This document shows, in pieces, positions 1-56,330 of a stretch of 56,330 nucleotides of DNA. The stretch comes from Bacteroidia bacterium (GTDB lineage Bacteria; Bacteroidota; Bacteroidia; DATLTG01): positions 1 to 56,330 of the forward strand of contig JBDTAC010000028.1 in the NCBI GenBank assembly GCA_039924845.1. Reading direction: 5' to 3'. Numbering within the stretch: the stretch's first letter is position 1; each line of letters opens with the position of its first letter. Below the pieces are notes generated by a model that did no database searches, was not told the DNA's origin, and was given only the letters and a program-made list of their open reading frames with translations. The translations under genes and the position numbers were made by a program.

Positions 1-1257
1 GATTTCCAGCAAAATGGTTACAAAAAGGTTGATTTTAAAGAATCTGCGGATGTGTATGTGATTAATACGTGTTCTGTAACTGAAAATGCAGATCGTGAAT
101 GCCGCCAAATTGTGAATTCGGCTTTGGCTCAATCTCCCGATGCATTTATTGTAGTTACGGGCTGTTACGCGCAATTAAAACCCGAACAAGTAGCAAAAAT
201 GCGAGGTGTAGATTTGGTGTTGGGCGCTTCCGAAAAATTTAATGCGCTGAAATATCTTGATAACATTGATAAAAAAGAGATTGCAGCTATTTATTCTTGT
301 GATATAAATGAAGTAGATTCCTTCAAAGGGGCTTATTCTGTTGGTGATCGGACGCGCTCTTTTTTGAAAGTGCAAGACGGTTGCGATTACAGTTGTTCTT
401 TTTGCACCATTCCTTTGGCGCGCGGCAGCAGTCGTAGCGATAGTATTGAAAATGTATTGAAAAATGCGCAAGAAATTGCAAAACATGGTGTGAAAGAAAT
501 CGTTTTAACGGGCGTAAACATTGGCGACTTCGGAAAAAATAATTTTTCAACGACGCAAAAATGTTTTTTTGATTTAGCAAAAGAATTAGATAAAATTGAA
601 GGACTTGAACGCATTCGAATTTCATCTATCGAACCCAATTTATTGAAAGATGAGATTATTGAATTGGTGGCTTCGTCCAAACATTTTGTACCGCATTTTC
701 ACATTCCTTTACAATCTGGATCCAACGAAATTTTAAAAAAAATGCGTCGCCGTTATTTGCGCGAATTGTATGTAGAACGTGTTCGAAAAATAAAATCCTT
801 GATGCCGCATTGTTGTATTGGAGTAGACGTTATTGTTGGCTTTCCAGGTGAAACAGACGAGCATTTTATGGAAACGTATAATTTTTTAAACGACTTAGAT
901 ATTTCCTATTTACACGTTTTTACGTATTCCGAAAGAGACAATACGGATGCGCTCGAAATAAAAGAAACCGTGCCTATTTCTGTTCGGAAACAACGCAATA
1001 AAATGCTACGAATTTTGTCGGCTAAAAAGCAACATTATTTTTACGAACAGCAAATTGGAAAACAATTCTCTGTTTTGTTTGAAGCCGAAAATAAAAACGG
1101 TTTTATGTATGGATTTACTGAAAATTATGTGAAAATAAAACATCCGTTTGATGCAGTTCTCATCAATACAATAAAAAAAATAACGCTTTCTTCTATTGAT
1201 TCGGATGGAGCTGTACTGATTGATATTCCTGAAATGATTCCCGTTTCTATTCATTAA
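1..1257 (+). CDS. mtaB: tRNA t6A37 methylthiotransferase MtaB, 5'-truncated by window edge
   Basis: Radical-SAM methylthiotransferase that adds a methylthio group to t6A at position 37 of tRNA. The frame is open to base 1, so the N-terminus with its first cluster cysteine lies outside the window. Visible are NTCSVT and GCYAQ, which hold two of the three N-terminal Fe-S cysteines. The radical-SAM motif CDYSCSFC is at about residues 128-135 of the visible part, followed by the usual SAM-binding and TRAM-like C-terminal regions. One copy of the AT-rich palindrome is read in frame as KNNF at 531-550. The stop lies 10 bp before lgt, so the two are probably co-transcribed. MiaB is the alternative, but the sequence pattern fits MtaB better. 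Confidence 0.9.
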   Translation, partial: DFQQNGYKKVDFKESADVYVINTCSVTENADRECRQIVNSALAQSPDAFIVVTGCYAQLKPEQVAKMRGVDLVLGASEKFNALKYLDNIDKKEIAAIYSCDINEVDSFKGAYSVGDRTRSFLKVQDGCDYSCSFCTIPLARGSSRSDSIENVLKNAQEIAKHGVKEIVLTGVNIGDFGKNNFSTTQKCFFDLAKELDKIEGLERIRISSIEPNLLKDEIIELVASSKHFVPHFHIPLQSGSNEILKKMRRRYLRELYVERVRKIKSLMPHCCIGVDVIVGFPGETDEHFMETYNFLNDLDISYLHVFTYSERDNTDALEIKETVPISVRKQRNKMLRILSAKKQHYFYEQQIGKQFSVLFEAENKNGFMYGFTENYVKIKHPFDAVLINTIKKITLSSIDSDGAVLIDIPEMIPVSIH

Positions 1258-1267
1258 AAAAACAAAT

Positions 1268-2440
1268 ATGTATCCATCTCTTTACGATCTTTTTGCAGAC
1301 CTTTTCGGAATTCATTTTGCACCGCTCGAAATGATAAAAAGTTTCGGCTTTTTTGTAGCGCTTGCATTTATTTTGGCAGCTTATTTTTTCGCCGAAGAAT
1401 TAAAGCGAAAAGAAAAAGAAGGTTTGGTAAAACCAAATATTGTTCGCGTTTTAAAAGGAGAAAAAGTAAAAACTTCTGAATTAATTGTTTCCTTTTTTCT
1501 GGGATTTATTGTTGGATATAAATTGCTTTATGTTGCCTTAAATTTTTCAGCATTTACAGAAGATACACAAGGTTATTTACTTTCTTTAAAAGGGAATCTT
1601 TTAGGCGCAATTATCGGCGGAATTATTTCTGCTTATTTAAAATATTACGAGAAAGAAAAAGAAAAATTGCCGGAACCTGTTTGGGTAGAAGAAACTGTTC
1701 ATCCTTTTCAGGAAGTAGGGAACATGACGCTTATCGCAGCTATTTCAGGAATTGCAGGCGCAAAAATATTTAACAGTTTAGAAAATTGGGGTGATTTTTT
1801 GCGCGATCCAATCGCTTCACTTATTTCGTTTAGTGGCTTAACCATATACGGCGGATTGATTTTCGGAACTTTTTTTGTGTTGTTGTATGCGCATAAAAAA
1901 GGTTTGAAATTATTGCACGTGGTGGATGCTTGCGCACCTTCACTTATATTGTCGTATGGCATTGGTCGCATTGGCTGTCAGGTTGCGGGAGATGGTGATT
2001 GGGGAATTGACAATTTAGCACCAAAACCGCATGCACTCAGCTTTTTGCCCGATTGGATGTGGACGTATCATTATCCGCATAACGTAAATGATGTGGGAAT
2101 TCCGATTCCAGGATGCGTGGGCGATCATTGTATGCAACTCGCAAATCCAGTGTTTCCGACACCTTTTTACGAAACCACGATGGCACTTTTACTTTTCTTT
2201 TTTCTTTGGTCAATCCGAAAAAAAATAAAAGTTCCGGGCGTACTTTTTTGTGTGTATTTGATGGTTAATGGAATGGAACGCTTTCTGATTGAATTGATAC
2301 GCGTAAACACGAAATACATTATTTTCGGACATGGAATTACGCAAGCACAATTAATTTCGCCGCTATTTTTTCTTGTCGGAATAATCGGAATAATTTATTT
2401 GTCTAAAAAATATTCAAAAAATAAATTTTCAGAAGCCTAA
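1268..2440 (+). CDS. lgt: Prolipoprotein diacylglyceryl transferase (Lgt family)
   Basis: Integral inner-membrane enzyme that moves a diacylglyceryl group from phosphatidylglycerol to the lipobox cysteine of pre-lipoproteins. At 390 residues it is longer than the proteobacterial enzyme, as is usual in Bacteroidota. Several hydrophobic segments are visible. The family signature region reads GRIGCQVAGDGDWG near residue 232, followed by a conserved Arg in NGMERFLIELIR near the C-terminus. The ATG lies 10 bp after mtaB. Several predicted lipoproteins in the window would be substrates. I am confident of the family. The exact catalytic residues differ from E. coli Lgt, as in other Bacteroidota. Confidence 0.85.
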   Translation: MYPSLYDLFADLFGIHFAPLEMIKSFGFFVALAFILAAYFFAEELKRKEKEGLVKPNIVRVLKGEKVKTSELIVSFFLGFIVGYKLLYVALNFSAFTEDTQGYLLSLKGNLLGAIIGGIISAYLKYYEKEKEKLPEPVWVEETVHPFQEVGNMTLIAAISGIAGAKIFNSLENWGDFLRDPIASLISFSGLTIYGGLIFGTFFVLLYAHKKGLKLLHVVDACAPSLILSYGIGRIGCQVAGDGDWGIDNLAPKPHALSFLPDWMWTYHYPHNVNDVGIPIPGCVGDHCMQLANPVFPTPFYETTMALLLFFFLWSIRKKIKVPGVLFCVYLMVNGMERFLIELIRVNTKYIIFGHGITQAQLISPLFFLVGIIGIIYLSKKYSKNKFSEA

Positions 2441-2448
2441 AAAACACA

Positions 2449-2470
2449 TTCGAAAAATTATTTTTTCGAT
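2449..2470. repeat. AT-rich palindrome copy, lgt-dnaE gap
   Basis: Copy of the recurrent A-tract/T-tract palindrome, with TTCG on the left and TTCGA on the right. It starts 8 bp after the lgt stop. Confidence 0.7.
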
Positions 2471-2560
2471 GTTAATAATTTCTTCTCAATTAGAAATCAA
2501 GCGGTAATAATTTATTTTATCAACATCCGTTTAAAATCCTTCAAAATGGAGTAAATTTAC

Positions 2561-2568
2561 TATGTTTG
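2561..2568 (+). promoter_or_regulatory. Candidate -7 promoter box for dnaE
   Basis: TATGTTTG matches the Bacteroidota -7 consensus TAnnTTTG exactly and lies 17 bp before the dnaE ATG. No clear -33 TTG is seen at the usual spacing, so this is tentative. Confidence 0.4.
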
Positions 2569-2585
2569 AAAAATTATTTTTTTGA
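2565..2585. repeat. AT-rich palindrome copy abutting the dnaE start
   Basis: A copy of the recurrent palindrome whose last base is the A of the dnaE ATG. It would form the leader of the mRNA. Confidence 0.7.
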
Positions 2586-5500
2586 TGCCTTCATTTTCGC
2601 ACTTACACGTACACACTCAATTTTCACTGCTTGACGGAGCCGCAGGGATTTCTGCTTTATACAAAAAAGCAGTAAGCGATAATATGCGCGCTATCGCCAT
2701 TACGGATCACGGAAATATGTTTGGTGCGTTTAAATTTGTAGCGGAAGCAGGGAAACACAACACACCCGAAAACCCTGATAAAATAAAGGCAATTGTTGGT
2801 TGTGAGTTTTACGTTGTGAAGGATCGTCATAAAAAGCAATTTACAAAAGACGATAAAGATGTACGTTACCATCAACTGCTGCTTGCCAAGGATGCCGAGG
2901 GTTACCGCAATTTAACAAAGCTCTGTTCGCTCGGTTATATGGAAGGTTTGTACGGGAAATATCCGCGTATTGACAAAGAATTAATTTTGAAATACCACAA
3001 AGGTTTAATTGCAACCACTTGCTGCATCGGCGCTTCTGTTCCGAAAACAATTTTGAAAAAAGGCGAACAAGAAGGAGAAGAAGAATTCAAATGGTGGCTT
3101 GATATTTTTGGTGAAGATTATTACGTGGAAATTCAGCGACACGATATTCCGGAACAAAATAAAGTAAATGTAACGTTGTTGAATTTGGCAAAAAAACACA
3201 ACGTTAAAATTATTGCTTCCAACGATTCGCATTATGTGGATCGCGAAGATTTTAATGCGCACGATATTTTACTCTGTATCAATACCGGCGAAAAGCAGAG
3301 TACGCCCACCATGAAAGAGTTTTCGGACGATGATACGTTTGCAAAAGACAAGCGTTTTGCGTTTTACAACGATCAATTTTATTTCAAGACAACTGGTGAA
3401 ATGTCGCAATTATTCAGCGATTTGCCGGAAGCGATTGACAATACCAATGAAATAGTTGATAAAATAAGTCCGCTGAAACTCAAGCAGGACATCCTTTTGC
3501 CGCATTTTAAAATTCCGGAAGGTTTTGTATCGCAAGATGAATATTTGAAATACCTCACTTTTGAAGGTGCAAAAAAACGTTACAAAGAATTAACTCCTGA
3601 AATTGAGGAACGATTAAATTTTGAGCTTTTCACCGTAAAAACAATGGGCTTTGCGGGTTACTTTTTAATCGTAGCAGATTTCATTAAAGCAGGTCGTGAT
3701 CTGGGTGTCCTTATTGGTCCAGGAAGAGGTTCTGCTGCTGGATCTGCTGTAGCATATTGTATTGAAATTACCAATATTGATCCGATTAAATACAATTTAC
3801 TTTTCGAACGTTTTTTAAATCCTGATCGAAAATCAATGCCCGATATTGATACTGATTTTGATGATGAAGGCAGACAAAAAGTAATTGATTATGTAGTTGA
3901 AAAATACGGAAAAAATCAAGTAGCCCAAATTGTAACGTACGGTACAATGGCGGCGAAAATGAGCATCAAAGACGTTTCTCGCGTAATGGATTTACCATTA
4001 CAAGAAGCCAATATTTTAGCAAAATTAGTTCCAGACAGACCAGGAATTGAATTACAAAGAGTGCTCCTCGCTCCTATCGACGGCGAAAAAAGTTTGAAAG
4101 AAAAAGAAGGTTTGAATGGAGATGATCTTGAAAATGTAAAAAAATTACGCGCCATTCATAAAGGCACGGATTTGCAAGCGCGCGTGTTGAAAGAAGCATT
4201 AATACTGGAAGGTTCGGTACGCGGAACAGGTATTCATGCAGCAGGAATTATCATCGCTCCGAAAGATTTAAGTGAGATTATTCCAGTTGCTACATCTAAA
4301 GAAACCAATTTGCTTATCACTCAATACGACGGAAAAGTAATTGAAGATGCCGGCGTTATCAAAATGGATTTTTTAGGTTTGAAAACGCTGACTATTATGC
4401 GAGATGCCTTGGTATTGATTAAACAAAATCACGACATCACGATTGATTTAGATACGATTCCTTTAGATGATAAAAAAACGTTGGAGCTCTATCAGCGCGG
4501 CGAAACCAACGCTACCTTTCAGTTTGAATCTGCAGGAATGCAAAAACATTTGAAGGATTTAAAACCTGATAAATTCGAAGATTTAATTGCGATGAATGCC
4601 TTGTATCGTCCCGGACCCATCGAATACATTCCGAATTTTATTGCGCGTAAAAATGGTAAAGAAGCCGTTTCGTACGATCTTCCAGAAATGGAAGAACACC
4701 TCAAAGAAACCTACGGAATTACGGTTTATCAGGAACAAGTGATGTTGCTTTCCCAAAAATTAGGTGGCTTTACAAAAGGCGATGCCGATGTGTTGCGTAA
4801 AGCGATGGGAAAAAAAGACAAAGCCACGCTCGATAAAATGCGCAACAAATTTATCGAAGGCTCTTCTAAAAATGGATTAAATTCAAAAATTTGCGAAAAA
4901 ATTTGGGTGGATTGGGAAGCCTTTGCGCAGTACGCGTTCAATAAATCACATTCCACGTGTTATGCCTTGGTATCGTTTCAAACAGCGTATTTAAAAGCGC
5001 ATTATGCGGCGGAATACATGGCGGCGGTTCTCACGCACAACTTAAGCAATATTGACAAAATCACGTTTTTCATGGAGGAATCCAAACGCATGGGAATACC
5101 AGTGTTAGGACCTGATGTAAACGAAAGCCATTATCGTTTTGCAGTGAACAAAAAAGGAGAAATTCGGTTTGGATTAGGTGCTGTGAAAGGTGTTGGAGAA
5201 GGCGCCGTAGAAGCCTTAGTAGAAGAACGCAAAAATGGAGCTTATAAAGATATTTTTGATTTAGTGCGAAGAGTTAATTTGAGATCTGCCAATAAAAAAA
5301 CGTTCGAAAGTCTTGCCTATGCAGGCGGATTGGATTCCTTTCCGAATATTTATCGTTCGCAATATTTTGTTGTTGAAAAAGACAACACTACTTTTTTAGA
5401 AAAAATAATTCGCTACGGAATTGCTTTTCAAGATTCTCAAAATAGCAATCAAAACAGCCTTTTCGGCGATGCGGTAGAAACACAAATTCCAGAACCGATT

Positions 5501-6172
5501 ATTCCGATTTGCGAACCTTGGGGAAATATTCAGTCCTTGAAAGCGGAGAAAGAAGTAATTGGTTTTTATATTTCTGGGCATCCTTTGGATGATTATAAAT
5601 TAGAAATGAGTTTTTGTACCCATAAAATGGCAGATTTGGCAGATTTGCAAAAACTTAAAAACGGAAAAGAAATTTGCATCGCAGGCATCATCGGAAATGC
5701 ACAACATAAAACCACAAAAACTGGAAATATGTTCGGCACATTTAGCTTGGAAGATTACGATTCGACGCACGATTTTGCTGTATTTTCAAAAGAATATTTA
5801 AACGTTCGTTCGTTTTTAGTAAACGAAGCATTTGTGTTTGTAAAAGGAAAAGTGGAACAACGTTGGAATAATTCCGAGCAATTGGAATTTAAAATCAGTT
5901 CCATTCAATTACTCAATGAAATTAAGGATAAAATGCTAAAAAGTATTACCTTTCAATTGTCTTTAAACGATTTATCAGATAATTTTATCCATCAAATGGA
6001 AACACTTTTTGATTCTGAAAAGAAAGGAAAATGCAACGTGAGATTTGTGGTGTACGATAAAGCGGAAAATATTTCCATTGAAATGCCTTCTAAAAAAATA
6101 AAAATTGACATCACTAATGAACTAATCAAAAAATTAGACGAAATTTCGGAATTGAATTACCGTTTAAATTAA
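2585..6172 (+). CDS. dnaE: DNA polymerase III subunit alpha
   Basis: Catalytic subunit of the replicative DNA polymerase, about 1195 residues, a normal DnaE1 length. The N-terminal PHP domain opens with HLHVHTQFSLLDGA. The palm has PDIDTDFDDEGR around residues 415-430 with two catalytic aspartates and IKMDFLGL near residue 595 with the third. Helix-hairpin-helix and OB-fold regions follow (for example EICIAGIIG). I prefer ATG 2585 over a TTG one codon upstream. The palindrome repeat is absent from the 3.6 kb of coding sequence, unlike in neighbouring gaps. It is monocistronic or leads trxA, with 120 bp between them. Confidence 0.97.
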   Translation: MPSFSHLHVHTQFSLLDGAAGISALYKKAVSDNMRAIAITDHGNMFGAFKFVAEAGKHNTPENPDKIKAIVGCEFYVVKDRHKKQFTKDDKDVRYHQLLLAKDAEGYRNLTKLCSLGYMEGLYGKYPRIDKELILKYHKGLIATTCCIGASVPKTILKKGEQEGEEEFKWWLDIFGEDYYVEIQRHDIPEQNKVNVTLLNLAKKHNVKIIASNDSHYVDREDFNAHDILLCINTGEKQSTPTMKEFSDDDTFAKDKRFAFYNDQFYFKTTGEMSQLFSDLPEAIDNTNEIVDKISPLKLKQDILLPHFKIPEGFVSQDEYLKYLTFEGAKKRYKELTPEIEERLNFELFTVKTMGFAGYFLIVADFIKAGRDLGVLIGPGRGSAAGSAVAYCIEITNIDPIKYNLLFERFLNPDRKSMPDIDTDFDDEGRQKVIDYVVEKYGKNQVAQIVTYGTMAAKMSIKDVSRVMDLPLQEANILAKLVPDRPGIELQRVLLAPIDGEKSLKEKEGLNGDDLENVKKLRAIHKGTDLQARVLKEALILEGSVRGTGIHAAGIIIAPKDLSEIIPVATSKETNLLITQYDGKVIEDAGVIKMDFLGLKTLTIMRDALVLIKQNHDITIDLDTIPLDDKKTLELYQRGETNATFQFESAGMQKHLKDLKPDKFEDLIAMNALYRPGPIEYIPNFIARKNGKEAVSYDLPEMEEHLKETYGITVYQEQVMLLSQKLGGFTKGDADVLRKAMGKKDKATLDKMRNKFIEGSSKNGLNSKICEKIWVDWEAFAQYAFNKSHSTCYALVSFQTAYLKAHYAAEYMAAVLTHNLSNIDKITFFMEESKRMGIPVLGPDVNESHYRFAVNKKGEIRFGLGAVKGVGEGAVEALVEERKNGAYKDIFDLVRRVNLRSANKKTFESLAYAGGLDSFPNIYRSQYFVVEKDNTTFLEKIIRYGIAFQDSQNSNQNSLFGDAVETQIPEPIIPICEPWGNIQSLKAEKEVIGFYISGHPLDDYKLEMSFCTHKMADLADLQKLKNGKEICIAGIIGNAQHKTTKTGNMFGTFSLEDYDSTHDFAVFSKEYLNVRSFLVNEAFVFVKGKVEQRWNNSEQLEFKISSIQLLNEIKDKMLKSITFQLSLNDLSDNFIHQMETLFDSEKKGKCNVRFVVYDKAENISIEMPSKKIKIDITNELIKKLDEISELNYRLN

Positions 6173-6240
6173 TAAAACTGACAATTTGGCTCAACATTTT
6201 TTTTGGCAAAGACTTTGATTTAAGAAGACAGATTATCACC

Positions 6241-6262
6241 TTCAAAAAAATAATTTTTCAAA
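6241..6262. repeat. AT-rich palindrome copy upstream of trxA
   Basis: Near-perfect copy of the consensus (TTC, A-tract, TAA, T-tract, CAAA), 31 bp before the trxA ATG. Confidence 0.75.
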
Positions 6263-6292
6263 CAATAAATTTACAAACTAAAAAAACATAAA

Positions 6293-6613
6293 ATGGCTTT
6301 AGAACTCACAGATGCCAACTTCGAACAGTTGGTGATGAAATCAGACAAACCAGTATTGGTAGACTTTTGGGCAGAATGGTGCGGACCTTGCCGCATGGTT
6401 GGTCCCGTAGTGGCTGAATTAGCAAAAGATTACGAAGGAAAAGCAGTAGTCGGAAAAGTAGATGTGGACAGCAATCCCAACATTTCCGCACAATTCGGAA
6501 TACGTAACATTCCAACAATTTTGTTTTTTAAAAACGGACAAGTTGTGGACAAACAAGTTGGAGCCGTTCCAAAATCAGTGCTTGCGGGTAAAATTGACGC
6601 ACAATTGAAATAA
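6293..6613 (+). CDS. trxA: Thioredoxin
   Basis: Cytoplasmic disulfide reductase of 106 residues, full length for the family. The active site WCGPC holds Cys30 and Cys33, and the conserved cis-proline region IRNIPTILFF is present. There is no signal peptide. A strong hairpin terminator follows 10 bp after the stop, so transcription probably ends here. Confidence 0.97.
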   Translation: MALELTDANFEQLVMKSDKPVLVDFWAEWCGPCRMVGPVVAELAKDYEGKAVVGKVDVDSNPNISAQFGIRNIPTILFFKNGQVVDKQVGAVPKSVLAGKIDAQLK

Positions 6614-6622
6614 ATTATTTCT

Positions 6623-6660
6623 ACGTCTGACGATTAAAAATAAATTGTCAGACGTTTTTT
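6623..6660 (+). terminator. Intrinsic terminator after trxA
   Basis: Perfect 9-bp stem ACGTCTGAC / GTCAGACGT (6623-6631 with 6647-6655) with a 15-nt loop, followed by a run of six T. Confidence 0.85.
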
Positions 6661-6690
6661 CTTCATCCAAAAATTGCTAATCAAACGCTT

Positions 6691-7629
6691 TTGGAAAACA
6701 AAATTGATTATCAAAAAGTACAACATTTCTCGCACCTCGAATTAATCGCCAAACAAGTTGTGGAAGGCTTTATGACAGGTTTGCATAAAAGTCCTTTTCA
6801 CGGATTTTCGGTTGAATTTGCCGAACATCGTTTGTATAATAAAGGCGAATCCACCAAACACATCGACTGGAAATTATTCGGAAAAACTGATAAATTATTT
6901 GTAAAACGCTACGAAGAAGAAACCAATTTACGTTGTCAAATCCTGATTGACAATTCTACTTCGATGCTATATCCTTTGCCAGAAAAGGGAAAAAAGGATT
7001 TTTTCAACAAGCTAAAATTTTCGGTTTATTGCGCTGCCGCACTCACTTATTTATTGCGCAAACAGCGCGATGCTGTTGGTTTAAGTGTTTTTTCGGAAAC
7101 GATGGAGCAGCACACCGCAGCAAAATCAAGTCCGGTACATTATAAAATTCTTTTTCAAGAACTCGAAAAATTAATTTTTGAAGAGGCAAAAATACCGCAA
7201 CGCAAAAACACCTTTGCTGCCAGCGCCATCCATCAAATTGCAGAATCCATTCACAAGCGCTCATTGGTAATTATTTTTAGCGATATGATGGATTCAAAAG
7301 ATCAGAACGAAAACGTTTTTCAGGCTTTGCAACATTTAAAACACAATAAACACGAAGTTGTTTTATTTCACGTGGTGGATAAATCAACGGAAATTGATTT
7401 TGAATTTGAAAACCGCCCGTATAGTTTTATTGATGTTGAAACAGGCGAAAATATTAAAGTGCATCCCAATAAAGTAAAGGAAAATTATGTTAAAACGTTG
7501 GCGGCATATAAAAAAGAATTGATGTTACGCTGCGGTCAATACCACATTGATTTTGTAGAAGCCGATATTAGCAAGGGTTTTGAGCAAGTTTTACTTCCCT
7601 ATCTCCTGAAAAGGACAAGAATGCAATAA
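6691..7629 (+). CDS. DUF58 domain protein (von Willebrand A-like)
   Basis: Cytoplasmic DUF58 protein of 312 residues. The family usually sits with MoxR ATPases and Batl/Bat membrane proteins, but none is adjacent here. Family hallmarks are GFSVEFAEHR, the RHIDWK-like segment KHIDWKLFGKTDKL, and QILIDNSTSM, a MIDAS-like DxSxS motif. The TTG at 6691 is the chosen start because the conserved N-terminal block begins immediately after it and no ATG precedes it in frame. The role is not known precisely; a chaperone or assembly role with MoxR is inferred for the family. Confidence 0.85.
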   Translation: MENKIDYQKVQHFSHLELIAKQVVEGFMTGLHKSPFHGFSVEFAEHRLYNKGESTKHIDWKLFGKTDKLFVKRYEEETNLRCQILIDNSTSMLYPLPEKGKKDFFNKLKFSVYCAAALTYLLRKQRDAVGLSVFSETMEQHTAAKSSPVHYKILFQELEKLIFEEAKIPQRKNTFAASAIHQIAESIHKRSLVIIFSDMMDSKDQNENVFQALQHLKHNKHEVVLFHVVDKSTEIDFEFENRPYSFIDVETGENIKVHPNKVKENYVKTLAAYKKELMLRCGQYHIDFVEADISKGFEQVLLPYLLKRTRMQ

Positions 7630-7653
7630 TTTTTGTAGCACTAAAAAAAGGGC

Positions 7654-7675
7654 TTCCAAAAAATAATTTTTCAAA
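7654..7675. repeat. AT-rich palindrome copy between DUF58 gene and tRNA-Asp
   Basis: Copy of the recurrent palindrome flanked by TTCC and CAAA, 25 bp after the DUF58 stop. Confidence 0.7.
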
Positions 7676-7704
7676 GAATAATCCAATTAGTTTACGAATT
7701 AATT

Positions 7705-7734
7705 TTGCAGAGAATTAAAAATAAACTATTTTCG
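7705..7734 (+). promoter_or_regulatory. Promoter of tRNA-Asp
   Basis: TTG at 7705-7707 and TATTTTCG at 7727-7734 are 19 bp apart, matching the Bacteroidota TTG-N19-TAnnTTTG architecture with one mismatch. The tRNA starts 39 bp downstream. Confidence 0.6.
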
Positions 7735-7773
7735 CACTCCTTTTAATTAAAGGTTGGTTCTTTAAAGAATTTT

Positions 7774-7847
7774 GGTTCGGTAGTTCAGCTGGTTAGAATA
7801 CGTGCCTGTCACGCACGGGGTCGCGGGTTCGAGTCCCGTCCGGACCG
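7774..7847 (+). tRNA. tRNA-Asp (GTC)
   Basis: A 74-nt cloverleaf. The acceptor GGTTCGG pairs with CCGGACC, the anticodon stem CGTGC/GCACG encloses a loop with GTC at 7808-7810, and the T-loop TTCGAGT is intact. CCA is not encoded. Confidence 0.97.
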
Positions 7848-7857
7848 CTTATTAAAA

Positions 7858-7900
7858 GGAAAAAGCCCTGTAAGTTTATACTTATGGGGCTTTTTATTTT
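7858..7900 (+). terminator. Intrinsic terminator after tRNA-Asp
   Basis: AAAAGCCC (7861-7868) pairs with GGGCTTTT, with an inner TAAG/CTTA extension, followed by TTTTTATTTTT. Confidence 0.85.
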
Positions 7901-8013
7901 TAAGGGGACAACGAAGTTTTACAATTCCTTTACATACAATATTATTTACTGTTAACAGTTTGCGTTTTTTTATATCTTTATCATATAGATTATTAAACCA
8001 ACAGTCTAAAAAC

Positions 8014-8718
8014 ATGAAAAAAATTCTCACATTAGTGGTAGCTTTATGTATTATTTATACTTCCAAAGCAGATAACAGTAACAACGGCAACAAATTTACA
8101 CTTGGTGTTTCGGCTGGCGCTGCATTGCCAATGGGAACGGGAAATTACGGAATGTATGCACAAACAGGATTCCATTTTGATGTAACAGCTAGTTATTTAT
8201 TTTCAGGTAATATTGGCGGGATGGTTTACATTGGCGAGAATATGAATTCCTTTGATAATGCCACTTTTATGTCGGAGAATAGACTTGCAAATTATGATGA
8301 AACTTTTACATCAAAAGGTTATAATGTAGGTCAATATTTGGCAGGTCCATTTCTTTCTCTACCTGCAAGCAATAAATTAAAAGTAAATATTCGCGTTTTA
8401 GTTGGACTTGTTACAGCCAATATGCCTACTGAAACTATTAATGGTTATTTTGATACTGAAACAGTAAGCGGTAATGGAGGAATCGGCTTTGGTTACCAAT
8501 TAGGAGCTGGTTTAAAATATAATTTAAGCGATAAAATTGGATTAACTTTTAACGTAGCTTATACTGGCGCAAGCATTTGCTACGCAGGATATTCAGATGC
8601 ACAAATAGGCACATACCAATCAGGTACATCTTTCAACTACACCAAAACTTATACAACTAAATCAACTATGCCAATAGGATTAGTAACAAGTACTCTTGGT
8701 TTAGCATTTAACTTATAA
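8014..8718 (+). CDS. Predicted outer-membrane beta-barrel protein
   Basis: A 234-residue protein with a Sec signal peptide (MKKILTLVVALCIIYTSKA) and a mature part rich in Gly, Tyr, Asn and alternating hydrophobic strands. It ends in LGLAFNL, a beta-barrel-like C-terminal strand. I chose ATG 8014, since an earlier in-frame ATG at 7960 would put an unrelated stretch before a textbook signal peptide. No specific function can be assigned. It is monocistronic, with a hairpin terminator directly after it, and is related in style to the barrel proteins at 18962, 45605 and 46708. Confidence 0.75.
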   Translation: MKKILTLVVALCIIYTSKADNSNNGNKFTLGVSAGAALPMGTGNYGMYAQTGFHFDVTASYLFSGNIGGMVYIGENMNSFDNATFMSENRLANYDETFTSKGYNVGQYLAGPFLSLPASNKLKVNIRVLVGLVTANMPTETINGYFDTETVSGNGGIGFGYQLGAGLKYNLSDKIGLTFNVAYTGASICYAGYSDAQIGTYQSGTSFNYTKTYTTKSTMPIGLVTSTLGLAFNL

Positions 8719-8738
8719 GTAAAAAATATTTTTGTTTT

Positions 8739-8771
8739 GAAAAGCCTTCCAATAGGGAGGCTTTTCTTTTG
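8739..8771 (+). terminator. Intrinsic terminator after the barrel gene
   Basis: A 12-bp stem (8739-8750 with 8755-8766, one T-G pair) with a 4-nt AATA loop, followed by a T-rich tail. Confidence 0.85.
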
Positions 8772-8790
8772 CCAAATATTTGCAAAAATA

Positions 8791-8904
8791 TCCTTCGATA
8801 CGGAATTAGAATATTTAAAAAATTTAAAACTTGAGTTGTTTACTGATGTTTTATCCAATCCAAGAAATACTTTGTCAATTTGCTCCTATTCAGTGTTGTT
8901 ATAA
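8791..8904 (+). pseudogene. Gene fragment, possibly trmH-like
   Basis: A short stretch readable in one frame up to TAA at 8902, containing KLELFTDVLSNPRNTLSI. This faintly resembles the N-terminal region of Bacteroidota TrmH-type tRNA ribose methyltransferases (xLFxxVLxxRTxxLTV). It has no start codon and nothing recognisable after it. If real, it is a remnant; chance resemblance cannot be excluded. Confidence 0.25.
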
Positions 8905-9084
8905 ATATACCCTTCCCGAAAAATATTAATTGTCCCATCACCCATATTAATACAATGAATTTACAAAACATTAATTCTCAATTTGGTGATTTATGAAAAA
9001 ACGATATATTTGATTCCGTCTAAGCCTGATTCTATTCAAACCTATCTACTCAAAAACGGTTATATAGGTTTCATTTTGTCAGAC
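8905..9084. other. Mostly featureless gap with a short open tail
   Basis: The stretch between the barrel gene and the orphan gene at 9122 is about 400 bp. Beyond the terminator and the fragment at 8791 it holds only an unrecognised frame from 8959 to TAA 9105, ending in LSDQYTSWA. This could be the C-terminal end of a decayed gene. I see no RNA gene, no promoter of good quality and no copy of the AT-rich palindrome. Confidence 0.3.
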
Positions 9085-9109
9085 CAATATACAAGTTGGG
9101 CGTAATTAA
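9085..9109 (+). repeat. Left imperfect inverted repeat, attC-core-like
   Basis: Contains GTTGGGCGT (9095-9103), the exact reverse complement of ACGCCCAAC at 9975-9983. The wider 25-bp arms match at about 18-19 positions. GTTGGGC fits the integron core GTTRRRY. The pair brackets the gene at 9122-9973. Confidence 0.5.
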
Positions 9110-9121
9110 TTCAAAACCAAA

Positions 9122-9973
9122 ATGCAAGAGTTGCTTAATAATATTAATAACTGGTTTAGCGGAAACCCAATATTAAATTTTGTATTCTTAATATTGGCTA
9201 TTTTAGGAATAATTTTTAGTTTTTATTTCTATTTTAAAAGCAAAAAAACTAAAATACCGATTTATATTGTTAGAACTATAAATCTCATTCGTGAAAGCAT
9301 TAAAAAAATCGAGACTGTAGAAATTTTATATTCCGGAAAAAAAATTGAGAACCTATCAATAACTAAAATTGCTATCTGGAATGATGGCAGGGATACAATT
9401 GAATATACAGATATAGCGCATATAAATCCTTTAAGAATTACAGTGAAGAATAAATTTGATATTCTCGATGCTGAAATTATATTTCAAAAAAATGTTGCAA
9501 ATGATTTTAAAATAAAAATTGAAGAAGACAAGAAATCAGTTTTAATACAATTTGATTTCTTTGATTTTGAGGAAGGTATAGTTGTTCAAATAGCTTATAC
9601 TGGAAATTTTAGTAGTGACGTGAAATTAGAAGGGTCTATTAAATCAGTAAAAGAGGTTATTAGAAAAGGGTTACTCACTTTCAGACTTCCATTTCTTAAT
9701 TTATTATTTCAACCAAATAAAGGCTCTAATTTCAAAAGTCGTACAAATTTGAAAATTATGGGATGGGCATCTATTTTTACTGGAGCTATTTTAATCTTTT
9801 TACCTTACTTTTTGGACTTCAATACCATTAATAATATTGACAAAAAAATTGATTCAACTCTATTTATAGCGAAGATTTTTGTTTTAGTTGGAATTTTGTA
9901 CATGTATATTGGAATAAGATTTTTAAATAGGCGAATACCAAAAGGATTTGACATTTTTGACGAAGAAATTTAA
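9122..9973 (+). CDS. Orphan membrane protein of unknown function
   Basis: A 283-residue protein with one N-terminal membrane segment (about 17-38), a soluble, probably beta-rich domain (about 45-190, with KIAIWNDGRDTI), and two C-terminal membrane segments (about 214-232 and 249-267). I do not recognise a named family. It differs from its neighbours: it is more A-rich, free of the AT-rich palindrome, and stands alone between gene fragments. Its stop codon is followed by 1 bp and then the right inverted repeat. The context suggests an acquired single-gene unit. Function unknown. Confidence 0.7.
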   Translation: MQELLNNINNWFSGNPILNFVFLILAILGIIFSFYFYFKSKKTKIPIYIVRTINLIRESIKKIETVEILYSGKKIENLSITKIAIWNDGRDTIEYTDIAHINPLRITVKNKFDILDAEIIFQKNVANDFKIKIEEDKKSVLIQFDFFDFEEGIVVQIAYTGNFSSDVKLEGSIKSVKEVIRKGLLTFRLPFLNLLFQPNKGSNFKSRTNLKIMGWASIFTGAILIFLPYFLDFNTINNIDKKIDSTLFIAKIFVLVGILYMYIGIRFLNRRIPKGFDIFDEEI

Positions 9974-9995
9974 CACGCCCAACAAGTGTATTGCC
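9971..9995 (-). repeat. Right imperfect inverted repeat, attC-core-like
   Basis: ACGCCCAAC at 9975-9983 starts 2 bp after the stop of the orphan gene and mirrors GTTGGGCGT at 9095-9103. GCCCAAC fits the integron RYYYAAC core. Confidence 0.5.
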
Positions 9996-9996
9996 A

Positions 9997-10197
9997 ATGA
10001 GTAAAACCTTCAACATATATTGCGATGAAAGTTGTCATATAGAAAACGACCATAAACCGTTTATGTTTTTAGGTTCTATAAGCTCTGTGAAAAGATTGAA
10101 TCTCAAACAAAACTTTTAGATGCCTGTTTGTATGCAAATTGTATGCAAATAAAAAATGACTACAATCTTAAAGTCGGTAAGTGGTGCATTTGAGTAG
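9997..10197 (+). pseudogene. Frameshifted, truncated DUF3800 gene
   Basis: ATG 9997 opens FNIYCDESCHIENDHKPFMF, the N-terminal signature of DUF3800 proteins (an RNase H-like fold with an early YxDES motif). The frame stops at TAG 10117 after 40 residues. A second frame from about 10092 continues plausibly (KIESQTKLLDACLYANC, then NLKVGKW, compare the family's EIKW motif) and stops at about 10197, immediately before tRNA-Arg. The gene therefore has at least one frameshift and lacks most of the normal length. DUF3800 genes commonly travel with mobile elements. Confidence 0.65.
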
Positions 10198-10271
<74 letters not shown>

Positions 10272-10302
10272 AAAAAAATATAGCTAATCGTGCAAACAAA
10301 AA

Positions 10303-10323
10303 TTTGAAAAAATAATTTTCAAA
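10303..10323. repeat. AT-rich palindrome copy between two tRNAs
   Basis: TTTGAAAAAATAATTTTCAAA lies in the spacer between tRNA-Pro and tRNA-Arg, where no protein gene ends or starts. Confidence 0.7.
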
Positions 10324-10355
10324 TCAACTCATTTACGAATTAGCTAAAAGTGTTG

Positions 10356-10430
10356 TCGGGGCGGCAAGATTCGAACTTGCGACCTCCTGGTCCCAAACCA
10401 GGCGCGATGACCGGACTACGCTACGCCCCG
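10356..10430 (-). tRNA. tRNA-Pro (TGG)
   Basis: On the minus strand the acceptor CGGGGCG pairs perfectly with CGCCCCG. The anticodon stem CCTGG/CCAGG encloses TTTGGGA with anticodon TGG, and the T-loop TTCGAAT is present. It is probably co-transcribed with tRNA-Arg. Confidence 0.96.
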
Positions 10431-10507
10431 AACTTATACAATAAAACAAAATTAATCGCCTAAATGCGGGCGCAAATGTAGCACATAAATCTAATAATGC
10501 AAAACCT

Positions 10508-12073
10508 TTATTTTCTGGAAATCGCTTCAGCGCATTTTTCGCCGTCAATGGCAGCGGAAATAATTCCTCCTGCATAGCCTGCGCCTTCTCCGCAAGGGTA
10601 AAATCCTTTTATTTGAGGATGTTCGAGTGTTTCTTTATCGCGCGGAATTTTTACAGGCGATGAGGTTCTGGTTTCTACGCCTACAATAACGGCTTCGTTG
10701 GTTAAATAGCGCGGCATTTTTTGTCCGAATATTTTTAATCCTTCTTGTAAAGCTGAGCTGATGGAATGAGGTAATAATTCGTGTAAAGAAGCTGATTTTA
10801 TTCCCGGTTGATACGAGCAAATTGGAAGTGTTGCAGAATTTTTTTTCTGAATGAAATCCATTAAACGTTGTGCTGGAGCCGTTTGTGTTTTTCCACCTGC
10901 TTCAAAAGCCATTTTTTCCAATTCTTGTTGATAATACATTCCTGCCAGAGCACCGTGTTCGCTGTACTTTTTTAAATCGGATACGTCAATGCTCACTACT
11001 AAGCCTGAATTCGCAAAAGGATTGTTGCGTTTGGAAGGCGACCAACCATTGGTTACTACTTGTTCTGGCGCTGTGGCGCAAGGCGCAATAATTCCACCTG
11101 GACACATGCAAAACGAATAAACGCCTTTTCCGCCGGCTTGCGCTACAAGGCTGTAAGGCGCTGCTGGCAAATGCGTACGCGTTTTTTCTACTTCTTCTTC
11201 CGAACAATGGTATTGAATAGAATCAATTAGACTTTGCGGATGTTCCACACGAACGCCCATCGCGAAAGGTTTTGCTTCCAAAAAAATATTTTTTCGATGC
11301 AAGATTTCAAAAATATCTCTGGCGGAATGTCCGGTTGCTAAAATAATTTTATCTGCCAAAAACTCTTTTCCACAAAGCGTTTGAATGCCTTTGAAAAAAT
11401 TATTTTTCAAAATGAAATCGGTGATACGTGTATTAAAATGAATTTCGCCACCTGCTTTTAAAATCGTTTCGCGCATGGCTGCGATGATGTTCGGAAGCTT
11501 ATTGGTGCCGATGTGCGGATGCGCATTGACTAAAATATCTTCGTTGGCGCCGTGTGCTACAAAAATGTCTAAAATCCTAGAAACATCGCCTCTCTTGGTG
11601 GAACGCGTATATAATTTTCCGTCAGAATACGTACCAGCGCCGCCTTCTCCAAAACAATAATTGGAATCGGGATGTACGATGTGTTGTTTGTGAATCGCGG
11701 CTAAATCGCGGCGGCGATCTTTTACATTTTTTCCGCGTTCAATGATAACGGGTTTTTTACCGAGTTCGATCAAGCGCAAAGCGGCAAAAAGTCCAGCTGG
11801 ACCGGCTCCAGCAATTAATACGCTTTCTTTTCCCGATACATCGGGATAATCCGTTTTGAAAATTTTTTTTTCGGGAAGCGGTTCTTGAATATAAGCTTCT
11901 AATTTAAGTTGGATTTTAATGTTTCGAGAACGCGCGTCGATAGAGCGTTTTAATATTTTATACCCACTTATTTGTTCGAGGTCGAAACCGGTGTCTTCCG
12001 AAATTTTTTTTTTCAGAATGCTTTCATCGTCTGCTTCGCGAGGAGAAAGGACAATATTAATTTCTTGAATCAT
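10508..12073 (-). CDS. FAD-dependent dehydrogenase (COG2509-type)
   Basis: A 521-residue flavoprotein. An N-terminal domain of about 80 residues precedes the dinucleotide-binding motif GAGPAGLFAALRLIELG. Further blocks are CFGEGGAGTYSDGKLYTR, IILATGHSARDIF, and the C-terminal PCGEGAGYAGGIISAAIDG typical of this family. The substrate is not established for the family. It is the last gene of a tight minus-strand run after porT (12-bp gap). Two AT-rich palindrome copies are inside the gene at 11276-11297 and 11391-11410, in poorly conserved segments. Confidence 0.85.
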   Translation of the reverse strand: MIQEINIVLSPREADDESILKKKISEDTGFDLEQISGYKILKRSIDARSRNIKIQLKLEAYIQEPLPEKKIFKTDYPDVSGKESVLIAGAGPAGLFAALRLIELGKKPVIIERGKNVKDRRRDLAAIHKQHIVHPDSNYCFGEGGAGTYSDGKLYTRSTKRGDVSRILDIFVAHGANEDILVNAHPHIGTNKLPNIIAAMRETILKAGGEIHFNTRITDFILKNNFFKGIQTLCGKEFLADKIILATGHSARDIFEILHRKNIFLEAKPFAMGVRVEHPQSLIDSIQYHCSEEEVEKTRTHLPAAPYSLVAQAGGKGVYSFCMCPGGIIAPCATAPEQVVTNGWSPSKRNNPFANSGLVVSIDVSDLKKYSEHGALAGMYYQQELEKMAFEAGGKTQTAPAQRLMDFIQKKNSATLPICSYQPGIKSASLHELLPHSISSALQEGLKIFGQKMPRYLTNEAVIVGVETRTSSPVKIPRDKETLEHPQIKGFYPCGEGAGYAGGIISAAIDGEKCAEAISRK

Positions 12074-12085
12074 TTTCGAATAAAA

Positions 12086-12817
12086 TCAGCCTTCAAAAGT
12101 AAAAGAAAGTAGGAAAACTTTGGATTTGAGTTGCTCAATGGAATTGGAAAAAACAGTATGATCATTAACCAAAACATTGTTAATTCCAGTAGATAATTTC
12201 CCTTCAATTCCGAATTTAAAATAAGGTAAATAAAATTCAACGCCAGCGCCAAATTCGTAGCCCCAATCGGGTTTTACCAATTTTACAATTTGTGTCCGAG
12301 GATCTTCAGTATTCGTGGCATTTCGCTGTGAAGCCAAATCAATAATGTATTTAAAACCGCCCAGAATATACGCGGAAGCGTTTTGATACCGAGCAGATCG
12401 TAATTTTAAATCAATCGGAAAATCCAAAAAAGTAGAAGCTACCTTTTTTACCCATTGAAGAGTATCTTTTTTTCCATCTATTTGATAGGTTAAATCGCGC
12501 TGTGAAAAAGACAAATCTGGTAAAAAGCGAATGGTCAAATAACGTTGCAAACGCACATCCGAAATGATGCCGAGATTAAAGCCCAATTCAGGCGATGCAA
12601 GCACGGAACGGACAGAATCATTACTGGGCATATTGGCTTCTTGAATAATAAAATTGGTGGAATTAGCAGCCAAACTAAATCCGAAGTGTAATACTTCGTT
12701 CTCGTATTTCGGCAAATTTTCGACACCATGCGGATCGCCCTGTGCCATCAGCGTTCCGCTGATGCAACAAATACCAATAAGAAAAATTATTTTTTGGAAA
12801 TTCAATTTTTTATTCAC
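12086..12817 (-). CDS. porT: PorT-type outer-membrane protein of the type IX secretion system
   Basis: A 243-residue outer-membrane beta-barrel with a signal peptide ending near LMAQGDPHG. PorT (SprT) is needed for type IX secretion and gliding in Bacteroidota. The call rests on barrel-like alternation, features such as VENLPKYE near the mature N-terminus and FDFPIDLK-like LDFPIDLKLRS, and position directly downstream of menG/ubiE, an arrangement well known for porT. The likely start is GTG (12815-12817), as no nearby in-frame ATG precedes the signal peptide. The two proteins with type IX sorting domains at 36-40 kb would be clients. Confidence 0.75.
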   Translation of the reverse strand: MNKKLNFQKIIFLIGICCISGTLMAQGDPHGVENLPKYENEVLHFGFSLAANSTNFIIQEANMPSNDSVRSVLASPELGFNLGIISDVRLQRYLTIRFLPDLSFSQRDLTYQIDGKKDTLQWVKKVASTFLDFPIDLKLRSARYQNASAYILGGFKYIIDLASQRNATNTEDPRTQIVKLVKPDWGYEFGAGVEFYLPYFKFGIEGKLSTGINNVLVNDHTVFSNSIEQLKSKVFLLSFTFEG

Positions 12818-12864
12818 TAAAATTAGCTTGTGTAACGTAGAAAAACAGATAATATTTTAGCTCC

Positions 12865-13593
12865 TTATTTTTCTCCAACATAAATAGAAGCAATTCCTTT
12901 ACTCAATGGGTAACACAAGGTGTTTTTAAAACCTATTTTTTGCATGATTTCTAAAAAAGCATTTCCAGCAGGAAAAGCATTTACCGATTCGGGCAAATAA
13001 TTGTACGCTGCTTTGTCTTTCGAAAAATATTTTCCCAACAGCGGACAAATTTTCAAAAAATAAAATTCATACAATTGTTTTATTGGAAATGCTGTAGGTT
13101 TTGAAAATTCAAGCACCACAAACATTCCGTCCTTTTGTAAAACGCGGTAAATTTCACTCAATCCTTTTTCTAAATTTTCAAAATTACGAACGCCAAAACC
13201 TACTGTAATTGCATCAAAATAAGCATCTTCAAAAATTAAATTTTCAGAATCTCCTAATTGTAAATCAATTAAATCTGTTAATTTTTTTTTCGTAATTTTT
13301 TCTTTTCCGAATTTCAACATACTTTCGGAAATATCAATTCCGATTATTTTTTCAGGATGTAAACGCGTTGCTTCAATAGCAAAATCAGCTGTACCGGTTG
13401 CAATATCTAATATCCGTTTCGGCGATTTTTTTTTCAATAAACGAATCGCTTTTTTTCGCCATAAAATATGAATGCCCAATGATAACAAGTTGTTCAGGAA
13501 ATCGTAACGCGGCGCAATGGCATTAAACATTTGTGCTACTTGTTCTTTCTTTCCAGATTCACTGTTTTTGTAAGGCGTAACGACTGCGTTCAT
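12865..13593 (-). CDS. menG: Demethylmenaquinone methyltransferase (UbiE/MenG)
   Basis: Class I SAM methyltransferase, 242 residues, that carries out the last step of menaquinone synthesis. SAM motif I reads ILDIATGTADFAIEA, and the later blocks VGFGVRNFENLEKGLSEIYRVL and LEFSKP are diagnostic for UbiE. It is co-oriented with the heptose kinase upstream (13-bp gap) and porT downstream (47 bp). It supplies the quinone for the respiratory genes at 19.8-23.8 kb. Confidence 0.95.
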   Translation of the reverse strand: MNAVVTPYKNSESGKKEQVAQMFNAIAPRYDFLNNLLSLGIHILWRKKAIRLLKKKSPKRILDIATGTADFAIEATRLHPEKIIGIDISESMLKFGKEKITKKKLTDLIDLQLGDSENLIFEDAYFDAITVGFGVRNFENLEKGLSEIYRVLQKDGMFVVLEFSKPTAFPIKQLYEFYFLKICPLLGKYFSKDKAAYNYLPESVNAFPAGNAFLEIMQKIGFKNTLCYPLSKGIASIYVGEK

Positions 13594-13597
13594 GGTG

Positions 13598-13618
13598 TTT
13601 GAAAAATTATTTTTCGGA
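13598..13618. repeat. AT-rich palindrome spanning the stop codon of rfaE1
   Basis: The copy fills the 13-bp gap between rfaE1 and menG and supplies the rfaE1 TAA (13607-13609 on +, read on -). Confidence 0.7.
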
Positions 13619-14608
13619 GAACAAAATAATGGCTTCTTTCAATAATTGTTTTTTATCAATCGGCACAACGCCTACGCGCTCACACACCAAACCGCCTGCG
13701 AGGTTGGAAAGAGTTGCTACGGTTTCCACATCTTGATCCATCGCTGCGCAAAGTGCCGCAACGCTGATAACAGTATCGCCAGCACCCGAAACATCTGCAA
13801 TGTTGCGGATATGAGCGGGAATTAGTTTTTTTGTTTTTTTATTATTGACGTAAATTCCTTGCTCCGAAAGGGTAATAAGTGCAGTGTCAATTTTTTGTTT
13901 GGCACGAAATTGATCTACGATTTTTTTTAATTCTTTGATATTCGAATGATTGAAATCGTTTTTTAAACCTTCTTTTAATTCTTTCAAATTGGGCTTAAAC
14001 AAAGAAACTCCTTTGTAATGATGGAAATTTTTTTTCTTCGGATCTACTACTGTAGGAATATTTTTTTGTTTCGCGATGCGTACAATTTCGCTAATCAAAT
14101 CGGCTGTTATCAAGCCTTTGTCGTAATCTTCAAAAATAATAACATCAATTTTCTCGTGAATGATTAAATAGGAAATCCGGAAAAGTAATTGTTCGGTTTC
14201 CACGCTGCTGATGTTTGATTCTATCTCTTCATCAATTCGTAATAATTGGTGATTGTTACCTAAAACTCTTGTTTTTACAGTGGTAATACGATTTCTACTT
14301 TTTAAAATTCCTTTCGGACTTAATTTTTGCTTTTTCAATAAATCAAGAAACAATTGTCCTTGTGCATCCACGCCAATTACCGAACATAAAATAGGCGTTG
14401 CGCCCAAGGCTTGTACGTTCAAAGCCACGTTGGCTGCGCCTCCCAAGCGATGTTCTTTCTTTTGAATGGTAACGACCGGAACGGGAGCTTCCGGCGAAAT
14501 ACGATTAACTTTTCCCCATAAATAGGAATCAATCATCACATCTCCGATGATGAGTACGTTCAAATCATCAAAGGAATCGAAAAGACTGTTGAGTGCGTGT
14601 GTTGTCAA
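13607..14608 (-). CDS. rfaE1: D-glycero-beta-D-manno-heptose-7-phosphate kinase (PfkB family)
   Basis: A 333-residue kinase of the ribokinase/PfkB family, the kinase half of HldE, in ADP-heptose synthesis for lipopolysaccharide core. Evidence includes VLIIGDVMIDSYLWG, RISPEAPVPVV, RLGGAANVALNV and the PfkB signature DVSGAGDTVISVAALCAA with the catalytic Asp. The C-terminal adenylyltransferase domain of enterobacterial HldE is absent, as is usual where the two activities are on separate genes. It starts at TTG (14606-14608 on -). A palindrome copy lies upstream at 14609-14628. Confidence 0.85.
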   Translation of the reverse strand: MTTHALNSLFDSFDDLNVLIIGDVMIDSYLWGKVNRISPEAPVPVVTIQKKEHRLGGAANVALNVQALGATPILCSVIGVDAQGQLFLDLLKKQKLSPKGILKSRNRITTVKTRVLGNNHQLLRIDEEIESNISSVETEQLLFRISYLIIHEKIDVIIFEDYDKGLITADLISEIVRIAKQKNIPTVVDPKKKNFHHYKGVSLFKPNLKELKEGLKNDFNHSNIKELKKIVDQFRAKQKIDTALITLSEQGIYVNNKKTKKLIPAHIRNIADVSGAGDTVISVAALCAAMDQDVETVATLSNLAGGLVCERVGVVPIDKKQLLKEAIILFSEK

Positions 14609-14628
14609 TGGAAAAATATTTTTTTAGA
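14609..14628. repeat. AT-rich palindrome copy between aspartate aminotransferase gene and rfaE1
   Basis: Fills the 15-bp intergenic gap and overlaps the aminotransferase stop codon. Confidence 0.6.
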
Positions 14629-15817
14629 TGAGTTCTGAAAGAGCTTGTTTCATTCTTTTTAAGGCTTCGATTAATTTTTCTTCGGAAGCAGCATAGGAAA
14701 ATCGCACATGGTTATCATCGCCGAAAGCGGCACCAGGAACGATGGCTACGTGGGCTTTTTCCAATAAATAAAAACACAAATCGGTGCCGTTGTTTACGAT
14801 AAATGTTCCATTTTTTTTTCCGAAATAATAACTTACTTCTGGAAAAACATAAAAAGCACCATCGGGTAAATTGGTTTTAAATCCCGGAATTTCGTTCATC
14901 TTTTCCAACACAATATCTCTGCGCTTTTTAAAGGCATCGCGCATCGGAAAAGTAATGGAAGGATCCAGTTCAACTGCTTTGTGAACGGCTTTTTGAGCGA
15001 TGGAACACGTAGCAGAAGTAATTTGTCCTTGCATTTTATCACAGGCTTGCGCAATCCATTTTGGTGCGCCAATATAACCCACTCTCCAGCCCGTCATCGC
15101 GAAACCTTTTGAAGCTCCGTTTACAGTAATCACTCGGTCTTTGATGAAATCAAATTGTGCCATACTTTCGTGTTTGCCAACGAAATTAATGTGTTCGTAA
15201 ATTTCATCCGAAATAATGTACACGTCCGGATGTTGCACAATTACTTCAGCAATCGCTTTCAATTCATCTCTTGTATATACCGTTCCTGTTGGATTACAGG
15301 GCGTACTAAAAATCATTAAGCGTGTTTTGGGCGTAATGGCTGCGGCAATTTGTGCAGCATTTACTTTAAAATTAGTAGCAATGGAAGCAGGAATAAGCAC
15401 CGTTTTTCCTTCGGCTAATTTGATAATCTCTAAATAACTCACCCAATAGGGAACGGGAATTAATACTTCATCACCTGGATTTATAAGGCTTAACACCACA
15501 TTGGCGATGGATTGTTTGGCGCCGGTAGAAACCACAATTTCATCGGCGGTATACTCCAAATTATTATCGCGTTTAAATTTTTTAGCGATGGCTTCGCGCA
15601 ACTCTAAATAGCCCGAAACATGCGTGTAATAACTGAAATTATCATCAATCGCTTTTTTGGCTGCATCTTTTATTGGTTGCGGAGTGGTAAAATCAGGTTC
15701 GCCTAAACTTAAACTGATAATATCAATGCCTTGCGCAATCAATTCGCGACTTTTCCTTGCCATGGCAATGGTTTGCGATTCAGACAAGCTGTTAATTCTG
15801 TCGGAAAGTTTATTCAT
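14624..15817 (-). CDS. aspC: Pyridoxal-phosphate aminotransferase, aspartate type
   Basis: A 397-residue class I/II aminotransferase. The PLP-binding Lys lies in NGASKGFAMTGWRVGY, with conserved STPCNPTGTVY, SDEIYEHI and the C-terminal RFSYAASEEKL carrying the substrate-carboxylate Arg. The I-gamma type aspartate aminotransferase is the best guess; other amino donors cannot be excluded. First gene of the five-gene minus-strand run (aspC, rfaE1, menG, porT, FAD dehydrogenase). Confidence 0.85.
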   Translation of the reverse strand: MNKLSDRINSLSESQTIAMARKSRELIAQGIDIISLSLGEPDFTTPQPIKDAAKKAIDDNFSYYTHVSGYLELREAIAKKFKRDNNLEYTADEIVVSTGAKQSIANVVLSLINPGDEVLIPVPYWVSYLEIIKLAEGKTVLIPASIATNFKVNAAQIAAAITPKTRLMIFSTPCNPTGTVYTRDELKAIAEVIVQHPDVYIISDEIYEHINFVGKHESMAQFDFIKDRVITVNGASKGFAMTGWRVGYIGAPKWIAQACDKMQGQITSATCSIAQKAVHKAVELDPSITFPMRDAFKKRRDIVLEKMNEIPGFKTNLPDGAFYVFPEVSYYFGKKNGTFIVNNGTDLCFYLLEKAHVAIVPGAAFGDDNHVRFSYAASEEKLIEALKRMKQALSELI

Positions 15818-15932
15818 ACACGCTGCGTTTTTTGCTCGGCAAAGCTACTAAAAATGTATAGGAAATGAAAAATTGATTTAAAAGTTTAAAGATGTGCAGA
15901 TGTACCAATCGACTTCATCATGACATTTACGT

Positions 15933-15956
15933 CTTCAAAAAAATAATTTTTCAAAC
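15933..15956. repeat. AT-rich palindrome copy in the aspC-queD divergent gap
   Basis: Near-consensus copy in a 299-bp divergent intergenic region, so it is not at a transcript end. A degenerate second copy (T-tract interrupted by G) lies at 15981-16001. Confidence 0.75.
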
Positions 15957-15963
15957 TCAAAAA

Positions 15964-16065
15964 ATGTTAAAAGAAAAGCCTTTCAAAAAAATAAGTTTTC
16001 GTGAAGATACAAATGATTTTTTCTGTGAAGAGTCGGTTTTTTTTCAAAAAAAATCTGTAAAATAA
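15964..16065 (+). CDS. Possible 33-residue small ORF
   Basis: ATG 15964 to TAA 16065 encodes a Lys/Phe-rich 33-residue peptide (starts MLKEKPFKKISF). There is no recognised family. It overlaps the degenerate palindrome, which makes Lys/Phe-rich translations likely by composition. Probably not a gene, but it is the only open frame in the gap. Confidence 0.15.
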   Translation: MLKEKPFKKISFREDTNDFFCEESVFFQKKSVK

Positions 16066-16091
16066 AAAGGATTTATATTATTATTTCCTCT

Positions 16092-16099
16092 TATATTTG
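16092..16099 (+). promoter_or_regulatory. Candidate -7 box for queD
   Basis: TATATTTG is an exact TAnnTTTG match 17 bp before the queD ATG. A -33 TTG is not obvious. Confidence 0.5.
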
Positions 16100-16116
16100 C
16101 AGCCAATTTTTTAACT

Positions 16117-16530
16117 ATGGTTTACATCACACGCAGAGAGCATTTTAATGCCGCCCACAAGGTTTTCAATCCGAATTGGGACGATGAAAAAAACATCGAA
16201 ATATTCGGAAAATGTGCTAATCCGAATTGGCACGGACATAATTATACACTTTTTGTTACCGTCAAAGGTGATCCGGATAAAGAGACCGGATTTGTAGCGG
16301 ATTTAAAACAATTGAGCACAATTATAAAAAAATACGTGGTGGATGTGATGGATCATAAAAATGTAAATTTGGATGTGTCTTTTATGAAAAATAAAATGGC
16401 AACTACCGAAAATATTTCCATTGCCATTTGGGAACAATTAGAAACTCCCATTAATAAATTAGGCTGTAAGTTGCATTGCGTAAAATTGCACGAAACAGAA
16501 AATAATTACGTAGAATATTTCGGGAAATAA
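16117..16530 (+). CDS. queD: 6-carboxytetrahydropterin synthase / PTPS family
   Basis: A 137-residue T-fold enzyme acting on dihydroneopterin triphosphate. Zinc ligands are visible as the His in FNAAHKVF and the pair in WHGHNY, and the catalytic Cys is in GKCANPNWHGHNY. A Glu in LHETENNY binds the pterin. Next to folE, which makes its substrate, it fits queuosine or pterin synthesis. QueD and eukaryote-like PTPS cannot be separated from sequence alone. It is probably transcribed together with folE (50-bp gap containing a palindrome). Confidence 0.85.
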   Translation: MVYITRREHFNAAHKVFNPNWDDEKNIEIFGKCANPNWHGHNYTLFVTVKGDPDKETGFVADLKQLSTIIKKYVVDVMDHKNVNLDVSFMKNKMATTENISIAIWEQLETPINKLGCKLHCVKLHETENNYVEYFGK

Positions 16531-16535
16531 ATACA

Positions 16536-16558
16536 CTCGAAAAAATATTTTTTCAAAC
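16536..16558. repeat. AT-rich palindrome copy between queD and folE
   Basis: CTCG, A-tract, TA, T-tract, CAAAC; lies inside the gap of a likely operon. Confidence 0.75.
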
Positions 16559-16580
16559 ACTCTTTTTAGAAGATAAATAG

Positions 16581-17180
16581 ATGAGCGGATATAAGAAATT
16601 GGATGAATACGATGTTCCAAAAACCTTAAAATTGGCGGACAATTATAAATCAGTTATTGAAACAATCGGTGAAGATGCTTCGCGCGAAGGTTTGCTAAAA
16701 ACGCCTGAAAGAGCTGCAAAAGCAATCCAATTTTTGACAAGCGGACATTGTTTAAATCCGGCTGACATATTAAAGTCTGCTATGTTTACTGATAAATACC
16801 AGCAAATGGTAATTGTGAAAGACATTGAAGTGTATTCTTTGTGCGAACATCATATTTTACCTTTCTTCGGAAAGGCGCACGTAGCTTATATTCCCAACGG
16901 ACACATTGTAGGATTGAGTAAAATTCCGCGTGTGGTGGATGCTTTCGCCAGACGATTACAAGTGCAAGAACGTTTGACAACCGAAATCAGAGATTGCATT
17001 CAGGAAACATTAAAACCGCTCGGAGTAGCTGTGGTTATTGAGTGTTCGCATTTGTGTATGCAAATGCGCGGCATCCAAAAACAAAATTCCGTTACTACCA
17101 CTTCTGCATTTACGGGTGAATTTTTAAAAGATCCTACTCGAAAAGAATTTATCAGCTTAATTGGTTCTAAATTGCATTAA
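16581..17180 (+). CDS. folE: GTP cyclohydrolase I
   Basis: A 199-residue enzyme that opens GTP to dihydroneopterin triphosphate, feeding folate and, with QueD, queuosine or pterins. Zinc site residues are visible in [12 protein letters not shown] and [10 protein letters not shown], and [22 protein letters not shown] is a family signature. Full length. A distinct -7 box downstream suggests that the next gene has its own promoter. Confidence 0.97.
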
Positions 17181-17186
17181 AAATTG

Positions 17187-17194
17187 TACTTTTG
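17187..17194 (+). promoter_or_regulatory. Candidate -7 box for the Bax inhibitor-1 family gene
   Basis: TACTTTTG is an exact TAnnTTTG match 55 bp before the ATG. Confidence 0.45.
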
Positions 17195-17208
17195 TATCGT
17201 AAAAACAA

Positions 17209-17230
17209 TTCGAAAAAATATTTTTTCAAA
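17209..17230. repeat. AT-rich palindrome copy in the 5' leader of the BI-1 gene
   Basis: TTCG, A-tract, TA, T-tract, CAAA, between the -7 box and the ATG, so it would be transcribed in the leader. Confidence 0.75.
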
Positions 17231-17249
17231 CCCTTAAAAAAATAAAATA

Positions 17250-17978
17250 ATGGATACGAATTCAGGATTTAATTTCAACATTTCCGAGCCAGCTCCGATA
17301 GAATCAGGAGCTATGTCGAAAACATTTTTGGCAAGTGTATTTTCTTGGATGTTTTTTGCACTCGTTACAACAGGCGTGGTGGCTTATCTTTTCGGACACA
17401 GCGCATCGCTATTGCAAATGCTAATAACTAATACAGGAATGACACCGCTCGGGTACATTGTTATGTTTGCACCCATTGGTTTTGTTTTGTTGATGTCGTT
17501 TGGCATTAATAAACTTTCTTATCCAGTTTTACTGCTTTTATTCATCGCATTTTCCATATTAATGGGCATGAGTTTAAGTTTTATTTTCTTAGCTTATACT
17601 GGAGCGTCCATTGCTTCTATCTTTTTTGTTTCGGCTGGAATGTTTGGTTTGATGGGCATTGTAGGATATACTACCAGCACGGATTTAACAAAATTTGGCT
17701 CATTAATGTTTATGGGATTAATCGGAATTATTATCGCAAGTGTGGTAAATATATTTATGAAAAGTTCTGGAATGGATTATCTCATCAGCTTTTTAGCCGT
17801 TTTAATTTTTACCGGATTAACTGCTTATGATGTTCAGAAATTGAAAAAAATCGGTTCAACTGTCGAAAACGGAACCGATTCAGCCGCTAAATTAGCCATC
17901 TTCGGAGCATTAAGTTTGTATTTGGATTTTATCAACTTGTTTTTGGCATTGTTGAGAATATTCGGAGGTAGAAAATAA
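17250..17978 (+). CDS. Bax inhibitor-1/YccA family membrane protein
   Basis: A 242-residue protein with about seven membrane segments. It matches the BI-1 family (YccA/YbhL-like), including FTGLTAYDVQKLKKIG and the C-terminal AIFGALSLYLDFINLFLALLRIFG. Family members act as pH-sensitive calcium leak channels or interact with FtsH; the role in this organism is unknown. The stop codon TAA is embedded in a partial palindrome (17971-17984). A terminator follows. Confidence 0.9.
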   Translation: MDTNSGFNFNISEPAPIESGAMSKTFLASVFSWMFFALVTTGVVAYLFGHSASLLQMLITNTGMTPLGYIVMFAPIGFVLLMSFGINKLSYPVLLLLFIAFSILMGMSLSFIFLAYTGASIASIFFVSAGMFGLMGIVGYTTSTDLTKFGSLMFMGLIGIIIASVVNIFMKSSGMDYLISFLAVLIFTGLTAYDVQKLKKIGSTVENGTDSAAKLAIFGALSLYLDFINLFLALLRIFGGRK

Positions 17979-18002
17979 TTTTTTCAAAAATAATTTGTGA
18001 AT

Positions 18003-18040
18003 AAAAAAGGAAATGTTCAATCGTTTCCTTTTTTATTTTT
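18003..18040 (+). terminator. Intrinsic terminator after the BI-1 gene
   Basis: AAAAAAGGAAA (18003-18013) pairs with TTTCCTTTTTT (18024-18034) across a 10-nt loop, followed by ATTTTT. Confidence 0.8.
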
Positions 18041-18062
18041 ACGGATATTTACAATTATTAAA

Positions 18063-18079
18063 TTCAAAAAAATATTTTT
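18063..18079. repeat. AT-rich palindrome copy abutting the fabD start
   Basis: Ends directly at the fabD ATG (18080), as at dnaE and pcm. Confidence 0.6.
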
Positions 18080-18958
18080 ATGAAGGCATTTATTTTTCCC
18101 GGACAAGGTTCTCAATTTTCAGGCATGGGAAAAGAACTTTACGAAAGTTCCGAATTGGCAAAAAAATTATTCGAATCTGCTAATCAAATTCTTGGATTTC
18201 GTATTACGGATACCATGTTCAGCGGAAGCGAAGAAGAGTTAAAACAAACCAAAGTAACACAGCCTGCCATCTTTTTGCATTCTGTTATTCTCGCTAAAAC
18301 TTTGGGCGAAAATTTTAAACCAGAATTGGTCGCCGGACATTCTTTAGGCGAATTTTCTGCGCTTGTTGCGAACAAAACTTTGGATTTTGAATCCGCTTTA
18401 ATTTTGGTTTCGAAACGCGCCTTGGCGATGCAAAAAGCTTGCGAAAAAACACCTTCTACTATGGCGGCAATTTTAGGATTGGATGATTCCATTGCTGAAA
18501 AAATTTGTGCCGAAATTACAGATGAAGTTGTCGTTCCTGCAAATTATAATTGTCCGGGACAGCTTGTTATTTCAGGCTCTTTGAAAGGAATTAACGAAGC
18601 TTGCGAAAAATTAAAAGCGGCAGGAGCAAAGCGTACATTGGTTTTACCTGTTGGTGGTGCATTTCATTCACCATTAATGGAACCTGCACGTATAGAGTTG
18701 GAAGCAGCTATTCACGCCACTTTGTTTCATACTCCGATTTGTCCGATTTATCAAAACGTTACGGCAAAGGCGGAAACAAATCCGGATACAATTAAACTCA
18801 ATTTAATTGCGCAACTTACCGCTCCGGTGCGTTGGACGCAAACAATGGAACAAATGATAAAAGACGGAGCATCTTCTTTTACAGAAGTCGGTCCTGGCAA
18901 AGTATTGCAAGGTTTGGTAAAAAAAGTAAATCGTGAAATGGAAGTTTTTAGCGCATAA
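18080..18958 (+). CDS. fabD: Malonyl-CoA:ACP transacylase
   Basis: A 292-residue acyltransferase that loads malonate onto acyl carrier protein for fatty acid synthesis. The oxyanion motif FPGQGSQ is near the start, the nucleophile is in GHSLGEFSAL (Ser near residue 88), and the catalytic His is in GAFHSPLM. Full length. The next gene starts 3 bp after the stop, so the two are co-transcribed. Confidence 0.96.
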   Translation: MKAFIFPGQGSQFSGMGKELYESSELAKKLFESANQILGFRITDTMFSGSEEELKQTKVTQPAIFLHSVILAKTLGENFKPELVAGHSLGEFSALVANKTLDFESALILVSKRALAMQKACEKTPSTMAAILGLDDSIAEKICAEITDEVVVPANYNCPGQLVISGSLKGINEACEKLKAAGAKRTLVLPVGGAFHSPLMEPARIELEAAIHATLFHTPICPIYQNVTAKAETNPDTIKLNLIAQLTAPVRWTQTMEQMIKDGASSFTEVGPGKVLQGLVKKVNREMEVFSA

Positions 18959-18961
18959 AAA

Positions 18962-19636
18962 ATGACGACGAAAAAATATTTTTTTGGATACTTTTTTTTA
19001 ACGATTTTCTTCGGACTGATTTTCAGTGTTTCTTCCAATGCACAAATTTTAAACAGTATTGGCATTACAGGAGGAATCACGTACTCCACTCAAAAGTGGA
19101 GTGTCGAAGAACCTGCTACTATTGAGAAATACCGACTTCGTTACAACGGAAGTATTTTCGCGGAATTTTTTAACGACGATATTTTTCGTTGGGAAACAGA
19201 ATTCGAATACAATCAAAAAGGTGTGGAAGAGCAGATTACAGATACCTTGCATCGCGTACATACTTATGAAAATGGCATCAATTATCTTTCCTTTAATAAT
19301 TATCTAAAAATTCGTTACGAGTTATTTCGCATCATTCCTTATGTTTTGATTGGTCCGCGAATGGAATATGCTTTATCAAAACAAGCGCAAGTTTTTCCGA
19401 ATGTCATCGGCGGTTTTAGTGCACTTCACGTAAGTTGGGCTGTAGGTGCCGGCATCGAATTTGTGAGTTATGGACAATTGAAATTTTTTACGGAAGCCTT
19501 TTACAATCCCGATTTGACGCGCGCTTACAATTCAAATTTTTACATTAAAAATAAGGCTTTCGAATTAAAAATCGGATTAAAATACCTGCTTATCCACAAA
19601 AAAAATTCTTGCCCTGCCGTACATTCCATCACTTAA
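18962..19636 (+). CDS. Predicted outer-membrane barrel protein (porin family)
   Basis: A 224-residue protein with a signal peptide (MTTKKYFFGYFFLTIFFGLI, cleavage near SSNAQ) and a PorT-like beta-barrel pattern: GGITYST, EFEYNQKG, LSFNNYLKIRYELF, GPRMEYAL and AVGAGIEF. The signal peptide is partly encoded by a palindrome copy (18967-18986) that reads KKYFF, as in the gene at 48116. It could be a secretion-associated barrel or a generic porin-like protein. Specific function unknown. Confidence 0.75.
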   Translation: MTTKKYFFGYFFLTIFFGLIFSVSSNAQILNSIGITGGITYSTQKWSVEEPATIEKYRLRYNGSIFAEFFNDDIFRWETEFEYNQKGVEEQITDTLHRVHTYENGINYLSFNNYLKIRYELFRIIPYVLIGPRMEYALSKQAQVFPNVIGGFSALHVSWAVGAGIEFVSYGQLKFFTEAFYNPDLTRAYNSNFYIKNKAFELKIGLKYLLIHKKNSCPAVHSIT

Positions 19637-19641
19637 AAGCG

Positions 19642-19665
19642 CTTCAAAAAAATAATTTTTTGAAC
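19642..19665. repeat. AT-rich palindrome copy after the barrel gene
   Basis: CTTC, A-tract, TAA, T-tract, GAAC, 6 bp after the stop. A shorter copy (19734-19749) lies further along the same gap. Confidence 0.75.
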
Positions 19666-19809
19666 TGTTTTTGACATTGATTTTATTACTAAAATCAACT
19701 AAAAAGAAAGCTTTTCAACAATTTATTTTAGATAGAAAAATAATTTTCTGTTCTGCTATTCGTAATTTTTTGGTAAAATTGCAATCTCGTTTTACGATTA
19801 CTACACAAT

Positions 19810-20721
19810 TTGTTGGCAGATAAGACATATCCGTTGGAAAAAGAAACAACTTTTACAAGCAAAATAGTTGATTACGCTCATTTTATGAAATTGCGTTTGG
19901 CTTCCTTGGTTGTTTTTTCAGCAGCTTTAGGATTTGTAATTGGGTGCCACGCCGCAGACATTCCGCTTAATTGGACAAATTTAGGTTTACTTATTCTTGG
20001 TGGATTTTTAGTAACAGGTTCTTCCAATGGTTTCAATCAAATTATCGAACGCGATTTAGATAAATTAATGGCACGCACGTCTAATCGCCCGCTGCCGCAA
20101 AACCGCATGAGTGTTACCGAAGCTGTTTGCATCGCCTCCATAATGGGAATTGCTGGGATTATTATTTTATGGGTTTATATGAATCCGATGAGCGGCATTT
20201 TGGGCGCATTGGCATTGATTTTATACACGGTAGTATATACGCCGATGAAACGCAAAACACCTTTTGCCGTTTTTGTTGGCGCCTTTCCGGGAGCTATTCC
20301 TCCAATGCTTGGTTACGTTGCAACAACAACAGGTTTCGGAGAAATAGGATTTTACGCATGGATACTTTTTTTCGTGCAATTTATGTGGCAATTCCCCCAT
20401 TTTTGGGCAATTGCCTGGGTATTGGACGACGATTATAAAAAGGCAGGCTTTTTAATGTTGCCTTCTGGCGGAAGAGATAAAAGCAGCGCGTTTCAGGTAT
20501 TGGTTTATACCTTATTTTTGTTGCCGATAAGTTTAACGCCTGTATTTTTTCGTCTCTCAGGAACTATTTCGGGAATTGTTATTTTAATTTGCGGAATTTT
20601 ATTTTTGTGGCAAGCGTATAATTTATACAAAGAATGCAGTGTAAAAGCAGCGAAACAATTAATGTTCGGATCGTTTGCCTATTTACCCTTAGTACAATTA
20701 GCAATTATGTTTGGAAAATAA
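19810..20721 (+). CDS. ctaB: Protoheme IX farnesyltransferase
   Basis: Polytopic UbiA-family prenyltransferase, 303 residues, converting heme b to heme o for heme-copper oxidases. The prenyl-diphosphate site is in NGFNQIIERDLDKLMARTSNRPLP (conserved N/DxxxD and the RTxxRPLP block), and FPHFWAIAW is a further family motif. It starts with TTG (19810 or 19813); the first in-frame ATG would remove the conserved start of helix 1. It heads the oxidase accessory cluster. The stop TAA lies inside a palindrome that ends at the next ATG. Confidence 0.92.
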   Translation: MLADKTYPLEKETTFTSKIVDYAHFMKLRLASLVVFSAALGFVIGCHAADIPLNWTNLGLLILGGFLVTGSSNGFNQIIERDLDKLMARTSNRPLPQNRMSVTEAVCIASIMGIAGIIILWVYMNPMSGILGALALILYTVVYTPMKRKTPFAVFVGAFPGAIPPMLGYVATTTGFGEIGFYAWILFFVQFMWQFPHFWAIAWVLDDDYKKAGFLMLPSGGRDKSSAFQVLVYTLFLLPISLTPVFFRLSGTISGIVILICGILFLWQAYNLYKECSVKAAKQLMFGSFAYLPLVQLAIMFGK

Positions 20722-20730
20722 TTTTTTGAA
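20711..20730. repeat. AT-rich palindrome joining ctaB stop and the next start
   Basis: TTGGAAAATAATTTTTTGAA supplies the ctaB TAA (20719-20721) and ends immediately before ATG 20731, so it is the entire intergenic junction. Confidence 0.7.
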
Positions 20731-21318
20731 ATGGAAGCTACACTACCTTTGGAAACAGAAGAAAAAGCATTAAAAGAAAAAGCAATGAAAGCCCTTATGT
20801 GGCTGGGTATTGTGAGTATTATCATGCTTTTTGCCGGACTCACCAGCGGTTACGTTATCCGCCAAATGAGTGGCAGTTGGTTGCATTTTGAATTACCAAG
20901 TTTATTTTGGCTAAGTACTGCTATTATTTTAACCAGCAGCGCCACCATGAATTGGGCAGTAATGGCCGCAAAACAAAATCAATTACAAAAATTAAAAATT
21001 GCCATTGGAATTACTTTTTTACTCGGTATCGCATTTACGTTTTCACAATTTGCAGCGTGGCATATTTTAATCGCCAACAATATATTTTTTACAGGCGTAA
21101 AAAGCAACGCCGCTGGTTCTTTTTTATATGTATTAACCGGATTGCATTTATTGCATTTAATTGGCGGACTTATCTGCCTAATTGTGGTGCTAACTAAATC
21201 TTTATTGAATAGATACAGTGCTGAAAATATGCTGGGTTTAAAGTTGTGTGCCATCTATTGGCATTTTTTAGATGCACTTTGGGTATATTTATTTCTGTTT
21301 TTGTATTTTATTCGTTAA
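20731..21318 (+). CDS. Cytochrome c oxidase subunit III-like protein (first of two)
   Basis: A 195-residue, five-helix member of the heme-copper oxidase subunit III family. Visible family features are the TSGYVIRQMSGSW loop, FTGVKSNAAGSFLYVLTGLHLLHLIGG with the conserved His cluster, and the C-terminal YWHFLDALWVYLFLFLYF. The short five-helix form is common in Bacteroidota and pairs with a longer paralogue, here the next gene. It is part of the ctaB cluster; subunits I and II are not in the window. Confidence 0.88.
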   Translation: MEATLPLETEEKALKEKAMKALMWLGIVSIIMLFAGLTSGYVIRQMSGSWLHFELPSLFWLSTAIILTSSATMNWAVMAAKQNQLQKLKIAIGITFLLGIAFTFSQFAAWHILIANNIFFTGVKSNAAGSFLYVLTGLHLLHLIGGLICLIVVLTKSLLNRYSAENMLGLKLCAIYWHFLDALWVYLFLFLYFIR

Positions 21319-21364
21319 ACTTGCAAAAAATTTTACCAAAAATTAATTAATAATTACTGATTTT

Positions 21365-22093
21365 ATGTCAAGCGAAGCAACAGTTCACAGTCATGAAAAG
21401 CCCTCTGGATGGGGCGGAGGCGTATCTCCATTAGGAGCAAGCTATGGAAAAATGTTTATGTGGTTTTTCCTCGTATCCGATGCCTTAACTTTTTCTGGAT
21501 TATTATGTGCGTACGGATTTATGCGCCATAAATATCCTGATGTATGGCCTATTCCGGGTAACGTATTTAACGAATTTCCATTTGTACATCATCCACTTCC
21601 ATTGGCGTATGTGGGTTTTATGACATTTGTCCTCATTATGAGTTCTGTTACCATGGTACTTGCCGTTGAAGCAGGACAACGACTTCAGAAAAAAGAAGTG
21701 ATGAAATGGATGTTTTTAACCATTATCGGTGGATTGATTTTCGTGGGCTCCCAAGCTTGGGAATGGTATCATTTTATTACTGGTCCTGAAAATGGTGTTA
21801 CGAAAACTGTTTTTGAAAACGGTGCTTGGCAAACCATTATGATACACGGCGCCAATTTGCATCACAATCAATACGGCTTACCCGTTTTTGCTGATTTCTT
21901 TTTCTTCATTACTGGATTCCACGGATTTCACGTTTTTAGTGGTGTTGTCATCAACACTATTATCTTCTTGAATGTTTGGAAAGGAAGATATGAAAAACGT
22001 GGACACTACGAAATGGTTGAAAAAGCTGGATTGTACTGGCATTTTGTGGATTTAGTTTGGGTATTTGTATTTACCTTCTTTTATCTGTTATAA
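21365..22093 (+). CDS. Cytochrome c oxidase subunit III (second of two)
   Basis: A 242-residue subunit III-family protein with about five to six helices. It has GKMFMWFFLVSDALTFSGLL near the start, HHNQYGLPVFADFFFFITGFHGFHVFSG with the subunit III His motif, and YWHFVDLVWVFVFTFFYLL at the end. It probably functions with the preceding paralogue in a caa3/alternative-complex-linked oxidase of the Bacteroidota type. A palindrome copy (22089-22109) overlaps the stop codon. Confidence 0.9.
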   Translation: MSSEATVHSHEKPSGWGGGVSPLGASYGKMFMWFFLVSDALTFSGLLCAYGFMRHKYPDVWPIPGNVFNEFPFVHHPLPLAYVGFMTFVLIMSSVTMVLAVEAGQRLQKKEVMKWMFLTIIGGLIFVGSQAWEWYHFITGPENGVTKTVFENGAWQTIMIHGANLHHNQYGLPVFADFFFFITGFHGFHVFSGVVINTIIFLNVWKGRYEKRGHYEMVEKAGLYWHFVDLVWVFVFTFFYLL

Positions 22094-22109
22094 AAATAAT
22101 TTTTCAAAA
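22089..22109. repeat. AT-rich palindrome overlapping the stop of the second subunit III gene
   Basis: Starts in the last codons and runs into the 58-bp gap before the subunit IV gene. Confidence 0.65.
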
Positions 22110-22151
22110 ATAGTGTCTATTAATTAGCTAATCATTTAACACCAAAAAGAT

Positions 22152-22556
22152 ATGTCAGAATTTCACGATGATTTTCCAGAATACGAAAAACTTGCTCAAC
22201 ACTCCGAAGAAGAAGGTCAAATAATTAGAAAGACCTTATGGAAAGTATTTTGGGTATTGCTCGTTGTAACCATTATCGAGTTATCCGTAGGTATTTATAA
22301 CGAACATTTCAGCGACTTAGCACAGAAAATAATTTTCATTTTCTTCACTGTTTTTAAAGCCTATTACATCGTTTACAGTTTCATGCACTTAGGCCACGAA
22401 GTAACGCCAATGCGAAGAATAGTGCTTGTGCCGTACATGGTATTTATCTTGTATTTGATTACATTGATTATCATCGAAGGTTCTTATTGTATGAAACATC
22501 GTGAGCCGAGCGATAAAGCAAATCTGATAGAAAAAACAGCGGCTGTAAAAGAGTAA
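22152..22556 (+). CDS. Cytochrome c oxidase subunit IV family protein
   Basis: A 134-residue small membrane protein with three helices (about 31-49, 58-80, 91-110). It matches the prokaryotic subunit IV pattern, including FFTVFKAYYIVYSFMHLGHE. It is a structural accessory subunit of the oxidase. Fifteen bases separate it from the Sco-like gene. Confidence 0.88.
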   Translation: MSEFHDDFPEYEKLAQHSEEEGQIIRKTLWKVFWVLLVVTIIELSVGIYNEHFSDLAQKIIFIFFTVFKAYYIVYSFMHLGHEVTPMRRIVLVPYMVFILYLITLIIIEGSYCMKHREPSDKANLIEKTAAVKE

Positions 22557-22571
22557 ATAAAAATTTAAGTT

Positions 22572-23255
22572 TTGTCAAAAAAAGGACTTTTGATAGGCGG
22601 AATATTATTATTCCCACCCGTTTTATTCATCTTATTATCTACTGGAAAAACGAATTTTATTCGACTCGGTTATTTCGGGACAAAAACTCCTCATACAATT
22701 ACTATTAATGGAAAAGAAAAAACGGACACTGTTTATTACAGTGCTCCGCCTTTTAATGGCATCAATCAATTCGGAGATTCCGTTTCAGAAAAAAAATTTT
22801 TGGGTACCATTTATATCGCTGATTTTTTTTACACGAATGGAGGAAAAAACGAAACTGCTTTAGCTGCCGAAATGCAACGAGTTCAGGAACAATTTAAAGG
22901 CTACGATTCTATTTTATTTATTTCTTTTTCTATAGATCCTTTGCGAGACAGCGTTTCGGCGCTTTCTGCCTTTGCAAAAAAAGTGCATGCCAATACCAAA
23001 ACTTGGAGTTTTATTCGCGGTGATCAACAAAAAATGTACGCGCTTCAAAAAGATGGTTATTTACTTTCTGTAAAAGATTCCGATGGTTTTTCACTTAGCA
23101 ATAAATTGGTTTTAGTAGATAAAAGCAAACACATACGCGGTATTTATACAGGAACAAGCGTTACTGATGTAAATCGCTTAATTGACGAAACACACGTGTT
23201 AATTGATGAGTATTTTGTCCATCGAAAACCAAAAAAAAACGCACTCGATGACTGA
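22572..23255 (+). CDS. Sco1/SenC-family protein lacking copper ligands
   Basis: A 227-residue protein with an N-terminal membrane anchor and a thioredoxin-like Sco fold. The order of Sco blocks is intact (IADFFYT, FISFSIDPLRDS, WSFIRGDQQKMYAL, LVLVDKSKHIRGIYTGT), but where Sco has CPxxC this protein reads TNGGKNE (about residues 86-96). Where Sco has the metal His (HSxxxxLVDK) it reads SLSNKLVLVDK. All three copper ligands are therefore absent, although the reading frame is intact and the gene sits in the oxidase cluster. Starts at TTG. A non-metal chaperone, redox-independent scaffold or decaying copy is possible. Confidence 0.82.
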   Translation: MSKKGLLIGGILLFPPVLFILLSTGKTNFIRLGYFGTKTPHTITINGKEKTDTVYYSAPPFNGINQFGDSVSEKKFLGTIYIADFFYTNGGKNETALAAEMQRVQEQFKGYDSILFISFSIDPLRDSVSALSAFAKKVHANTKTWSFIRGDQQKMYALQKDGYLLSVKDSDGFSLSNKLVLVDKSKHIRGIYTGTSVTDVNRLIDETHVLIDEYFVHRKPKKNALDD

Positions 23256-23814
23256 TAAAAAAATTTTACGATTCATTTACGTCATTTCTGCAGTCGTTTT
23301 TTTATTAGTAGCTATTTTATTCGCCTTACCAAAAGCCAATCACATTCCAGAATGGATAAAAATTTTACCGAAATTAAATGCTTGCCTCAACGGAACTTGT
23401 TTCGTGCTTTTATTATTTTCCCTCTATTTTATCAAACAAGGAAAAATACACATTCACAAAGTAATTAATTTAACTGCTTTTTCACTTTCTGTGCTGTTTT
23501 TGCTTTCCTACGTTTTGTTCCATTCATTTGGTGTGGAAACGCGCTACGGAGATCTCAATCACGATGGTATTTTGGATGCAGCAGAAATGCTTCAAGCCGG
23601 AAATATTCGCTACGTTTATTATGTGATTTTAATTACACATATTTTGTTGGCAGCAGTTGTGCTTCCTTTGGTATTAATTTCTTTTTTCAGAGGACTGAGC
23701 AATCAAATTCCGCAACATAAAAAAATTGTGCGCTGGAGCTATCCCATTTGGCTGTATGTAACCTTTTCCGGCGTAATTGTTTACCTCATGATTTCTCCTT
23801 ATTATAGTTTTTAA
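23248..23814 (+). CDS. DUF420 membrane protein with an EF-hand-like loop
   Basis: A 188-residue protein with about five membrane helices, of the DUF420 family found in oxidase clusters (related to CtaM-like oxidase assembly proteins). I chose ATG 23248, which overlaps the Sco-like stop by 8 bp and implies translational coupling; the longer frame from 23203 adds an unrelated stretch. Between helices lies DLNHDGILDAAE (residues 102-113), a full 12-position EF-hand calcium loop (D-x-N-x-D-G-x-x-D-x-x-E), in a loop likely to face the periplasm. Last gene of the cluster. Confidence 0.8.
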   Translation: MTDKKILRFIYVISAVVFLLVAILFALPKANHIPEWIKILPKLNACLNGTCFVLLLFSLYFIKQGKIHIHKVINLTAFSLSVLFLLSYVLFHSFGVETRYGDLNHDGILDAAEMLQAGNIRYVYYVILITHILLAAVVLPLVLISFFRGLSNQIPQHKKIVRWSYPIWLYVTFSGVIVYLMISPYYSF

Positions 23815-23831
23815 GAAGTGAACTATTTTCT

Positions 23832-23855
23832 CTTCAAAAGATTATTTTTTTGAAA
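23832..23855. repeat. AT-rich palindrome copy after the DUF420 gene
   Basis: CTTC, A-tract, GATTA, T-tract, GAAAG. Slightly degenerate, 13 bp before the long palindrome. Confidence 0.6.
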
Positions 23856-23868
23856 GTGGATTTTCCTA

Positions 23869-23912
23869 AAAAAAAGAGGTTCGAAAAATTAATTTTTCGA
23901 ACCTCTTTTTTT
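23869..23912. terminator. 44-bp perfect palindrome, bidirectional terminator
   Basis: Every base pairs symmetrically about 23890/23891. The outer arm is seven A plus GAGG against CCTC plus seven T, and the inner part is a copy of the recurrent palindrome (TTCGAAAAATT with its mirror). It sits between the convergent DUF420 (+) and M42 peptidase (-) genes, with U-tracts usable in both directions. Confidence 0.9.
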
Positions 23913-23932
23913 CGACATAAAAACTTATGTAA

Positions 23933-25036
23933 CTATTTCAGATAATTAAAATCGTGGTTCTTTTTAATATTTTGCAAGGTCTGAAAAATAAGTTTTATCA
24001 CATTTTCCACATCGTCTTTATGAACGCTTTCAACAGTGGTGTGCATATAACGCAAAGGCAATGAAATCAATGCAGAAGCAACGCCCCCAATAGAATATGC
24101 AAATGCATCGGTATCCGTTCCGGTTGCTCTGGAAGCAGCTGCGCGCTGAAACGGAATTTTATTTTTCTGCGCAGTATCAATTATCAATTTCAATAAATTA
24201 TTTTGAACAGCCGGTCCGTAAGTTAAAACGGGTCCTTTGCCGCAATGTAAATCTCCACTTGCAATTTTATTCAACATCGGAGTTTGTGTATCATGACACA
24301 CATCTGTAACAATCGCCACGTTCGGTTTGATACGTTGTGTAATCATTTCGGCACCACGCAAACCAACTTCTTCTTGAACAGAATTAGAAATATACAATCC
24401 GAAAGGCAATTTTGTTTTTGTTTCGTGCAGCATACGCGCTACTTCTGCAATCATAAAACCGCCCATGCGGTTATCCAATGCACGACCCACATAATAGCGA
24501 TCGTTCAATACCATAAAAGTATCTTCGTACGTAATTACACAACCCACGTGAACGCCCAATGCTTCCACTTCTTTATCGGTGATACAACCGCAATCTAAAA
24601 AAATATTTTTTAAAGTTGGAGCTTCTTCTTTTGAGGCATCGCGTGTGTGGATAGCGGGCCAACCGAAAACTGCTTTCACGATTCCTTTATCTGTATGGAT
24701 ATTTACACGTTTCGAAGGCGCAATTTGATGATCGGAACCACCGTTTCTGCGTACATAAATAAAACCATCTTTGGTGATGTAATGTACAAACCAAGAAATT
24801 TCATCGGCATGCGCTTCAATCACCACTTTGTATTCCGCTTTCGGATTAATAACACCTACAGCCGTTCCGTAAGTATCTACAAAATGTTCATCTATATAAG
24901 GCGAAATATAATTCAACCAAATTTTTTGTCCTTCCGCTTCAAAGCCTGTAGGAGAAGCATTGTTCAAGTATTTTTCTAAAAAAGTATGCGATTTTGCATT
25001 CAAGATAGAACTTGATTTTGTCGTTTTCTTTGCCAT
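23933..25036 (-). CDS. M42 family metallo-aminopeptidase
   Basis: A 367-residue di-metal aminopeptidase of the TET/glutamyl-aminopeptidase type. Metal ligands are visible: H and D in IEAHADEISWFV, D in GRALDNRMGG, the catalytic and ligand Glu pair in VQEEVGLRGA, D in VTDVCHD, and the C-terminal His in PLRYMHTTVE. It probably forms a large cytoplasmic oligomer that trims peptides. Monocistronic, ending at the long palindromic terminator. Confidence 0.93.
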   Translation of the reverse strand: MAKKTTKSSSILNAKSHTFLEKYLNNASPTGFEAEGQKIWLNYISPYIDEHFVDTYGTAVGVINPKAEYKVVIEAHADEISWFVHYITKDGFIYVRRNGGSDHQIAPSKRVNIHTDKGIVKAVFGWPAIHTRDASKEEAPTLKNIFLDCGCITDKEVEALGVHVGCVITYEDTFMVLNDRYYVGRALDNRMGGFMIAEVARMLHETKTKLPFGLYISNSVQEEVGLRGAEMITQRIKPNVAIVTDVCHDTQTPMLNKIASGDLHCGKGPVLTYGPAVQNNLLKLIIDTAQKNKIPFQRAAASRATGTDTDAFAYSIGGVASALISLPLRYMHTTVESVHKDDVENVIKLIFQTLQNIKKNHDFNYLK

Positions 25037-25107
25037 AAAAATTTGATTTAAAAATCAAAGGTAAAAAAAAGAATGAATCTGTTATTTTGGAAATTTTAAA
25101 GTGGTAA

Positions 25108-25143
25108 AATGAGCTTTGAAAAAATATTTTTTCGAAGCTCATT
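25108..25143. repeat. Extended palindrome in a divergent gap
   Basis: 36-nt inverted repeat (arms 25108-25125 and 25126-25143, one mismatch) whose centre is the recurrent palindrome and whose outer arms are AATGAGCTT and AAGCTCATT. Both neighbouring genes point away from it, so it does not sit at a transcript end. Confidence 0.75.
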
Positions 25144-25160
25144 AATTGGTATCAGATGTG

Positions 25161-25190
25161 CCGTCATTCTGAACTTGATTCAGAATCTGT
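25161..25190. repeat. REP-like interspersed repeat
   Basis: GTCATTCTGAACTTGATTCA and the following AGAATCTG form a hairpin (ATTCTGAA, loop CTTGA, TTCAGAAT; 25166-25186). This wording resembles a dispersed extragenic repeat seen in many Bacteroidota. The identification is from memory of its consensus. Only one copy is in this window. Confidence 0.5.
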
Positions 25191-25371
25191 GTAAGGAAAA
25201 CTCTTCTTTCCTTTGTCTTACAAACAAATGAAAGAAGAAACAAAAATTCAAGGCTTGGATTCCTCATTTCATTTTAGAAATTCCATACCGAAAAAATATT
25301 TTTAAAAGCGCTACCTTCGTTTTTTATATTTTTAGTTAAATTTCAAGGATGATTATTTAAAAAATAAAACA
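25191..25371. other. Remainder of the 335-bp divergent gap
   Basis: Holds an AAGGAAA/TTTCCTT inverted repeat (about 25193-25213), a degenerate palindrome copy at 25287-25308 and AT-rich leader sequence before ATG 25372. I see no gene. Confidence 0.4.
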
Positions 25372-25983
25372 ATGAAAGAAATTTGGAACGAGCGTTATGG
25401 TGCAAAGGAATTCGCTTATGGCGAAAAAGCTAATGAATTTTTGAAAGAGCAGCTTATTAAATTTCCTGTTGGGAAAATTTTATTTCCTGCGGATGGAGAA
25501 GGTAGAAATGGTGTTTTTGCGGCAACGCTCGGCTGGGAAGTTCACGCATTTGATCAAAGTATTGAAGGAAAAAAGAAAGCATTTCAGTTGGCAGAAAAAA
25601 ATAAAGTTGAAATTAATTACGAAGTTGGAGAGTTTCAAACGCTCAGTTATCAAGCCAATCAATTTGATGCTATTGCTTTAATTTATGCTCATTTCCCTGC
25701 CGATAAAAAATCAGACTATCATAAAATAATAACGACTTACTTAAAGCCTGGCGGGATTATTATTTTTGAAGCTTTCAGTAAAAAACATTTAGACTATAAT
25801 AGTAAAAATCCAAAAGTTGGCGGTCCGAAAGACATTGCTACTTTGTTTTCTATTGATGAAATTAAAACTGATTTCAGTAATTTTGAAATGATAGAATTAG
25901 TTGAACAAGAAGTTGACTTAAATGAAGGATTATACCACATTGGAAAAGGTTCGGTAATTCGATTTGTTGGACGAAAAAAATAA
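25372..25983 (+). CDS. SAM-dependent methyltransferase (TehB-like)
   Basis: A 203-residue class I methyltransferase. It opens with [17 protein letters not shown], has motif I-like [20 protein letters not shown] followed by an acidic post-I loop in VHAFDQS, and [12 protein letters not shown]. The closest family type is the tellurite-resistance TehB/thiopurine-like small-molecule methyltransferase; the substrate is unknown. It is followed 17 bp later by the dioxygenase gene, probably in one transcript. The stop TAA is inside a palindrome copy (25971-25990). Confidence 0.8.
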
Positions 25984-26000
25984 TTTTCAGCTTTGCAACA

Positions 26001-26837
26001 ATGACATTAAAATCACTAAATAATTTAACAAAATCATTTGGCAACAGCGATAAAACACCTGTTTTATTTCTCGGACACGGGAGTCCGATGAATGCAATAG
26101 AAGAAAATGAATTTGTTTCCGGCTTCCGAAAATTAGGATCAGAATTGATAAAACCCAATGCTATTTTGTGCATTTCGGCTCATTGGGAAACAAAAGGAAC
26201 CTTTGTTACGGCAATGCAACATCCAAAAACAATTCATGATTTTGGTGGATTTCCCAAAAAACTTTTTGAAGTGCAATATCCAGCACTTGGAAGTCCTGAA
26301 TTGGCAAAACAAACAAAAGAAATTATTACGAAAACAACTGTTGGTTTAGATGAAAATTGGGGACTCGATCACGGAGCCTGGAGTGTACTCAAACATCTTT
26401 ATCCAAAAGCAGATGTGCCTGTTATTGAAATGAGTATTGACTATTCTCAACCAGCACAATATCATTTTGAATTAGCAAAACAATTATCTGTTTTAAGAAA
26501 TAAAGGTGTATTAATTATTGGTAGCGGAAATATGGTTCACAATCTGAGATTAGTTGCTTGGGATAAATTAGAAGGACAACCTTTCGCTTATGATTGGGCA
26601 ATAGAAGCGAGTGAAAAAATGAAAACGTATATGTTAAAGGACGACTTTGAAAAGTTAATCCATTTCCAATCACAAGGAAAAGCTTTTGAATTGGCAATTC
26701 CAACACCAGAACATTATTTACCTTTAATTTACGCATTGGCGTTGAAGGAAAAAAACGAAGAACTAACATTTTTTAATGATAAACCGATTGGCGGTTCGCT
26801 ATCAATGACTTCGGTGAAAATTACTCCTTCTCGTTAA
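26001..26837 (+). CDS. ygiD: DOPA 4,5-dioxygenase family (YgiD/LigB) extradiol dioxygenase
   Basis: A 278-residue class III extradiol ring-cleavage dioxygenase. Metal and catalytic residues are visible in FLGHGSPM, ISAHWETKG, HDFGGFP, LDHGAWSVL and GSGNMVHNL. E. coli YgiD cleaves L-DOPA in vitro, and the physiological substrate here is unknown. It is co-oriented with and close to the methyltransferase gene. A palindrome copy (26891-26909) lies in the gap after it. Confidence 0.9.
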   Translation: MTLKSLNNLTKSFGNSDKTPVLFLGHGSPMNAIEENEFVSGFRKLGSELIKPNAILCISAHWETKGTFVTAMQHPKTIHDFGGFPKKLFEVQYPALGSPELAKQTKEIITKTTVGLDENWGLDHGAWSVLKHLYPKADVPVIEMSIDYSQPAQYHFELAKQLSVLRNKGVLIIGSGNMVHNLRLVAWDKLEGQPFAYDWAIEASEKMKTYMLKDDFEKLIHFQSQGKAFELAIPTPEHYLPLIYALALKEKNEELTFFNDKPIGGSLSMTSVKITPSR

Positions 26838-26941
26838 GCGTTATATATCGCTACGCTTTTATTAATAGGTATTTTGCGAAATGTGTTTAGTAAAAAATAT
26901 TTTTTGAACTTACGAACTTCTAAACTTACAAACTAAAAAAA

Positions 26942-28135
26942 TCAATCGTTCAAATCCAAACTCGTGGTATCTTTTGTTTCACTAAGGACATTAAGTAAAT
27001 TGCGAGAAGCATTAATACACCAATTGATATGATTGCTCAATACAATAATCGTACTTTTATCACTCAATCGGCGAATAAAAACGCAATTATAACCGTGCCA
27101 CCAACCGCTGTGAAAAACTACTTTTCCTTCGTCGGTTTTTAAAATCCGCCAACCGAAACCATAATTTTTATCTCCTCTAAACTCCTTGCTATAAGGCTGA
27201 AAAGCATCTTGTAACGTAGATTGTTTAATCAGTTTATTGGTGTACAATGCCTGATCCCATTTAAACAAATCGCCCAAATTGGAATAAATTCCTTTGTCGC
27301 CCACTACTCCATCCAAATAATCAAAACCTGCTTTGCGTCCGTTTTTATCGTAGCCTGTTGTGGGATTCGGAATCAGCGTGTCGTTCGGCAAATTAAAAAC
27401 CATTGTATTGCGCATTTGCAAAGGATCGAACACATTTTTCTTCATAAAATCTGCAAACGGCATACCAGAAACTTGCTCTACAATAGCCGCCAATACACAA
27501 TATCCAGTATTACTGTATTGAAAACGACGATTGGGTTTAAAATATTTTTCGGGCTTGTGTTGCGTCATGAGATGAATGACATCCATGTTGGAAATAGCGC
27601 CGGTTCGGCTGGTACAATATTGATCGCAGAAATACAAATAATTGGGCAAACCTGAACGATGCGTCAACAACATTTGTACGGTAATTCCAGGATATGGAAA
27701 TTCAGGAAAAAATTTCTGAATGGTATCTGAATAATCTAATTTTCCGCGCTCTTTCAACATCATAATCGCAACCGCTGTAAATTGTTTTGATACGGAACCC
27801 AACTGAAAATCGGATTGTATTTTTAGAGAATCTTTTGTTTTGCGATCGGCGACGCCAAAAGAATTTTCGTACAAAATTTGTCCTTCTTGCGCTACAAGCA
27901 CATCACCGTTAAAATGATTTTTTTGAGAAAGTTTTGTAAAAAAAGAATCTATTTGATGTGTTTTGTCTTTGGCATCTAATTTTTCGAGTAATGCACTAAC
28001 TGTATCTTTTGGTTGCGAAGCCGCAACCATAGTATTCGCTGGACTATAATTAGCTACCGATTGTTGCACGTTATCCCGTTGATTGCAAGATAAAGCAACA
28101 GCAAAAACACCAATGATGAGATATGATTTTTGCAT
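26942..28135 (-). CDS. Serine hydrolase lipoprotein (class C beta-lactamase/S12 family)
   Basis: A 397-residue predicted lipoprotein (signal MQKSYLIIGVFAVALSC, lipobox Cys17) with a penicillin-binding-like serine hydrolase domain. Motifs present are SVSK (nucleophile Ser and Lys), YSN in FQYSNTGYCVLA, and the third-box segment HSGWWHG. It is probably a periplasmic or surface esterase or D-amino-peptide hydrolase; beta-lactam resistance is not implied. Convergent with ygiD across about 100 bp. Confidence 0.88.
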   Translation of the reverse strand: MQKSYLIIGVFAVALSCNQRDNVQQSVANYSPANTMVAASQPKDTVSALLEKLDAKDKTHQIDSFFTKLSQKNHFNGDVLVAQEGQILYENSFGVADRKTKDSLKIQSDFQLGSVSKQFTAVAIMMLKERGKLDYSDTIQKFFPEFPYPGITVQMLLTHRSGLPNYLYFCDQYCTSRTGAISNMDVIHLMTQHKPEKYFKPNRRFQYSNTGYCVLAAIVEQVSGMPFADFMKKNVFDPLQMRNTMVFNLPNDTLIPNPTTGYDKNGRKAGFDYLDGVVGDKGIYSNLGDLFKWDQALYTNKLIKQSTLQDAFQPYSKEFRGDKNYGFGWRILKTDEGKVVFHSGWWHGYNCVFIRRLSDKSTIIVLSNHINWCINASRNLLNVLSETKDTTSLDLND

Positions 28136-28228
28136 TCTTACATTTTAAAATCGACCAAAAGTGCACATTTGATCGGATAATTAAAAGTCTTTTTTTTTAC
28201 AATTATAAACAGTGCATTTTTAATAAAT

Positions 28229-28261
28229 AAAAAAATCCTACCAAAATTGATAGGATTTTTT
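28229..28261 (-). terminator. Intrinsic terminator for the coiled-coil lipoprotein gene
   Basis: AAAAAATCCTA pairs with TAGGATTTTTT across a 10-nt loop. Read on the minus strand it follows the gene at 28289-29146 and ends in a T-run. Confidence 0.8.
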
Positions 28262-28288
28262 CAAAAACGTTTCCGTTTAAAAATAATT

Positions 28289-29146
28289 TTATTTTTTCTG
28301 TTTTACAACAACAACAAGATATTTAGAAGCGCTCCAAAAAGATTTATAATCTATAATATTTAAGGTATCCACTTTAGCGTTTCCTGTAATTTTATAAGAT
28401 CCAGAAGGATGAACGGTTACAATATTTTCTATTTTACTATACATCGGAATCGCTGTATTTTTAGTGATGTCGATTTTTGTAAAATAATCTTTATTGAAAT
28501 CCGATTTCAAAGTTTCTGTTCCACCGATGCCAACTATTCCGCCAGATTTCACAATAATTCCTTGTTTTTTCAATTCTTTTGCGGTTCCAAAAGCGTAATA
28601 AGCAGTGTTAATTACTTGTTTCTCTTCCTGAATTTCCGCCACACTGTCGCTAAATTGTTTCATCAAATCTGTTAATGAACTGTTTGCTTTCGATAATTGA
28701 TCTTTCAACGAATTAATTTCATCGTCTTTCTCCGACAACTGTTCCGTCAAATGTTCAATCATTTTTTGTAATTCCTCATTTTTGCTATTAGAACTTTTTA
28801 ATCTTTTACGTAAATTATAAATTTCTCTTTTGTTTTTTATCATCAAATCGTTGATGGCTTTTATTTCATCCACAATCTCGTCTTGCTTACTTTTCGCAGT
28901 TTCTCCGTCTTTCGAATTCAGAGTAACAATTTTTTCCTTTTCCTTTATTTTATCCAAATTATCTTCAATCACATTAAAGGAATTGACAAAGGCTTTGTTG
29001 ATAGAATCCTTTGTATTCACAGATGATTCTAAATTTTTATTGGCTTCACTCAAGCTATCTGCCAGTGGATTGGAGCCGCTTCCGCCACCTTTGCAAGCGT
29101 GTAAAAAGGGCATTGCGAGTAATACAACGATTGCGATTTTTTTCAT
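28289..29146 (-). CDS. Coiled-coil lipoprotein of unknown function
   Basis: A 285-residue protein with a lipoprotein signal (MKKIAIVVLLAMPFLHAC, Cys18), a Gly/Ser linker, a long heptad-rich coiled coil (about residues 60-180) and a conserved C-terminal domain (YYAFGTAKELKKQGII, then DFNKDYFTKID and ASKYLVVVVK). I know this layout as a widespread conserved hypothetical lipoprotein in Bacteroidota, but no function is established. Single-gene transcript with its own promoter and terminator. Confidence 0.8.
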   Translation of the reverse strand: MKKIAIVVLLAMPFLHACKGGGSGSNPLADSLSEANKNLESSVNTKDSINKAFVNSFNVIEDNLDKIKEKEKIVTLNSKDGETAKSKQDEIVDEIKAINDLMIKNKREIYNLRKRLKSSNSKNEELQKMIEHLTEQLSEKDDEINSLKDQLSKANSSLTDLMKQFSDSVAEIQEEKQVINTAYYAFGTAKELKKQGIIVKSGGIVGIGGTETLKSDFNKDYFTKIDITKNTAIPMYSKIENIVTVHPSGSYKITGNAKVDTLNIIDYKSFWSASKYLVVVVKQKK

Positions 29147-29178
29147 GTTTTTGAGTTTTGAATTTTTTTTGGGTTGGG

Positions 29179-29198
29179 TTTTGAAAAATTATTTTCGA
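29179..29198. repeat. AT-rich palindrome copy in the leader of the lipoprotein gene
   Basis: Lies directly downstream of the -7 box (29199-29206) on the minus strand, in the expected mRNA leader. Confidence 0.65.
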
Positions 29199-29206
29199 CA
29201 AAAGTA
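29199..29206 (-). promoter_or_regulatory. Candidate -7 box for the lipoprotein gene
   Basis: Read on the minus strand, TACTTTTG is an exact TAnnTTTG match, 52 bp before the start codon. Confidence 0.5.
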
Positions 29207-29258
29207 CTAAAATATTCGACGGTATATATACAGTGCGGTGCTTTTTACGAAATATTGT

Positions 29259-29301
29259 ATTTGAAAAATTATTTTTTCGAAGGCTTTTAAAAGCCTTCGA
29301 A
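29259..29301. repeat. Palindrome copy merged with a 26-bp perfect inverted repeat
   Basis: The recurrent palindrome (29259-29280) runs into TTCGAAGGCTTTTAAAAGCC plus TTCGAA (29276-29301), a perfect 26-bp palindrome that contains the stop codon of the TIGR02757 gene. It may act as a terminator for that minus-strand gene, though the usual T-tail is short. Confidence 0.7.
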
Positions 29302-30057
29302 AACGCCCAAGCCAAACAAGGCGAAATCATATTTCACAGGATCTTTCGCGTCTAATAGTCTCAAAAAAGCATCCAATTCTTTGACTGCTTTCCAATCGTC
29401 TTGAGAGCGTTTGAGAATGTTTAATTTACGCGCCACATTGCCCGAATGTACATCCAAAGGACAAGATAATTGACTCATTTTAATTTTATTCCAAATCCCG
29501 AAATCCACGCCACATTTATCTTTCCGAACCATCCAACGCAAAAACATGTTGAGACGTTTCGCAGCAGCATTCTTTTCGACATTCGAAATGTGTTTTTCTG
29601 TCCTTTCGGGATGAGGGATTTGAAAAAATAATTTTCGGAAGCCGATAATTGCGTTCTCCAAATCTTCATCTGTCTTTTTTAAATTTTTTACAAACGCATT
29701 TTCGAGTCCTTGATGCTGTTGATAAATGTTTCGAAGCGAAACTATAAAATAAATAAGATCCATTCCGTTAAATGTTCGATGCACAAATTTTTCCAACATT
29801 TTTAATTCATTTTTCTGCGCGGACATCACAAATTGATGTGGCTCCAAATCCATTAATTGCATTAATTTATTGGCATTATTAATAATAATGCTACGCTTTC
29901 CCCAAGCAATGGTAGCAGTTAAAAATCCTGAAATTTCAATGTCTTCCTTCTTCGAAAAAAGATGTGGAATGCTGATAGGATCACTTTCAATAAAAAAGGA
30001 GGCATTGTATTTTTCCACTTTTTCATCCAAAAAAGATTTTAATTCGTTAAAGTTCAT
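29287..30057 (-). CDS. TIGR02757 (DUF2400) family protein
   Basis: A 256-residue conserved hypothetical of the TIGR02757 family, widespread in Bacteroidota and some Proteobacteria. Visible blocks are DPISIPHLF, GFLTATIAWGKRSIIINNA and RLNMFLRWMVRKD, then a Cys-containing DVHSGNVARKL region. The HhH-like C-terminal half recalls DNA-glycosylase-type folds, but no activity is established. An in-frame palindrome copy lies at 29619-29639. Divergent from the DUF1883 gene. Confidence 0.85.
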   Translation of the reverse strand: MNFNELKSFLDEKVEKYNASFFIESDPISIPHLFSKKEDIEISGFLTATIAWGKRSIIINNANKLMQLMDLEPHQFVMSAQKNELKMLEKFVHRTFNGMDLIYFIVSLRNIYQQHQGLENAFVKNLKKTDEDLENAIIGFRKLFFQIPHPERTEKHISNVEKNAAAKRLNMFLRWMVRKDKCGVDFGIWNKIKMSQLSCPLDVHSGNVARKLNILKRSQDDWKAVKELDAFLRLLDAKDPVKYDFALFGLGVFEGF

Positions 30058-30153
30058 AGGATAATAATAAAATTTGACTTTGCGATATTTTTATAATACA
30101 TTTATAATCAGATTCTTTTCTTTTAAAAATAATCTTTCTAAAACTCCAAAATT

Positions 30154-30429
30154 ATGAAATACTTACACCAAATCGTAAAGGCACACGAAGGCACGGTGGT
30201 TACGGTAAAATTTGATAAACCAGCAAAGATAATGCTCTTGCATCATTTCGATTTTTTAAAATATCAAGATCATCACACGCACCGCTACATGGGCGGACAT
30301 ACAGAAAAATCACCCGTTCTATTTACTATTCCTGCCGATGGAACTTGGCACATTGTTATTGAATTGGGCAGCTATTTTAAGCCGATGCATATAATTGCTT
30401 CCGTAGAAACTACGACTAAAAAGAAATAA
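30154..30429 (+). CDS. DUF1883 domain protein
   Basis: A 91-residue protein matching DUF1883: an opening LHQIVKAHEGTVVTVKF, then HRYMGGHTEKSPVLFTIP and GTWHIVIELG. Small and probably cytoplasmic, with a beta-sandwich-like alternation. The role is unknown; related domains occur with TIR or signalling domains elsewhere, but none is attached here. Confidence 0.75.
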   Translation: MKYLHQIVKAHEGTVVTVKFDKPAKIMLLHHFDFLKYQDHHTHRYMGGHTEKSPVLFTIPADGTWHIVIELGSYFKPMHIIASVETTTKKK

Positions 30430-30448
30430 GAAATTTGATTCAATTGTG

Positions 30449-30471
30449 TTTCAAAAAAATATTTTTTTGAG
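30449..30471. repeat. AT-rich palindrome copy, perfect 20-nt core
   Basis: TCAAAAAAATATTTTTTTGA (30451-30470) is a perfect palindrome, 20 bp after the DUF1883 stop. Confidence 0.8.
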
Positions 30472-30508
30472 AGCGTTTTTCATCCTCAACTAATTCTGCA
30501 TATTTAAT

Positions 30509-30516
30509 TATCTTTG
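30509..30516 (+). promoter_or_regulatory. Candidate -7 box for the acyl-CoA dehydrogenase gene
   Basis: TATCTTTG is an exact TAnnTTTG match 26 bp before the ATG. Confidence 0.5.
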
Positions 30517-30542
30517 CAAAATATTTTTTAAACACAAGAGTT

Positions 30543-31682
30543 ATGCAATTTCAATTATCAGAAGAACATTTAATGATTCAAAAAGCGGCACGAGATTTCG
30601 CTAATGATGTATTAAAACCAGGCGTAATAGGACGTGATGAACATCAAAAATTTCCTGCGGCAGAAATAAAACAATTGGGAGAATTAGGTTTTCTGGGAAT
30701 GATGGTTGATCCGAAATACGGAGGTGGCGGAATGGACGCAATTTCGTACGTGTTGGCAATGGAAGAAATTTCAAAAATTGACGCATCTGTTTCAGTAGTA
30801 ATGTCAGTAAATAACTCGCTTGTTTGCTGGGGTTTGGAAACATTTGGAACAGAAGCACAAAAACAAAAATACTTAACGCGTTTAGCAAAAGGCGAAATTA
30901 TCGGAGCGTTTTGTTTGTCGGAACCGGAAGCTGGATCGGACGCTACTTCGCAACGCACAACGGCTGTTGAAAAAGACGATTGTTATTTATTGAATGGCAC
31001 AAAAAATTGGATTACCAACGGAAGTTCTGCTTCTGTTTATCTCGTTATCGCGCAAACACATCCTGAAAAAGGGCATCGCGGCATCAATGCTTTTATTGTT
31101 GAAAAAGGAATGCCCGGATTTGTAGTTGGACCGAAAGAAAATAAATTAGGAATCCGCGGAAGCGACACGCATTCATTAATGTTTACTGATGTAAAAGTTC
31201 CGAAAGAAAATAGAATTGGCGAAGATGGATTTGGATTCAAATTCGCGATGCAAACCTTAACTGGCGGACGCATCGGAATTGCTTCTCAAGCTCTCGGAAT
31301 TGCAGCAGGAGCTTACGAATTAGCGTTGGCCTATTCCAAAGAGCGGAAAGCATTCGGTAAACCAATTTCAGAACATCAAGCAATACAATTCAAATTAGCC
31401 GACATGGCAACGGAGATAGAAGCCGCGCGCTTATTGTGTTTGAAAGCAGCTTGGCTAAAAGACAGACATTTGGATTATGGCGCAGCAAGCGCAATTGCAA
31501 AAGTTTTTGCATCGAAAGTGGCGATGTGGGTAACAACGGAAGCTGTTCAAATTCATGGTGGATATGGCTATGTGAAAGAATATCACGTGGAACGTTTAAT
31601 GCGTGATGCGAAAATAACGCAGATTTACGAAGGTACTTCCGAAGTACAAAAAATCGTTATTTCTCGATCCGTTTTAGCTTAG
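30543..31682 (+). CDS. Acyl-CoA dehydrogenase (short/medium-chain type)
   Basis: A 379-residue FAD enzyme oxidising acyl-CoA in beta-oxidation or branched-chain catabolism. Family signatures are GAFCLSEPEAGSDATSQRTT, KNWITNGSSAS and RKAFGKPISEHQAIQFKLADM, with the catalytic Glu in QIYEGTSEVQ (near residue 363). Butyryl-CoA-type specificity is the best guess. It ends at a hairpin built around a palindrome copy. Confidence 0.94.
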   Translation: MQFQLSEEHLMIQKAARDFANDVLKPGVIGRDEHQKFPAAEIKQLGELGFLGMMVDPKYGGGGMDAISYVLAMEEISKIDASVSVVMSVNNSLVCWGLETFGTEAQKQKYLTRLAKGEIIGAFCLSEPEAGSDATSQRTTAVEKDDCYLLNGTKNWITNGSSASVYLVIAQTHPEKGHRGINAFIVEKGMPGFVVGPKENKLGIRGSDTHSLMFTDVKVPKENRIGEDGFGFKFAMQTLTGGRIGIASQALGIAAGAYELALAYSKERKAFGKPISEHQAIQFKLADMATEIEAARLLCLKAAWLKDRHLDYGAASAIAKVFASKVAMWVTTEAVQIHGGYGYVKEYHVERLMRDAKITQIYEGTSEVQKIVISRSVLA

Positions 31683-31699
31683 TTTTAATAGAATTTTTG

Positions 31700-31735
31700 A
31701 CGCTCGAAAAAATATTTTTTTCGAGCGTTTCTTTT
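31700..31735 (+). terminator. Palindrome-derived terminator after acyl-CoA dehydrogenase
   Basis: ACGCTCG plus A-tract pairs with T-tract plus CGAGCGT around the recurrent core, followed by TTCTTTTT. A GC-containing clamp has been added to the AT core. Confidence 0.75.
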
Positions 31736-31753
31736 TACCTCTAATTCGTAAGT

Positions 31754-33058
31754 TTGTCTGTGCGAAAATTCAGTACTCATACTTTACAAAATGTTCCGGA
31801 GTTTAAATTAAAACTCTTACAATGGGCGCAGCAATTCGATAAAGTATGTTATTTAAATAGCAACGATTCTCTAACAAAAAATTATTCTTCATTTGATTTT
31901 AGTCTTGCCGTGGGCGCTGTTGCAGAAATTACTCCTTCGCAAGGCGAATGCTTTAATGCATTACAGAAGTTTCACGACGAAAAAAAAGATTGGCTTTTCG
32001 GATTTCTATCTTACGATTTAAAAAATGAAATAGAAGACTTAACTTCCAATAATCCTGATTTTTTGGGCTTTCCCCTACTCCATTTTTTTCAGCCAGAATT
32101 TATTTTTATACTCGAAAAAAATATTTTGAAAATTGGATTTTTGGAAAATAATTTTTCGGATAAAAAAGTGGCTGATTTGTTCAATGAAATTTCAGCTCTT
32201 CAAAAAAATAATTTTTCAAAGAATGAAAAGCAACTCGAAATAAAATCAAGAATAAATCGCGAAGAATATTTAAAAACGGTTCGAATAATTCAGCAACACA
32301 TTCGCAGAGGCGATGTTTATGAACTTAATTTTTGTCAAGAATTTTATGCAGAAAATGCACACATAAATCCGACAGAGATTTATGAAAAGCTAACTAAAAT
32401 TGCTCCTAATCCATTTTCTGTATTTTATAAATTAGAAAATAAATATTTGCTATCAGCAAGTCCGGAAAGGTTTTTAAAGCGTATTGGAAACCAACTAATT
32501 TCTCAACCAATAAAAGGAACTATAAAGCGCGGTGCGAATGAACAAGAAGATGAAGAATTGAAAAAGAATCTTTTCAACGACCAAAAAGAACGCAACGAAA
32601 ATGTGATGATTGTAGATTTAGTTCGCAACGATTTATCACGCATAGCATCTCGCGGAAGCGTAAAAGTGGAAGAACTTTTCGGCATTTACACATTTAGTTA
32701 TTGGCATCAAATGATTTCGACAATAAGTGCAACTGTTTCTGAAAAAGTAAATTTTACGAAAATTTTAAAAAATACTTTTCCGATGGGCTCGATGACTGGC
32801 GCGCCAAAAATAAAAGCGATGCAACTAATTGAAGAATTAGAAAGTACCAAAAGAGGTTTGTATTCTGGTGCTCTCGGATACATTACGCCTTCCGGAGATG
32901 TTGATTTTAACGTGGTTATTCGAAGTATTTTGTACAATGAAAAAAATAATTATTTATCGTTTATGGCTGGCGGAGCTATTACTGAAAAATCAATGCCAGA
33001 GCAGGAATACGAAGAATGTTTATTGAAAGCAACAGCGATGTTTGAAGTGCTAAAATAA
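31754..33058 (+). CDS. pabB: Aminodeoxychorismate synthase component I
   Basis: A 434-residue chorismate-utilising enzyme for p-aminobenzoate and folate. The motif SQPIKGTIKRG carries the Lys that marks PabB rather than TrpE (which has Ala there). The signature FPMGSMTGAPKIKAMQLIEEL and the C-terminal AGGAITEKSMPEQEYEE are present. Starts at TTG 31754, as no in-frame ATG precedes the conserved part. The non-conserved linker between the N-terminal and catalytic regions (about residues 118-160) is made of three in-frame palindrome copies read as ILEKNILK, ENNFSDK and QKNNFSKN. Confidence 0.92.
   Translation: MSVRKFSTHTLQNVPEFKLKLLQWAQQFDKVCYLNSNDSLTKNYSSFDFSLAVGAVAEITPSQGECFNALQKFHDEKKDWLFGFLSYDLKNEIEDLTSNNPDFLGFPLLHFFQPEFIFILEKNILKIGFLENNFSDKKVADLFNEISALQKNNFSKNEKQLEIKSRINREEYLKTVRIIQQHIRRGDVYELNFCQEFYAENAHINPTEIYEKLTKIAPNPFSVFYKLENKYLLSASPERFLKRIGNQLISQPIKGTIKRGANEQEDEELKKNLFNDQKERNENVMIVDLVRNDLSRIASRGSVKVEELFGIYTFSYWHQMISTISATVSEKVNFTKILKNTFPMGSMTGAPKIKAMQLIEELESTKRGLYSGALGYITPSGDVDFNVVIRSILYNEKNNYLSFMAGGAITEKSMPEQEYEECLLKATAMFEVLK
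32111..32220. repeat. Three AT-rich palindrome copies inside pabB
   Basis: Copies at 32111-32132, 32141-32160 and 32198-32220, all in frame, all in the variable interdomain linker of PabB. Confidence 0.75.
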
Positions 33059-33087
33059 ACGTTTCAAATAATTTATATCTTTACCAA

Positions 33088-36000
33088 ATGTCGTTTATTG
33101 TTTATAAATCTTCTGCTGGATCGGGAAAAACGTTCACTTTGGTGAAAGAATATTTACGACTTGCATTGCTTGATAATACAGTACCTCCAACGTCTTACAG
33201 AAAAATAATTGCCATCACATTTACCAATAAAGCCGCTTCCGAAATGAAGGAGCGCGTATTGAAAACATTAAGAGAATTTTCGCTTAGCGATGAAAATAAG
33301 ATTTCCGAAAGTTCCAAAATGATGCTTCAATTATTGTGTGAGGAAACCGGATTAAAAGTGTCGGAAATTAATGAGAAATCAACACTTTTATTAAAAAGTA
33401 TTTTACATAATTATTCTGATTTTGGCATCAGTACTATTGATAGTTTTGTGCATAAAATTGTACGCGCCTTTGCACGCGATTTAAAACTTTCAACTGATTT
33501 TGAAATCGAAATGAATGATGAAAAAATTCTTTCGCTTGCCGTTAATAAGCTCATTAATAAAGCTGGGACAGACGATTTAATTAGTAAAATATTGCTTGAT
33601 TTTGCAGAAACAAAAGCGAGCGAAGAAAAAAGTTGGCACATCGAAAAGGACCTATTACAATTTTCAAAAAAATTATTTCGAGAAAATGATTTAGTCTTTA
33701 TTGAAAAATTAAAAAATACCCCGCTCGAAAATTTTTTTTCGATCAAAAAAAAGATTGAATTTGACATTAAAAAGTTTGAAAATTCACTCCAAGAAATAGC
33801 ACATTCAGCTTTTAAATTAATCCAAGAAAAGCAATTAAATGAAGATGTTTTTTATTATAAAAACAGTGGAATTTATGGCTATTTCAAGAAATTATCTGAT
33901 AAAAAAATTGAACTTGATAATTGTGAACCGAACAGTTATGTAACGAAAACAATCGAGCAAGACAAATGGTTTTCAAATACTGCAAAACCAGATGAAAAAA
34001 TAATTTTTGAATCCATAAAAAATAAAATTACGCAAGCGTATTCAGAGATTCAAGAACTCATTAAAAGGGATTTAGAAACAATTTTCTTATACAGTTTGTT
34101 GCAAAAAAATATGTATTCCATGGCTTTGCTGAGTGAAGTGGAAAAATTATTGGAAGAAATAAAAACAGAAAATAACATTGTGCATATTTCTGAATTCGGA
34201 AAAATTATTTCGAAAGAAATTTCCGAACAGCCAGTTCCTTTTATTTATGAACGTTTGGGAGAAAAATATACGAATTACATGATTGATGAATTTCAAGATA
34301 CTTCCGTCATTCAATTTCGGAATTTATTGCCTTTATTTGAAAATTCCCTTTCTGAAAATCAGTTCAACATGCTTGTCGGCGACGGGAAACAAGCTATTTA
34401 TCGCTGGCGCGGAGGCGATGTAAAACAGTTTTCTGATTTGCCGCACATTCAGCATGAAAATATTTTATTGTTAAAGCAGCGCGAAAAAGCCTTGATAAGA
34501 GGTTACGAGGAACGTTTTTTAAAGAAAAATTTTAGAAGTAAAAAAGAAATTATTCAGTTCAACAATGATTTTTTCAAAACACTTTCCACTACTCTTTCTG
34601 AGAATTATCAAGGTGTTTATAAAAATTCAGAACAAGAATTTGACGAAAAAAACGAAGGTGGTTTTGTGTCGATCGAATTTCTGAAAAAAGAAGAAAAAAC
34701 GTTTGACGAGTTAAATTTGGAGCGCATATATGAATTGATTTTGCAACTTCAAGAACAAAAAATTCCGTTCAGCGAAGTGGCGATATTGGTTCGGAAAAAC
34801 AAGCACGGAAGCCTCATCGCGCAGTATTTGAATGAAAAAGGAATCAACATTATTTCGTCCGATTCTCTTTTATTAAAAAAATCTAGCGACGTAAATTTTA
34901 TTTTTTCAACACTTAATTATTTACAAAATTCGAACGATACCATCAGCAAAACAAGTATGTTGTGTTATATATTGGAAAAGAATTCGAAAAATAATTTCCA
35001 TGAAACTATTTCAAAAACTATTTTTTCAGAAGCAAATTTTTCTCATTTTTTATCGGAAAACGGATTCGATTTAAACCGAAATTTTCTCCTGAAATTACCT
35101 TTGTATGAATTGTGCGAAGAGATTATTCGTCAGCCAGGTTTTATTGCAAAAAATAATACTTACGTACATTTTTTTCTGGAAGAAGTTTTTACATTTTCGA
35201 TCCAACAAAATGCCACAATTGAAGCATTTATCGAAATGTGGGAAGAAGAGCAAAATCAGCCATCCATAGTTGTTTCGGAAGGAAGCGAAGCCGTAAATAT
35301 CATGACAATTCATCATTCGAAAGGCTTGGAATTTAAAGCCGTTATTTTTCCTTTTGCAAATTGGAATTTGAGCGAAAACAAAAATGAAATTTGGGTAGAT
35401 ATCGACGAAAAAAATAGTTTAGAAGGTTTGTCGGCAGCGATTCTTCCGGTTTCTCAAAAGCTTGAAAAAACAGCTTATGCAGAAAATTACATCGAAGAAA
35501 AAAATAAAATTTTACTCGATAATTTGAATCTCGTTTATGTTGCTTTAACTCGCGCTGAAAAAAAACTTTTTGTACTTACTTCTTCTGGTAAGGAAAACGT
35601 AAAAGAAATTAAAAACATAGCAGATATGTTTTCATATTATTTACAGCAAACAAACCAATGGCAAAGCGATAAAACCGTTTATGAATATGGAAATTTCATC
35701 TCAGAAAATGAGGTTCAAAAAAATAATTTTTCAAACGACTTGTATCCGATTCCTTCATTCAATACTCAAAATTGGCGTGAAAATATTAAAATAAGAACCA
35801 GTACAAATGACAATAATAACAGAAAAAATTACGGAATTGCGGTGCATTATGCGCTTTCGAAAATTAAAACGCTAAACGATATTCCAGAAGCAATAAAAAA
35901 ATTAGCAACAAAAGCCTTGCTATCGAAGGAAGAATTAGAGATCCTCGAAGAAAAATTAAACAGAATGTTGCAACTCCCGCACGTAAAAATATTTTTTCAA

Positions 36001-36240
36001 GAAGGATTAACTATTAAATCCGAAATGGAAATTATTTTGAGAAATGGTACTGTTTATAGACCAGACAGAATCATTTTAGAAAAAGGCAAAACCATCGTAA
36101 TGGATTATAAAACAGGTGAAGTATCGGAAAAATACGAAAAACAAATTGAAAAATATGCCGATGCTTTAACGGAAATGGGTTACAAAAACATCGAAAAATA
36201 TATTTTTTACATCGAAAAAGAAACGATGGAAAAAGTATAA
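33088..36240 (+). CDS. RecB/AddA-like UvrD helicase with C-terminal nuclease
   Basis: A 1050-residue SF1A helicase-nuclease for double-strand-break end processing. Walker A is SSAGSGKTFTL (residues 8-18). Other motifs are MIDEFQDTS (motif II), GDGKQAIYRWRGGD, MTIHHSKGLEFKAVIFPF, and VYVALTRAEKKLFVL (motif VI). The C-terminal RecB-type PD-(D/E)XK nuclease reads RPDRIILEKGKTIVMDYKTGE. The partner AddB-like nuclease is not in the window. It starts 29 bp after pabB. Palindrome copies at 33992-34012, 35713-35736 and 35983-36000 fall in apparently variable segments. Confidence 0.92.
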   Translation: MSFIVYKSSAGSGKTFTLVKEYLRLALLDNTVPPTSYRKIIAITFTNKAASEMKERVLKTLREFSLSDENKISESSKMMLQLLCEETGLKVSEINEKSTLLLKSILHNYSDFGISTIDSFVHKIVRAFARDLKLSTDFEIEMNDEKILSLAVNKLINKAGTDDLISKILLDFAETKASEEKSWHIEKDLLQFSKKLFRENDLVFIEKLKNTPLENFFSIKKKIEFDIKKFENSLQEIAHSAFKLIQEKQLNEDVFYYKNSGIYGYFKKLSDKKIELDNCEPNSYVTKTIEQDKWFSNTAKPDEKIIFESIKNKITQAYSEIQELIKRDLETIFLYSLLQKNMYSMALLSEVEKLLEEIKTENNIVHISEFGKIISKEISEQPVPFIYERLGEKYTNYMIDEFQDTSVIQFRNLLPLFENSLSENQFNMLVGDGKQAIYRWRGGDVKQFSDLPHIQHENILLLKQREKALIRGYEERFLKKNFRSKKEIIQFNNDFFKTLSTTLSENYQGVYKNSEQEFDEKNEGGFVSIEFLKKEEKTFDELNLERIYELILQLQEQKIPFSEVAILVRKNKHGSLIAQYLNEKGINIISSDSLLLKKSSDVNFIFSTLNYLQNSNDTISKTSMLCYILEKNSKNNFHETISKTIFSEANFSHFLSENGFDLNRNFLLKLPLYELCEEIIRQPGFIAKNNTYVHFFLEEVFTFSIQQNATIEAFIEMWEEEQNQPSIVVSEGSEAVNIMTIHHSKGLEFKAVIFPFANWNLSENKNEIWVDIDEKNSLEGLSAAILPVSQKLEKTAYAENYIEEKNKILLDNLNLVYVALTRAEKKLFVLTSSGKENVKEIKNIADMFSYYLQQTNQWQSDKTVYEYGNFISENEVQKNNFSNDLYPIPSFNTQNWRENIKIRTSTNDNNNRKNYGIAVHYALSKIKTLNDIPEAIKKLATKALLSKEELEILEEKLNRMLQLPHVKIFFQEGLTIKSEMEIILRNGTVYRPDRIILEKGKTIVMDYKTGEVSEKYEKQIEKYADALTEMGYKNIEKYIFYIEKETMEKV
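35713..35736. repeat. AT-rich palindrome copy inside the helicase gene
   Basis: Full consensus copy read in frame as QKNNFSN between the helicase and nuclease parts, in the same frame as the copy in pabB at 32198. Confidence 0.75.
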
Positions 36241-36334
36241 TTTAATTTTTGTTTAAAGTCTAACGAGAAATTATTTGCTTTTCTAAAAAATAAAGATTCT
36301 ATTTGTATAGCTGATTATCAATTAATTAATTTCA

Positions 36335-37597
36335 ATGATGTCAAAAATTACAACCCTGCTCTTGTTTTTAATCTTTAGCACTCAACTGAAGGCGCAAGTT
36401 TTTTGGACGGAAACTTTTAATAACAGTTGTACAGCTGGTTGTGATGTTAGTTTTTATGCTGGTACAAATGGCGCATGGACAGATAATACTTCATTAGGTG
36501 CAAATGCAGCACAAGCCAATCGTTGGTATGTAAGTTGTGCTGAAAATGGGCATACTGCGGGAGTATGTGGCACGGGCTGCAAACCTGCCAGTGCCACGGC
36601 AACACTTGCCAGTTTGCATATTGGCGCCCATGATGGTTTTGTATTAGACGCAGGAGCTTCTTACGATGCAGGAGGATTGTGTGGCTTGGGCATTTGTGTT
36701 AAAACAGATAAGCGAGCGGAATCACCCACCATTAATTGTACAGGATTAACAGGCATTACACTCGCTTTTGATTACATAGAAAATGGACAAGCCGGTTCCG
36801 ATTATGCAACCGTTTGGTATTATGACGGAACTACTTGGACACAAATTGCTACTCCTGCACAAACAGTAGTTTGCGGAAGTGGACAAGGACAATGGACAGC
36901 TTATTCAATTGCTTTACCAGCAAGTGCCAACAATAATGCAAATGTAAAAATTGGTTTCCGTTGGGTAAACAATGATGATGGTTTAGGTACCGACCCTTCT
37001 GTTGCGATAGACAATGTAACCTTAAGTGCAGCCAAAGGGCTTCCCATTAATTTAATAGATTTCACAGGTAATTGTGTGGATAATACCGTTACACTTAATT
37101 GGAGTACCGCCAGCGAAACCAATAATAATTATTTCAGCATTGAACGTACAACAGATGGCGCAACTTGGCAATTGGCAGGGAAAATAAGAGGAGCAGGCAA
37201 CATTACCGAAATAAAAAATTACACATTTACAGAAATAAATCCCGCATCGAACGCTCCTCTCTATTATCGGCTTAGCCAAACCGATTTTGACGGAGATTCG
37301 CGTTCTTTTAACGAAATAAATATTACGTGTACCGGCACTGATGAAAAAAATATTTCCATTTATCCGAATCCTACTTCAGGAAGTTTTAATTTAGAATTTG
37401 CGAATGGGATGGAAAAAACGGTTCAGAACATAAATGTTTATACTGTTTTAGGACAAATTATTTTTCATCAAGCTGTTGCCGATAAAAACATTCAGGAACT
37501 TCAAACAATAGATTTATCAACTTACTCTCAAGGAATTTATTTCTTAGAAATTCGAACCTTGAGCGGAATCATTACAAAAAAAATCATTATAAATTAG
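36335..37597 (+). CDS. Secreted protein with type IX (type A) sorting domain
   Basis: A 420-residue protein. Signal peptide MSKITTLLLFLIFSTQLKAQ; ectodomain of about 220 residues beginning VFWTETFNNSC, rich in Cys pairs and jelly-roll/MAM-like; a linker domain (LTGNCVDNTVTLNWSTASE), and a C-terminal type A sorting domain starting ISIYPNPTSGSFNLEF and ending ITKKIIIN. It is expected to be exported by the type IX system and released or anchored by the sortase. The ectodomain is paralogous to that of the next gene. Two ATGs are adjacent (36335, 36338). Confidence 0.85.
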   Translation: MMSKITTLLLFLIFSTQLKAQVFWTETFNNSCTAGCDVSFYAGTNGAWTDNTSLGANAAQANRWYVSCAENGHTAGVCGTGCKPASATATLASLHIGAHDGFVLDAGASYDAGGLCGLGICVKTDKRAESPTINCTGLTGITLAFDYIENGQAGSDYATVWYYDGTTWTQIATPAQTVVCGSGQGQWTAYSIALPASANNNANVKIGFRWVNNDDGLGTDPSVAIDNVTLSAAKGLPINLIDFTGNCVDNTVTLNWSTASETNNNYFSIERTTDGATWQLAGKIRGAGNITEIKNYTFTEINPASNAPLYYRLSQTDFDGDSRSFNEINITCTGTDEKNISIYPNPTSGSFNLEFANGMEKTVQNINVYTVLGQIIFHQAVADKNIQELQTIDLSTYSQGIYFLEIRTLSGIITKKIIIN

Positions 37598-37700
37598 AGT
37601 TGGCAATCTTTGAAAGCTATAAAAATATTTTTCCTAAATAGAAATTGCTTCGTATCTAAATATTTCCTATTATTGCGAGGTCATTAACCTAACAAAAAGT

Positions 37701-39839
37701 ATGAGAAAATATACATTCTCTTTTTCGCGGACATTTTTTTTATCTACGTTGTTTTTTTTGATAATTGGAAACACTTCATTTGCCCAAGTTTTTTGGACAG
37801 AAGATTATACCTCTGCGTGTGTAAGTCTTTGCACCCTACCTTTTACTAGCCCAAATGGAACATGGACAATGGTTTCAACTGGCACCAATGGAACTTCGGC
37901 AAATACGTGGTTTGTAAGTGAAACAGAATCAGGATTAGGAAGAGGTGCTTGTGGAACCAGCGGAAGTGATGCCTCGCTTCACATCGCAAATGTTAGTACT
38001 TCTCCAGCAGCCTCTCTTTTTTGCCCAACAGGAGATTGTGGTGCAGCGTACGACGCTGGAGATGGAGCTACGATTGTTTCCAATCAACGAGCTACTTCTC
38101 CAGTAATTAATTGCACTGGAAAAACCAACATAACCTTAGCATTTAATTATATGATGGGAGGATTTGCTGGAAGCGATTATGCATCCGTTTGTTACTTTAA
38201 TGGAGCAACTTGGACGACACTTGTAAGTCCTCCAATAACTGCATTGTGTGGAGTACAAGGAAAATGGACTTATTATTCAGTTGCCTTACCTGCAAGTGCT
38301 AATAACAACCCAAGTGTTCAAATCGGATTCAATTGGCAAAACACCGCTACGGCAGCTGGTGTTGATCCTTCCGTTGCCATAGATAGTGTTACGCTAAGTT
38401 CTACAGCTATCCCAGTTGCTAATTTTTCAGGTACGCCTTTAACTATTTGTGCGGGACAAAGTGTTTCATTTACAGATTTATCTACTAACTCTCCAACCAG
38501 TTGGAGCTGGACTTTTGCCGGGGGAACTCCCAACTCGTCCACCTTACAAAACCCTGTAGTTGTTTACAATACGCCTGGCACATACAATGTAAGCCTCACT
38601 GCCACAAACGGAAGTGGATCAAATACGCTTACAAAAACAGGTTATGTAATTGTAAATGCCAGTCCGACAGCAGTTATAACTCCTTCAAGTGCTACTATAT
38701 GCAGCGGTAAAACCATTACACTAACTGCCTCCGGAGGATCTGCTTATACTTGGAGTACTGGTGCTTCTACTGCAGTTATTACAGTAAGTCCGACAACTAC
38801 CACAACCTATTCCGTTGCTGTATCTAATGGAACTTGTTTTAGTACAACAAGTGCAACCGTTACCGTTAATCCATCTCCTGTAGGAACCGTTACCGGTGAT
38901 ACTTCTATCTGCCAAGGAGCTATTACTACACTAATAGCAAGTGGAGGCACAAATTATATTTGGAATACAGGAGCTACTACACCTTCCATTAATGTAACAC
39001 CTTTTACCACTACTAATTACTGGGTGCTTATTTCCAATGGTTCTTGCTATGATTCCATCAATACAAAGATAAGCGTATATCCTATTCCTGTTCCTACTGT
39101 GAGTTCCAATACTGTTTCCTGCTCAGGCGCACCAGTACAACTGACAGCAGGTGGTGGTACAACCTATTCATGGAGTCCGGCAGCGGGATTGAGTAGTACT
39201 ACTATTGCTAATCCAATAGCAACCCCAGCAACCACCACTATTTATACCGTTACTGTTTCCAACGGAAATTGTTTTGTAAAAGATTCTGTAACCGTAAAAT
39301 CAGAACCTGCACCTTTTGTAGAAGTTGGAATTGTAGGCGAGAAAGCGGGGGTAGAAGATACCACCATCAATATTGGTGAAACGGTACAATTGATTGCCAC
39401 GGGTGGTGTTAATTTTTTATGGACACCTTCTGCTGGATTAGATTGCAACACGTGTCAAAACCCGAAAGCAAACCCTATGGCAAGCACATTTTATGTTGCT
39501 ATGATTTCTGATTCAAATGGTTGTACTGCCTTCGATACCATATTAGTAAAAGTAGATGTAAATTGTGGACAACTATTTGTTCCCAACGCTTTTTCGCCAA
39601 ATGGAGATGGAGAAAACGACGTGTTGTACGTGCGTGGCAATTGTTTGCTTAGCATGGATTTTTTAATTTTCGACCGATGGGGAGAAAAAGTTTTTGAAAG
39701 TACCGATCCAAGAATTGGTTGGGATGGCACTTACAAAGGAAAGCCAATGAACACAGCTGTTTTTTCATATTATGTAAAAGCAACTTTGGTCAATTATAAA
39801 ATTGTGGAACAGCGCGGAAACGTGGCTTTGCTGAGGTAA
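37701..39839 (+). CDS. Secreted PKD/Ig-repeat protein with gliding-type (type B) sorting domain
   Basis: A 712-residue surface protein. Signal peptide, ectodomain starting VFWTEDYTSAC (paralogous to the preceding gene), a PKD domain (about 235-320, SFTDLSTNSPTSWSWTF), four Ig-like Thr/Ser-rich repeats each with a core such as ITLTASGGSAYTWSTGAST, then the gliding-motility-associated C-terminal domain (VPNAFSPNGDGENDVLYV, FDRWGEKVFES, ending VALLR). Likely an adhesin or matrix protein exported by the type IX system. The repeats encode many Thr/Ser, Asn and Gly. Confidence 0.88.
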   Translation: MRKYTFSFSRTFFLSTLFFLIIGNTSFAQVFWTEDYTSACVSLCTLPFTSPNGTWTMVSTGTNGTSANTWFVSETESGLGRGACGTSGSDASLHIANVSTSPAASLFCPTGDCGAAYDAGDGATIVSNQRATSPVINCTGKTNITLAFNYMMGGFAGSDYASVCYFNGATWTTLVSPPITALCGVQGKWTYYSVALPASANNNPSVQIGFNWQNTATAAGVDPSVAIDSVTLSSTAIPVANFSGTPLTICAGQSVSFTDLSTNSPTSWSWTFAGGTPNSSTLQNPVVVYNTPGTYNVSLTATNGSGSNTLTKTGYVIVNASPTAVITPSSATICSGKTITLTASGGSAYTWSTGASTAVITVSPTTTTTYSVAVSNGTCFSTTSATVTVNPSPVGTVTGDTSICQGAITTLIASGGTNYIWNTGATTPSINVTPFTTTNYWVLISNGSCYDSINTKISVYPIPVPTVSSNTVSCSGAPVQLTAGGGTTYSWSPAAGLSSTTIANPIATPATTTIYTVTVSNGNCFVKDSVTVKSEPAPFVEVGIVGEKAGVEDTTINIGETVQLIATGGVNFLWTPSAGLDCNTCQNPKANPMASTFYVAMISDSNGCTAFDTILVKVDVNCGQLFVPNAFSPNGDGENDVLYVRGNCLLSMDFLIFDRWGEKVFESTDPRIGWDGTYKGKPMNTAVFSYYVKATLVNYKIVEQRGNVALLR

Positions 39840-39850
39840 GATAAAATCGA

Positions 39851-39874
39851 CTTCGAAAAATTATTTTTTCAAAG
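39851..39874. repeat. AT-rich palindrome between convergent genes
   Basis: Starts 12 bp after the adhesin stop and supplies the TGA of the minus-strand glycosyltransferase. Good position for a bidirectional terminator, though the stem is almost all A-T. Confidence 0.75.
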
Positions 39875-41038
39875 CGGTTTTATTTGCTGATAAATTTCCT
39901 GAAATTTTTTTCCAACAGCTTCATAACTGAAATTTTCAATAGCATATTTTCTTATTTTTACAGCAGAATATTTTTTCGATTTTTCCATCATTTCATTCAT
40001 CTCGTTTAGCAATTTTTCTTCGTCTTTCGGCTCAATTAAAATTCCGTTACTAGCGTTTACATGCTCTGAAATTCCACCTACATTTGTTGATATGACAGGA
40101 ATTCCGCAAGCCATCGACTCTACAATCACGCAAGGCAAATTTTCATAATTACTGAAAAGCAATAAACAATCCGATTTGCTTAAAATTTCCGCCACTCCTG
40201 AAGTAGATTTTGGTCCTTCAAAAAATATTTTTTCATCGAGTATTTTAAATTTTTTTGATAGCGATTTTGCTTCTAACGCATTTTCATTTTCGTGAACAAT
40301 ATGCAATTCGAAATCCGAACGTTGCAACGATAATTTTGCAACTGTTCTAATAATTCCAGAAATATTTTTTTGCTCCTCCTTCAATGTGGAAATATGAATA
40401 AATTGAAATTTTATATTTTGTTTTTCTCCAAAAATTTGGAACAATTGCGTATCCACAACATTCGGAACGACGGTATAAATTCCTTTCATGCCTTTTGCTT
40501 TCATCGCATTTGCCAAATCTTCCGAAACCGGACAAACCCTTTCGGCATAAGCCGCACAGATTTTTGTGAAAAAATGAGATGTGTTTTTTTTGTATTGATT
40601 CTGATCTAAAAAGGATGTTGAATGTTCAGTTATAATATAGGGAATTTTGAAAAAAAATTTCCACAATAGCGCAATAATTCCTGCCGTATTGATGATATTT
40701 AGATGAATTAAATCCGGTTTACCGAAATGTTTTTTAATGATTTTATAGCCGATAAAATGTCCTTTTAAATAACGCTGTGCTTTTATAATGGTGGATAATC
40801 CAGGTAAAAAATTGTTTTTTTTGTAATAAACATTTACTGTAAAAACATTGTTTTTAGTTTCCTGAACCACGTCGTAAACTGAACTCATTTCCGAATCGGA
40901 GCGCACGTGAAGTGCGGCCACATTGGAGTAAAATGCAACGCATTCCGCATGTTTTTGCACAAAATTTCCCAATGCTGGAAACAATCGATTGGGATACCAA
41001 CTGGAAAGAAATAAAATGGTGTGCTTTTTCTTCGTCAA
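39869..41038 (-). CDS. Glycosyltransferase family 4
   Basis: A 389-residue GT-B glycosyltransferase. Starts MTKKKHTILFLSSWYPNRLF, with a central acceptor-side His/Asn region (HLNIINTAGI) and the C-terminal donor motif ESMACGIPVISTNVGGISEHV of GT4. It probably builds a surface polysaccharide or lipopolysaccharide. The initiation codon is TTG (41036-41038), which lies inside the 32-bp repeat shared with 43898-43929. In-frame palindrome copy at 40216-40236. Confidence 0.88.
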   Translation of the reverse strand: MTKKKHTILFLSSWYPNRLFPALGNFVQKHAECVAFYSNVAALHVRSDSEMSSVYDVVQETKNNVFTVNVYYKKNNFLPGLSTIIKAQRYLKGHFIGYKIIKKHFGKPDLIHLNIINTAGIIALLWKFFFKIPYIITEHSTSFLDQNQYKKNTSHFFTKICAAYAERVCPVSEDLANAMKAKGMKGIYTVVPNVVDTQLFQIFGEKQNIKFQFIHISTLKEEQKNISGIIRTVAKLSLQRSDFELHIVHENENALEAKSLSKKFKILDEKIFFEGPKSTSGVAEILSKSDCLLLFSNYENLPCVIVESMACGIPVISTNVGGISEHVNASNGILIEPKDEEKLLNEMNEMMEKSKKYSAVKIRKYAIENFSYEAVGKKFQEIYQQIKPL

Positions 41039-41066
41039 AATAGAGGCTTCAAAAAATTATTTTTTC
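41035..41066 (+). repeat. 32-bp direct repeat, left copy
   Basis: Identical to 43898-43929. It comprises TCAAAATAGAGGC and a following palindrome copy, and overlaps the glycosyltransferase start. The two copies bracket proC, the metallo-hydrolase gene and the proC fragment. Confidence 0.85.
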
Positions 41067-41122
41067 AAAAGCGAAATTAGCATACATTTGTTGTCGCAAG
41101 TAAAAATGCAGAAAAAATGTAT

Positions 41123-41141
41123 CGCAAAAATATTTTTTTGA
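41123..41141. repeat. Partial AT-rich palindrome copy upstream of proC
   Basis: Partial copy in a 254-bp divergent gap that also holds a CCCAAAGG / CCTTTTGGG hairpin (about 41180-41204) of unknown role. Confidence 0.45.
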
Positions 41142-41292
41142 TTTCTATACTTTCTTCTTTGAAGACTATTTCCTTTTCTCCCAAAGGAAAATTGCCCTTT
41201 TGGGTATAATTCTATTTTCTTGCTACGCGCAGCTTTCCGAATTTAATTTTCCAATATCATTCAATATTCTCATTTAATTTATACTTATTATC

Positions 41293-42090
41293 ATGAAAAA
41301 AATTGCTATTCTGGGAGGCGGTAATATTGGCTTATCGCTTGCCAAAGGTCTCGTTAATGCGAAGAAATTCCAACAAGACGAAATCATTTTAACACGTAGA
41401 AATACGATTGCTCTTGAAAAAATAAAGCAATCCGGATTTGAAGTTACAAGCGATAATTATGAAGCTGTAAAAGACGCTAAAATCATTGTATTATCAGTAC
41501 TTCCACAACAGTTAGATATTTTATTGAATGAATTAAAAAATCACATTCGTTCAGAACAATTAATTATTTCAGTCGTATCTGGCGTTACTATTTCTGACAT
41601 CGAAAATCACTTCGAAAAAAAATTAAATATTGTACGCGCAATGCCGAACACAGCTATTGCCATCAATCAATCCATGACGTGTATCGCATCAAACAATTCA
41701 AATAAAGAACAACTTGAATTAGCCCAATCACTCTTTGATTCGGTAGGAAAAACAGCGATTATAAAAGAAGAATTAATGACCTCCGCAACGGCTTTGTGTG
41801 CCTGCGGAATCGCATTTTTTCTTCGTGCTATTAGAGCCGCTTCTCAAGGCGGTGTTGAAATTGGGTTCCATGCAGATGAAGCACTAAAAATGGCGATGCA
41901 AACAGCTTTGGGTGCGGCAGGTTTATTGTTGAATGGCGCGCATCCTGAAAGTGAAATTGACAAAGTAACGTCGCCGCGAGGCTGCACCATTGCTGGATTA
42001 AACGAAATGGAACACGAAGGTTTTAGTTCGGCGATGATTACAGGAATTAAAACGGCATCTGCGAGAGCGGATGGGCTTTATAAAAAATAG
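41293..42090 (+). CDS. proC: Pyrroline-5-carboxylate reductase
   Basis: A 265-residue NAD(P)H enzyme for the last step of proline synthesis. N-terminal Rossmann motif ILGGGNIGLSLAKGL, mid-region VRAMPNTAIAINQSMT, and C-terminal signature SPRGCTIAGLNEMEHEGF. Full length. Its last 189 bp are duplicated at 43705-43893. The real gene is the 5' copy, since it is complete and its residues fit the family (P-R-G-C-T against P-P-G-C-T in the fragment). Confidence 0.95.
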   Translation: MKKIAILGGGNIGLSLAKGLVNAKKFQQDEIILTRRNTIALEKIKQSGFEVTSDNYEAVKDAKIIVLSVLPQQLDILLNELKNHIRSEQLIISVVSGVTISDIENHFEKKLNIVRAMPNTAIAINQSMTCIASNNSNKEQLELAQSLFDSVGKTAIIKEELMTSATALCACGIAFFLRAIRAASQGGVEIGFHADEALKMAMQTALGAAGLLLNGAHPESEIDKVTSPRGCTIAGLNEMEHEGFSSAMITGIKTASARADGLYKK

Positions 42091-42159
42091 TTTATACGCA
42101 ATATTTTATTAAACTCCTCGTTATAGCATCTGTTTTTATTAAATCTTAATAAACCCAAC

Positions 42160-43677
42160 TTGCGAATAGAATATATTTCTCATTCTTGTTTTGTAATTAA
42201 TACAGGTAGAACAGTTCTTGCATTCGACCCCTGGATTACAGGCTCTACTTATCAAAATCAATGGTATTTATATCCACAACCCCATGACATCGCTCCCGTT
42301 GTAAATGCAGATGTTATTCTCATTAGTCACGGCCACGAAGACCATTTTAATAACAAGTCATTAAGAAAAATCAACAAGGATGCACACATCTTTTTTCCTT
42401 TCCAATGGCGGGCAGGCATTGTCAGTTATTTAAAACATCTAAAGTTTCAACATATTACAGAAGCACTCAGCTTCAAAACGTATCAGCACAAAGATGTTAA
42501 AATAACTTACTTGGGTTATTCAATGGAAAGTGTTATTGTGGTTGAATGTGATAATTATGTCGTTGTTAACATCAATGATGCACTTAATTCCAACCACGAA
42601 ACAGCGGTTGACTTCCTGTTGAAAGAAATCAAATCACGTTGGAAGAAAATTGATTTCCTTCTCTCCGGATGGAGTGGTGCTGGCTATTTCCCAAATAAAG
42701 TCCATTATCCAGGTAAAAATGATGAAGAAGTGGCTCGTATCAGAGAACAATTTTTTGCCGACAACTTTTGTAAGTTTACGAAATACCTGCAGCCCGAAAT
42801 TGCCATTCCGTTTGCACCTGGCTTTGTACTACTGAGTGATGAAAACCGCTGGATCAACAATATCAAATTTCCGCGCGGCATTATAGAGCAATATTATCGC
42901 GACAATTTTGATAAAGAAACACACATCCAATTTCCAGTTACTTATCCCGGAGATTATTTTATTCACAAAACATTTCATCCGATATCTGACTATCACAAAA
43001 GTGATGATGAAACAATTTATAAACAAGTGGATGAAGTATTCAGCGATGAAATCAAACAAGCCAATAGCATTGAATGGATGGAAGAAAATAAAATTCCAAC
43101 TCTCATAAAAGAGCTGGAATTATGCATGAACAATAACAAGCGGCTATATCATCCCAATGTTATTCAAGATGTTTTTTTCAGCATTCGTTTTAAAGATATT
43201 GCCGAAGAAAATTATTTTCACATTTTTCCTGATGGAAATGAATTGAAAGTAAAGCGCACAGACAAGCCAACGTCAGCAGACAGACTAATCATAACTATAA
43301 AAGCATCTTTATTGGCAATAAATCTTGAAAAGCCTTGGGGAGGTGATCTGTTATCAATCGGTTATGGTGTGGATGTAGAAGTTTTCGAAGAATTGACCTT
43401 AGAAAAAAATCTCGATATAGTCTGCGTCAGGCTCATTTCAAGATTTCCGATATTCAAAGATGATATGTTACAACACTCAGGACGGATTCTAAAATACTAC
43501 CTCACCAATCCGGCACTAACTAATTTATGGATAAAGCAAAAAATTACGCTGCGTCCTTATGTCAACAAATATCCCTTCAACGAACGCGACCACTGGATTA
43601 CATACAACAAATGCGATTTGTGCAAAGTCTGTAAAATACCGGAATTTGATTTCAAGAAACTGAAAAATGTTATTTAA
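42160..43677 (+). CDS. MBL-fold metallo-hydrolase (UlaG/CMP-Neu5Ac hydroxylase-like)
   Basis: A 505-residue protein with an N-terminal metallo-beta-lactamase domain (IEYISHSCFVINTGRTVLAFDPW and the zinc motif SHGHEDHF) and a long C-terminal region ending near KCDLCKVCK. The domain layout recalls UlaG-like lactonases and the metallo-hydrolase core of CMP-N-acetylneuraminate hydroxylase, but no Rieske domain is present. Starts at TTG. It lies between proC and a duplicated proC tail and contains no palindrome copy, so it is probably an insertion. Substrate unknown. Confidence 0.75.
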   Translation: MRIEYISHSCFVINTGRTVLAFDPWITGSTYQNQWYLYPQPHDIAPVVNADVILISHGHEDHFNNKSLRKINKDAHIFFPFQWRAGIVSYLKHLKFQHITEALSFKTYQHKDVKITYLGYSMESVIVVECDNYVVVNINDALNSNHETAVDFLLKEIKSRWKKIDFLLSGWSGAGYFPNKVHYPGKNDEEVARIREQFFADNFCKFTKYLQPEIAIPFAPGFVLLSDENRWINNIKFPRGIIEQYYRDNFDKETHIQFPVTYPGDYFIHKTFHPISDYHKSDDETIYKQVDEVFSDEIKQANSIEWMEENKIPTLIKELELCMNNNKRLYHPNVIQDVFFSIRFKDIAEENYFHIFPDGNELKVKRTDKPTSADRLIITIKASLLAINLEKPWGGDLLSIGYGVDVEVFEELTLEKNLDIVCVRLISRFPIFKDDMLQHSGRILKYYLTNPALTNLWIKQKITLRPYVNKYPFNERDHWITYNKCDLCKVCKIPEFDFKKLKNVI

Positions 43678-43704
43678 GAACACGAGTAACATCTTCAAAA
43701 ATCC

Positions 43705-43893
43705 ACTGCTTTGAGTACGACAGGTTTATTGTTGAATCGCGCGCATCCTGAAAGTGAAATTGACAAAGTAACGTCACCGCCCGGCTGCACCATTGCTGGA
43801 TTAAACGAAATGGAACACGAAGGTTTTAGTTCGGCGATGATTACAGGAATTAAAACGGCACCTACGAGAGCAGATGGACTTTACAAAAAATAA
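43705..43893 (+). pseudogene. Duplicated 3' end of proC
   Basis: 189 bp aligned without gaps to proC 41902-42090 with 14 mismatches by my count (about 93% identical). A short open frame from TTG 43711 gives NEMEHEGFSSAMITGI but lacks the cofactor domain, so it cannot be an enzyme. Changes are enriched at both ends of the block. It is the scar of the event that placed the metallo-hydrolase gene here. Confidence 0.92.
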
Positions 43894-43904
43894 TTTTTCA
43901 AAAT
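43881..43904. repeat. AT-rich palindrome overlapping the stop of the proC fragment
   Basis: Supplies TAA 43891-43893. The true proC stop (TAG) has no such copy, so the copy belongs to the downstream flank. Confidence 0.7.
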
Positions 43905-43929
43905 AGAGGCTTCAAAAAATTATTTTTTC
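43898..43929 (+). repeat. 32-bp direct repeat, right copy
   Basis: Identical to 41035-41066. Contains the palindrome copy 43910-43931. Confidence 0.85.
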
Positions 43930-43953
43930 GGACGTGCTTTTTAGCGGTTTTTT

Positions 43954-44754
43954 TTAATCGAATTCCTTTTCCAACAAACCTTTTAGTTGCTCTGACGTAA
44001 TTCCGTATTTTAATTCGCCTTCTTTTACGAAAGATATTTCTCCAGTTTGTTCGGAAACTACAATCGCCAAGGCATCTGAATTTTCAGTAATACCAACGGC
44101 AGCACGATGACGCATTCCTAAATGTGCAGGAAAATCAACATTTTCTAACACTGGTAAAACGCATCTGGCGGCTTGAATACGGTTGTTTGTAATGATAATA
44201 GCGCCGTCGTGCAAAGGACTATTTTTATAAAAAATACTTTCAATCATTCGCACAGAAATTTTCGCATCTAAAAAATCGCCTGTATTGGCGTAAAATTTTA
44301 ATTCGGATTTGGTTGTTAAAACAATGATGGCACCCGTTTTTGTTTCCGCCATATTTTGGCACGCTTTCACCAGCGATGTGATATCCAAAGGCGTAGTGTG
44401 TTTTTTATTTTTCCAGCGCATACTGAAAAATTTTTTTCCAGTTTGATTTTTTCCGAAAAACTCGCTGGTGCCTATAAATAAAAGGAAACGTCTTAATTCG
44501 GGTTGAAAAACGATGATAATAGCGATTACGCCAACGTCAATAAATTTACCCAACAAAGTGCTGAAAAGCTGCATATTCAGTGCTTTCACAATTATCCACA
44601 ATAAATAAAGCAGCGCAATTCCAATAAAAATATTGATGGCAACCGTTCCTTTTACTAAATTGTATAATTGATATAAAAGTACCGCCACCAGTAGAATATC
44701 CACTGCATCCAGCCAAGAAAAAGTAAGAAATAAAGGTACCAAAAGAGAAATCAT
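43954..44754 (-). CDS. cdaA: Diadenylate cyclase CdaA
   Basis: A 266-residue membrane enzyme making cyclic di-AMP, which controls osmolyte and potassium balance and envelope stress. It has three N-terminal membrane helices (within residues 1-80) and a DAC domain with the catalytic DGA in SPLHDGAIII and RHR in GMRHRAAVGI. Full length. It is transcribed away from pcm, with a palindrome copy in the divergent gap. Confidence 0.95.
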   Translation of the reverse strand: MISLLVPLFLTFSWLDAVDILLVAVLLYQLYNLVKGTVAINIFIGIALLYLLWIIVKALNMQLFSTLLGKFIDVGVIAIIIVFQPELRRFLLFIGTSEFFGKNQTGKKFFSMRWKNKKHTTPLDITSLVKACQNMAETKTGAIIVLTTKSELKFYANTGDFLDAKISVRMIESIFYKNSPLHDGAIIITNNRIQAARCVLPVLENVDFPAHLGMRHRAAVGITENSDALAIVVSEQTGEISFVKEGELKYGITSEQLKGLLEKEFD

Positions 44755-44802
44755 GTTACAATAGTAGCAATTTTGTTTTTAGGATTTCTGATAAAAATAC
44801 GC

Positions 44803-44826
44803 TGTCGAAAAAATATTTTTTCAAAC
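44803..44826. repeat. AT-rich palindrome copy in the cdaA-pcm divergent gap
   Basis: TGTCG, A-tract, TA, T-tract, CAAAC, about 50 bp upstream of the cdaA start codon. Confidence 0.75.
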
Positions 44827-44864
44827 GTAAAAAAACAAATTCTGATTTTACGAGATGGATTTTT

Positions 44865-44872
44865 TACATTTG
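44865..44872 (+). promoter_or_regulatory. Candidate -7 box for pcm
   Basis: TACATTTG is an exact TAnnTTTG match, 30 bp before the ATG. A partial palindrome copy (44883-44899) fills the leader. Confidence 0.5.
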
Positions 44873-44902
44873 CGTTCCCTTACGGAAAATTATTTTTTAT
44901 AA

Positions 44903-45553
44903 ATGGATACTTATCGCCACAAAGGTTTACGCAAGAAATTAATAGAGGAATTACGCGAGAAAGGTATTAAATCCGAAACTGTTTTAAAAGCCATCGAAGC
45001 CGTTCCGCGCCATTTATTTTTAGACAATGCTTTTTTGCAATATGCGTATCAAGATAAAGCCTTTCCGATTGGCGCCGGACAAACTATTTCGCAACCTTAT
45101 ACGGTCGCTTTTCAAACCGAACTATTGGACATAAACAAAGGCGATAAAATATTGGAAATTGGTACTGGATCGGGTTATCAAACCAGCGTTTTAATTGAAA
45201 TGGGCGCAAAAGTATTTACCATCGAACGACAAAAAACATTGTACGATCGCACCAAAAATAGTTTGCCCGCATTAAATTACAATCCTCGTTTTTTTTATGG
45301 AGATGGCTATAAAGGCTTAGTTCCATTTGCGCCATTCGATAAAGTATTGGTTACCGCAGGCGCACCATTTATTCCGCAACCTTTGTTGGATCAATTAAAA
45401 ACGGGAGGTATTTTAGTGATTCCTGTAGGCGAAAACGGAACCCAAACAATGATTAAAGTGGTAAAAAATCCCGAAAATCAGTTTATCAAAACCGAATTCG
45501 GCAATTTTAAATTTGTCCCATTACTGGAAGAAAAAGAATGGAATAAAAAATAA
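44903..45553 (+). CDS. pcm: Protein-L-isoaspartate O-methyltransferase
   Basis: A 216-residue SAM enzyme that repairs isoaspartyl residues in aged proteins. Signature VPRHLFLD, the substrate block AFPIGAGQTISQPYTVAFQTEL, and SAM motif ILEIGTGSGYQTSVL. Full length. The stop codon overlaps the hairpin 45552-45579. Confidence 0.95.
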   Translation: MDTYRHKGLRKKLIEELREKGIKSETVLKAIEAVPRHLFLDNAFLQYAYQDKAFPIGAGQTISQPYTVAFQTELLDINKGDKILEIGTGSGYQTSVLIEMGAKVFTIERQKTLYDRTKNSLPALNYNPRFFYGDGYKGLVPFAPFDKVLVTAGAPFIPQPLLDQLKTGGILVIPVGENGTQTMIKVVKNPENQFIKTEFGNFKFVPLLEEKEWNKK

Positions 45554-45579
45554 GCCAAAACAATTTCTTGTTTTGGCTT
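45552..45579. terminator. Hairpin between pcm and the minus-strand barrel gene
   Basis: Perfect 12-bp stem AAGCCAAAACAA / TTGTTTTGGCTT with a TTTC loop. On the minus strand it is followed by ATTTTTTATT, so it terminates the barrel gene at 45605 better than pcm. Confidence 0.8.
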
Positions 45580-45604
45580 ATAATAAATCTTCGAAATCAA
45601 GTTT

Positions 45605-46537
45605 TTATTTACTTGCTCCGCCGAAATTAAAATTTAATCCAACGTTAAATCCCAATGAGCTGAAAGCTTGATATTGGTATGCAGCTGTTTGAGGAGAAGC
45701 AGGAGAAGCTGGATTACCATTGGTGGTAGTTGTACTCGCAGAACTTGAATAATCTGTTTCCTTTTGAGATGTTGTCATACCCGGAAGTTGGTCAGCACCA
45801 TTGTATGTAGCTGTAGTAATAATCCCTTTGGATGCAGCATAATTTTGATAATTTGCTGAAATCTCTCCGAAAATAGAAATTTTATCGTTCAACTGATAAC
45901 TAACACCTAAAGCAGAATGAAATCCCATAGATGATCCCCCGTTGTAGGTCGTTATTTCGTCAAATGAAGTACTTGGACTACCTGTTGCAGTAGTAGTTTC
46001 AACATCCTCCGAAGTATATTTTGGTGAAACGCCAATGATAATTCCGGCTACCATATATGGATGAATGTTTCCATCTCCCACTTGAAGACGAATCGCTGGT
46101 GTAATGCGAATCATGCTTCCTTTATATGTGTAAGTATTATCATCACTGGATGCCGAATTACTTACGTTTCCAGTAGGATCAGTTGTTGTAGTAGCAGTTG
46201 TGTTTGTACTAGTGCTCGTAGAAGTTCCTCCCATTACGTCAGATATTTCTAACTCAGCGCCTAAGTATTTGCTAAACATGTAACCACCATAAATACCAAT
46301 GTTTACCCCTTTTCCTAAAGAGGATTTCGCACTCGTAAACCCATTTGTACTGCTGGTGGTGTTTACTCCTGTTTGCATATTATTATTAGTAGTAGTAGAT
46401 TGCGTAGTAGAAGGATTTGACTGTCCTACTGCTGCAAGTCCGTATCCACCCATTACACCTGCATAAAGTCCTTGAGCTTGTGATGCACCGATTGTTCCCA
46501 TCAGTAAAACTGATGCAATTAAGATTGTTTTTTTCAT
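45605..46537 (-). CDS. Outer-membrane barrel protein with Thr/Ser-rich inserts
   Basis: A 310-residue porin-family protein. Signal peptide MKKTILIASVLLMGTIGASQ with cleavage near AQG, strands such as GVNIGIYGGYMFSKYLGAELEIS, and a terminal FNVGLNFNFGGASK. Loops are low-complexity Thr/Ser/Asn tracts (about residues 40-65, 110-135 and 265-285), likely surface-exposed. No specific function. It has a -7 box on the minus strand at 46563-46570. Confidence 0.78.
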   Translation of the reverse strand: MKKTILIASVLLMGTIGASQAQGLYAGVMGGYGLAAVGQSNPSTTQSTTTNNNMQTGVNTTSSTNGFTSAKSSLGKGVNIGIYGGYMFSKYLGAELEISDVMGGTSTSTSTNTTATTTTDPTGNVSNSASSDDNTYTYKGSMIRITPAIRLQVGDGNIHPYMVAGIIIGVSPKYTSEDVETTTATGSPSTSFDEITTYNGGSSMGFHSALGVSYQLNDKISIFGEISANYQNYAASKGIITTATYNGADQLPGMTTSQKETDYSSSASTTTTNGNPASPASPQTAAYQYQAFSSLGFNVGLNFNFGGASK

Positions 46538-46562
46538 ATCTGTTTTTTTAGTTAGTATCCTG

Positions 46563-46570
46563 CAAACTTA
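46563..46570 (-). promoter_or_regulatory. Promoter of the minus-strand barrel gene
   Basis: On the minus strand TAAGTTTG matches TAnnTTTG, with TTG 21 bp upstream (46592-46594). It lies 26 bp before the start codon. Confidence 0.55.
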
Positions 46571-46660
46571 ACCTTTTTTTTGACCCATAGGCAAGTTATT
46601 AACAAATATGTGTTAAAAATAAACGTATTGTTAATAACTACTTAGCCTAAAAATATTTTT

Positions 46661-46668
46661 TATCTTTG
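46661..46668 (+). promoter_or_regulatory. Candidate -7 box for the plus-strand barrel gene
   Basis: TATCTTTG, exact consensus, 39 bp before ATG 46708. A partial palindrome copy (about 46648-46662) lies immediately upstream. Confidence 0.5.
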
Positions 46669-46707
46669 TCCTGTTTTAATAAATGAATTTTAAACTAAAA
46701 AAAAAAC

Positions 46708-47556
46708 ATGAAAAAAACAGTCATCGTAATGGCATTAGCATTTGGAGCATCCAGTGTTTTTGCACAAACTTTAACATCAAAAAAGGGAGAAACTATTCTT
46801 CCAGAATCAGGCGATTGGTCAATTGGATTTGATGCAAGTCCATTTTTCCACTATGTAGGAACAATGTTTTCTACTGCCAACGCTAACCCAACTGCTAATT
46901 GGTTAAACGGAGATCAAACCATTGTAGGTAAGTATTATGTAGATGCTACAACAGCTTACAGAGCTACTTTGAGAATTGGTATGGGTTCTACTACTCAAAA
47001 CGCATATAGCGAATTAGACCAAACAACTCCTGATCCAACAGCAACAGTAAAAGATTCTTGGAAACATGGTTACCACAACATCGTATTGGGTGCAGGTATC
47101 GAAAAAAGAATGGGGAAAACCAGATTGCAAGGATATTATGGTGGAGAAGCCATGATTATGCTTTCCGGTTCTAGCGATACTTATACTTATGGTAATGCAA
47201 TTTCTGCAACATACTCGGCGCCAATTCGTGCAAATTTCAATGGCGGAGCAAACAATTTGGGTGGTGGTGATTGGTTAGATAAAGCCAATGCAGGTTCTAC
47301 TTTTGGAATTGGCGTTCGTGGAATTATCGGAGCTGAGTATTTCATCTTTCCAAAAATTTCTATCGGAGCTGAATACGATTGGGGTGTAATGTTTTCAAGC
47401 ACAGGTGATGGTTCAGCAACGGACGAAGTTTGGAATGGAACTACCATAAAATCATCTACAATGAAAACAGCTGGAGCAAGCAGTTTTGGTGTAGATACTG
47501 GTATTAATACTGGTTTAACTGGAACAGGTTCTATCGTTTTAAACCTTCATTTCTAA
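46708..47556 (+). CDS. Predicted outer-membrane protein of unknown function
   Basis: A 282-residue protein with a clear signal peptide (MKKTVIVMALAFGASSVFAQ) and barrel-like strands (YRATLRIGMG, RLQGYYGGEAMIM, ISIGAEYDWGVMF), ending in GSIVLNLHF. More Gly- and Ala-rich and with more GC-rich codons than its neighbours, which suggests high expression. Divergent from the barrel gene at 45605. A strong terminator follows. Confidence 0.78.
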   Translation: MKKTVIVMALAFGASSVFAQTLTSKKGETILPESGDWSIGFDASPFFHYVGTMFSTANANPTANWLNGDQTIVGKYYVDATTAYRATLRIGMGSTTQNAYSELDQTTPDPTATVKDSWKHGYHNIVLGAGIEKRMGKTRLQGYYGGEAMIMLSGSSDTYTYGNAISATYSAPIRANFNGGANNLGGGDWLDKANAGSTFGIGVRGIIGAEYFIFPKISIGAEYDWGVMFSSTGDGSATDEVWNGTTIKSSTMKTAGASSFGVDTGINTGLTGTGSIVLNLHF

Positions 47557-47578
47557 GTTTTTAGAATTTGAATCTCAT

Positions 47579-47607
47579 AAAAAAGCCCCGAAATTCGGGG
47601 CTTTTTT
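47579..47607. terminator. Bidirectional intrinsic terminator
   Basis: Six A plus GCCCCGAA pairs with TTCGGGGC plus six T around a single A. It lies between the convergent barrel gene (+) and smpB (-), and overlaps the smpB stop. Confidence 0.9.
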
Positions 47608-48058
47608 ATTTTATCTTTCTGCTAATTTCTCGCTCCACATCTTTCTTCTTAATACTGTCTCGTTTATCGAAATTCTTTTTTCCTTTTGCTAAGGCAATTT
47701 CCACTTTTGCAAATCCTTTTTCATTGATAAAAAAACGTATTGGAATAATTGTCAATCCAGCATCTTTCAATTTCAAAAATATTTTTTTGAGCTCTTGTTT
47801 CTGCAACAATAATTTCCGGTTGCGTTTAGGTGCGTGGTTAAAATGTTTTTCCTCTGTGTATTCTGCAATATGAGCATTTACCAACCATAATTCGTTGTTG
47901 ATATAAGAACAAAATGCATCGTTGATGTTTATCTTTCCTTCGCGAATAGATTTTATTTCCGTTCCAGTAAGTTGTATTCCCGCAAGGTATTTGTCGAGAA
48001 AAAAATAGTCGAACGAAGCTCTTCTATTTTTTATATTAATGGATGAAATTATTGTCAT
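47606..48058 (-). CDS. smpB: SsrA-binding protein SmpB
   Basis: A 150-residue tmRNA partner for rescue of stalled ribosomes. Signatures INIKNRRASFDYFFLDKYLAG, GTEIKSIREGKININDAF, HIAEYTEEKHFNHAPKRNRKLLL and the basic C-terminal tail. The tmRNA gene itself is not seen in this window. In-frame palindrome copy at 47771-47790. It may be read through from the envelope cluster upstream (57-bp gap with two palindrome copies). Confidence 0.96.
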   Translation of the reverse strand: MTIISSINIKNRRASFDYFFLDKYLAGIQLTGTEIKSIREGKININDAFCSYINNELWLVNAHIAEYTEEKHFNHAPKRNRKLLLQKQELKKIFLKLKDAGLTIIPIRFFINEKGFAKVEIALAKGKKNFDKRDSIKKKDVEREISRKIK

Positions 48059-48068
48059 TGTTTTTGTC

Positions 48069-48091
48069 TTTCAAAAAAATAATTTTTCGGA
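48069..48091. repeat. AT-rich palindrome copy upstream of smpB
   Basis: Near-consensus copy 10 bp upstream of the smpB start codon. A second copy at 48108-48126 contains the TAA stop of the upstream gene (48116-48118). Confidence 0.75.
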
Positions 48092-48115
48092 GTGTTAAAA
48101 AAGCGACTCTAAAAA

Positions 48116-50377
48116 TTAATTTTTCATCAATTCCAAAGCTTCGGGGATGGTAATGTATTGCCCGTTAAAGAAGGCTGTTACGAAAGCATCTTTGATTCCA
48201 AATTTGCTTACCAAATCACTTTTTAGTTTTAAGGCGGCATTGTAATCATTCAATTCTCCCACCACGTATTTATTTAAGCCACTCGAAGTTACTTCTTTTT
48301 TCAATCCTTTAATTTGACTGAATTTAGCGGCAATTTCAGCTGGAGGATCATTTTTAAACACGCCCAATTGAACTTTAAATATCACTAATTTTTTATCTAC
48401 TGTATTTACCGCAGAACTACTGGTATCTTGAGGATTTTCAATGGGTTCATTTTTAACAGGCGTTGCTCCTACTTTATCCAATGAAACACGTTTTCCATCT
48501 TTGTAAGCTGTAATAAATGCACCTTGATAACCTTTTACCAACATATCCACTTTGTGTTGCGCCGCTTGTTCAAAAGTGCTGAAAGAGCCCGTCATGTATT
48601 TGTACAAACCATCGTCGGTGCGGATTTCTAACAAATCTGGAACGCCTCGAAAAACATTTTTTGATAATTTTTTTCGGTATGCGCCCAGTTGAACTCGAAA
48701 AACAACTGCTCCACTCGTTTTTGATCCTACAGCAGAATTACTTGAATTTGCACCTTCTGAAAAATTATTTTTTGGATGCGTATTTTCTGCCGTATTTGTT
48801 ACAGACGTTTTTGAGGTTTTATCCGGATTATTGTTTTCAGCAGCGGAAGAATTGCTTGAATTGCCCTTTGTTGCACTTGAGTTAGTATTTTGCGTCTCTT
48901 TATTAGTACCCATCGAAGCTGTTGCTGCTGTGGCGTCCACAAATATCCCGTTTTCTATCGAAACAATTTTTGTATTGTTGATGCTATCTTCATCTGTTAA
49001 TTGTTTTTTTCTTCGCTCAGCATCCAAATAATTAGAATAATTACCTGCTGTGTAAACTGTTGTAGAATCAGGCATATTATTCACTTTCACATCACTAATA
49101 CTTAATAATTTTGTCATTAAAGAGGTAGGAATTCCGTTTTTATACGTTCCTAATTCGACAGTATATTCTTTGTTGGATGCCGTGCTTTCTTTTGGAAAAT
49201 TACCTATTGCCTCATGGTTTCGTACAATTACTTGAGCAAATTCTCCAGTACTATCCATGTAAATCAAATAATCTTTTTTGAAAGTAGAATCGCTAATCGC
49301 CACACCGTCTGCATCTACAAAGGAACCGGCAGGTGTATTCGGTTCTTTGTCTAAATAATCCGGAACGCCATCGTGATCTGAATCCAAAGGACAACCGTGT
49401 TTATCAACAGCTACACCAGCAGGTGTTCCTGGACAAGAATCTTTAATGTCTGGAACGCCATCCTTGTCAGCATCTTCTTTATCCAAGGCGTAAAAATCAA
49501 CATCATCAAAATGATGTGCATCCAGCGTATCGCCTGCATTGCGTTTGCGGCGTCCTAAATAAGATAAATCGTAATGCAAGGAAAAAGAAGACATCACAAA
49601 CATATCGTTCAATTTGCTTCCTTGCGGTGCTACTCCATCTATGTAATTGGTAAATGTATAATGCAAAGTAGTACCTATTTTCAAAAAAGTACGATCCGAC
49701 AAATGGAAAATAGCACCTACACTTATAGGTATTGCAAAGGATTGCTCGGTATATTTTCCGTATCCGTTTACATTCATCGTACGAATATCTGATTCGTATG
49801 TATAATCGCGTTGAATAATAATTGAATTGCCTGCATTTGGATTATTTTGCGCCATATTTCGGATACTTCCGTCTTGCCAATAATAATATTGATTTCCGTT
49901 TTTATCATAAAGGTCTGTTTTCGATAAAAACTCGAAAGACTCAAAGCCTGTACCTATAAACGGACTTACTTTTCTCTTTTTGGGTAAAAAATTATCAAAA
50001 TTATATTCTATATGAAGGCCACCAAGTCGAATTTGGGATTCAAAATTGCGATCCAATCCCAATTGAGGTAAATTTTCATTCACGCCTAATTTCCCAAACA
50101 AAGTATAGAAATCTAAGGTGAAATAAGGATTTAAAGCTTCAGAAACGTCCATTTCGTAAGCAATCCTACCAACCAATGGATTTTGAAAATGATGATTTTC
50201 ATTGGCATAAATATGTCCGATGTACGAAAAAAGTCCAGTTCCAAAACCAATAGTAGGCCTAAAAACAAAGTCGTCAGAATCAGATTTATTTGTACTCGTA
50301 CTGTCGTTTTTGATTTGAGAATATCCGCATACAGCGGAACACAAAAATAATAGTACGAAAAAATATTTTTTTGTCAT
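48116..50377 (-). CDS. Barrel, thrombospondin type 3 and SPOR domain envelope protein
   Basis: A 753-residue protein. Signal peptide MTKKYFFVLLFLCSAVCGYS, N-terminal beta-barrel-like domain (about 30-290), thrombospondin type 3 calcium repeats (DADKDGVPDIKDSCPGTP and DSDHDGVPDYLDKEPNTP, about 305-365), then three SPOR-like modules (about 405-490, 560-640, 675-750) opening YTVELGTYK, VVFRVQLGAY and VIFKVQLGVF, separated by an Asn/Ser/Thr linker. SPOR domains bind denuded peptidoglycan. The layout resembles OmpA/OprF with SPOR replacing the OmpA domain. The N-terminal half is paralogous to the gene at 51976. Confidence 0.82.
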   Translation of the reverse strand: MTKKYFFVLLFLCSAVCGYSQIKNDSTSTNKSDSDDFVFRPTIGFGTGLFSYIGHIYANENHHFQNPLVGRIAYEMDVSEALNPYFTLDFYTLFGKLGVNENLPQLGLDRNFESQIRLGGLHIEYNFDNFLPKKRKVSPFIGTGFESFEFLSKTDLYDKNGNQYYYWQDGSIRNMAQNNPNAGNSIIIQRDYTYESDIRTMNVNGYGKYTEQSFAIPISVGAIFHLSDRTFLKIGTTLHYTFTNYIDGVAPQGSKLNDMFVMSSFSLHYDLSYLGRRKRNAGDTLDAHHFDDVDFYALDKEDADKDGVPDIKDSCPGTPAGVAVDKHGCPLDSDHDGVPDYLDKEPNTPAGSFVDADGVAISDSTFKKDYLIYMDSTGEFAQVIVRNHEAIGNFPKESTASNKEYTVELGTYKNGIPTSLMTKLLSISDVKVNNMPDSTTVYTAGNYSNYLDAERRKKQLTDEDSINNTKIVSIENGIFVDATAATASMGTNKETQNTNSSATKGNSSNSSAAENNNPDKTSKTSVTNTAENTHPKNNFSEGANSSNSAVGSKTSGAVVFRVQLGAYRKKLSKNVFRGVPDLLEIRTDDGLYKYMTGSFSTFEQAAQHKVDMLVKGYQGAFITAYKDGKRVSLDKVGATPVKNEPIENPQDTSSSAVNTVDKKLVIFKVQLGVFKNDPPAEIAAKFSQIKGLKKEVTSSGLNKYVVGELNDYNAALKLKSDLVSKFGIKDAFVTAFFNGQYITIPEALELMKN

Positions 50378-50451
50378 ATAGACGAACTAATCATTAGGAG
50401 TACTCCCACTAATCGCACTTGTACGATACTCAACTCTTTTTTGTTCCACAA

Positions 50452-51957
50452 TTATTTGTACCATTTTTGATTGCTAACCATCAACGCTTCCTGAACTGTA
50501 ATTCTTTTTCCAGTATTATAAGCCGTTACAAATGGACCAACAATTCCTTTACCGCGCACATCTTCACGGTGATCTCTTGCCGATTTATATTCGGTAAAAT
50601 TACCTACCACGTATTTGGTGTAACCGTCCATCATTTCCAATCGAATATTTTCTTTTATTTTATTGGTAGATGTGAAATAACTTGTTTGAACCGCTTTGTG
50701 AAGCGCTGCTATTTGTACACTATAGGAAACACCAGAACTTCCAGAAGGAATATTCGCAACCGTGTTCGTGGAAGTAGCATTGGTTGGAGTTGCAACAGAA
50801 TTATTATCGGGCGCTGGTGTACTATTAGATGTTATTTGATTCGCCGCAGTATTTGTGCTTGGTGCAGACGTAACAATATTAGAACCACTATTTGTAGCTG
50901 ATGTATTATTTGTTGAATTTGAAGAAGTACTACTATTTGTAGCTGAAGCATTGTTTGTTGAATTATCAACTGGCGTAGCATTTGTCGTGGAAGTATTTGC
51001 TGCTATCGGTGTTGAATTGGTATTTATAATAGAAACCGTACTTGCTGGGATGATGTACTTTTTAGTAGAATCTTGCACATACGCAAATACTCCATTAATA
51101 CTTTGCGAACCGGAAATGGAATTATCAACAGTTACTTTATATGAAACTTTTAATACCGAATCACTCGGTAAAGACAACCAAATAAATTTTGCTTTTTGAT
51201 CTGAAAAAGAAAAAGATGCTCCATCTTTATCAATTGCAGTAGCCGTAAAACCAATTGGCAATGTTTCTTCTAACTTAGCGAAACCAGTAACATTCGAACG
51301 ATTTAAGCTAAGTGAAACAGTAAAACTCCCAGATACATCTCCTGTAGGAACTACTCTCACAGATGTTATGTTTGCCGCAGACGTTGTCGAATTAGAAGAA
51401 GTTGTAGCTGTCGTATTCGTTGGATTCGCGGTAACTGAACTTGTCGTATTTGTAGAATTATTATTCGCAGTTGTTGTGCTTGTTGTAGTTGCGTTTGTAG
51501 CATCTGCATTGGAAGCAACAGGTGCATTATCAGTAGCTACATTAATGTTTGAAGATGCGATAAGAGCAGACTGACGATTATTGTCTACCACATAAGATAA
51601 TTTTCCGCCAAATGATTGTTGTCCAGAGACCGAAGCATCAACCGTAATCTGATAGGTTACTACAAATGAATTGTCGGTAGGAAGTGACATCCAAATAAAT
51701 TTCACAGAATGATCCGCAAATGAGAAAGTTGCTCCTTTAGAATCGAGTGCTGTTGCCGTAAAACCAGTTGGTAAATCTTCTTGCAATTTTGCAAAACCGC
51801 CAGTACTACCTTTGGTAACCGTAACTTGTACAGTAAAGGAATCTCCGGGTTTTACATTAGTGGGAATTGTTTGAGTGGCTGTAATCGGATCGGGTAGAAA
51901 CAAATGATAAACTAATAACCCGAGCATGTTAAAAAGAAGTATGAAGTATCTGATCAT
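50452..51957 (-). CDS. Exported protein with two DUF11-like repeats and C-terminal SPOR domain
   Basis: A 501-residue protein with an N-terminal signal or anchor (IRYFILLFNMLGLLVYHLF). Two homologous Ig-like domains of about 110 residues follow (GGFAKLQEDLPTGFTATALD with FIWMSLP, and VTGFAKLEETLPIGFTATAID with FIWLSLP), then long Asn/Thr/Ser linkers and a C-terminal SPOR-like domain (VSYSVQIAALHKAVQ to the end). The linkers are near-repetitive AAT/ACT codons. Middle gene of the envelope cluster; function not known. Confidence 0.8.
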   Translation of the reverse strand: MIRYFILLFNMLGLLVYHLFLPDPITATQTIPTNVKPGDSFTVQVTVTKGSTGGFAKLQEDLPTGFTATALDSKGATFSFADHSVKFIWMSLPTDNSFVVTYQITVDASVSGQQSFGGKLSYVVDNNRQSALIASSNINVATDNAPVASNADATNATTTSTTTANNNSTNTTSSVTANPTNTTATTSSNSTTSAANITSVRVVPTGDVSGSFTVSLSLNRSNVTGFAKLEETLPIGFTATAIDKDGASFSFSDQKAKFIWLSLPSDSVLKVSYKVTVDNSISGSQSINGVFAYVQDSTKKYIIPASTVSIINTNSTPIAANTSTTNATPVDNSTNNASATNSSTSSNSTNNTSATNSGSNIVTSAPSTNTAANQITSNSTPAPDNNSVATPTNATSTNTVANIPSGSSGVSYSVQIAALHKAVQTSYFTSTNKIKENIRLEMMDGYTKYVVGNFTEYKSARDHREDVRGKGIVGPFVTAYNTGKRITVQEALMVSNQKWYK

Positions 51958-51975
51958 ATAATTTTTGTTAACGTT

Positions 51976-53292
51976 TTATTGTTCAAAAAAGTAATCTATT
52001 AAGCGGTTAATTTTATCTACCGTATAATCATTTGTTCCATCAAAAAACATATCAATTTGTTTCGTGATTTCGTCTGAAGAAATATATCCATCGTGATTGA
52101 TATCCGCAGATAAAAACTCTGCTGGAATTTTTGATTTTGAAGTATTTCCTCCTGCACTTCTTTTTTGCGCCGCTTGCGCATCCATACTTTGTAAAGTTTG
52201 TATATTCGGATTTTGGTCAAAAATCTGACTGCGTTGTGTCGCTAAGGAATCATAACTACTTTGTCTTGCAGCAATTAAGGAATCCGACATCGTAACACCA
52301 TTGGCATCTACAACTGCTCCTTTTTTAGAATGCGGTTCTTTGTCCAAATAATCGGGGATACCGTCTCCATCGCTATCTAACGGACAACCTTTAGAATCAA
52401 CCTTAACGCCTTTAGGCGTGTTCGGGCATTGATCATCTATATCTTTTACACCATCGCCATCACTGTCCGCATTTTCCAAAGCACTAAAATTTACGCCTTG
52501 ATATTGAGCATCGTTATCATCTTCACTTTTTCCAAAATGATATTGAATGGAAAATCCAGTATATAAATATTTATCGTTGGCAGTAATTCCACTAACGTTA
52601 TCAATTTTATCTGTTAAAGTAAGATAATACGTTGCAAAAACATTTGCATACAAATGCGGTGTTAATTTGAATTTAACACCACCGCTAAGCAGGATAGAGA
52701 AAGTGTGACTCGCATAGCCTGTACTGTCCAACTTTGTTTCGTAATTGTAATCGCGCTGAATAATTTGTGCTGTAGTAATATTTCCAGCTGTTTGCGGCTC
52801 ATTTCGAATACTTCCATCTGTCCAATAATTGTATTTATTTCCATTTTTATCTCTTAAATCAGTGTAGGAATTGAAATTTAAAAAGCCAAATCCTGCTGAT
52901 AAAAATGGCGCAAAAGAAGAACTCTTGTGAAAGATAAAATTATTGTCAAAGTGAAAAATAAAATTTACATCGCCTTGCATAATTTGGGATTGAAAATTTA
53001 TATTTTGAGAGGGAATAATCGAACTCTGGCTTTGTGCAAGTGTACCATAAATTCCGTTGAGAGATATTCCTAAAAAGCTACCGAAACGCTCTTCTACCGT
53101 TAAATTGTATCCCGCTCTGATTCTATTTTCTGTACCTAAATTTTGTCCTTGTCCAATATTCCCATAAAAAGACAAAATGCCCGTACCTAAGGATACAGAA
53201 GGTAATTTACTACTTACCTGATCTTGTCCATAAGAGTTCAGCGCTATTGCCGCAAAACAAATTATGAGTGATAGTATATTTTTCGTCTTCAT
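51976..53292 (-). CDS. Barrel and thrombospondin type 3 protein with EF-hand tail
   Basis: A 438-residue protein. Signal peptide (cleavage near LNSYGQ), beta-barrel domain paralogous to the one at 48116 (shared NGNKYNYWTDGSIRNE versus NGNQYYYWQDGSIRNM, and IIQRDYNYE versus IIQRDYTYE), thrombospondin type 3 repeats (DSDGDGVKDIDDQCPNTP, DSDGDGIPDYLDKEP), and a C-terminal EF-hand loop DINHDGYISSDE (about residues 397-408). No SPOR domain. First gene of the minus-strand cluster, 18 bp before the SPOR protein. Calcium binding is predicted from both motifs. Confidence 0.82.
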   Translation of the reverse strand: MKTKNILSLIICFAAIALNSYGQDQVSSKLPSVSLGTGILSFYGNIGQGQNLGTENRIRAGYNLTVEERFGSFLGISLNGIYGTLAQSQSSIIPSQNINFQSQIMQGDVNFIFHFDNNFIFHKSSSFAPFLSAGFGFLNFNSYTDLRDKNGNKYNYWTDGSIRNEPQTAGNITTAQIIQRDYNYETKLDSTGYASHTFSILLSGGVKFKLTPHLYANVFATYYLTLTDKIDNVSGITANDKYLYTGFSIQYHFGKSEDDNDAQYQGVNFSALENADSDGDGVKDIDDQCPNTPKGVKVDSKGCPLDSDGDGIPDYLDKEPHSKKGAVVDANGVTMSDSLIAARQSSYDSLATQRSQIFDQNPNIQTLQSMDAQAAQKRSAGGNTSKSKIPAEFLSADINHDGYISSDEITKQIDMFFDGTNDYTVDKINRLIDYFFEQ

Positions 53293-53571
53293 ATTCTAAA
53301 TCTTAAATTTGCCTATTAAATTTCGACTAATGGCAATAAAAGTAAGATAAATTTTTATACCCGAAATACTTTTTTTAATACCAATTCAAAAAAACAACCA
53401 TTCACTGAATTCAAAAGTATTCCTTATCTCAACTTTTAATCGAATGCTTTGAAGTATTTACAAACAAAGATTTGTTCATAAAGGCGATGAAAGAATGATT
53501 GAAAAGCGAGTATTCTCTTTGTTACATAAGCTTTTTGAAAAAAATATTTTGATAGTTGAATTCTGTTTTTT
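53293..53571. other. 279-bp gap upstream of the envelope cluster
   Basis: Holds a degenerate palindrome (53532-53553) and an open stretch containing FVHKGDERMIEKRVF with no start upstream (a possible gene remnant, unrecognised). On the minus strand TACTTTTA is a near-match to a -7 box. No clear gene. Confidence 0.3.
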
Positions 53572-54441
53572 CTAAAGTATTTTATAATTTTTATACTCTC
53601 CGATACGCTTACCGATTATCTTTTCAATCAAAAAAATAATTTTTGTCTTAGCAGAAAATTTTTTTTTCGTTGGATCAAAATTAAATTTCCAATTTTTAGT
53701 ACTGATTCTTTTGCTCATTACTGTAGGATGCGAGCCTTCAAATTTTTTCAAGGAATCGATTTCCGAATAATCAAATGCTGCTGCTTGAAAAATATTTTTT
53801 TCGAGCCATTGATCGTCGTGCCACATTTTATGAAACGATTGTTGTTTTGCTTGTTGCAGCTCTGGCGGCTTTACCCAACCGTAATGAAACACAGATGCCG
53901 CAATTTGTTTCACCTTTAATTTCTCTCCGTTTTTCCGAAAACCTTGCGCATCTTTATAAGACGAAATCGAAAGATCATTTCGCACAACACGAATTTCTTT
54001 TTGATACCATCTTCTTGAATCGCCTACAAAATCATACGATCCATAAAAGTGAACATAATCAAAAAGCAAACCTTCCACACTTTTATCGTCTTTATATTTT
54101 TCCATTGCCGCTTTAATTTCAGGCAAATATTTTTCGTGAATCACTTCATCGCCTTGTATGTAAAAAGCCCAATCGCTGTCTTTTGAAATTGCGTGAAATG
54201 CTTTATTTGTCTCTTCCGCCAATACTTTTCCACCTTCACGCAAGGTGTCGTCCCAAACGGTTTCTAAAATTCTTATTTTAGGAGATGAAATGGATTTAAT
54301 CAGCGCAAGCGTGTCGTCATCGGATTTTCCAACCGCCACAATCACTTCATCGCAAATCGACAAAATGGATAAAATCGCTTCTACAATGGGATAATCAAAT
54401 TTAATGGCATTGCGCACAATCGTAAAACCGCTGACTTTCAT
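53572..54441 (-). CDS. Glycosyltransferase family 2
   Basis: A 289-residue GT-A glycosyltransferase. N-terminal VSGFTIVRNAIKFDYPIVEAIL, donor-site acidic residues in CDEVIVAVGKSDDDT, and DWAFYIQGDEVIHEKYLPEI, which corresponds to the DxD region (here QGDE). It lacks membrane helices and is probably involved in surface glycan synthesis. It starts 6 bp after the purB stop, so it is co-transcribed. Palindrome copies at 53628-53647 and 53783-53804 fall in its C-terminal third. Confidence 0.83.
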   Translation of the reverse strand: MKVSGFTIVRNAIKFDYPIVEAILSILSICDEVIVAVGKSDDDTLALIKSISSPKIRILETVWDDTLREGGKVLAEETNKAFHAISKDSDWAFYIQGDEVIHEKYLPEIKAAMEKYKDDKSVEGLLFDYVHFYGSYDFVGDSRRWYQKEIRVVRNDLSISSYKDAQGFRKNGEKLKVKQIAASVFHYGWVKPPELQQAKQQSFHKMWHDDQWLEKNIFQAAAFDYSEIDSLKKFEGSHPTVMSKRISTKNWKFNFDPTKKKFSAKTKIIFLIEKIIGKRIGEYKNYKIL

Positions 54442-54447
54442 CTGAAA

Positions 54448-55791
54448 TTAAATGCCGGTATAATTGTGCGGAGAAATTTTTTTCAATTCCAATTTTATTT
54501 TTTCACTCACATCCAAGCCCTCGATAAATGTGTGAATGGATTCTTGCGTAATTTTAGTATTGGAACGCGTCAAGCTTTTCAACGCTTCGTACGGATTCGG
54601 ATACGCTTCTCTGCGCAAAATAGTTTGTATCGCTTCTGCTACCACTGCCCAATTATTTTCTAAATCTTTTTCGAGTGCACTTGTATTTAAAATTAATTTA
54701 TCAAAACCCTTTAATAACGAGCGATACGCGATGAACGAATGCGCCAATGGAACTCCCGTATTTCTCAAAACTGTTGAATCGGTTAAATCACGTTGCAATC
54801 TGGAAACAGGCAATTTTGCTGCAAAATGTTCGAAAAGTGCATTTGCAACACCTAAATTTCCTTCCGAATTTTCAAAATCAATTGGGTTCACTTTGTGCGG
54901 CATTGCTGACGATCCCACTTCGCCTTCTTTTATTTTTTGTTTGAAATAATCCATCGAAATATACATCCACACATCTCTATTCAAATCAATACATATCGTG
55001 TTGATTCGTTTCATTGCATCGCAAAAAGCAGCAAAATTATCGTAATGTTCAATTTGTGTGGTGTATTGAGAACGTTGTAAACCAAGCGTTTTATTCACGA
55101 AAGTATTTGCGAAATTTTTCCAATTTATTTCCGGAAACGTCACATGATGTGCATTAAAATTTCCTGTTGCGCCACCAAATTTAGCAGAATACGGAATCCG
55201 ATTTAATTGTTCCAATTGTGCTTCGATTCGTTCTGCAAAAACAGCAATTTCTTTTCCGAGAATAGTTGGAGAAGCAGGTTGTCCATGTGTTTTAGCCAAC
55301 ATCGGAATGTGTTTCCATTCTTCCGATTTCTTTTTTAGATGTGAAACTATTTCTTGTAAAATCGGTAAAACAATCGTATTCATTGCGTCTTTCAACGAAA
55401 GAGGAATGGCTGTATTATTAATATCTTGAGAGGTTAATCCGAAATGAATAAATTCTTTGTACGCCGAAAACCCAAGCGCATCAAACTTTTCCTTCAAAAA
55501 ATATTCGATTGCTTTTACATCGTGATTGGTAATTTTTTCGATGTCTTTTATTTTTTGCGCATCTTCCTTCGAAAAATTTTTAACCAGATTTCGGAGCGCC
55601 GAAAAATTATTTTTTTGAAACGATTTTAATTGCTCGAGCGGCAATTCGCAAAGCGCGATAAAATATTCTACCTCTACCAACAATCGATATTTCATCAAAG
55701 CGCTCTCCGAAAAATAGTCGGAAAAAGCTTGCGTTGTATTTCTGTATCGTCCGTCAATAGGCGAAATAGCAGTTAATTGATTCAATTCCAT
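54448..55791 (-). CDS. purB: Adenylosuccinate lyase
   Basis: A 447-residue fumarase/aspartase-superfamily enzyme catalysing two steps of purine synthesis. Signature SSAMPHKVNPIDFENSEGN (around residues 290-308), early HDVKAIEYFL and FGLTSQDINNTA, and the active-site KTHGQPASPT. Full length. Palindrome copy in frame at 55598-55621. First gene of a purB-glycosyltransferase pair. Confidence 0.96.
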   Translation of the reverse strand: MELNQLTAISPIDGRYRNTTQAFSDYFSESALMKYRLLVEVEYFIALCELPLEQLKSFQKNNFSALRNLVKNFSKEDAQKIKDIEKITNHDVKAIEYFLKEKFDALGFSAYKEFIHFGLTSQDINNTAIPLSLKDAMNTIVLPILQEIVSHLKKKSEEWKHIPMLAKTHGQPASPTILGKEIAVFAERIEAQLEQLNRIPYSAKFGGATGNFNAHHVTFPEINWKNFANTFVNKTLGLQRSQYTTQIEHYDNFAAFCDAMKRINTICIDLNRDVWMYISMDYFKQKIKEGEVGSSAMPHKVNPIDFENSEGNLGVANALFEHFAAKLPVSRLQRDLTDSTVLRNTGVPLAHSFIAYRSLLKGFDKLILNTSALEKDLENNWAVVAEAIQTILRREAYPNPYEALKSLTRSNTKITQESIHTFIEGLDVSEKIKLELKKISPHNYTGI

Positions 55792-55828
55792 TTTTAAAAT
55801 TTAAAGCCCGAAGATACTAAAAAGTGAA

Positions 55829-55850
55829 CTCAAAAAAATAATTTTTCGAG
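55829..55850. repeat. AT-rich palindrome copy in the purB-recF divergent gap
   Basis: CTC, A-tract, TAA, T-tract, CGAG. Both genes are transcribed away from it. Confidence 0.75.
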
Positions 55851-55959
55851 CGTATTTACTTAGGATTATCGCTTTTTTGCTAATTATCTATTATTCTCAT
55901 TTTTATATTTCTTCTAAAATTGCAAGGATGAAAATTTATTTTCCGACCTTCGCGCTCGT

Positions 55960-56330
55960 ATGTATTTAGAAAAACTTTCCTTACTCAATTTTAAAAATTA
56001 CGCTGAAGCGGAATTCACTTTTTCAGCGCAAATCAACTGTTTTTCGGGCAATAACGGAGAAGGAAAAACAAATCTGTTGGATGCCATTCATTATTTATCG
56101 TTTTGTAAAAGTTTTTTTAATCCGATTGATAGCCAGAATATTCGCCACGAAGAATCTTTTTTTATGATTCAAGGTGCATTTGTTGCGAACAAGGAGCGCG
56201 ATGAAATTTATTGTGCTCAAAAACGCAATCATAAAAAACAATTTAAACGGAATAAAAAAGAATACACGCGTTTAGCGGATCATATCGGCTTGTTTCCTGT
56301 GGTGATGATTTCTCCAGCAGATGCTGATTT
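55960..56330 (+). CDS. recF: RecF recombination mediator, 3'-truncated by window edge
   Basis: Open frame from ATG 55960 to the end of the window (123 codons visible). It begins MYLEKLSLLNFKNYAEAEF and has the Walker A CFSGNNGEGKTNLLDAIHYL. The LSFCKSFFNP segment and the approach to PVVMISPADAD (compare RecF FSPEDL) fit RecF. It loads RecA at gapped DNA. The Walker B and signature motifs lie beyond the window. Confidence 0.9.
   Translation, partial: MYLEKLSLLNFKNYAEAEFTFSAQINCFSGNNGEGKTNLLDAIHYLSFCKSFFNPIDSQNIRHEESFFMIQGAFVANKERDEIYCAQKRNHKKQFKRNKKEYTRLADHIGLFPVVMISPADAD

Follow-up and report, generated by a model that had tools for sequence, protein, structure and literature searches.

A Sco-family protein without copper ligands in a Bacteroidia oxidase operon and its counterparts across the class

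Known Sco systems and the oxidase operon of the window

The literature presents bacterial Sco as a copper protein with the signature CXXXCXnH (PMC9145763), and human and yeast Sco1-Sco2, as well as Paracoccus ScoA/ScoB, are cases in which two paralogs of one genome divide their roles or overlap in them (PMC9145763). Arabidopsis HCC2 has lost all three ligands and is encoded alongside a canonical paralog, HCC1; oxidase activity does not require it, and it gives a yeast sco2 sod1 double mutant back part of its tolerance to oxidative stress (PMC3971200, PMC6307045, PMC6696091). A review called its complementation of other Sco proteins "very surprising" and left a non-copper role open (PMC6696091). 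Our search of the open-access literature, with subscription journals outside its range, recovered no description of a ligand-free bacterial Sco.

We analyzed a 56,330-nucleotide stretch from a Bacteroidia bacterium (GenBank assembly GCA_039924845.1, contig JBDTAC010000028.1; here, the window), in which a gene with a TTG start (22572..23255, + strand) encodes a 227-aa ligand-free member of the Sco/SenC family (a pseudo-Sco), as judged from PF02630, AlphaFold2/Foldseek, and alignments. It resembles canonical Sco1/SenC proteins (e.g., Bacillus subtilis YpmQ/BsSco; PDB code 1xzo; PF02630) in fold and in type of gene neighborhood, but differs from them in having no CxxxC motif, no metal His, and no Cys of any kind. 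The genome (2.66 Mb; 99% complete; a draft of 101 contigs) is comparable to the Sco1-Sco2 and ScoA/ScoB systems in that Sco paralogs occur together in it; both members of those pairs retain the copper ligands, unlike the window Sco. With HCC2 the window protein shares the absence of all three ligands and the presence of a canonical paralog in the same genome (L001; see below). HCC2 is plant mitochondrial and dispensable for COX activity, whereas the bacterial ligand-free genes are tied to oxidase operons, derive from several separate losses, and in one family stand in tandem with the canonical Sco. By analogy, the window protein would work most like HCC2, probably by separate descent; our trees contain no plant sequence, and a common origin of the ligand-free state in HCC2 and Bacteroidia is unlikely in view of at least six separate losses within Bacteroidia.

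The gene belongs to an intact series on the + strand in the order cyoE-COX3-COX3-COX4-Sco-DUF420. This comprises heme o synthase (cyoE/ctaB; 19810..20721; TIGR01473, 8.4e-77), two COX3-type oxidase subunits (20731..21318; PF00510, 1.8e-17; and 21365..22093; PF00510, 7e-13), cytochrome c oxidase subunit IV (COX4_pro; 22152..22556; PF03626, 1.7e-12), the pseudo-Sco, and a DUF420 (CtaM-type) membrane protein (23248..23814; PF04238, 1.8e-41). The DUF420 ATG at 23248 overlaps the Sco stop codon (23253-23255) by 8 nt; a longer DUF420 ORF from 23203 is a mechanical call, and the start was taken as this ATG. An earlier note on this DNA had placed the Sco gene in an oxidase cluster, which is present as far as these genes go, with CoxB and CoxA encoded on a separate contig (C42). 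DUF420 (CtaM), an oxidase-assembly factor in Bacillus and Staphylococcus (PMC9145763), is an unrelated membrane protein downstream of Sco that has only its context in common with it.

In relatives from families f20 and f30 (loci L013, L016, and L009), a small membrane protein with a QCAMC-like motif directly follows DUF420; no QCAMC-type gene is present at 23815-23932 of the window, and the next gene, on the opposite strand, starts at 23933. At three loci of genus g20 (L013, L019, and L039), a ligand-eroded Sco, DUF420, and the small QCAMC protein adjoin a GldJ/GldK-like lipoprotein gene at a site devoid of COX genes, so these genes for oxidase assembly may travel together.

The lost copper site and the retained fold

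PF02630 (SCO1-SenC) matches residues 59-169 of the window protein (4.2e-13; 49.9 bits, cutoff 22.8), the match ending at profile position 109 of 134, and a sequence search of solved structures recovered the Sco proteins 4hde, 1xzo, and 1on4 at ~5e-11. An AlphaFold2 model, computed from an alignment with 27 relatives from public genomes, has a mean pLDDT of 82.7 and a pTM of 0.74, and its top Foldseek matches are all Sco proteins (4hde, 1xzo, 6n5u, and 1on4), with target-normalized TM-scores of 0.83 to 4hde and 0.78 to 1xzo. The Sco fold that the earlier note had read from the sequence is thus also what structure prediction returns. Alignment to relatives places the two Cys columns of CxxxC at G90 and E94 (FYTNGGKNETAL), such that the former motif now reads G90-G-K-N-E94 (22839..22853), and the metal-His column at L175 (GFSLSNKLVLVDK; codon 23094..23096). 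The claims that CPxxC had given way to TNGGKNE and that the metal-His block was gone therefore both hold at the level of aligned columns. Without CxxxC, the metal His, or any Cys, neither copper binding nor thiol-disulfide exchange is possible by the known mechanism. Given its profile and fold matches on the one hand and the missing ligands on the other, the protein is a homologous member of the Sco family, yet by the defining ligands it is not a Sco copper chaperone.

The reading frame is intact, as had been stated, with 227 codons and no internal stop. We looked for a hidden CxxxC in the other two frames across the site and found none, and relatives align in one and the same frame on either side of it; on these two grounds a local frameshift concealing the motif was rejected. 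That the canonical motif is masked by an assembly or sequencing error, for which the draft state of the 101-contig assembly could be cited, is extremely improbable: the error would need to have struck at two distinct sites, CxxxC is absent from every frame, and other genomes, assembled independently, also have a ligand-free Sco in this slot. Chance is excluded by the ligand-free Sco proteins in the same operon slot of five other families.

To describe what is retained, we took the 42 columns that at least 85% of canonical operon Sco proteins conserve. Of these, 39 are non-ligand positions, and the window protein keeps 32 of the 39. Their distribution is uneven, with 4/4 kept in the transmembrane/juxtamembrane region, 11/11 in the C-terminal region (LVDK..IRG.Y.GT), and 0/4 around CxxxC. 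The N terminus carries a single predicted membrane anchor, a hydrophobic model helix of 22 residues (residues 3-24; 22578..22643) whose conserved columns are kept in ligand-free copies, and there is no lipobox Cys. It is followed by a juxtamembrane segment, GKTNFIRLGYFG (residues 25-36; 22644..22679), common to canonical and ligand-free operon Sco proteins, the divergent family f28 included (retention in the alignment, 1.00 in the window and 0.95 in f28). The conserved C-terminal segment, in which all 11 of the conserved columns are kept, is VLVDKSKHIRGIYTGT (residues 180-195; 23109..23156). In the far more divergent ligand-free copies of f28, retention is 0.95 for the anchor/juxtamembrane columns, 0.73 for the C-terminal columns, and 0.02-0.25 for those in the center. 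As read from the alignments, this is the pattern expected if selection acts on membrane anchoring and binding surfaces but not on copper chemistry.

The prominence of the anchor and juxtamembrane segment, the best-kept parts even in f28, together with the constancy of a slot beside structural subunits in many families, could also be taken to mean that the protein has joined the mature aa3 oxidase, or the supercomplex of this oxidase with alternative complex III, as an accessory subunit and is not a transient assembly factor. We regard this as unlikely, since the search of solved structures gave Sco proteins and no chain of a respiratory complex, canonical occupants of the slot presumably act transiently, as copper chaperones, and the neighboring DUF420 has an assembly role in both Bacillus and Staphylococcus (PMC9145763).

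Recurrent ligand loss and its maintenance in relatives

Relatives were gathered from a class-wide draw of 395 genomes plus follow-up stretches. A scan of genome contigs with the single window sequence recovered no relative, an alignment query being needed, and searches at the family and order levels returned the window genome alone (the order consists of one genome). Ligand-free relatives, for which the earlier note had proposed a survey, were found across the class: ligand-free or eroded Sco proteins occur in oxidase operons of families f20, f13, f27, f45, and f28, and genus g20 (f20) displays graded erosion, from C-x4-C plus His through one Cys to none. Our comparison set holds 190 distinct related Sco proteins, nearly all from the class Bacteroidia, and is enriched for affected families. 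The copper site is missing or altered in 32/190; in 30 of these, one or more ligands are absent from the aligned columns or the normal site is gone, and the other two (L032 and L055) keep the Cys residues and the His with C-x4-C spacing. When operon copies are defined by adjoining COX4, COX3, or DUF420 genes, altered sites are found in 32/133 operon copies versus 0/57 stand-alone copies (Fisher's test, 4e-6, a value that ignores relatedness and comes from the enriched set). The loci of the class draw alone, which are best matches to the window protein, have ligand loss in 9/78 operon versus 0/11 stand-alone copies. Some weak PF02630 matches (L213, L219, and L220) were rejected; they are encoded outside the operon and represent different thioredoxin-like or Sco-like proteins.

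Trees were built with the motif columns removed. In a careful tree of 47 rows, from which f28 was left out, the well-supported branches cannot be explained with fewer than six separate changes; in a quick tree of all 190 rows, parsimony gives seven changes, with well-supported branches alone forcing three. A single loss common to the window and f45 is compatible with the sequences (AU P = 0.47), and the two may therefore go back to one event. Most stand-alone copies, L001 of the window genome among them, group away from the operon copies, from which it follows that the paralog is old.

Ligand-free copies in relatives are kept by purifying selection, like canonical ones: pairs of ligand-free genes have Nei-Gojobori dN/dS values of 0.06-0.21 (e.g., G027/G357, 0.10; G273/G249, 0.06; G012/G093, 0.09; G197/G337, 0.09; g20 pairs, 0.06-0.10) against 0.02-0.29 in canonical Sco controls, the figures with dS > 1 being approximate. 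The window gene is presumably under selection as well. In family f28, a ligand-free Sco with a membrane anchor follows COX4, in the slot of the window gene, in 14/16 genomes, and at 12 of these 14 loci a canonical lipoprotein Sco and then DUF420 lie directly downstream; at the other two (L237 and L238), no tandem canonical Sco was recognized within the stretch examined. The tandem canonical copies cluster in the tree with stand-alone lipoprotein copies. In family f45, the ligand-free copy is present in 8/11 genomes, including 3/3 of those with at least 90% completeness.

These data bear on the possibility that selection was relaxed once a second Sco took over, the gene now decaying after a loss that is recent or tolerated by the operon. 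The graded erosion in g20 would fit such a course, as would the recurrence of loss mostly where a second Sco exists. We nevertheless consider decay improbable, because the frame is intact, conserved residues outside the copper site are kept, relatives have low dN/dS values, and the ligand-free gene persists throughout the genera of f28 and is present in each of the three near-complete genomes of f45. The argument against simple decay that had been drawn from the window alone is in this way strengthened by purifying selection on its relatives.

Two observations accompany this survey. The tandem pairs of f28 (loci L229-L242; e.g., L229:881-2235, reading ligand-free Sco, canonical lipoprotein Sco, and then DUF420) have at the former CxxxC site of the ligand-free copy a common new motif, approximately (I/L/V)P(D/K/N)(E/Q), with a helix after it. 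Exceptions to the pairing with a second Sco, which count against the reading favored below, are several ligand-poor genomes in which none could be seen, namely, G409 and G408 (both 96% complete but in fragments; in G409 two Cys and a His remain, at altered spacing), G093 (88% complete), and G304 and G282 (both ~60% complete).

The second Sco and a proposed copper-independent role

Two further Sco proteins are encoded in the window genome. L001 (contig C74), 39% identical to the window Sco, is canonical, with CQGQC (C-x3-C) and the His in FLHPKE, and is the second canonical Sco whose existence elsewhere in the genome had been predicted; L002 (contig C10) carries CTYAC and a His and is encoded in the vicinity of a c-type cytochrome. 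CoxB (contig C42) retains CNKVCGASHYNM and the CuA His region. With these ligands kept and L001 present, the CuA site still needs metallation and a canonical Sco is available for it; presumably, L001 serves this oxidase. Two other explanations of ligand loss were rejected: loss of the CuA site, as CoxB ligands are kept in 12/12 genomes checked, and replacement of Sco by PCuAC, as PF04314 had no match in 13 genomes of the class, the window genome included, with or without ligand loss, so that replacement does not explain the pattern.

Recurrent loss under selection, usually with an intact copper-binding copy, suggests an oxidase-assembly job that needs no copper. On balance, we favor the reading that the window protein is a maintained pseudo-Sco, i.e., a membrane-anchored assembly factor with a Sco fold for the aa3 oxidase that neither binds copper nor performs thiol redox chemistry, both being left to a second Sco. 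Having dropped these activities, it would stay on as an assembly factor whose anchor, juxtamembrane, and C-terminal segments still dock on an oxidase subunit or a partner Sco; once docked, it might hold apo-CoxB or the partner Sco in place while the second Sco (of the L001 type) transfers copper and reduces thiols. The earlier note's overall reading is partly supported: the canonical second Sco, the ligand-free relatives, and the predicted Sco fold are as it proposed, and purifying selection on relatives speaks against decay; the scaffold or chaperone role, in docking or assembly, is one that we still infer. The recurrence of the loss, its restriction to operon copies, and the f28 tandem go beyond what that note could see. 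As a wider and more tentative proposal, possible but somewhat short of probable, Bacteroidia may have repeatedly split Sco between an operon copy that became a copper-free, anchored docking protein needed in oxidase assembly and a second Sco that took on the copper and thiol chemistry, the f28 pair acting on nascent CoxB.

The likeness to HCC2 raises another option, namely, that the protein defends against redox or copper stress without thiols of its own, as proposed for HCC2, with oxidase assembly independent of it. HCC2 offers the precedent, being ligand-free, dispensable for the oxidase, and able to rescue in part the stress tolerance of yeast sco2 sod1 (PMC3971200, PMC6307045, PMC6696091). 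Against this, the slot with oxidase subunits is kept across families, and no sequence feature of the Cys-free window protein points to stress, so we rate this option as quite unlikely. If a maintained, copper-independent assembly role is true, a Sco gene inside an oxidase operon is no proof of a copper chaperone, and the question of a non-copper function of HCC2 gains a bacterial system with natural replicates, in which selected ligand loss is recurrent, always in an oxidase operon, and in f28 encoded beside a canonical Sco.

The third Sco of the genome, L002, is distant from the others and follows genes for a c-type cytochrome and a formylglycine-generating-type protein, a neighborhood that may suggest a role linked to nitrite reductase. 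Elsewhere in the window (36335-39839), two similar secreted proteins are encoded next to each other. PKD-like repeats occur in the second, and both have C-terminal sorting-type ends; judged by sequence, they are probably cargo of type IX secretion.
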